The notes under the pieces are model-generated. The model made no database searches. It was not told where the DNA came from and saw nothing but the letters and a program-made list of their open reading frames with translations. Below are positions 1 through 27,748 of a stretch of 27,748 bases of DNA, in pieces. A program made the position numbers and the translations under genes. The stretch is from a virus. The DNA lies in the IMG/VR virus record IMGVR_UViG_3300032282_004960, positions 1 through 27,748 of that record, one strand, 5' to 3'. The number at the start of each line of letters is the position of its first letter. Position 1 is the first letter of the stretch.

Positions 1-1
1 A

Positions 2-1516
2 AGGGTTTTACTTATTGCGAACAAACGTGATACTGCGGTGGAAATGGCTAATAAAGTTAGACACTTCTTAGAGCAATGGCCTGAATGGATTAATGTTGGG
101 TTTTCACCTGACAAAAACTCTGAAAGTAGATTTAGATTAAACAATGGTTGTGAAGTTAAAGCAGTAGCAACATCGGCCGATGCGTTACGTGGTTATACCC
201 CAACAATACTTGTATTTGATGAGGCGGCTTATATTGAAGCAGGAGAAGATTTCTGGGCAGCATCTATGGCGTCACTATCAACGGGTGGTAAGATTATTCT
301 TATCTCAACCCCAAATGGCTATGACCCTATCTATTACGGTGTTTATGACCAAGCTTTACGTGGTATCAATGATTTCCATATAACTGATTTAAGATGGTTT
401 AAAGACCCTCGTTATACCAAAGATTTACGTTGGGTTAAATGTAGTGACATTTGTCATTATATGTTGAATAGAGAACAGTATAATGATGATGAAGTTGTTA
501 TGTATGATTTCGATATTGAAAAATATACAGAATATCATGAACAAGGTTATAAACCATTTTCATCTTGGTTTGAATCCATGTCTAAGAAATTTAAGTATGA
601 TAGACGTAAGATTGCACAGGAATTGGAATGTGACTTTTTAGGTTCAGGAGATGGTGTTATACCCGGTGATATTCAAGAAAATATAGCAAAGAATTTGGTT
701 AGACAACCAAAGGAAAAATATATGCAAGGAACTTTTTGGCAATGGAAAGAACCAGTTCAAGGACATCGTTACATTATGGGTGTGGATGTTAGTAGAGGAG
801 ATAGTGAAGATTTTTCATCAATTAATATTGTTGATTTTGACGATAGAGAACAGGTTGTTGAATATATTGGTAAAATACCACCCGATGACTTGGCAGCAAT
901 AGCATACAAATGGGGCATACTTTATGACGCATTTATTGTAATTGATATTACAGGAGGTATGGGTATTGCCACATCAAGAAAGCTACAAGAGATGAACTAT
1001 AAACATCTTTATGTTGACGGAATCAACACACAAAACATATGGGAGTATAATAAAAAAGCCATGGAAAAAATTCCTGGTTTAAACTTTAATAATAAAAGAA
1101 CCCAAATTGTTGCTGCTTTTGAAGAACAAGTTAGAAAAGGTTTTGCTGTTCGTTCAACAAGACTTTTAAACGAACTTAATACATTTGTTTATATCAATGG
1201 AAGACCTGACCACATGAAAGGTGCTCATGATGACTCAATTATGAGTTTATCAATGGCATTGTATGCGGGTGATATGTGTTTCAATCAGTTACAAAAAAGT
1301 GATTCCACAAACAAAGCAATGCTTGAGTCTTGGATTTCATCTGAAAGAACCTATGAAGTGAATAAAAGCTTTTATTCTTACGGGACTTCTTTAGATCCAA
1401 TTGGTTCTATGGCTATGGATGGTGGAGCTAACAATATATTCCATAAAAATAACGATAATCGACTACCGCAAGAAGCTTATAAGGAATACAGTTGGTTATT
1501 TGGTAAATCAAGATAA
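2..1516 (+). CDS. 17: Terminase large subunit, gp17-like (5' end cut by window)
   Basis: This is the ATPase-nuclease motor that packages DNA into the prohead. The reading frame is open to the left edge, so the N-terminus with the Walker A loop is outside the window; the GTG at 38 is internal. Numbering from that GTG, the sequence shows Walker B LVFDE (58-62), the coupling motif STPNG (90-94) and a C-terminal RNase H-like nuclease. The nuclease residues are Asp250 (GVDVSRG), Asp303 (VIDITGG) and Asp398/399 (HDDS), matching the order of T4 gp17 Asp401, Glu458 and Asp542. The second position is Asp here and Glu in T4. The linker LECDFLGSGDGVI also follows the gp17 pattern. The portal gene follows after 54 nt, as in T4-like head modules. 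Confidence 0.95.
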   Translation, partial: RVLLIANKRDTAVEMANKVRHFLEQWPEWINVGFSPDKNSESRFRLNNGCEVKAVATSADALRGYTPTILVFDEAAYIEAGEDFWAASMASLSTGGKIILISTPNGYDPIYYGVYDQALRGINDFHITDLRWFKDPRYTKDLRWVKCSDICHYMLNREQYNDDEVVMYDFDIEKYTEYHEQGYKPFSSWFESMSKKFKYDRRKIAQELECDFLGSGDGVIPGDIQENIAKNLVRQPKEKYMQGTFWQWKEPVQGHRYIMGVDVSRGDSEDFSSINIVDFDDREQVVEYIGKIPPDDLAAIAYKWGILYDAFIVIDITGGMGIATSRKLQEMNYKHLYVDGINTQNIWEYNKKAMEKIPGLNFNNKRTQIVAAFEEQVRKGFAVRSTRLLNELNTFVYINGRPDHMKGAHDDSIMSLSMALYAGDMCFNQLQKSDSTNKAMLESWISSERTYEVNKSFYSYGTSLDPIGSMAMDGGANNIFHKNNDNRLPQEAYKEYSWLFGKSR

Positions 1517-1559
1517 TATTCATTTTATCAATTATTAATGTTATATTCTTAAAGAAAAC

Positions 1560-1567
1560 TATTTATA
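1560..1567 (+). promoter_or_regulatory. Putative phage late promoter box TATTTATA, upstream of portal gene
   Basis: A TATTTATA octamer ends 3 nt before the portal ATG. The same octamer stands upstream of other operon-head genes on both strands of this window. If it acts as a -10 element like the T4 late box, the transcript would start at or next to the ATG and be leaderless. The promoter role is inferred from recurrence and position. Confidence 0.55.
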
Positions 1568-1570
1568 TAC

Positions 1571-3406
1571 ATGGCAGAACAAAACATGACAGTCTTTCAG
1601 AAACTTACCAAGATGTTTGGTTACCCTGGAAAAGTTGAACAGGAGAAGTCACCTTCATTTAATTTCTCTAAAGACGAGTTATTAAAAACAGATAGCAAAG
1701 AAGAATACGAAAAAGCCTTGTTGCAAGCTCAACAATCAACTTATATTGCTGACAAATGGACAAAGCTTGACCAATCTTTATATAACCAATCGGTTTATTA
1801 TGAACCTAATAGGTTAGCGGCATATTACGATTATGAATCAATGGAATTTACACCAGAAATTTCAGCGGCGTTAGATATCTATTCGGAGGAATCTACGACG
1901 ATGTCTGAAAAAGGTGATATCTTAACAATATTTTCAGATTCAGAAAGAATTAAAACAGAATTGGATGATTTGTTCAATAACAAATTAGATATCAACACAA
2001 ACTTACAAATGTGGGCTCGTGGTTTATGTAAGTATGGTGATAATTTTGTTTACTTAAAGATAGACCCTGAAGCGGGTATTGTTGGTGTTCAACAATTACC
2101 AAATATTGAGATTGAAAGAATTGAAGGTGCTTCATCAAAATCACCAGTTCAAAGAGAACTTAAATTACCATCAAGAGAATTGCGTTTTCAATGGAAGAAT
2201 AAAGAAATGGAATTCCAAGCATGGGAAGTTGCTCACTTTAGATTATTAGGTGATGATAGAAAATTACCTTATGGAACATCTATGTTGGATAAAGTTAGAC
2301 GTATTTGGAAACAATTACTTTTAGCTGAAGATGCTATGTTGATTTATAGAACCACAAGAGCACCTGAAAGACGTGTGTTCAAAGTGTTTGTTGGTAACAT
2401 GGATGATAAAGATATCGAATCTTATGTTCAACGTGTTGCAAATAAATTTAAAAGACAAGCTGTCCCTGATCCACGTAATGGCCAAGTTGATATGAGATTT
2501 AATCAGATGGCGGTTGACCAAGATTATTTTATTCCAGTTCGTGACCCAGGACAATCAAGTCCAATTGAAACATTAGCAGGCGCACAAAACTTAGGTGAGA
2601 TTGCAGATATCGAATACATCCAAAAGAAAATGTTAGCGGCTCTTCGTATTCCTAAGGCTTTCTTAGGTTTTGAAGAAGTTGTTGGTGATGGTAAGAATCT
2701 TGCGTTAATGGATATTCGTTTTGCAAGAACCATTAATAAAATACAAAAATCTTTAATACAAGAATTAAATAAAGTTGCTTTAATTCATCTTTACCTTTTA
2801 GGTATGGAAGATGATTTGAATAACTTCCAATTATCTTTAAGTAATCCGTCAACACAATCTGATTTATTAAAGATTGAATCATGGAAAGAGAAAGTTACTC
2901 TTTATAAGGATGCAACATCTGACCAATCACAAATAGGTATTCTTCCTGTATCACATACTTGGGCTAAAAAGAATATTCTTGGATTTAGTGACAACGATGT
3001 TATTCTTGATTTACAACAACAACGTCTTGAAAGAGCAATTGGATTTGAATTGACTAATACACAAAATATTATTAAACGTTCAGGAGTATTTGATGATGTT
3101 GATGCGAAATATGGTATTCCAGAAGAAGAGAGAGAAAAACTTGAGGCTTCAGGTGCATTAGGTGGTGAAGCACCTGGTGGTGGAATGGGTGCAATGGGTG
3201 GAGCAGCAGCACCACCACCGGCAGCAGGCGGCGGAGCTGAACCATTAAGTGAAAGTTATTCTAAACCTAATAAAACAAAGAAATCTAAAATATTAAGTTT
3301 ATTGGGGGACGAAAGTTCTGAATTTAAAGATTTATTTGATATGGAAAAGGCACAACAGAATATTTATGAAATAGAAACAAAATTAAACGAAATTATAAAC
3401 GAATAA
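1571..3406 (+). CDS. 20: Portal vertex protein, gp20-like
   Basis: This 611-residue protein should form the dodecameric ring at the packaging vertex, through which DNA enters and to which the neck attaches. The stretch from about residue 75 to 190 (YYDYESMEFTPEISAALDIY, then MWARGLCKYGDNFVYLKI) and the central LPYGTSMLDKVRRIWKQL and KMLAALRIPKAFLGFE segments are characteristic of T4-type portals. It is longer than T4 gp20 (524 residues). The extra length is partly a Gly/Ala/Pro-rich linker around residues 528-560, followed by a charged helical tail. That linker is locally GC-rich compared with its surroundings. The start is the ATG 3 nt after a TATTTATA box. It is preceded by terminase and followed 2 nt later by a helical prohead-type gene. 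Confidence 0.95.
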   Translation: MAEQNMTVFQKLTKMFGYPGKVEQEKSPSFNFSKDELLKTDSKEEYEKALLQAQQSTYIADKWTKLDQSLYNQSVYYEPNRLAAYYDYESMEFTPEISAALDIYSEESTTMSEKGDILTIFSDSERIKTELDDLFNNKLDINTNLQMWARGLCKYGDNFVYLKIDPEAGIVGVQQLPNIEIERIEGASSKSPVQRELKLPSRELRFQWKNKEMEFQAWEVAHFRLLGDDRKLPYGTSMLDKVRRIWKQLLLAEDAMLIYRTTRAPERRVFKVFVGNMDDKDIESYVQRVANKFKRQAVPDPRNGQVDMRFNQMAVDQDYFIPVRDPGQSSPIETLAGAQNLGEIADIEYIQKKMLAALRIPKAFLGFEEVVGDGKNLALMDIRFARTINKIQKSLIQELNKVALIHLYLLGMEDDLNNFQLSLSNPSTQSDLLKIESWKEKVTLYKDATSDQSQIGILPVSHTWAKKNILGFSDNDVILDLQQQRLERAIGFELTNTQNIIKRSGVFDDVDAKYGIPEEEREKLEASGALGGEAPGGGMGAMGGAAAPPPAAGGGAEPLSESYSKPNKTKKSKILSLLGDESSEFKDLFDMEKAQQNIYEIETKLNEIINE

Positions 3407-3408
3407 AA

Positions 3409-4155
3409 ATGAATAAATTTGGTATTGTTAAATCAAAATTGTTAACTAAGTTAACTGAATCTTACGCAAACGAAAATAAGGCGGAGATTAAAGATATTTT
3501 AACAACTATAAAGGAAAATAAAGATTTTAAAGAAATGTATTTGTTCTATGAAGAAATCGAAAACAAGTATATTGAAGATAAGGATACCGCAAGATTATAC
3601 GTTGAGGGATTAAATACGTATTTTGGTCAACCAATAGGTAATTGGGGTAAACTAAACATGTTTTGTGAATCTTTACATAATAAATTAGGTGATGTTGAAA
3701 TTGTAACAAACGATTTATATGAAGCATTAGATGTATTATCTGAACCTGACAAATTATCCAATATTGAAAAGAAGGTAACCGCAAAAAAGAAATTGGTGGA
3801 ACATTTATCAACTAAAAAGGAAATTAAAGAATCAAAAGAAACAACATTAGTTCCAAACGAAAATTTATTAAACGCTGTTTTGGCAAACAATTTTAACGTA
3901 TTATATTCAAATACACTATCTGAATCGGAAAAAGATGAATTGAAAAATATCTTATCAATTTCACACGATGAATTAATAACTAAATCAAACGAATTAGCAG
4001 AATCGGTTATTAACCAAGTATCTACACTTTTAAGTGAATCAAATGATACGGATTTATCCAACAAATTAAAGGCGGTAAAGGATGAGGTGACTCAAATGTC
4101 CCCGTCGCGATACAATTACTTTAGATTAAACGAATTAAAAAATGGTCTTAATTAA
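3409..4155 (+). CDS. Helical protein between portal and protease, possible prohead core protein
   Basis: I do not recognise this 248-residue protein by sequence. It is Lys/Glu/Asn-rich and predicted largely helical, with no membrane segment. It starts 2 nt after the portal stop, so it is surely co-transcribed and probably translationally coupled. In T4 the portal-protease interval holds small prohead core proteins (gp67, gp68), so a core or head role is a positional inference. A segment near the N-terminus, KLLTKLTES (LTE at residues 15-17), fits the (I/L)xE specificity of the T4 prohead protease and could mark processing. The last four residues, NGLN, are encoded inside a palindrome shared with the convergent bS21 gene, whose product also ends NGLN. 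The two genes overlap by 8 nt. Confidence 0.75.
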   Translation: MNKFGIVKSKLLTKLTESYANENKAEIKDILTTIKENKDFKEMYLFYEEIENKYIEDKDTARLYVEGLNTYFGQPIGNWGKLNMFCESLHNKLGDVEIVTNDLYEALDVLSEPDKLSNIEKKVTAKKKLVEHLSTKKEIKESKETTLVPNENLLNAVLANNFNVLYSNTLSESEKDELKNILSISHDELITKSNELAESVINQVSTLLSESNDTDLSNKLKAVKDEVTQMSPSRYNYFRLNELKNGLN

Positions 4156-4163
4156 GACCATTT
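4140..4163. terminator. Palindromic bidirectional terminator shared by convergent genes
   Basis: A perfect 24-nt palindrome (arm AAATGGTCTTAA and its complement) spans the stop codons of both convergent genes. It is followed by CTTTTTT on the + strand and TTTTAATTCG on the - strand, so it can act as an intrinsic terminator in both directions. Because the palindrome is in frame for both genes, both proteins end in Asn-Gly-Leu-Asn-stop. Confidence 0.75.
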
Positions 4164-4339
4164 CTTTTTTGTTGAATATACACCGCTTTTAGCTTTTGCG
4201 TTCTTTTCTTAACTGAAGGTTTTACAAATACTTGTCTCATCCTTAATTCTTGAACTTGCTTAACTTTTTGAACTTTACTTTTGTAAGTTCGAAGCGCGGT
4301 TTCAATGCTTTTTTCTTTATTTACGTCAATAATAATCAT
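4148..4339 (-). CDS. rpsU: Phage-encoded ribosomal protein bS21
   Basis: This 63-residue basic protein matches bacterial small-subunit protein bS21 over its full length. It has an N-terminal MIIIDVNKEKSIETALRTYK, the family core ELRMRQVFVKPS (31-42) with following KKR, and the C-terminal helix KLKAVYIQQKRNG. The cellular protein sits at the 30S platform by the 3' end of 16S rRNA and affects initiation. In Bacteroidetes ribosomes bS21, with bS18 and bS6, helps occlude the anti-Shine-Dalgarno tail; as I recall, Tyr54 is a contact residue, and this protein has Tyr at 54. It is the only - strand gene within the head module. Its upstream region is AT-only around the start, has no Shine-Dalgarno motif, and contains TATTTTTG, resembling a Bacteroidetes -7 element without a clear -33 partner. 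bS21 genes are known from other phages. A hijacking role is inference. Confidence 0.93.
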   Translation of the reverse strand: MIIIDVNKEKSIETALRTYKSKVQKVKQVQELRMRQVFVKPSVKKRTQKLKAVYIQQKRNGLN

Positions 4340-4373
4340 ATTATATAATTATATAACAAAAATATAAAAATTT

Positions 4374-4405
4374 TTTGGAATTATAAAATATTTTATCTAT
4401 TTTTT
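4374..4405 (+). promoter_or_regulatory. Possible weak host-type promoter
   Basis: TTTG at 4374-4377, a 20-nt spacer, then TATTTTTT at 4398-4405 resembles the Bacteroidetes -33 TTTG / -7 TAnnTTTG promoter, with one mismatch in the -7 element. It lies about 36 nt upstream of the gene at 4442. The region is so AT-rich that a chance match is possible. Confidence 0.3.
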
Positions 4406-4441
4406 AAATAACACCATAAAACAAAATAATATGACAAATTA

Positions 4442-4867
4442 ATGAAGACAGGTAAGTATATCCCATTAGGGATTTACAACAATGTAAAAGTTGGGTATGG
4501 AACAGTAGATTTTAAAAATCTTAAAACAATTTATTTAAAATTAAATTCTTGGTTACAACCCGAAATCGAAAATAATGATTATGATAATCTAATTTTCAAA
4601 ACAAGAAAACAAATAAAGCAAATTATCTATAATATGGGTAATGTCAATTTCAAACAACAATGTATTGTTGATTTGGATATAAGGACCAAAGGTATTAAAA
4701 TGGAAAAAAGGTCCTTTATGAATTTGGAGGTCACATTATACGTGGACAAATTTTTTGACGTTAAAACAAAAGAAACAAAAACTTTAATGCGAACTATCAT
4801 GGAAACCATTGTGGATAATGGTTTAACTGATAAAAACCTGTTCAATTTTCACAATACTAAAAAATAA
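4442..4867 (+). CDS. Unknown protein, 141 residues
   Basis: I do not recognise this gene. The product is soluble, mixed alpha/beta in appearance, and rich in Lys, Asn and Ile, with no signal peptide or membrane helix. It lies between the portal/bS21 block and the protease gene, a region that holds prohead core genes in T4. A role in head assembly is possible, but it may instead be an inserted accessory gene with its own promoter (weak candidate at 4374-4405). The ATG at 4442 is the first in frame; an ATG slightly upstream opens only a three-codon frame ending in a TAA that overlaps this start (ttaATG). The upstream 100 nt are almost pure A/T. Confidence 0.7.
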   Translation: MKTGKYIPLGIYNNVKVGYGTVDFKNLKTIYLKLNSWLQPEIENNDYDNLIFKTRKQIKQIIYNMGNVNFKQQCIVDLDIRTKGIKMEKRSFMNLEVTLYVDKFFDVKTKETKTLMRTIMETIVDNGLTDKNLFNFHNTKK

Positions 4868-4881
4868 TGCTTATATCGAAG

Positions 4882-4889
4882 TATTTATA
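4882..4889 (+). promoter_or_regulatory. Putative late promoter box TATTTATA, upstream of protease gene
   Basis: TATTTATA lies 16 nt upstream of the protease ATG in the 38-nt gap after the preceding gene. It is one of the recurrent operon-head boxes, and here would give a leader of roughly a dozen nt. Confidence 0.5.
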
Positions 4890-4905
4890 GAGATAAAATC
4901 TATAG

Positions 4906-5589
4906 ATGAAGATATTAGGACCAAAAGATTCCGGTCACGGAATTTTAATCGAGTATGACGCAGGACACGTTTCCGCAGACGAAAATAAACATATTCTTAG
5001 AGAAGCGAAAGATGTAGATTTTTCGCAAGACTTAATCTTATACGCTGTTTTACAAAAATATGACACACCTAATAAGAATGGAAGGATTTATCCTAAGCCT
5101 ATTCTTTTTAGAGAAAATGAGAAATATCAATCTGTAATTAAAAAAGGTGGTGCGTTAAATGAATTAAACCACCCTTCATCATCCCTTATCGATTTAGACC
5201 GTGTGTCACATTCCATTCTTGAAACTTGGTGGGATGGTAAAATGTTAATGGGAAAAATCAAATTATTTACTTCACCCGGTTGGAAAAAAATGGGTATTGT
5301 TTCCACCAAAGGAGACCAAGCCGCTATGTTATTAATGAACGGAGCGACTTTGGGTATTTCTTCGCGTGGTGTAGGTTCATTAAAAAATGTTAAAGGTGAG
5401 AATATCGTTCAAGAAGACTATGAATTAGTTTGTTTTGACTTAGTATCGTCACCATCAACCCCTGGCGCTTATGTTTTCCAAGACATGAATGATAGGGACC
5501 AGTATCAAGAATCTGTCCAAGAAAAACCACAAGAATTGGACAAAATGAAAAAGTTAATGGGTAAACTTGATACCTTTTTAAGTAAATAA
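4906..5589 (+). CDS. 21: Prohead maturation protease, gp21-like
   Basis: This 227-residue serine protease should sit in the prohead core, cleave scaffold and capsid proteins after (I/L)xE, and destroy itself. It carries the family signatures: His89 in ELNHP, Ser152/153 in LGISSRGVG, and the DLVSSPSTPGAY segment (178-189). Together these resemble the catalytic His/Ser(/Asp) arrangement of herpesvirus-like prohead proteases. Its length is close to T4 gp21. The gene sits directly before the scaffold and capsid genes, the expected order. The C-terminus (208-227) contains DKMKKLM, the peptide also found at the ends of the scaffold and two accessory proteins, which suggests a shared prohead-docking element. 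Confidence 0.94.
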   Translation: MKILGPKDSGHGILIEYDAGHVSADENKHILREAKDVDFSQDLILYAVLQKYDTPNKNGRIYPKPILFRENEKYQSVIKKGGALNELNHPSSSLIDLDRVSHSILETWWDGKMLMGKIKLFTSPGWKKMGIVSTKGDQAAMLLMNGATLGISSRGVGSLKNVKGENIVQEDYELVCFDLVSSPSTPGAYVFQDMNDRDQYQESVQEKPQELDKMKKLMGKLDTFLSK

Positions 5590-5642
5590 TCAATTTTTTA
5601 GGTATATCAATATCAAAAACAAGTTTTTTATTAATAACACAC

Positions 5643-5650
5643 TATTTATA
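5643..5650 (+). promoter_or_regulatory. Putative late promoter box TATTTATA, upstream of scaffold and capsid genes
   Basis: TATTTATA lies 23 nt before the scaffold ATG, within the 84-nt gap after the protease gene. No such box stands before the capsid gene itself, so this one may drive the scaffold-capsid pair up to the terminator at 8725-8754. Confidence 0.55.
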
Positions 5651-5673
5651 TAGTAATAAAACCAATTTAAATA

Positions 5674-6915
5674 ATGGCTGAAAAATCAATTTTAGAACAA
5701 GCTTTACTTCAAATCGAAACACTTGAAGAAGCAGTTAAAGCAAATGCAAAAGGTATAATTTCTTCAACTATGAAGAAAGAACTAAGCGAATTGCTTAAAG
5801 AATCTAAAGAAGAAGAGGAAGACGAATTTGCATCTGACGATGAAAGTTCAATTCCTGACGAAGAGGAAAAAAACGATATGGCAAGCGATGATGAGGAATC
5901 AGATGACGAAGAGTCAGATGATGAAGACATGGCTGCTGATGACACAGACCTCGATAACGAACCAAAAGGTATTGATTCATTAGATGCTGATTCTGATGTT
6001 GATGCTGATGTAGATACAGATGATGTAGATACGGATGCTGATATGGATGATATGGGTGCAGATGACGATACTGATGTTGACGGAAATGACGACGTTATGG
6101 ACATGACAGGAGCTTCAGATGATGAAGTTATGAAAGTGTTCAAAGCTATGAAACCAGAAGATGGTATTGTGGTTAAAAAAGACGGAGGTCATCTTAATGT
6201 TAACGATGGTGACAATGAGTATATCATTAAACTTGATGACGAATCAGTTCCACCGTCTGAAGAAGAAACATCTGAACCGTTTACGGGTGATGTTCCTGAT
6301 GATGAGGAAGAAGATGAGTCAACAATATATGAAATATCATTGGATGAAGAAGATCCTACTGCACCTGATACTGATTTAGGTGAAGAAGACGATGATGATG
6401 ATGATGAAAATTTTCCAATGCAAGCTGATGAGGCTGCAAGAACAAAATCTAATCCTCATGGTAACAAAAACGGTATGCACCGTGCAGGTTTACCAAGTAA
6501 GAAAAAATACAAAGCAGGTTCAGCAATTAACGAAGAGGTTGAAACTTTAAAGAAACAAAATGGTGAATACAAAAAAGCCTTGGTTCTTTTCAAAGACAAA
6601 CTTAACGAAGTTGCAATCTTCAATGCTAATTTAGCTTATTTCACTCGTTTAGTGACTGAACATTCAACAACAAAACAAGAGAAATTGAACATATTAAAGA
6701 GATTTGATTCAGTTTCTACTATGAACGAGTCTAAAAGCTTATTCAAAACTATTGAATCAGAATTAGGTTCTAAAAAACCAGTAACCGAATCTGTAGTAAA
6801 TAAAATCTCTGCCACTCCAACAACATCTTCATCTCAAGAAGTTTTAGCTGAGTCTAAAGCATATGAGAATCCTCAATTCAAGAGAATGAAAGATTTGATG
6901 AGTAAAATAAAATAA
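5674..6915 (+). CDS. 22: Prohead core scaffold protein, gp22-like
   Basis: This 413-residue protein lies between protease and capsid genes, the gp22 position. Residues 1-45 are helical. Residues about 45-255 are extremely acidic, dominated by runs of Asp and Glu with quasi-repeats such as DADVDTDDVDTDADMDD. Residues about 270-370 are basic and helical (NEEVETLKKQNGEYKKALVL, then FKDKLNEVAIFNANLAYFTR), typical of the gp22 coiled-coil part. The C-terminus LAESKAYENPQFKRMKDLMSKIK carries both an LxE site (391-393) and the shared RMKDLM peptide. Scaffold is normally degraded to small peptides by the prohead protease; several LxE sites (for example LEEA near the N-terminus) fit this. It is longer than T4 gp22 (269 residues), mainly through the acidic region. 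Confidence 0.88.
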   Translation: MAEKSILEQALLQIETLEEAVKANAKGIISSTMKKELSELLKESKEEEEDEFASDDESSIPDEEEKNDMASDDEESDDEESDDEDMAADDTDLDNEPKGIDSLDADSDVDADVDTDDVDTDADMDDMGADDDTDVDGNDDVMDMTGASDDEVMKVFKAMKPEDGIVVKKDGGHLNVNDGDNEYIIKLDDESVPPSEEETSEPFTGDVPDDEEEDESTIYEISLDEEDPTAPDTDLGEEDDDDDDENFPMQADEAARTKSNPHGNKNGMHRAGLPSKKKYKAGSAINEEVETLKKQNGEYKKALVLFKDKLNEVAIFNANLAYFTRLVTEHSTTKQEKLNILKRFDSVSTMNESKSLFKTIESELGSKKPVTESVVNKISATPTTSSSQEVLAESKAYENPQFKRMKDLMSKIK

Positions 6916-6919
6916 TAAC

Positions 6920-6943
6920 TAAAAAAAAACAAAAACATACAAA
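6920..6943 (+). promoter_or_regulatory. A-rich translation leader of the capsid gene
   Basis: The 28-nt gap between scaffold stop and capsid ATG is almost entirely A with a few C and T and contains no Shine-Dalgarno motif. Unstructured A-rich leaders are typical of strongly translated genes in Bacteroidetes, which fits the most abundant virion protein. Confidence 0.5.
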
Positions 6944-8707
6944 ATGGGAGCATTATTAGAATCAGGTATGGTAGGTAACATCGGTTTAAAACACCTTAGA
7001 GTTATCAAAGAAGATACCATCAAAAAATGGGATGACTTAGGCTTTTTAGAAGGTCTTGAAGGTCACCAAAAAGATAACATCGCGCAATTATATGAAAACC
7101 AAGCGTCTTACTTAATCAATGAAGCAGCAACAGCTGATGCATCTGGTTCTTTCGAGACTGTAGTTTTCCCTATCATTCGTCGTGTATTCTCTAAATTATT
7201 AGCTAACGACTTAGTGTCTGTTCAAGCTATGAACTTACCAATTGGTAAATTATTCTATTTCATTCCTAAAATTCAAGAAAGAGATACTACAGATCATTAC
7301 GGTCCTTACATGGGTGCAAACTCTAACTTCACTGGTGCTAATACAGCTAAAGGTGCAGGTTATCCTGATACAATTTCTTCAGGTGGTGTAGGTAAAAACC
7401 TTTACGATCGTTTCTATGAAAATAGTGATGACGCAGATCAAGGTCTTTTTGATTATTCAAAAGGTTCTTACACTGTTAACACAGCAACTGTAGCTGATAT
7501 TGTAACTTTCACTTCAGGTGTTGAAGCAAGTATCAACCCAATTGCAACTGGTACATCAGTAAGCTCAGTTATCTTGAAGATTTCTGGTTTTACAAGTGAT
7601 GGTGCAGGTAAAATCGCAGGACCAGATGGTAACTTAATGGATACTGAAGAATTTTTAGCTTCTTTAACAGTAGCTTGTTCTCAAGTAACAACTGGTAACT
7701 TACCATTCAACATCGTAACTCAAAAATACGGTAAAGGTGTTGTAGAATACGGAACAAAATCAACAGGTGCTTACACAAGTGGTAAATACTATGATATTTG
7801 TGATCAAACAGGTGTAATCTACCTTTCAGTAGATACTCAAACTTATAGCGCAGCTTCAGGTTTTGCAGATTACTCAGTAGCTGGTTCAACATTAGCTAAA
7901 GGTGATTTCGTAGTAACTTTCAGAAGTTATGATTCTTTAGAATTCGAAGAGAACATCGGTGAAGTATCTTTCGATTTACAATCAGTAACAGTTTCTGTAA
8001 CTGAAAGAAAATTAAGAGCAAGCTGGTCTCCTGAATTAGCTCAAGACGTTAGTGCATTCCACAACATCGATGCTGAAGCTGAATTAACAGCTTTATTATC
8101 TGAGCAAATCGCAGCTGAAGTTGACCGTGAAATCTTACGTGATTTACGTAAAGGTGCGGCTTGGACTGCTAAATGGGATTACAATGGATGGAAATACGGT
8201 GGAAATGGTAATTCAACTTTACAAGGTTACACTCAAAAAGATTGGAACCAAACTTTGATTACTAAAATCAACCAAATTTCTGCTCAAATCCACAAAACTA
8301 CGTTAAGAGGTGGTGCTAACTGGATTGTTGTTTCTTCAGAAGTTTCTGCAGTATTCGACGATTTAGAGTATTTCCACGTTTCTAACGCAGAACCAGAGCA
8401 AGATCAATACAACATGGGTATCGAGAAAATCGGAACAGTAGCAGGTCGCTACCAAGTTTACCGTGATCCTTACTTCCCAGCAGGTAAAATCTTGATTGGA
8501 CATAAAGGAAAGTCATTATTAGACGCAGGTTATATCTACGCTCCATATGTGCCTTTACAATTAACTCCAACAATGTATAATCCATTCAATTTTACCCCAA
8601 TTAAGGGTATTATGACAAGATACGCAAAGAAAATGGTGAACAACCGTTACTTTGGTGTAATCAACGTAAGTGGTATACAAACTTTCGATATGAACACTTT
8701 AAGATAA
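6944..8707 (+). CDS. 23: Major capsid protein precursor, gp23-like
   Basis: This 587-residue protein forms the capsid lattice. The N-terminal about 60 residues form the propeptide: the sequence ENQASYLINE followed by AATADAS gives an INE/Ala cleavage site after Glu60, close to the Glu65 site of T4 gp23. The segment VFPIIRRVFSKLLANDLVSV and QAMNLPIGKLFYFIP is the family's N-arm and start of the HK97 fold. ERKLRASWSPELAQDVSAFH and IDAEAELTALLSEQIAAEVD match the highly conserved gp23 core. The protein is longer than T4 gp23 (521 residues); the extra residues lie in the Ser/Thr/Gly-rich region about 130-320 and probably form an insertion domain on the capsid surface. Codon use is regular, fitting high expression, and the gene ends at a strong terminator. 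Confidence 0.97.
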   Translation: MGALLESGMVGNIGLKHLRVIKEDTIKKWDDLGFLEGLEGHQKDNIAQLYENQASYLINEAATADASGSFETVVFPIIRRVFSKLLANDLVSVQAMNLPIGKLFYFIPKIQERDTTDHYGPYMGANSNFTGANTAKGAGYPDTISSGGVGKNLYDRFYENSDDADQGLFDYSKGSYTVNTATVADIVTFTSGVEASINPIATGTSVSSVILKISGFTSDGAGKIAGPDGNLMDTEEFLASLTVACSQVTTGNLPFNIVTQKYGKGVVEYGTKSTGAYTSGKYYDICDQTGVIYLSVDTQTYSAASGFADYSVAGSTLAKGDFVVTFRSYDSLEFEENIGEVSFDLQSVTVSVTERKLRASWSPELAQDVSAFHNIDAEAELTALLSEQIAAEVDREILRDLRKGAAWTAKWDYNGWKYGGNGNSTLQGYTQKDWNQTLITKINQISAQIHKTTLRGGANWIVVSSEVSAVFDDLEYFHVSNAEPEQDQYNMGIEKIGTVAGRYQVYRDPYFPAGKILIGHKGKSLLDAGYIYAPYVPLQLTPTMYNPFNFTPIKGIMTRYAKKMVNNRYFGVINVSGIQTFDMNTLR

Positions 8708-8724
8708 TCTTAATTGTCAATAGT

Positions 8725-8754
8725 AAAAAGCCCTCGAGAAATCGGGGGTTTTTT
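8725..8754 (+). terminator. Intrinsic terminator after the capsid gene
   Basis: A 13-bp stem (8725-8737 with 8742-8754; two G-T wobbles) is closed by a GAAA tetraloop and ends in a run of six T continuing TATTTT. It follows the capsid stop by 17 nt. The complementary strand also has an A/T-flanked hairpin, so it may stop transcription from either side. Confidence 0.9.
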
Positions 8755-8756
8755 AT

Positions 8757-8788
8757 TTTGGTTAATTCGAAATACGTGTGTATATTTG
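8757..8788 (+). promoter_or_regulatory. Bacteroidetes-type promoter for the SAP-like gene
   Basis: TTTG at 8757-8760, a 20-nt spacer (8761-8780) and a perfect TATATTTG at 8781-8788 match the Bacteroidetes housekeeping promoter (-33 TTTG, -7 TAnnTTTG). The ATG at 8793 follows 4 nt later, so the mRNA would be nearly leaderless. This separates the next gene from the late head operon and suggests expression by the host RNA polymerase early in infection. Confidence 0.7.
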
Positions 8789-8792
8789 CACC

Positions 8793-9131
8793 ATGACCAA
8801 AAAGAACCTAAATAATATCATTAATTCGGGACCAATTGATTACGAAAAATTGCGTTTAGACGTTCTAATTAAACTAATAGATGAACGTGGAATTACTTGT
8901 AAAAACAAGAAAGAAGAGATAATAAAATATCTCAAAATGGATGATGAGGGAAAATATATTAGGGAGACAACCTACGAAAAGGACGGAAATCGATTTTTAG
9001 TGGGTATAGACCTTAGAAATCACGAGCACTTAGTTCAAATGGGTAAGTTAGTGGAAAAGAAAGAAGCTGTCTCTAAACGCTTGTATGCGTCAGATAGAGT
9101 GTATTATATTTCTAATCAAAAATTAATTTAG
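8793..9131 (+). CDS. Small SAP-like protein, probable early gene
   Basis: This is a 112-residue soluble protein. The segment EKLRLDVLIKLIDERGITCK followed by NKKEEIIKYLK resembles a SAP helix-extended loop-helix, a small DNA/RNA-binding fold (L-x-L-x-x-L-x-x-L-x-x-x-G-I ... K-x-E-x-I-x-x-L). The remaining residues are charged and unrecognised. I chose ATG 8793 over an in-frame GTG at 8778 because the GTG lies before the -7 element, so codons from 8778 to 8792 would be upstream of the predicted transcript. The gene is isolated between a terminator on its left and a convergent virion gene 1 nt to its right. The promoter suggests early or constitutive expression, unlike its neighbours. Function is unknown; nucleic-acid binding is a fold-based guess. 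Confidence 0.72.
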   Translation: MTKKNLNNIINSGPIDYEKLRLDVLIKLIDERGITCKNKKEEIIKYLKMDDEGKYIRETTYEKDGNRFLVGIDLRNHEHLVQMGKLVEKKEAVSKRLYASDRVYYISNQKLI

Positions 9132-9132
9132 A

Positions 9133-9846
9133 TTACCAAGTTCTACAAGCCCAATATCTTGGTTTCCAACGTGGGCCTGGATTGTCGCAATTCATACGAG
9201 CTCTGAATGATTTTCTTCTTTCAGGATTATCCTTTTTGATTACCATTCTTTTACCGTGAGCAGATTTACCACCGAAACCAAAGTTTACTTTAACAACTTT
9301 ACCTTTGTCATTTTTAACATATACTTTAAATTTCTTAATATCACCTTGCATAATTTTACCTAATTGAACTTTACGTCCTTGGTATTCAGCTTCAATTAAT
9401 AAATCATCTGAATTGTATTTTGTGTTTTCAACAACACCATATTCATCTTCATAATGAACACCTTCGATAGATTCGTTTTTAGGAACACAATTTGGAACGT
9501 CCCTACCATTTTTTTCTTTAGTCCCAATCATTTGGTAACCTTTCCAACATGGATTTTTCATTTCGTTCATGTCTTGGTCAATAGATTTATCGCCGTTTAA
9601 TTCATTCATTAAGAAATCAAAAACTTGGTCAATATTTTCTTTTGCGGAAGATACATGGTCATCAGCCCAATCGTGCCCATTAGATAATAACTCATTTACT
9701 GAATTTTCATCTAAATTTAACAACAATTCACATTGTCTTTTAATTTGTTGTAGATTACTAAAGAACATATAGTTTCCGCCGTGTTCTTCGTTTTCTTTTA
9801 AAACACTTTTAAGGTGTTTGATGATGATTTTATTGATGTTTTCCAT
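9133..9846 (-). CDS. Probable virion-associated protein with Cys/Trp motifs
   Basis: I recognise motifs but no assigned function in this 237-residue protein. The middle contains NPCWKGYQMIGTKEKNGRDV then PNCVP, a Cys-Trp-Gly pattern I associate with proteins from other large tailed phages. The C-terminus is strongly basic and aromatic: FGFGGKSAHGKRMVIKKDNP, ERRKSFRARMNCDNPGPRW, KPRYWACRTW. Paired Cys residues (NPCW/PNCVP and MNCD/WACR) could form two small disulfide or metal knots. The N-terminus MENINKIIIKHLKSVLKENE is a helix ending in an LxE-like site (LKE). The gene is last in the baseplate operon, ends 1 nt from the convergent SAP-like gene and begins 3 nt after a box variant TATTTATT. 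Confidence 0.75.
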   Translation of the reverse strand: MENINKIIIKHLKSVLKENEEHGGNYMFFSNLQQIKRQCELLLNLDENSVNELLSNGHDWADDHVSSAKENIDQVFDFLMNELNGDKSIDQDMNEMKNPCWKGYQMIGTKEKNGRDVPNCVPKNESIEGVHYEDEYGVVENTKYNSDDLLIEAEYQGRKVQLGKIMQGDIKKFKVYVKNDKGKVVKVNFGFGGKSAHGKRMVIKKDNPERRKSFRARMNCDNPGPRWKPRYWACRTW

Positions 9847-9849
9847 ATT

Positions 9850-9857
9850 AATAAATA
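9850..9857 (-). promoter_or_regulatory. Variant late box TATTTATT, upstream of gene 9133-9846
   Basis: TATTTATT (one mismatch from the recurrent TATTTATA) fits exactly between the stop codon of the upstream gene and a position 3 nt before the ATG. This is the same spacing seen at 1560 and 26564. Confidence 0.35.
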
Positions 9858-11228
9858 TTACTTTTCTGAGACTATTTCAAATTTTATTGGTTCATAGTGG
9901 AATATTTCCTCATCATGTATTTTGGTTTTACATTCAATATAATATTCTCTTGGAATATACGCTTCGGTATCAAAATAGAAGAAATTTTCATTTGTTGTAT
10001 CAACTTTGGTCCAATCATGAACCATAACTTGTGTTCTACCTTCGTTCACGTAAATTCTATAATACGTTTCTCCAATTACTTGAGCAGTTGGGTTTTCAAT
10101 AGATTTTGTGGCTATGGTAACTTTTCTTTTTTCACCCTTTTTAATCTTTTCGTTTAATTGAATTCCGTAGAATTGAATAACATATCGATTAGTATCTTTT
10201 GGGTTTTCTCCAACAGTGAATAATGATGTATATGGTTTAGGTATGAATTTTTGACAAACGTCAGCAATTTCAACACCATCTAATATTAAGTTAGTCCAAC
10301 AATCATAATAGAACCTTTTACCGTCACAAACAACACCATCAATACCAAAGTTTACTTTATAAACACCTTTTCTAACTTTAACTGTTTCAAGATTGTTTAA
10401 ACCTGCTATTGTATTACCCGCAGCATCTTTTATGTTAACAATTGGTAATTCATCTAAATCAAAAAAATTGGTTCCCTTTGTAATAAAGAGATACAAATTT
10501 TGCATTTGTTTTTCAATGAAATTATAACGGTTATCTTCTACAATGTCGTTAAAATATGTTTCAACAAATGGCTCATAGAATGTTTGTGTATACTTAGTAA
10601 AAAATGCTACCGATTGGTCATTTGCAGGATTTAAATCTTGGTATATGTCTGCAAAAGCAATTCCCAAACCATTATTGGTATCACCTGTTAATAAACCATT
10701 AATGTAGTCAGTTATATCTGCTTCTAAATCTTCATCACCATTATCAAAATTCACAGTAGCAACAATATCTGGTTCCGTATCATAAACACCTTGTGTGGCC
10801 CACTCATGTTCTGTGTCTCTATAAAACCAGTTAGAAGGTCTAACATCAAAAGTCATATTACCTTTAGTAAAATCATATCCTCCATCTTCATAGTCAAAAC
10901 CAACCCCTTCACTCCAAAATTCTGGAATTCTAAATATTATCAAATCAAATGAAGTGGCCCTATCTCTACCCGTAGTTCTACTTTGACCTTTAAATCCCTC
11001 ATCACCAAAGATTGTGTTGGTCATCTTTAAGGTATGTTTTGTATTTGAATCAATAACTAAATCACCTGAATTGATTCTATTTTGTAGGTTTCTTAGGTCA
11101 ACTTTAAATAAAAATTTAGAAAAACCTGAACCGTAAAAAATCTCAGTTGTTGGGTTTTTAGCTGTGTTAGCCGAAGATTTTTTAATTATCGTATTGTTCT
11201 TCTCGAAATATGAACGGAAATATGACAT
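9858..11228 (-). CDS. Tail or baseplate structural protein with DNRLRE-like N-terminal domain
   Basis: This 456-residue protein has no signal peptide. The N-terminal half (about 30-205) looks like a DNRLRE-type beta-sandwich: FLFKVDLRNLQNRI, a Trp-rich middle with RPSNWFYRDTEHEWATQGVY, then LEADITDYINGLLTG and NGLGIAFADI, which follow that fold's W...G...DITD...GL pattern. The C-terminal half is beta-rich and Ig-like (VYKVNFGIDGVVCDGKRFYY). Such domains occur in surface and fibre proteins, so a tail or baseplate decoration or adhesin role is likely. The TATTTATA box at 11240-11247 lies 11 nt before the ATG, so it can be transcribed separately from the hub gene behind it. The product name is inference. 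Confidence 0.7.
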   Translation of the reverse strand: MSYFRSYFEKNNTIIKKSSANTAKNPTTEIFYGSGFSKFLFKVDLRNLQNRINSGDLVIDSNTKHTLKMTNTIFGDEGFKGQSRTTGRDRATSFDLIIFRIPEFWSEGVGFDYEDGGYDFTKGNMTFDVRPSNWFYRDTEHEWATQGVYDTEPDIVATVNFDNGDEDLEADITDYINGLLTGDTNNGLGIAFADIYQDLNPANDQSVAFFTKYTQTFYEPFVETYFNDIVEDNRYNFIEKQMQNLYLFITKGTNFFDLDELPIVNIKDAAGNTIAGLNNLETVKVRKGVYKVNFGIDGVVCDGKRFYYDCWTNLILDGVEIADVCQKFIPKPYTSLFTVGENPKDTNRYVIQFYGIQLNEKIKKGEKRKVTIATKSIENPTAQVIGETYYRIYVNEGRTQVMVHDWTKVDTTNENFFYFDTEAYIPREYYIECKTKIHDEEIFHYEPIKFEIVSEK

Positions 11229-11239
11229 GTCTTTTATTA

Positions 11240-11247
11240 TATAAATA
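11240..11247 (-). promoter_or_regulatory. Putative late promoter box TATTTATA, upstream of DNRLRE-like gene
   Basis: TATTTATA on the - strand, 11 nt upstream of the ATG at 11228, sits in the 23-nt gap after the gp5-like hub gene. Confidence 0.5.
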
Positions 11248-11251
11248 TCAA

Positions 11252-12781
11252 TTAGTTGATTCTAATTGAGTGATTTAACATTTCCTCCTCTAAGCTCTCA
11301 AGTTTTCGTTTTAAAGTTTGAAAATTATCGTCAGATTGTTCAAGTGGTTCTAGTATATCGTGTTTGTGACTTGCAAATAAATCAAACATCATTTGTAATA
11401 CTTCTAAAAGAGTTTCTCCCCTAACTGAAGCAAATGTGTTTGGCCAAATCTTGTTAACATATTCATCCTGAGTTAATTCATATTTATCCAAAGTGTCAAA
11501 ATTGATATCAGTCGCACCCGCTGATTTTGTTGGCATTGTGGACAAAAAGAACACTTGGTCGGATTTAATGGCAGCAAAAGTTTGTTCTTCGTTTTCTTCT
11601 GTTATATATCTCTTCTCAACCATTTTTGTGTTAGCGTTTGGCGTTATCTTAGTTGGACTATAGATTAACCCATGTTCCTTTATATTAAAAACATTTATAC
11701 CGTCTAAAAATTGTTTTATAGTGGTATTATTAGCTGTGCTTTCTTGGAAAGCTTTTGTTGGTCTAAAATAATATGGGTGCAAATTACCTGTTGTGGTAAA
11801 ATAGGTTGTTCCGAATGTGTTATCATTAACTAAACCGTTTGTATGGAATTTTTGTAAAAAATCATTTGTTTTTCGATATAAAGTTTCAATGCTTGTTCCT
11901 GTAAATGATAATGTTGTGTTTTCATCTTTAGCATCCACATAAGCAGATGGGAATGGTGGTATATTTTTTACCAATTCATAATAACCATCTATAAGTGGCG
12001 CACTTGAGTTGTATGCGTTTTCTAATCTATATTGTTTTTCGGGGTCAGGTTTTAATTTGTAAACATAAAAACTAACAGTGTCTAATGAATCAGATAATTC
12101 ATATTCAACCATATATTTTAAATCACCTGTAGGGAGATTTGTTTCTTCAACTAAACCAACTGTCCATTTTTTAGTTGTTGGGAATTTTTTAAGGTAGACA
12201 TTTGACGTTTTATTTGACATAATAGGTCTATCAACCATAGATTTTTTTTGCACCCCACTAGCGGCATCTTTAGCAATAAATTTTCCACCACGTAACATTA
12301 AACCATTATCGGTAAATATTAAGTCTGACCCATACTTACCATAAACACCATAGTGATTATGTTTTGCAAATGAACCTTTTGATTTTTTATTCAAATAGTT
12401 ACCTATCTTATCAACAACATTTTGACTTCTTTTAACTGGACCACCATAACTAGTAAACTCTAATTGACCTAAGTGGGTTTGCCCATTATAATCGGACATA
12501 GTTGTAAACGGGCCTGCAATATATTCTTGGTTTGAAAAATCTTTATCAGTATTGTAATTTATTATTTTTACTGATTGTCCAATCTCGGGTATAAAATTAA
12601 CATTTGTTGGTAAAAATGGTGAAGCAACAAACAAATCTTTTTTGCTCCATTTTTCAGCTTCGGTTATATTAAACGCACCTTCAACCTCACCGGTTTGTGT
12701 GTTATATCTATTAATACGAATTCTACCCATATGTTGTGGATCTTGATTATCCACGCACATTGCTATATCAATTATTTTCAT
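11252..12781 (-). CDS. 5: Baseplate central hub protein, gp5-like OB-fold
   Basis: This 509-residue protein begins with an OB-fold of the gp5/VgrG type: residues 10-27, VDNQDPQHMGRIRINRYN, match the (D)P...GRI/VRV signature, followed by FIPEIGQSVKIINYN and YIAGPF. The middle is beta-rich. Near the C-terminus, GETLLEVLQMMFDLFASHKH followed by a helical tail also fits hub proteins that trimerise above the spike. No lysozyme catalytic domain is visible, unlike T4 gp5, so cell-wall degradation must reside elsewhere. It overlaps the preceding small gene by 14 nt, so translation is probably coupled. It lies in the operon 15275 to 11252. Confidence 0.75.
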   Translation of the reverse strand: MKIIDIAMCVDNQDPQHMGRIRINRYNTQTGEVEGAFNITEAEKWSKKDLFVASPFLPTNVNFIPEIGQSVKIINYNTDKDFSNQEYIAGPFTTMSDYNGQTHLGQLEFTSYGGPVKRSQNVVDKIGNYLNKKSKGSFAKHNHYGVYGKYGSDLIFTDNGLMLRGGKFIAKDAASGVQKKSMVDRPIMSNKTSNVYLKKFPTTKKWTVGLVEETNLPTGDLKYMVEYELSDSLDTVSFYVYKLKPDPEKQYRLENAYNSSAPLIDGYYELVKNIPPFPSAYVDAKDENTTLSFTGTSIETLYRKTNDFLQKFHTNGLVNDNTFGTTYFTTTGNLHPYYFRPTKAFQESTANNTTIKQFLDGINVFNIKEHGLIYSPTKITPNANTKMVEKRYITEENEEQTFAAIKSDQVFFLSTMPTKSAGATDINFDTLDKYELTQDEYVNKIWPNTFASVRGETLLEVLQMMFDLFASHKHDILEPLEQSDDNFQTLKRKLESLEEEMLNHSIRIN

Positions 12782-12980
12782 TTGTCAAATTTCTTTTGTC
12801 AATCTCATCAATAACTTTATTATACAAATTTTCAATAGAATCTAAATGCACGGTTAAGTCTAATATTAGTTCTTTTGTTTTTTGAAACTCTTCAAACAAT
12901 TCACTTTCAACAGCAAATAAATCTTTATTAGATTTATTTTCAACATCTTGTGTAATTTCAATAATTTTTTCTTTATCCAT
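12768..12980 (-). CDS. Small coiled-coil protein in baseplate operon
   Basis: This 70-residue, highly charged protein is almost certainly one long helix or coiled coil, with heptad-like spacing of Leu, Ile and Phe (for example LFAVESELFEEFQ, then LILDLTVHLDSIENLYNKVI). I do not recognise it. It starts 1 nt after the stop of the membrane-segment protein upstream and overlaps the hub gene by 14 nt. Tight packing suggests a stoichiometric partner, for example a chaperone or small baseplate/hub component. Function is unknown. Confidence 0.7.
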   Translation of the reverse strand: MDKEKIIEITQDVENKSNKDLFAVESELFEEFQKTKELILDLTVHLDSIENLYNKVIDEIDKRNLTNENN

Positions 12981-12981
12981 A

Positions 12982-14901
12982 TTAGAAATTTTTTCCGTGT
13001 GAAGTTATTAATCCTGGTGGAACTATGATTGGTCCTGTTGGCCCCGGTAAAACTGTAAGGTTGTTACCTGTGGACACATAACCAAACGAATCTTCATGTT
13101 CTTGATGTCCATCCACCATTGAAGACACTAAAGCTTGTAAATTTGTTGTTTGTTTATCAAAAAGTGCACCAGTGTTTACTCCATGATTTTCAAGTTTACC
13201 AAAAATTTGAGACTTCATAATATCTGTGCTCTTACCGGGTAAGAAATTTGAAAAGCTAAGTAAAAAACCAGGTATACTTAACCCGGGTAGCAAAGCACTA
13301 CCTGCAATCAACGCATCAATTGCTAAACTAATTGCGTCAAACATACCCTTACAACTTCCAAAATCAAGTTTATTAAGTATACCTAATAACAATGCAATTA
13401 GTGCGGCAATAATAACCAAATATCTTTTTTGTTTATTTAAAATAATTCTTCTAAGTAATTTTGCTAAAAATCTGTATAAATGTGGTTTTGCTAAATCCCA
13501 AAAATGAACTCTAAATCTCCATAATAATTTTGTAATGATAGCATTAAATAATTTCCACATTTTTTTCATGACTACCTTAACATCTTCTACCACAACTCCT
13601 AAAGAGTTATTAACTGCTTTATAAACAATAATAATTGGTAAAAAATATTTTGGTGATAATACCGCTTGTATTAATGATTTTGGTAAATTTAAAATTAAAC
13701 TATTCATTAGGTTAATATGAAAGCTCGCCATTGGAATACTATCACTACCCGATTGGTTATGTGCGTCAATTGCCGCGTTTAGAATTGCATTATCAACTTT
13801 TTTAGCGGTGCTTTGTCCTTCCAAATAAACAAAATTATCATAATGTGAGGCATTGATTGGGACTGTGAAGTTATCACAATCTCTAAACCTTAAAACTTTA
13901 TTTAATCTATCCGCTTCATCATCTAAATCAATCCCTTCAACATCATCAAAATCAAAATAAAACTCAATGTCATCATCGGTTTCATTAAATTGTTGTTGGG
14001 GACTTTGTCCTAATCCCTTTTTATCATCGTCTGAGTTACCACAATATCCACATAATTTAGCTAATAAGCGATTCAATATGTTTGTGCTAACATCGAAGGC
14101 TAATGGTTCTTTACCATCACCATGTAATGTCATATAAACTGCGGTATTTAAAACATTGTCGATATTGACATGGTCTATTGCACCATAATAACCCAACATA
14201 AAATCTTCTAATTTTCCTGCGCCACCTGGATTAAATTCTGAAAATGTAAATTTTTGTTCGTATTGGTCAAATCTCGCTTTGAACATACTATCACCATTCT
14301 TACTGGTGATATTAACAGTATCACCTGTTATTGCGCTGTATAAATCTCTATTAACCGCGCCTAAAGAACCATCAGGTTCATAAACAATTTTACCCGTTGA
14401 ACTACTTGGATCAACAGTTAGGGCGTTTAAAAAATCAAACTCATATGGATGTAAAGTGCATTCAGTAAAATTTAAGCCTTGGAATGTTTTGTCTGTCCCA
14501 CAAATACCATCGCCAACAAATAATGTTTGCATTACCGCATCCATTATTATTTGTTTAGACTCATTCAATGTCTTATTCATTGCAGCAATTGAAATCTGCT
14601 GAATCATTTGTTTAGATAAAAATGGTTTGTTTGGGTCGGTGCTTGTTGGTCTTTCTTCACTAAAAAAACTTTCAACAACGTGTATCAAATCCTTGAAAAC
14701 ATCGTGGTGATTTGTGTTTCTTTTTTTTCTTTTACTTATAAGGTCTGAAATGTTCTTACCAATATTATCTACTGATGGCACCTTTATAGCTGAATCAATA
14801 GTTTTATCAATTAATTTACCAAGAATATCATCAGACCTACTAAGTGACGATATTTTACCTGCGAGTCTATTTGCAGAATTTACGTTATTTTGGAAACTCA
14901 T
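12982..14901 (-). CDS. Large virion protein with hydrophobic C-terminal segments
   Basis: I do not recognise this 639-residue protein. The N-terminal 110 residues are helical. Residues about 130-400 are globular, contain a CGYC pair and an acidic stretch (ETDDDIEFYFDFDDVEGIDL), and include several Cys. Residues about 415-490 are amphipathic and basic. Residues 494-511 (LVIIAALIALLLGILNKL) form a clear transmembrane-type helix, and about 525-556 is a second hydrophobic, Gly/Pro-containing segment. The tail ends in VLPGPTGPIIVPPGLITSHG. Position just upstream of the gp5-like hub suggests a baseplate or tail-core protein. The membrane segments could act in genome delivery through the cell envelope, as tape-measure-like proteins do. 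That role is inference. Confidence 0.7.
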   Translation of the reverse strand: MSFQNNVNSANRLAGKISSLSRSDDILGKLIDKTIDSAIKVPSVDNIGKNISDLISKRKKRNTNHHDVFKDLIHVVESFFSEERPTSTDPNKPFLSKQMIQQISIAAMNKTLNESKQIIMDAVMQTLFVGDGICGTDKTFQGLNFTECTLHPYEFDFLNALTVDPSSSTGKIVYEPDGSLGAVNRDLYSAITGDTVNITSKNGDSMFKARFDQYEQKFTFSEFNPGGAGKLEDFMLGYYGAIDHVNIDNVLNTAVYMTLHGDGKEPLAFDVSTNILNRLLAKLCGYCGNSDDDKKGLGQSPQQQFNETDDDIEFYFDFDDVEGIDLDDEADRLNKVLRFRDCDNFTVPINASHYDNFVYLEGQSTAKKVDNAILNAAIDAHNQSGSDSIPMASFHINLMNSLILNLPKSLIQAVLSPKYFLPIIIVYKAVNNSLGVVVEDVKVVMKKMWKLFNAIITKLLWRFRVHFWDLAKPHLYRFLAKLLRRIILNKQKRYLVIIAALIALLLGILNKLDFGSCKGMFDAISLAIDALIAGSALLPGLSIPGFLLSFSNFLPGKSTDIMKSQIFGKLENHGVNTGALFDKQTTNLQALVSSMVDGHQEHEDSFGYVSTGNNLTVLPGPTGPIIVPPGLITSHGKNF

Positions 14902-15275
14902 AATTGGTAGTTGGCTTCGCCTTTATTATCGTTATCATTAATCATTCTGTCTAAAATAGCCCTGTCATCGTCAGATAATTCAAGTTTACCCATTGGCATA
15001 CCTTTACCACCAGTTCCTGTTGTTTGTTTTAATAGTGCCCCCTGTAACTTAACTAAGGATATTTTTTTTTCTGTGCAATCATTTAGTATCTTTTGTTGTT
15101 CCTTAATTACGGGCCCGATTACACTCATATCTTCCGCATCTTTCATAAAACTCATCATTTTACGCATGATTTGGGAAGCGGTGTTACGGTTTTCAACAAC
15201 GTCATTGTAAATTTCCTGCATTAGGGATAATGCTGAATCGATATCAAGACTAATATTATTTCTTTGTCCTCTCAT
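14898..15275 (-). CDS. Small helical protein heading the baseplate operon
   Basis: I do not recognise this 125-residue protein. Residues 8-85 are helical and Met-rich (ALSLMQEIYNDVVENRNTAS, then QIMRKMMSFMKDAEDM), followed by a Gly-rich turn (TGTGGKGMPMG) and a short acidic helix. It is the first gene of the operon beginning 4 nt after a TATTTATA box, just behind the late sigma gene. Its stop overlaps the next start as ATGA, indicating translational coupling with the 639-residue virion protein. A baseplate component or chaperone is the most likely role. Confidence 0.68.
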   Translation of the reverse strand: MRGQRNNISLDIDSALSLMQEIYNDVVENRNTASQIMRKMMSFMKDAEDMSVIGPVIKEQQKILNDCTEKKISLVKLQGALLKQTTGTGGKGMPMGKLELSDDDRAILDRMINDNDNKGEANYQL

Positions 15276-15279
15276 AGTA

Positions 15280-15287
15280 TATAAATA
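15280..15287 (-). promoter_or_regulatory. Putative late promoter box TATTTATA, upstream of baseplate operon
   Basis: TATTTATA on the - strand lies 4 nt before the ATG at 15275. It fills the 16-nt gap right after the stop of the late sigma gene, so the sigma gene is directly followed by one of its presumed target promoters. Confidence 0.55.
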
Positions 15288-15291
15288 GGTT

Positions 15292-15993
15292 TTATTCTAA
15301 AAACCCACCCAAAATCCCATCATACATTTTTTTGTATCTTTTCAGTGAAATACGGATTTCTTTTGTTGAGAGCGATGTCATTTCCCTGAGGGATAGAAGA
15401 ATTAGGTTTTTATTAAATTTATTACCATCCCCAACCTGAAAAATCTTGTCAAAATTGCTAAAGATTTCCAATAACGCATAACCTAATTTTTGCTCATTAT
15501 CCGATAAATCTTCCTTTTCAATAAATTCCTCTAAGGATATGGTTAATTTTATAATAACATCTCTATAATCAATTATATGTTCATCAATAACATATGTTAA
15601 ATCGGGCCTACCGTCTTCAATATCAGATGATATGTCATCATAAGATACTTGTCTGTTTTGCTCCTTCGTATCTTTTTGAATGGCCCCCATTAAGTAATTT
15701 TTACAAATGGTTCCAAAATATGAATAAGCCTTAGTATTCTTTGTGTGGTCGAATTTATTAATCTTAGTAATAAGAAAAGACATTGTGTCATTATGAATTT
15801 CTTCAAATTCCATATCCTTTCTATAAAGTTTATAACGTCGAATAATTGATTCAACCATTATAATTAGGGGTTCACGTAAATATTCATTGAATATCTTATT
15901 TCTTTCTGTTTCATCAACACTTTCTAAGTAATTGACTACCGCCTTCTCTTGATCCTCCCCAAAATATATTTTTTGGGTTCGTTTTCTCGGCAT
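15292..15993 (-). CDS. 55: Late-transcription sigma factor, gp55-like
   Basis: This 233-residue protein should redirect the host RNA polymerase to phage late promoters. Residues 38-108 form a sigma region 2: EYLREPLIIMVESIIRRYKL, MEFEEIHNDTMSFLITKINK, then FDHTKNTKAYSYFGTICKNY and LMGAIQK. The KFD...K...AYSYF...I..N...G.I.K pattern is that of the gp55 family of T4-like phages. The C-terminal 37 residues (LREMTSLSTKEIRISLKRYK) look like a small helix-turn-helix, possibly a reduced region 4. It is somewhat longer than T4 gp55 (185 residues). It is the last gene of a unit that includes two glycosyltransferases, overlapping the preceding gene by 1 nt. The recurrent TATTTATA boxes are its likely targets, by inference. 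Confidence 0.88.
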   Translation of the reverse strand: MPRKRTQKIYFGEDQEKAVVNYLESVDETERNKIFNEYLREPLIIMVESIIRRYKLYRKDMEFEEIHNDTMSFLITKINKFDHTKNTKAYSYFGTICKNYLMGAIQKDTKEQNRQVSYDDISSDIEDGRPDLTYVIDEHIIDYRDVIIKLTISLEEFIEKEDLSDNEQKLGYALLEIFSNFDKIFQVGDGNKFNKNLILLSLREMTSLSTKEIRISLKRYKKMYDGILGGFLE

Positions 15994-16784
15994 TAAGCTT
16001 CAGTATAATTTACATCGCGTTTATTTTTGAAGAAAAATTCTTTCTTAGCGGTGTCTAACCAAAATTTAACTTCGCCTTCATTTAATTTAAGATTTTCATC
16101 ATTTTTATATAACCAAAACAGTGAATCTTCTCTCATGTTAAGATGTATATAACCAATTTTAGGTATTGTCATTATTTTAACATTATTATTTGTTAATCTT
16201 AATAAAAATTCATAACTAAAAGTTAATTTGATATTTTCTTTAAATTTACCTTGTTCTTTTATAACATTTGTTCTATAAATTCCGCCACTTGTTTGATAAT
16301 TTTGAAAATCTAAAAGAGCTTCATTATCTAAAAAGCCTTGGACATCTGTAAATCCATAAGCCCATACTGATTCATTAATATAACCGATGAATTTATCTTC
16401 GGTATTAACGTCTTTAACAATAGGTAAAAACACATCAACATCAGGATGTTCTTTAGAATAGTCATTAAATAATTTTAACCATTGTGAGTTATATGTGTCA
16501 TCAATTTCTAAAATTGAGAACCACTCGGTTTTACAGGCTTCAATACCAATATTTAATTGGTTACAAAAATCTGTTGATTCATTGTGAACTTTAAAATTGA
16601 TTGATAATGTTTGACTTAATGTCATTTTATTTATTTCATCCTTTACATTAGATGGGCAAACAATCAAAAGATTTGCATCGTTGTGAAAGTTTTCAATAGA
16701 GCCTACCGCTTTTAACAATAACTCTTTATAATTTTCATCCATTTTATGAATTGGTAAAATAATTGTGATTAATTGTTGTTTCAT
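15993..16784 (-). CDS. Family 2-type (GT-A) glycosyltransferase
   Basis: This 263-residue protein opens with ITIILPIHKMDENYKELLLK and a helix, the GT-A N-terminal nucleotide-sugar fold. Residues 69-99 (ESTDFCNQLNIGIEACKTEW, then FSILEIDDTYN) correspond to the N...G...A.GEW..fLD.DD segment, with EIDD at 93-96 taking the place of the metal-binding DxD. Near the C-terminus TSGGIYRTNVIKEQGKFKEN and SYEFLLRLTNN are the acceptor-side motifs of family 2 enzymes. It overlaps the sigma gene by 1 nt and the upstream glycosyltransferase by 4 nt. The substrate is unknown; it may modify phage DNA, a virion protein or a host surface glycan. Confidence 0.82.
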   Translation of the reverse strand: MKQQLITIILPIHKMDENYKELLLKAVGSIENFHNDANLLIVCPSNVKDEINKMTLSQTLSINFKVHNESTDFCNQLNIGIEACKTEWFSILEIDDTYNSQWLKLFNDYSKEHPDVDVFLPIVKDVNTEDKFIGYINESVWAYGFTDVQGFLDNEALLDFQNYQTSGGIYRTNVIKEQGKFKENIKLTFSYEFLLRLTNNNVKIMTIPKIGYIHLNMREDSLFWLYKNDENLKLNEGEVKFWLDTAKKEFFFKNKRDVNYTEA

Positions 16785-17863
16785 ACGGTTTCTTCTTCTT
16801 TTGCTTCTTCTTTTAAGTTTTCTATCGCTTTTTGAATAGACTCAACTCTTTTATTTTTTATTGATGTGAATATTGAAATAATATTATCTTCGGTTGTTTT
16901 TGTTTCGTAAGGTAACAAAGTGTCCTTCATTTTTTGTTTAACTTCGTCAGTTAATTCAATACCTTCTAACCAAGCTAATACAAACGTTCCTAATGTTTCT
17001 GTGACTTTTGTTATATCGTATGTCCACATTCCGTTTTCACCCATCCAATCTGGTTCAGTATTAGGAACCTTTCCAATAACAGGAACGTTACATTTCATAG
17101 ATTCCAATGGAAATGTCCCGAATGTTGATTCATCATCAACCCAAACAGAAACCATACATTCGTTTAAATTTGTTGCAAAATCTTTATAACTTGTTTGAAC
17201 CATATCTCTAAACGTTACCCAACGTAATTGCGGATATTTTAAATAAAATTCAGATATAATTCTTTTATTTACGTTTCTATCTCTACAATTGATGGCAATT
17301 AATGGTTTAGTGTTTTTATCCGTTGGTTTAAAATGGTCACCAATAATTGGTGGAATTAAAAATACTAACGATTCGGGGAAAATATCTAAGATATATTTTT
17401 TAGCAGCTTCAGTTGTTGTGATTACTCTATCAAACCCATAATCACTCCATCTACTACCAATAGGTAATGTTTCAAAGATGTAATCTTTTTGTTGAACTAA
17501 CATAATTTTAGTGCATCTGATGTTAGATAATTGTTGTAACGCATTAGAATAATGCTCAGGAACAACCAATACGTCGTCAATTTTTAATTCAATTTTGTCT
17601 TCTTTAATTGAAACAACCTCAAGACTATCATATGTGTCGCCTAACCAACCACTAACACCTGTATACGCACTGCTCTCAACAAGAATTTTTGCATTATGAC
17701 CATTATTTTTTAATGTTAAAGCTAAGTCATAAATGTGCTTAATGGATGCTCTCGGGTTATTTTTGCTATCATACGCTAAAAAATAGACAATACTTTCATT
17801 TGTAAGTAATCTATCTAATGATGCTTCTAATTTTTCAATGTTTTTTTCTATTTTTTCATTCAT
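16781..17863 (-). CDS. GT-B (family 4-like) glycosyltransferase
   Basis: I start this protein at ATG 17863 (360 residues); a TTG at 17872 would add three residues. A short N-terminal coiled coil (NEKIEKNIEKLEASLDRLLT) precedes a Rossmann-like domain (SIVYFLAYDSKNNPRASIKH, HIYDLALTLKNNGHNAKILV). The C-terminal domain contains VIPPI-like and sugar-nucleotide regions; FPLESMKCNVPVIGKVPN (254-271 by the longer start) is the E...A/C.G.PVI motif that binds the donor in GT4-like enzymes. No signal peptide is present, so it acts in the cytoplasm. It overlaps both neighbours by a few nt in the operon with a second glycosyltransferase and the sigma gene. Donor and acceptor are unknown. Confidence 0.8.
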   Translation of the reverse strand: MNEKIEKNIEKLEASLDRLLTNESIVYFLAYDSKNNPRASIKHIYDLALTLKNNGHNAKILVESSAYTGVSGWLGDTYDSLEVVSIKEDKIELKIDDVLVVPEHYSNALQQLSNIRCTKIMLVQQKDYIFETLPIGSRWSDYGFDRVITTTEAAKKYILDIFPESLVFLIPPIIGDHFKPTDKNTKPLIAINCRDRNVNKRIISEFYLKYPQLRWVTFRDMVQTSYKDFATNLNECMVSVWVDDESTFGTFPLESMKCNVPVIGKVPNTEPDWMGENGMWTYDITKVTETLGTFVLAWLEGIELTDEVKQKMKDTLLPYETKTTEDNIISIFTSIKNKRVESIQKAIENLKEEAKEEETV

Positions 17864-18137
17864 ATTCTTCAATTAATATTTCATTTTTTATAAGGGTGTT
17901 AAAAGCTAAGTTAAATGCAATTGATGTTTCTTTAGCCGCAAATGCTCCCATTTCATTATCAACATTTTGTATTTCAGATAAGACAGTTTCTAAACACATT
18001 TTAATAACTTCATATTTAAAAATGTTTACTTCTAAAGTCTCCTGATCATCTTCATCCTTTATTGTTTTTCCTGTTCTACATCTGTCTGTGATTCCGTCAA
18101 GGTCAATGTAGTAGTATTTTCCAAAGATTTCAACCAT
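17856..18137 (-). CDS. Small unknown protein in glycosyltransferase operon
   Basis: I do not recognise this 93-residue protein. It begins MVEIFGKYYYIDLDGITDRC followed by RTGKTIKDEDD, then has a helical remainder (VIKMCLETVLSEIQNVDNEM). The first 79 nt overlap the 3' end of the HAD-like gene in another frame, an unusually long overlap. I still prefer this start because the YYIDLDGITDRCRTGK segment reads like a folded, conserved N-terminus and the next in-frame ATG would remove nearly half the protein. The end overlaps the glycosyltransferase start by 8 nt. Confidence 0.62.
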   Translation of the reverse strand: MVEIFGKYYYIDLDGITDRCRTGKTIKDEDDQETLEVNIFKYEVIKMCLETVLSEIQNVDNEMGAFAAKETSIAFNLAFNTLIKNEILIEEYE

Positions 18138-18706
18138 GGTTCTTGTATTTCAGTTAATTTAGTTATTTCTTTAGTATTTGTAAAGTATTGATTATAAATG
18201 TTATTAAATTTATAAACTATTTTATTTTCGGGACAAGCATCAACAATTTTTTGATTGTCAGTAATCCAAACATCGCAGTTGTTCCAATTTGATTCAACAT
18301 CAGTTGAATTAATAAATTTAATGTTACTTCCCAAAAATCCATTTTTAGAAAGAAAAAATAATGTTGCAGGTTTCGCTTTACCTAATTCATCTAAACCAAT
18401 TAACGTAAAGTTATGTTCGGGATTTTGAAATATTATTTTATGTAAATCAGAGATGGCGGTGTTATAACTTAAACCCGCATGACCAAATATTTCTATTGGA
18501 TATTCAATAAACAAAAAAAACTCAAACTCTTCCGTTGATTGGAATTTGTATGAGTTTAATAAATTATTATTATAAATTGGTTCGGTTATTCCATATTCAA
18601 AATTGTTATCAAGAATCTCCGCATCAATATATGCGTCTCGATAATGATAATCGAATTTTTGAATTAAATTTCTTAAGACACCGTCTATGCTTACAAATAT
18701 TTCCAT
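18059..18706 (-). CDS. HAD-like protein with altered catalytic motif
   Basis: This 215-residue protein resembles a small haloacid-dehalogenase phosphatase. MEIFVSIDGVLRN (1-13) fits motif I (hhhDxDGxL), but the nucleophilic first Asp is Ser6. LFFLSKNGFLG (116-126) fits motif II with a Ser, and NNCDVWITDNQ (142-152) fits the region of the late acidic motif. The missing nucleophile suggests a non-catalytic or repurposed protein, perhaps binding a nucleotide or sugar phosphate. It heads the operon with two glycosyltransferases and the sigma gene, which fits a role in sugar or nucleotide metabolism. The C-terminal tail (TTTLTLTESQTDVEQEKQ) overlaps the next gene by 79 nt. The HAD call is moderate. 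Confidence 0.68.
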   Translation of the reverse strand: MEIFVSIDGVLRNLIQKFDYHYRDAYIDAEILDNNFEYGITEPIYNNNLLNSYKFQSTEEFEFFLFIEYPIEIFGHAGLSYNTAISDLHKIIFQNPEHNFTLIGLDELGKAKPATLFFLSKNGFLGSNIKFINSTDVESNWNNCDVWITDNQKIVDACPENKIVYKFNNIYNQYFTNTKEITKLTEIQEPWLKSLENTTTLTLTESQTDVEQEKQ

Positions 18707-18743
18707 AGATGTAATATAACACGAGTTAAGTCATAAGTAAATG

Positions 18744-19475
18744 CTAATCGTATCTATTAAGTATCTGACTAATGATTGGATTTCTAACAATGTCTTCCAT
18801 ACCAAATTCAAAAATACCAATTCCTTTAACATCTTGTAATCTCATCTTGGCATCAAATAAACCAGATTTGGTTTTGTCTCTAAATTTATCTGATTGTTCA
18901 AGGTCACCCGATAAAAAGAATTTTGAATTAAACCCGATACGAGTTAACAATAATTTAATCTGAGCAGGAGTTGCGTTTTGAGCTTCTTCAAAAACAAGGA
19001 TGGTATTATCTACGTTCCAACCTCTCATATAAGCAAGAGCCGCAACTTCAATATAACCATTATCTTTAAGAGATTCACGAGCCTCTTTACCGATAATTTT
19101 ATTTAAAAGATAATATGATGGGTAAATGTATGGGTCTAATTTTTCTTCCAAACCACCTGGTAACGACCCTAATTTCTCCTCAGCTTCAACCGCAGGTCTA
19201 ACAATGATAATCTTCTCATACTTGTTAGAATCGTCGTATAATAGGTCTACAGCGCGTTTCATCGCTATGTAAGACTTACCTACTCCCGCAGGTCCAAAAC
19301 ATAATGTGATTTGATTTTCCCCAAGAATATTCCAATAGGTTTCTTGGTTTTTGGTTAGGAACTTTTCTTTAGGACGTTTGATGATTTGTCTAATCCTATC
19401 TTTATGTAATATCTTCTTATCTTCTACTAATACGGGTGGTTGGTTGGTTGTTTTGGTTCTAGGTTTATATGCCAA
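18744..19475 (-). CDS. phoH: PhoH-like P-loop ATPase
   Basis: This 243-residue protein is a PhoH-family ATPase, common in phages; it belongs to the superfamily 1 helicase-like fold and its exact phage role is unsettled. It shows Walker A GPAGVGKS (61-68), the PhoH segment IIVRPAVEAEEKLGSLPGGL followed by EEKLDPY, Walker B ILVFEEAQN (159-167), and the sensor SGDLEQSD (189-196). The reading frame has no ATG before Walker A. The upstream stop is 27 nt before a TTG at 19475, so TTG (or the ATT just before it) must be the start. A TATTTATA box lies 32 nt upstream, in the gap after the dUTPase gene. Confidence 0.93.
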   Translation of the reverse strand: MAYKPRTKTTNQPPVLVEDKKILHKDRIRQIIKRPKEKFLTKNQETYWNILGENQITLCFGPAGVGKSYIAMKRAVDLLYDDSNKYEKIIIVRPAVEAEEKLGSLPGGLEEKLDPYIYPSYYLLNKIIGKEARESLKDNGYIEVAALAYMRGWNVDNTILVFEEAQNATPAQIKLLLTRIGFNSKFFLSGDLEQSDKFRDKTKSGLFDAKMRLQDVKGIGIFEFGMEDIVRNPIISQILNRYD

Positions 19476-19507
19476 AATTGATAGTTTTAAATGTTCCGTT
19501 TATTACT

Positions 19508-19515
19508 TATAAATA
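19508..19515 (-). promoter_or_regulatory. Putative late box TATTTATA, upstream of phoH
   Basis: TATTTATA on the - strand lies in the 43-nt gap between dUTPase and phoH, 32 nt before the TTG start. This is the longest spacing of the series. Confidence 0.45.
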
Positions 19516-19518
19516 TCT

Positions 19519-20163
19519 CTACTTTCCCGTAGAGCCGAATCCACCACTACCTCTTTCTGTATCTGATAATTCAGGAACTTCAGTCATATATATTTTAGGA
19601 TAAGGCATGATTATGATTTGCGCGCCTCTATCACCAACATTATACTTGATGCTATCTAACCCATTAGTTTTCTTAAATGTGGCCTGAATTTCTCCCCTAT
19701 ATCCACTATCGATAACACCAACACAATTTGATAAAATCAATTCTTGGTTTCTAACGGATGAGCGTGGGTATACAAAACCAACGAAATTTTTTGGTATTTC
19801 CATAGCTATTCCAAAACCATATGTAACACTAAATGAGGTGTTTTCAATGATACTTGTAATAGTTAAATCCATACCCGCATCGCCAACTTTAGAATAAGAT
19901 GGTATTACCGCATTAGAGCTTAATTTCTTTACTTTAATAAGAAACCCATCGTTGTAAACGCTAAAATCATTATATGTGGCTTGTTGTGGTGCGGCGGTAG
20001 CCGAAGGATTTTGAGGCTGGGCTCCACCCATTTTCTCATTAACTAACGTCATAATGTCGTCAATTTCTTTTAGAAAGTCTTGGTCCACTTCAACGTCATC
20101 ATTAATATCGTGTTCAATTTGCTTTAATTTTTCAACATAAGCTAAAATATCTTTACTATCCAT
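19519..20163 (-). CDS. dut: dUTPase with N-terminal extension
   Basis: This enzyme hydrolyses dUTP to dUMP, keeping uracil out of phage DNA and supplying dTMP synthesis. All five trimeric dUTPase motifs are present: I GDAGMDL (94-100), II PRSSV (133-137), III GVIDSGYRGE (149-158) with the catalytic Asp, IV GDRGAQ (177-182) and V RGSGGFGSTG (204-213) with the Phe that stacks on uracil. The enzyme domain occupies about residues 70-214. In front of it are about 45 acidic helical residues (DILAYVEKLKQIEHDINDDV) and a Pro/Ala/Gln-rich linker (46-62), not part of typical dUTPases. It overlaps the upstream 73-residue gene by 8 nt and is followed by phoH. Confidence 0.95.
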   Translation of the reverse strand: MDSKDILAYVEKLKQIEHDINDDVEVDQDFLKEIDDIMTLVNEKMGGAQPQNPSATAAPQQATYNDFSVYNDGFLIKVKKLSSNAVIPSYSKVGDAGMDLTITSIIENTSFSVTYGFGIAMEIPKNFVGFVYPRSSVRNQELILSNCVGVIDSGYRGEIQATFKKTNGLDSIKYNVGDRGAQIIIMPYPKIYMTEVPELSDTERGSGGFGSTGK

Positions 20164-20377
20164 TTGTTTTCTTTTTTTCTTCTATCCATTTATCCAACGA
20201 CTTAATTCTTTTTTTAAGGTCGTCATCTTGTGGTCTTAAAACACACTCGACAAATAAATCGGTAATTCTTTGTAATTCTTCTACGGTAATAATAATACCA
20301 ACTGATGATACATAATCAAGAGCTAACTTGCTTTGCGATTGACGCATTATTTGAATGTCTCGACTATAAAATTCCAT
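20156..20377 (-). CDS. Small unknown protein upstream of dut
   Basis: This 73-residue helical protein has the segment ITVEELQRITDLFVECVLRP followed by a basic, Lys-rich C-terminal helix (DLKKRIKSLDKWIEEKKK). I do not recognise it. It overlaps the dUTPase start by 8 nt, and a gap of 20 nt separates it from the 78-residue gene upstream. That gap contains the palindrome TTGGTATATACCAA (20381-20394). A role in nucleotide metabolism is only suggested by its neighbour. Confidence 0.65.
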   Translation of the reverse strand: MEFYSRDIQIMRQSQSKLALDYVSSVGIIITVEELQRITDLFVECVLRPQDDDLKKRIKSLDKWIEEKKKTNG

Positions 20378-20397
20378 CAGTTGGTATATACCAATAA

Positions 20398-20634
20398 TTA
20401 CTTAGACTTGTAATATTCGGGTGCGTTTTTTTGGTCGATGACACATTCGATTGCCATTTTAGCCACGCTTAAACTTTCGCTACCTCTAATATCACCTTCG
20501 CGATATTTTGCAGCCACAATTGTTGCTTCTTCTACTGATTCGGCTTGAATCACGTATTTTGCTTTTTTAATACGTGGGTTACCTTCTTTGTCCATTTGTT
20601 CGGTTTCATAACCGATTGTAACTTGATAATACAT
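20398..20634 (-). CDS. Small protein resembling the N-terminal half of DUF4494
   Basis: This 78-residue protein reads MYYQVTIGYETEQMDKEGNP, then RIKKAKYVIQAESVEEATIV. This resembles the start of DUF4494 proteins of Bacteroidetes and their phages (W/YyxvkvxYexxxexGxxkkvxexYlVxAxSvtEAE). DUF4494 function is unknown. The protein is much shorter than that family's usual length, so it may be a truncated or distant relative. It starts 4 nt after the glycosyltransferase stop and is followed by two small genes and dut. The family match is from memory and moderate. Confidence 0.62.
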   Translation of the reverse strand: MYYQVTIGYETEQMDKEGNPRIKKAKYVIQAESVEEATIVAAKYREGDIRGSESLSVAKMAIECVIDQKNAPEYYKSK

Positions 20635-20638
20635 AGTT

Positions 20639-21868
20639 TTACTTGTTTATAATTGATTTAAAAAATTCTACTCTATCTTGACATACTTTCTTTAAAGAAT
20701 ATTTGTCCTTAACTGTTTCATATAATCTATTACCTAAATCTTCAATCATATTAGGATTTTCAACTAAGCGCTTCATATGTTTTCCCCAATCTTTATGGTT
20801 TCTTTTTGGGTTAACAAATAACGCATTACCTTTATCATTAAATTTACCTTCATCTACTGCAGATACTAAATCTAATGTGTATGGTTTAGCTTCACTTGCA
20901 ATGATTGCTTTTTTATGAAATCCCGCCTCGATTATTTTTAGTTGGGATTTATTTGCGTTAAATTCACTCTCAACGATAGGTGCCAAAGATACATCAAATA
21001 AATTATAGTTATTTGCATATTTTGTTATTTCCTGTGTCCAAACTCTTCTATATGGTTTGTTAGCGTCGTCATATGGAATTTGCATAAAACTTAAAAGATA
21101 ATTCTTATATTCTTCATCTAAAGTTTTATAGTTTTCGGTAAATATTTTTTCATATTTATACCAAACCGTTTCCATCGGTTCAATTGGTCTTTGTTTTTGT
21201 TGATTGGTTTGCCTATCGATTTCATGGACGGTCCCTCTTAAATCGAACCCACATAAAACAAATTGAACTTTATCTTTAAAACTATTGTGTGTTGTTGAGA
21301 TTCCTTGTTCTAATAATTCAATATCATATAAATGTGATGAGCCACCTAACCATCCGAATCTTATTTTATCTGATTTAGTTGGTTTTGGTTTGAATTGGTC
21401 TTCATCTTCATTTACAGCATTTGGAAAAATTAAAATATTTTCAATTTTTAAATTTCTTTTGATTGTATCAGCAAATATTGGTGTTGTTGTTGTAACATAA
21501 TCAGCTAACTTCAACATTTCAATTTTCTTCTCCCCGATTTTATTATGTTTAATGTGTTGATACATAGGATGTCTATGGTCTACAAACCATAAGTCATCAA
21601 TATCCATAACAACTTTAATTCCATTTTGTTTTAACCATTTAATTCTATTAATATTATCTTCATGTGAAGTTAAATGAATAAAACTATGTAAAACAACAAT
21701 ATCGTAATTTTTAAAAAATTCGTCGTCATTTGGTTCCACTTTTGTGGCTAAGTCAATATGTATTTCGTTTTGGAAATTTTCACCAATAAACGTATAGGGG
21801 TCAGAAATTCTGTATTTACCCACACCATGTTTATCTGAAGGAATTGCTAGTATTCTAATTTTTGACAT
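20639..21868 (-). CDS. GT-B (family 4-like) glycosyltransferase
   Basis: This 409-residue enzyme has the GT-B two-domain layout. The N-terminal domain includes ILAIPSDKHGVGKYRISDPY, the beta-alpha pair YDIVVLHSFIHLTS, KVVMDIDDLW (85-94) and LADYVTTTTPIFADTIKRNL, the usual pattern ahead of the interdomain linker IFPNAVNEDED. The C-terminal domain starts IRFGWLGGSSHLYDIELLE and carries the donor motif FNANKSQLKIIEAGFHKKAI (303-322), with the Lys and Glu expected in GT4 enzymes. It is cytoplasmic. A possible host-type promoter lies directly upstream (21887-21917). The acceptor is unknown; this is the third glycosyltransferase in 6 kb. Confidence 0.85.
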   Translation of the reverse strand: MSKIRILAIPSDKHGVGKYRISDPYTFIGENFQNEIHIDLATKVEPNDDEFFKNYDIVVLHSFIHLTSHEDNINRIKWLKQNGIKVVMDIDDLWFVDHRHPMYQHIKHNKIGEKKIEMLKLADYVTTTTPIFADTIKRNLKIENILIFPNAVNEDEDQFKPKPTKSDKIRFGWLGGSSHLYDIELLEQGISTTHNSFKDKVQFVLCGFDLRGTVHEIDRQTNQQKQRPIEPMETVWYKYEKIFTENYKTLDEEYKNYLLSFMQIPYDDANKPYRRVWTQEITKYANNYNLFDVSLAPIVESEFNANKSQLKIIEAGFHKKAIIASEAKPYTLDLVSAVDEGKFNDKGNALFVNPKRNHKDWGKHMKRLVENPNMIEDLGNRLYETVKDKYSLKKVCQDRVEFFKSIINK

Positions 21869-21886
21869 TAATATTCATTATATAAG

Positions 21887-21917
21887 AAAATATAACGAAT
21901 TAAAATTAAAAAACAAA
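21887..21917 (-). promoter_or_regulatory. Possible host-type promoter upstream of glycosyltransferase
   Basis: On the - strand, TTTG (21917-21914), a 19-nt spacer and TATATTTT (21894-21887) approximate the Bacteroidetes -33/-7 promoter, with one mismatch in the -7 element. The ATG at 21868 is 18 nt downstream. The surroundings are AT-rich, so this is tentative. Confidence 0.35.
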
Positions 21918-21920
21918 ATC

Positions 21921-22511
21921 TTATTTAGATTTATTTACGCCCGTGATTTTACCTTTGAATATTGAATCGCCAACTTTTAATACAAGATTTTCATTAATTG
22001 ATTGTGTCTGTTGTGCAGTAAGAATTTGATTCAATTTTTCATCCATAACTTTACGAACAGTATTTTCAATAAGAACAGCAATTGCGTTCATATCGATATT
22101 AGATGTTACAGAAGATTGTTGTTTTTGTTGTGGTTGTCCTTTTTTAACTTGCACACCTTCTTGTTCCATTAATCTTTTTGCACCTTTAACAAAATCCATA
22201 TCTAATGTTTCATTTAAAGAAATAGACGGCATTTGTTCTATTGGATGGTCTATCATTGCTTTTTTGATGACGTCAGGTAATTTAGAATTTTGTATTCTGT
22301 CAACATTTACTGGACCACTAACAGAGCGTGTAACCGAAGATTGTTGGGGTTGTTGATTTTCCATTAATTCAGATGGGTCAGAACGTAACATAGCTTCATT
22401 TACATGACCTCTTTCGTAATTTCCACCATCCACTTTATTCATTACTTTTTTTGCGTTAACTAATTTGCGCATTAAATCGCTTTCTGATATTGATCCTTGA
22501 CCTTGTGACAT
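21921..22511 (-). CDS. Gln-rich protein, possible prohead or virion component
   Basis: I do not recognise this 196-residue protein. It alternates short helices with Gln/Ser/Pro-rich linkers (ENQQPQQSSV, KGQPQQKQQSSV) and ends in a compact segment ENLVLKVGDSIFKGKITGVN (174-193). Residues 98-117 (SLNETLDMDFVKGAKRLMEQ) combine an LxE site with a KRLM sequence, similar to the C-terminal peptide shared by other probable prohead proteins here, though internal. Other LxE sites are present (LME, LIE). The 30-nt gap to the upstream gene holds no clear promoter, so it is probably transcribed with the WYL-like gene. A prohead role is inference. Confidence 0.65.
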   Translation of the reverse strand: MSQGQGSISESDLMRKLVNAKKVMNKVDGGNYERGHVNEAMLRSDPSELMENQQPQQSSVTRSVSGPVNVDRIQNSKLPDVIKKAMIDHPIEQMPSISLNETLDMDFVKGAKRLMEQEGVQVKKGQPQQKQQSSVTSNIDMNAIAVLIENTVRKVMDEKLNQILTAQQTQSINENLVLKVGDSIFKGKITGVNKSK

Positions 22512-22541
22512 ATTATATGTTTTGTATAATAATAATGTTTT

Positions 22542-23387
22542 TTAATAAAACATTAAACGCTTTATTTTTTTAATTGATTCATTTAGTTGATTATCCTCGT
22601 CTTCTTCATTTCCATTATCTTCAGGATTAACCGGTGGTTTTTCTTCTGGTTTTGGTTGAGGTAAATTTTGGTCAACTGGTTGTGGAGTAGGTTTCTCGAT
22701 TGATGGAACCTCAATTGGTGTTGGTTGAGCAGCGGGTGTTTTTGTTGGTGTGACATCGGCTGATGGTTCTGTCATTGGTTTGGTTTCAGGCGATGGTGTT
22801 GGTAATTCTGTTGGTGGGATTTCAGCTTTAACTTCAGGTTCTTTTTTTGGAATCTTAGTTATTACTTTAGTTGGTTCAGCTTTTGGTTTAATTTCTTTTT
22901 TAGGTTTAAGTTCTTTACCCCAATCAGTTTTAGCGTAAACCACCGACATACTTTTATCGCCATCTTCATTATAACCAGGCCTTTTAACATCAAAAGTTTC
23001 ATCAGTAATTTGAACATTATTTGTTCTTGCTAAAATAAATGTTCTCCAATGATTACCAGGAACAACTTTTGTTTGTTTTGTATTTCTATCTATAACCGTT
23101 TTTGGTTCAAACCCTCTTTTTGATGTAGATGGTTTGTCAACCCAAGCTCTTAATACTAATTTACCTTTTTTATTTAAACCCATTGCAACGGGTTCAACTT
23201 TAACTCTATAACCTGCTTTAACGTTATCTTTTTTAGGACTTCTTGGTCCTGTGTAATAAAATGAGATTTTCTTTCTATTTGAGATTGCGTCAAAAATAGG
23301 TTTATTACGCGTTGTCTTCAATATATTTTTATTATATTGTTCATCGCTCATTAACTCAGTTAATAATATGTTAGATAATGATATCAT
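22542..23387 (-). CDS. WYL-like domain protein with Pro-rich linker and tail peptide
   Basis: This 281-residue protein has three parts. Residues about 28-135 resemble a WYL domain: IFDAISNRKKISFYYTGPRS, YRVKVEPVAMGLNKKGKLVL, then HWRTFILARTNNVQITDETF, the AI..r..i.F.Y / R.veP.al...g...l / RtF.l.Ri..v...de.F pattern. Residues about 160-255 are Pro/Lys/Glu/Thr-rich and disordered. The last 16 residues, NQLNESIKKIKRLMFY, carry an LNE/Ser site and the KIKRLM peptide. No helix-turn-helix is present, unlike bacterial WYL regulators. It lies among probable virion genes and overlaps the upstream gene's stop by 1 nt. It could be a packaged effector, a sensor or a structural protein. Confidence 0.72.
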   Translation of the reverse strand: MISLSNILLTELMSDEQYNKNILKTTRNKPIFDAISNRKKISFYYTGPRSPKKDNVKAGYRVKVEPVAMGLNKKGKLVLRAWVDKPSTSKRGFEPKTVIDRNTKQTKVVPGNHWRTFILARTNNVQITDETFDVKRPGYNEDGDKSMSVVYAKTDWGKELKPKKEIKPKAEPTKVITKIPKKEPEVKAEIPPTELPTPSPETKPMTEPSADVTPTKTPAAQPTPIEVPSIEKPTPQPVDQNLPQPKPEEKPPVNPEDNGNEEDEDNQLNESIKKIKRLMFY

Positions 23388-24106
23388 TAAAAATCAGGAT
23401 ATCTTTTACTTTCAGCAAATTTATTTTTATTAACTAACTCACCTCTCTTGGTGATATCGGTGATTGAACCGACTGTTCCTGTATCTCCTATTTGTCCTTT
23501 ACCAAATTCATCACCATTTGATAGCGCGTCAAGATTTGCTATAGAATACTGATTATCAATACCATATCTATTTCTATTAACACTATTAACTCTTTGTTGT
23601 ATATCGCTTGCTGAACCAACTTGACCAGTCTCACCAATTTGTCCTTTACCAAATTCGTCACCATCAGATAACGCATCTTTATTTATTAATGAATATTGAT
23701 TTGTGTCTTTATATCTATTTCTTCCTAAGCTTTCTTTTCTTACGTTAATATCTGTTAAAGAACCAACAGTTCCTGCATCACCTATTTGACCCTTTCCAAA
23801 TTCGTCACCATCAGATATCGCATCTTTACTGTTAATACTATATCCGTTATTTGGGTTATATTTATTTTTTGCAACAGAATCAATTCTTGTGTTGATATCA
23901 GTCAAAGAACCAACTTGGCCAAATTCATTTTGTCCTTTACCAAATTCATCCCCATCAGATATTGCGTCTTTATTTGCTAAGTCATACCCGTTACCAGTGC
24001 CATATCTATTTCTTGCAATACTTTCATTTCTAACAACAAGACTTGCCATTTCTAATGGGCTTGGCTTGTCAGGATTTGAACCGTATACTTCTGTAAATTG
24101 TGCCAT
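23387..24106 (-). CDS. Tandem-repeat protein with GDEFGKGQ repeats
   Basis: This 239-residue protein is built of four repeats of 48-49 residues plus a short cap. Each unit has the order (R/K)N(R/K)Y...(N/G)xY...(K/L)DA(I/L)S(D/N)GDEFGKGQ...VGS.(T/S)DI..R. The GDEFGKGQ core is invariant in all four. There is no signal peptide or membrane helix. The repeats are Asn/Gly/Asp-rich and may bind divalent metal or form a regular surface. I do not recognise a function. It is co-transcribed with the WYL-like gene (1-nt overlap) and starts 1 nt after the stop of the upstream gene, so it is probably a structural or prohead accessory component. Confidence 0.75.
   Translation of the reverse strand: MAQFTEVYGSNPDKPSPLEMASLVVRNESIARNRYGTGNGYDLANKDAISDGDEFGKGQNEFGQVGSLTDINTRIDSVAKNKYNPNNGYSINSKDAISDGDEFGKGQIGDAGTVGSLTDINVRKESLGRNRYKDTNQYSLINKDALSDGDEFGKGQIGETGQVGSASDIQQRVNSVNRNRYGIDNQYSIANLDALSNGDEFGKGQIGDTGTVGSITDITKRGELVNKNKFAESKRYPDF
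23420..24030 (-). repeat. Four tandem coding repeats, period 147/144 nt
   Basis: The segment encoding GDEFGKGQ recurs at + strand positions 23502, 23649, 23796 and 23940, giving periods of 147, 147 and 144 nt. The copies differ at many synonymous and some coding positions, so the duplication is not recent and the protein repeats are maintained by selection. Confidence 0.8.
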
Positions 24107-24107
24107 A

Positions 24108-24599
24108 TTATAACATTAATTTTTTTATTCTATCAACTTCTTCAAATAACTTCATTGAGGTTAAAGCCGATACTGATGTTTTATGTGAATTACTTTTCAT
24201 TAAATTAACAGGGATAGCAAAACTTGGTTTTTTAGTGTGTTTTTTTAAATGGCTATTTTTTCTGCTACCTTCTCCCGCAATATTATCTGCTTGCATTTTA
24301 GAATCTTTCTTATTACTAACTAAATCCCTTTCACCTTTTAAAAATTGGTTAGCCCATTTTTCCATTAAATCACCACCCACTAAATCGTATTTTTGTCTAT
24401 CATTAATTTTATCCATCATTTTCAAATCATGGATAATTCTTTTTAATTGACCATATTTTACCTTCTTATCCGTAAGAATTTTTTGAGCGCGATGTGCCCC
24501 ATCAACATGGTTCCCGTTCAAACCAACCAAAGTATGGTTAATTTTGTCCAAGATATTTTGTGGAACATCAAAAATTCTAATTTTTAATTCTTTATTCAT
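24108..24599 (-). CDS. Unknown basic protein with shared C-terminal peptide
   Basis: This 163-residue protein is basic. Residues 1-95 look folded (FDVPQNILDKINHTLVGLNG, then YGQLKRIIHDLKMMDKINDR and YDLVGGDLMEKWANQFLKGE), followed by a disordered Lys/Ser/His-rich region. The last residues, LFEEVDRIKKLML (151-163), contain an LxE site and the RIKKLM peptide found in the scaffold, protease and WYL-like protein. I do not recognise a function; internal prohead protein is a reasonable inference. Its start overlaps the upstream gene by 8 nt and it ends 2 nt before the repeat-protein start. Confidence 0.7.
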   Translation of the reverse strand: MNKELKIRIFDVPQNILDKINHTLVGLNGNHVDGAHRAQKILTDKKVKYGQLKRIIHDLKMMDKINDRQKYDLVGGDLMEKWANQFLKGERDLVSNKKDSKMQADNIAGEGSRKNSHLKKHTKKPSFAIPVNLMKSNSHKTSVSALTSMKLFEEVDRIKKLML

Positions 24600-25347
24600 C
24601 TTCGCCCTCTAATTTATCTTGAAAATATTCTATTACGTCTTCAATATCCAAACCATGACTTTTTAAACTTCCTTTTAAAGATGTTAATTGTCTTTTAAGA
24701 ATTTGGCTAATTTCTTTATGTTCTTTTTCCGTTTCTTTATTAACGATTTCACCATCCTTACGATTTTTTTTGGATAAAACACTTTCGATGTATTCTTCCA
24801 TAAATTTTTTAGGGGTTTCGATTAATCTTACTTTGTCTCCTTTTTCGTTTGGTATATATCCCATGGCTTCCAATCTTTCCATACTTTCTTCATGTGATAA
24901 TCCCAAATCTTTAGTGAAGTGTCGATAAGCTTCTTTGAAATTTTCGTCGTCTTCCATTGTATCTTCATAACCCAAAGACTTACTCATATCAGCTTCAGCC
25001 CAATATCTTAAAGATGTGTGAGTTCCGTGAACACCGTGGATACCCATAGCACCTGCACCAGTTTTAACTACTTTGTCTGTTGTTGAATTTGATGTTATGC
25101 CCTTTGTGTTAAAATTAGGTGGTTTTTTGCCACGAGCAATGTTTCCGTGTTTATCAACGATTTCATCAACCTCTTTTTCAACTGTATCGGGTATTTTTTT
25201 ATAATCGGTCTTATCTGAGAACTCTTTGGCCCACTTAGCCCATTTTTTACCTTTTTTTCCTTTTTTCCCTGCTTGCGCATAGAAGAACCTTTGCTGTGCT
25301 TTGGACTTAAACTCCTCCTCAATTATGTTTTCGATAAATTTATCCAT
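24592..25347 (-). CDS. Basic/acidic protein with SKAQQRFF segment, probable prohead or virion protein
   Basis: This 251-residue protein starts with a short acidic helix MDKFIENIIEEEF, then SKAQQRFFYAQAGKKGKKGK and KWAKWAKEFSDKTDYKKIP. The SKAQQRFF beginning resembles small phage-borne basic proteins (DUF3008-like). The middle contains a Gly-rich GAGMGIHGVHGTHTSLRYW-like stretch, and the C-terminal third is charged and helical (HKEISQILKRQLTSLKGSLK). The N-terminal helix with adjacent IIE/IEE sites is reminiscent of the capsid-targeting leader of T4 internal proteins. It heads the accessory operon, with a TATTTATA box 15 nt upstream divergent from the fibre operon. Function is inferred only. 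Confidence 0.65.
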   Translation of the reverse strand: MDKFIENIIEEEFKSKAQQRFFYAQAGKKGKKGKKWAKWAKEFSDKTDYKKIPDTVEKEVDEIVDKHGNIARGKKPPNFNTKGITSNSTTDKVVKTGAGAMGIHGVHGTHTSLRYWAEADMSKSLGYEDTMEDDENFKEAYRHFTKDLGLSHEESMERLEAMGYIPNEKGDKVRLIETPKKFMEEYIESVLSKKNRKDGEIVNKETEKEHKEISQILKRQLTSLKGSLKSHGLDIEDVIEYFQDKLEGEDE

Positions 25348-25358
25348 TAGATAGACTT

Positions 25359-25399
25359 TTTATATAAATATCAAACGATACGAAAGATATTTATATAAA
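25359..25399. promoter_or_regulatory. Divergent pair of late promoter boxes in a 14-bp inverted repeat
   Basis: Between the divergent genes at 25347 (-) and 25401 (+), two TATTTATA boxes point outward (25363-25370 on -, 25388-25395 on +). They are embedded in a perfect 14-bp inverted repeat (25359-25372 and 25386-25399) around a 13-nt spacer. The left box is 15 nt from its ATG and the right box 5 nt from its ATG. The symmetry could be two back-to-back promoters, or an operator for a dimeric regulator. Confidence 0.6.
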
Positions 25400-25400
25400 C

Positions 25401-26561
25401 ATGAATACTCAGAATATTTTACGATTTTACGGTTCTAAATTAGATTTTAAGTTAGATTCGTCCGAATTTTACGATTTTGAATTAGCCAAAGATGATTATG
25501 GTAACACCATATCTGACGTAATTACCAATTATGAGCCACTATTAGAATCAACTTTTACAAACAATATTGACGTTCCTTACCAATTAGAAATTAGTCAGAA
25601 TAACTTAATTGAGAGAAGAACCGAAAAGGGTTGGACAACCAATTTTGTCTTTAATAGAGAAACGTTACCGTGGAGTTCGGGTTCCGTTTTCTATTATTGG
25701 GGAATTGAGAATGAAGATATTGATACAAATTATCTTGATAATAACCTATCATTTCAATTTACTGATGATGGTGAAGTGAGGTGGGTTGCTTACCACTATT
25801 CGGGTGATTGTAATACCATATCAGGTTATACAACATCTTCGTATATTACAACAGGTAAGACAGACACATTATGTGTTAACGGAACATTAAACGATTTTAA
25901 TCTAACAATCACTTTTGAAAGAAATTATCAACTAACAGGTTGTGATATAGAAAACAAAGGTGGGTTTAATGATTTAATTCAAGGCCCACACGCAATACCA
26001 TATACTGACCAAGTTTGGGAACCAACAGGTGATACCGTAGGTTTCTTGTCAGGAGCGTTTATTGGACATGCTGACCAAATTGTGACAGGTTATACCATGA
26101 CAACGGGTTCTTATGATTGGGTAACAGGCGCAACTGAATACACATACGTTGAGGAATTAAATAAGAAATGGTCAAATGAAAGAGATATGCGATTAGGTAC
26201 ATTAAAGATGTATCTAAACGGAGAAAGAATTTATAAACTAAAAGATTGGGAAGAGGTGATACCATCACAAAGAAGTTCTGAAAATAGATTAATCCAATCT
26301 TGGGGCGGTGGAACATCAGGTTCATTGGACTTACATATTGGGGACACAGAATTTAATTTAAAACAAATAAATTATTTTGACGTTCCTTTGGATTTTGTGC
26401 AAGTTAAAGATTACTACACTAACACAATTAAACCATATTACAACATAATTGAATGTAATCAACCTTGTGAAAATGTGATAACCGTTTTCACTAATATCGG
26501 AATTATAACCCAAATAAATGAGAATATGTTAACCGAAGACGGGGTGGTTATACTCTATTAA
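25401..26561 (+). CDS. Virion structural protein, possible lectin-like fibre component
   Basis: This 386-residue, beta-rich protein is rich in Thr, Asn, Tyr and Asp. Residues about 85-320 may form a concanavalin-like jelly roll: VFYYWGIENEDIDTNYLDNN, LSFQFTDDGEVRWVAYHYSG, LNLT-type strands, then LGTLKMYLNGERIYKLKDWE and a final strand region SLDLHIGDTEFNLKQINYFD, the usual LamG-like order with the hallmark 'kmYlNGe'. There is no signal peptide. It heads the right-hand + strand operon 5 nt after a TATTTATA box and precedes the collagen-like fibre gene by 13 nt. Host-surface or glycan binding is inferred from fold resemblance and position. Confidence 0.72.
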   Translation: MNTQNILRFYGSKLDFKLDSSEFYDFELAKDDYGNTISDVITNYEPLLESTFTNNIDVPYQLEISQNNLIERRTEKGWTTNFVFNRETLPWSSGSVFYYWGIENEDIDTNYLDNNLSFQFTDDGEVRWVAYHYSGDCNTISGYTTSSYITTGKTDTLCVNGTLNDFNLTITFERNYQLTGCDIENKGGFNDLIQGPHAIPYTDQVWEPTGDTVGFLSGAFIGHADQIVTGYTMTTGSYDWVTGATEYTYVEELNKKWSNERDMRLGTLKMYLNGERIYKLKDWEEVIPSQRSSENRLIQSWGGGTSGSLDLHIGDTEFNLKQINYFDVPLDFVQVKDYYTNTIKPYYNIIECNQPCENVITVFTNIGIITQINENMLTEDGVVILY

Positions 26562-26563
26562 AG

Positions 26564-26571
26564 TATTTATA
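26564..26571 (+). promoter_or_regulatory. Putative late promoter box TATTTATA, upstream of collagen-like fibre gene
   Basis: TATTTATA lies 3 nt before the ATG at 26575, within the 13-nt gap after the previous gene. Spacing is identical to the portal gene's box. Confidence 0.5.
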
Positions 26572-26574
26572 GAC

Positions 26575-27748
26575 ATGGCAAATAAGAAAATCTCACAATT
26601 ACCTTCCGGTTCTTCAATTATACCTTTAACAGGTCAAACTGCAGTTGTATACTCAGGAACAACATATCAACAAACAATTTCATCACTTAGACAAAACTTA
26701 GTTGATAGTGGTTCGCACCATTTTACCGGTAGTCAATATATTAATGGCAACTTAATTGTTACTGGTTCAATAACGGCACAAGAGTTTATTATTAGTTCAT
26801 CGGTAACTCACATAACCGTTCAAAATAAGAGTGGTTCATCTGTTTTTGGTGATACTCAAGATGATACACATCAATTTACAGGTAGTGTATATATAACAGG
26901 TTCAAGATTAGAAATAAGTGGTGGAGATTTCATATTAAATGGAACATCTTACATTTCACAAACTTCAGGAACATCAGGAACATCAGGTGAAAGCGGTTCT
27001 TCAGGAAGTGATGGTTCTTCTGGAACAAGTGGAGAATCAGGAAGTTCTGGAACAAGTGGAGAATCAGGAAGTTCTGGAACAAGTGGAGAATCAGGAAGTT
27101 CTGGAACAAGTGGAGAATCAGGAAGTTCTGGAACATCAGGTGAAAGCGGTTCTTCTGGAACAAGTGGAGAATCAGGAAGTTCTGGAACAAGTGGAGAATC
27201 AGGAAGTTCTGGAACATCAGGAACATCTGGTCAAGATGGTCAATCTAATACAATATTTAATTATAAGGCAAAAACAACAACACAAAGTGGGAATCCTGGC
27301 CATGGTTATATCATATGGAATAATGTAAATCAAACCGGATCAACTGAAATTTCAATAAATCATTTAACCGACACACCAATTAGAGATGTTGATTTATTTT
27401 TAGGTATTTTACAATATGGTTATACAATAACAGTTCAAGACAGATATAATAGTCAAAATTATCAAGTTTGGATTATTAACGGAACACCAGTAGAAACTAT
27501 AGTTAATGAATATTGGACAATACCTGTATCATTACAAAGTTCAGGTGGAGATGGATTAATTAATTTTTCAGACAACTTAGATTTATTTATTACACTTATA
27601 ACACCTTCGGGTACTAGTGGTACATCGGGTTCTTCTGGAACTAGTGGTGTGAATGGTTCTTCTGGAACTAGTGGTGTGAATGGTTCTTCTGGAACTAGTG
27701 GTGTGAATGGTTCTTCTGGAACTAGTGGAAGTTCAGGATATCAAGGAG
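26575..27748 (+). CDS. Collagen-like tail fibre protein (3' end cut by window)
   Basis: An ATG at 26575 opens a frame that stays open to the right edge (391 complete codons). It begins MANKKISQLPSGSSIIPLTG, a common start of phage tail-fibre proteins, followed by beta-rich repeats with FTGSQYINGNLIVTGSITAQ and HQFTGSVYITGS. Residues about 132-222 form a Gly-X-Y collagen-like stretch with unit GTSGESGSS. A globular domain of about 120 residues (FNYKAKTTTQSGNPGHGYII ...) follows. A second Gly-X-Y stretch with unit GSSGTSGVN then runs to the edge. Gly-X-Y stretches in fibres form trimeric stalks between knobs. The first knob may bind a receptor or assemble the trimer. It follows the lectin-like gene by 13 nt. 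The true end is outside the window. Confidence 0.85.
   Translation, partial: MANKKISQLPSGSSIIPLTGQTAVVYSGTTYQQTISSLRQNLVDSGSHHFTGSQYINGNLIVTGSITAQEFIISSSVTHITVQNKSGSSVFGDTQDDTHQFTGSVYITGSRLEISGGDFILNGTSYISQTSGTSGTSGESGSSGSDGSSGTSGESGSSGTSGESGSSGTSGESGSSGTSGESGSSGTSGESGSSGTSGESGSSGTSGESGSSGTSGTSGQDGQSNTIFNYKAKTTTQSGNPGHGYIIWNNVNQTGSTEISINHLTDTPIRDVDLFLGILQYGYTITVQDRYNSQNYQVWIINGTPVETIVNEYWTIPVSLQSSGGDGLINFSDNLDLFITLITPSGTSGTSGSSGTSGVNGSSGTSGVNGSSGTSGVNGSSGTSGSSGYQG
26968..27243 (+). repeat. Collagen-like coding repeats, 27-nt unit (GTSGESGSS)
   Basis: Gly-X-Y codons run through this stretch. The 27-nt unit encoding GTSGESGSS occurs in identical form six times (27022-27129 in four copies, 27157-27210 in two) with one synonymous variant between (27130-27156). 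Identity at the DNA level points to recent expansion or slippage. Confidence 0.9.
27610..27748 (+). repeat. Second collagen-like repeat block, 27-nt unit (GSSGTSGVN)
   Basis: Three identical 27-nt copies at 27628-27708 encode GSSGTSGVN, followed by a diverging copy that runs off the edge. The unit differs in sequence from the first block, so the two arrays expanded independently. Confidence 0.85.

Follow-up and report, generated by a model that had tools for sequence, protein, structure and literature searches.

A conserved small gene with a host-type promoter and a predicted leaderless start behind the capsid gene of a putative huge Bacteroidota phage

A gene for a 112-residue protein, referred to here as P (8793..9131, plus strand), lies behind the major capsid gene in a virus record of 27,748 bases (the window, meaning the whole stretch of DNA that was analyzed). 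With moderate confidence, we read P and its promoter as a clade-specific and long-established early-type unit inside the late module of a bS21-encoding huge Bacteroidota phage, from which a leaderless message for a nucleic-acid-binding accessory protein would be made. According to this proposal, host RNA polymerase with the housekeeping sigma factor would read TTTGG-N19-TATATTTG before the late sigma factor of the phage takes over, and transcription would start on the A of the AUG. Only the promoter and the start codon would set the output of such a leaderless message. Late capsid transcripts would be kept from entering P by the terminator of the capsid gene itself, the T-tract of which leads into the −33 element. 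The protein itself would serve as a small nucleic-acid-binding accessory of early infection, helping to take over the host, to replicate, or to supply nucleotides. A dCMP deaminase gene on the same strand, which would share the P message, overlaps or directly follows the P stop in about half of the distinct relatives; the form in the window would have lost this gene or never had it.

Genomic setting

The window contains a T4-like phage head and tail module, with terminase, portal, protease, and capsid genes. The major capsid protein is of the T4 gp23 type (6944..8707, plus strand; PHROG 138 major head protein, E 8e-68). Comparison of this protein with phage records gave 2502 matches, every one below 60% identity. 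The best listed match is an uncultured phage (33% over 94%), the next listed is Flavobacterium phage immuto (31.5% over 97%), and a Microcystis phage matches at 42.5% over 56%. In the immuto record, genes other than P lie downstream of the capsid gene.

The phage group is marked by a gene for ribosomal protein bS21 (4148..4339; Pfam PF01165, E 2.7e-12), which lies on the reverse strand between the portal and protease genes. Huge phages encoding bS21, with freshwater Bacteroidetes as predicted hosts, have been described by Chen et al. (2022, PMC9723584). The published genomes and the window have in common terminase, portal, reverse-strand bS21, protease and capsid genes, and a low GC content. 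Since the window carries a reverse-strand bS21 gene amid terminase, portal, protease, and capsid genes, it fits within this group. The abstract and Results of that paper describe neither P nor promoters, and the words "promoter" and "deaminase" do not occur in its main text. RNA mapping reported in the same study indicates that this region is not one operon and that the capsid gene may be co-transcribed with the gene upstream. Thymidylate synthase and dUTPase are reported as common families of these phages (PMC9723584). The window has a dUTPase gene in a minus-strand module (19519-20163, minus strand; Pfam E 1e-19), which agrees with the presence of dTMP supply genes in these phages.

Downstream, P faces the convergent gene D (9133..9846, minus strand), which matches PHROG 9737 and 7595, both of unknown function. 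The stop codons of P and D are separated by 1 nt, which is too little for a second terminator between them, and late minus-strand transcripts may run antisense through P. Farther along, a protein weakly similar to late sigma factors of the gp55 type is encoded at 15292..15993 (minus strand; PHROG 234 late sigma factor, E 1e-4). The match of this protein to Pfam Sigma70_r2 (E 6e-4) is below the family cut-off; it is a candidate for the factor that would read the late-type motif discussed below. At 26575-27747, an open reading frame with long SGTSG-type repeats, perhaps a tail fibre gene, runs off the end of the window.

Terminator, promoter, and start codon of P

An intrinsic terminator with a 9 bp stem, a GAAA loop, and a T-tract follows the capsid gene (8729..8754, plus strand). 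The hairpin AGCCCTCGA-GAAA-TCGGGGGTT occupies 8729-8750, and the T-tract 8749-8754. The predicted folding energy of the hairpin region is −22.3 kcal/mol (z −6.8), a value equaled in none of 200 shuffles, so that the strong GAAA-loop terminator described in an earlier note on this DNA is indeed present. Our general terminator scan returned no sites between 6500 and 11500 and hence overlooked this hairpin. A stem and a T-tract occur in all 96 distinct 62-nt segments 3′ of a capsid stop, with or without P (mean −20.1, weakest −14.9 kcal/mol; the shuffle comparison applies to the window segment alone and the other 95 are plain folding energies). The stem sequences vary by locus, with cores such as CCCTCGA/TCGGGGG, CCCTCACA/TGTGGGGG, GGGGGAC/GTCCCCC, and GGTCAGA/TCTGACC. 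The script counted 69 stems, a number inflated by arm length, as these are strings cut by the script; in one locus (L030) the stem it picked is not the main hairpin seen in the sequence. Because the terminator is present regardless of P, it is a feature of the capsid gene. The same note had called the cassette insulated. This term should be qualified: the terminator is the capsid gene's own, and the stop of D is 1 nt away.

A bidirectional terminator in the window was considered and rejected. On the reverse strand, these 51 nt fold with only −10.0 kcal/mol, compared to −22.3 kcal/mol, because a U-G pair turns into A-C. Owing to this U-G pair in the stem at 8729-8750, the hairpin is strong in the plus direction alone; fully paired terminator stems are seen in many relatives that lack P.

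Bacteroidetes housekeeping promoters, read by sigma-A of Flavobacterium or sigma-ABfr, consist of TTTG at −33 and TAnnTTTG at −7, and both elements are found in front of P. The −33 element TTTGG lies at 8757..8761 (TTTG at 8757-8760) and the −7 box TATATTTG, a TAHHTTTG sequence, at 8781..8788, 20 nt after TTTG; both are on the plus strand. The ATG at 8793 follows 4 nt past the box and opens 112 codons that end with the stop at 9129-9131. All of these elements are where the earlier note had placed them, and this host-type promoter differs from the late-type motifs that front other genes of the window.

The window has a single copy of TATATTTG. A loose pattern, TTTG-N18..22-TANNTTTG, matches once where 2.25 matches are expected, which is not significant. 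The stricter pattern TTTGG-N17..21-TATATTTG also matches once, at P; the mean over 300 dinucleotide shuffles is 0.03 (at least one match in 9 of 300), an expectation that is not blind because the pattern was picked after viewing P sites and the promoters of a large relative, G002. TTTGG opens most of the listed early-type promoters of G002. A 48-column profile made from 21 early-type sites of the same genome scores the P site at −5.5, outside the top eight of the window. This profile mixes two spacings and includes a leader that is absent from the P promoter, and the two-part pattern was used instead.

Viral contigs were scanned for relatives in three overlapping ways: 24 loci were retrieved by P, 80 by the capsid (the best 80 of at least 600), and the best 80 of 179 by an alignment of P. 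At least 116 loci hold P with a stop codon, a number that counts some contigs fetched twice; the distinct-protein counts are free of such repeats and give at least 65 proteins, including that of the window and one cut at its start. One of the 65 (L115) is without upstream DNA, which leaves 64 for comparison of promoters. The TAHHTTTG box ends 4-7 nt before the ATG in 55 of these 64 distinct relatives, namely at 4 nt in 37, 5 nt in 16, 6 nt in one, and 7 nt in one. TTTG stands exactly 20 nt upstream of the box in 27 of the 55 and at other distances of 17-22 nt in 10; in 18 it is missing 17-23 nt upstream.

The nine relatives without the full box fall into two sets. Five have TAHHTT lacking the final TG, 4-6 nt from the ATG, and two of these (L034 and L036) carry the late-like motif TATTTATA at the position of the box. 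L060, L065, L149, and L164 have neither TAHHTTTG nor TAHHTT. The box is absent from L060 because another gene stands in front of P, and probably from L149 for the same reason. In L060 this different gene, between the capsid stop and 8108, has the leaderless arrangement: it follows the capsid terminator, and its ATG comes 4 nt after TATATTTG.

Twenty-five different sequences occur in the 4-5 nt that separate the box from the ATG, so that the distance is conserved and the letters are not. For Flavobacterium johnsoniae, position −5 is reported for the G that ends the box (PMC6847099). In this register, the 4-nt distance would place position +1 of the P message on the A of the ATG at 8793. As a prediction, a leaderless, host-type message for P is well supported by this geometry, which the earlier note had proposed for the window and which we find kept in the relatives. 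Leaderless transcripts are reported to be rare in Bacteroidetes hosts: in F. psychrophilum they account for 5.5% of the mRNAs that were examined (PMC9723704), and leaders longer than 10 nt were found in 87% of the predicted transcripts of F. johnsoniae (PMC6847099). In contrast to this rare use by the hosts, the near-start spacing of P is kept across its relatives.

Distribution of P and the predicted protein

Loci retrieved by P contain P by construction, and prevalence was therefore taken from capsid-retrieved loci only. From the best 80 of at least 600 capsid matches, 65 loci differ in their capsid and extend at least 700 nt beyond it; 39 of these belong to the clade with P. P is found at the same place in 27 of the 39. 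Here and on the tree below, a locus was labeled as having the deaminase if tblastn matched at any point of the stretch fetched, so that short loci may miss a deaminase; by this count, 20 of the 39 loci have P and deaminase, 7 have P alone, 10 have deaminase alone, and 2 have neither. On a capsid tree of 105 rows (quick method, no bootstrap), P requires 5 changes and the deaminase 14, and all rows with P fall on one side of 79 rows (SH-aLRT 100). Searches by tblastn at E 0.01 gave no match to P or the deaminase in the outer 26 rows. The earlier note had counted the presence of P at the same place in all relatives as evidence against its own reading. Within the clade this is largely what we observe (27/39), but not outside of it (0/26).

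A deaminase gene starts at the P stop in 33 of the 65 distinct-P loci listed, and the one that was scanned matches Pfam dCMP_cyt_deam_1 (E 1e-19). Such same-strand genes, which abut or overlap P, should share its message. In 22 of the 65 loci, including the window, D is directly convergent with P and there is no deaminase; nine others show a different neighbor or end too soon, and in one the deaminase lies farther on. Among the window and 11 large records that were searched whole, the deaminase occurs once or never: it is present in 8 of 12, always beside P, and missing in the window, G001, G003, and G005 (all records are possibly fragments). Judged by these distributions, the deaminase gene is more labile than P. 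In 8 of the 10 rows with deaminase alone, it is the deaminase gene that follows the capsid terminator, and a TATA-type box stands 4-5 nt ahead of its ATG. Some relatives have other genes between the terminator and P.

The 65 distinct homologues and a median dN/dS of 0.16 (325 pairs; 61 of 65 distinct proteins, with L027, L115, L149, and L164 left out) establish that P is a real gene under purifying selection. A search of 50,697 phage records gave no match to P at E up to 1, and the 42 pattern matches in bacterial genome contigs were not confirmed. There is no confident Pfam or PHROG match either (best PHROG E 0.0085, weak).

We modeled P with AlphaFold from 43 sequences (alignment A1, 43 of the 45 distinct proteins then known; a second alignment, A2, has 30). 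The model (pLDDT 88.9) consists of a SAP-like helix pair followed by a beta-beta-alpha-beta-beta domain. The SAP-like part (residues 15-53; 8835..8951, plus strand) has predicted helices at residues 22-32 and 40-51, and the helix block reaches a pLDDT of 90 to 95. This predicted two-helix arrangement resembles that in the SAP domain of Tho1 and in the N-terminal domain of Rho. Structural comparison with P gave Z values of 5.0 (rmsd 2.5, 47 aligned) and 5.1 (rmsd 4.9, 49 aligned) for Tho1 SAP, below the safe level of the tool, and up to 5.5 (rmsd 2.1, 43 aligned) for Rho; the top VIA structural row is an unrelated ATPase (Z 5.7). Foldseek returned nothing at E 0.001 or better from the PDB and viral models. 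On the profile level, the Tho1 SAP profile matches P at E 0.012, where clear false matches start at 0.057, and Pfam SAP matches 7 of 43 family members at E up to 1 (best 8e-4). The P of the window itself has no match to Pfam SAP (PF02037) at E up to 5 and thus stays short of the curated cut-off. The name SAP-like given by the earlier note holds for the two predicted helices and the weak profile matches that accord with them, but not for a Pfam assignment of the window protein. The evidence for a SAP-like N-terminus in the model is weak but concordant.

P differs from SAP domains by an additional second domain and by a SAP part that is not basic. At pH 7.5 the calculated charge is −1.6 for the SAP part, which is slightly acidic, and +2.5 for the C-terminal part; the P of the window is basic as a whole (pI 9.2; family median 8.9, range 4.9-9.3). 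The C-terminal domain (residues 57-109; 8961..9119, plus strand) was predicted with a pLDDT of 91.5 when folded alone. Its topology is a common arrangement, and a structure search gave no clear match: the best Z was 4.2, and kinase N-lobes and designed proteins made up most of the matches. Locus L027 encodes a 62-residue homologue of P without the SAP part (7817-8005), which is still preceded by a host-type box and followed by the deaminase gene. As L027 keeps only the C-terminal domain, this domain looks like the constant core of the family, judging from this single case. Our best guess is that P binds nucleic acid early in infection. T4 MotB and T7 Gp5.7 are small early DNA-binding proteins of host take-over; P is likewise small, early-type, and probably nucleic-acid-binding, which makes for a functional analogy only.

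Promoter classes, rival readings, and implications

The T4 late promoter box is TATAAATA, and TATTTATA, when read in the direction of the gene, is its reverse complement. Late promoters of T4 are reported to consist of an 8-bp TATA box (PMC2988020). In the window, motif matches mark putative late promoters TATTTATA at 1560, 4882, 5643, 25388, and 26564 on the plus strand and at 25370, 19515, 15287, and 11247 on the minus strand. Nine of ten copies lie no more than about 35 nt before a gene, including the portal gene, the protease gene, and the gene for a 413-residue protein that precedes the capsid gene. The capsid gene has no TATTTATA in front, which agrees with the published hint that it is co-transcribed with the gene upstream (PMC9723584).

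The same motif is enriched in four large relatives, whose genes were called as longest open reading frames by a crude procedure, so that distances to the ATG may be off. In G001, 61 of 424 called genes have TATTTATA in the 45 nt ahead of them, as do 48 of 384 in G002, 41 of 262 in G003, and 39 of 355 in G004. The expected numbers are 2.6, 2.8, 1.5, and 1.4, respectively, which corresponds to an enrichment of about 17- to 28-fold. The opposite reading direction, TATAAATA, was discarded because it is found upstream of only 9, 16, 7, and 4 genes. The motif stands 3-8 nt from the ATG in 31/61, 17/48, 19/41, and 15/39 of the fronted genes. We read TATTTATA as the probable late promoter, which fronts structural genes near P.

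The host-type promoter is distributed differently. TTTGG-N17..21-TATATTTG matches 30 times in G002, with 28 of the matches at 140-180 kb, away from the structural module, and this part of G002 is probably an early region. We observed in the same part (L192-L193) a run of small plus-strand genes, many of which show TTTGGAAATA...GTTGTATATTTGT along with AAACAATTAAAA in a leader. In G001 there are 4 matches, one of which shares a 20-kb bin with P. Of the 28 G002 genes with TATATTTG upstream, P alone has the box no more than 7 nt from the ATG. Such close boxes front 4 of 11 genes in G001 and 3 of 24 in G004, P included in both, and 2 of 4 in G003, where the crude caller missed the start of P. Because the other TATATTTG boxes of G002 and G004 lie mostly 10-39 nt from the ATG, P is atypical of its class.

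The promoter of P suggests that this gene is switched on before the surrounding capsid genes. It is possible, if rather unlikely, that P is instead expressed late or throughout infection, either because the host sigma factor reads the box at all times or because the late sigma factor accepts it. The surrounding genes are of late type, and in L034 and L036 TATTTATA takes the place of the box; but the full host-type box, including its TTTG, is kept in 55 of 64 relatives and the TTTGG box of G002 is concentrated away from the structural module. We find it hardly credible that chance alone made an AT-rich string look like a −7 box and that P is made by read-through from the capsid gene. The loose pattern is indeed expected 2.25 times in the window. 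However, a chance promoter had to be dropped given that the spacing to the ATG is conserved while the spacer takes 25 forms, and read-through would have to pass the strong terminator between the capsid gene and P.

The main alternative to nucleic-acid binding is a deaminase-linked role, in which P would chiefly be a partner of the dCMP deaminase (in fold, activity, or control at the RNA level) and serve dTMP supply instead of transcription control. We consider this role unlikely. The two genes overlap or abut in 33 of 65 distinct loci, the deaminase was never away from P in the 12 records searched whole, and the window has a dUTPase gene in keeping with the common occurrence of thymidylate synthase and dUTPase in these phages (PMC9723584). 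These links are offset by the higher stability of P on the capsid tree (5 versus 14 changes), by the 22 distinct loci, including the window, with P against D and no deaminase, and by the ten rows with a deaminase and no P. The earlier note had seen here the layout of a moron-like insertion or an early regulator. A recent arrival of promoter, gene, and terminator together now appears very improbable, even though the slot varies in what it holds (relatives have a deaminase, minus-strand reading frames, or other genes there) and P was not found in the outer group of 26 rows. P is not absent from this site in close relatives, as would be typical of a moron: 27 of the 39 clade loci retrieved by the capsid have it there, with few changes on the tree. 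The promoter is its own, but the terminator is the capsid gene's and independent of P. The clade-wide distribution thus largely refutes a recent insertion.

A wider possibility, which we regard as doubtful, is that these phages use leaderless messages as a system that comprises P, with its host-type promoter, and many late genes. Given that the phage has its own bS21, a swap from host to phage bS21 could partition translation among leaderless early, leaderless late, and leadered messages. The analysis provides evidence, drawn from sequence only, for two promoter classes in huge uncultured Bacteroidota phages, and it draws attention to a conserved family, that of P, to which neither Pfam nor PHROG gives a confident assignment. 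P also lends itself to testing how leaderless messages are translated in bacteria that do without Shine-Dalgarno pairing. Lake metatranscriptomes have already been mapped to phages of this group (PMC9723584). If the phages of that lake carry P, the start site and the timing of its message may be checkable without isolation of a phage.
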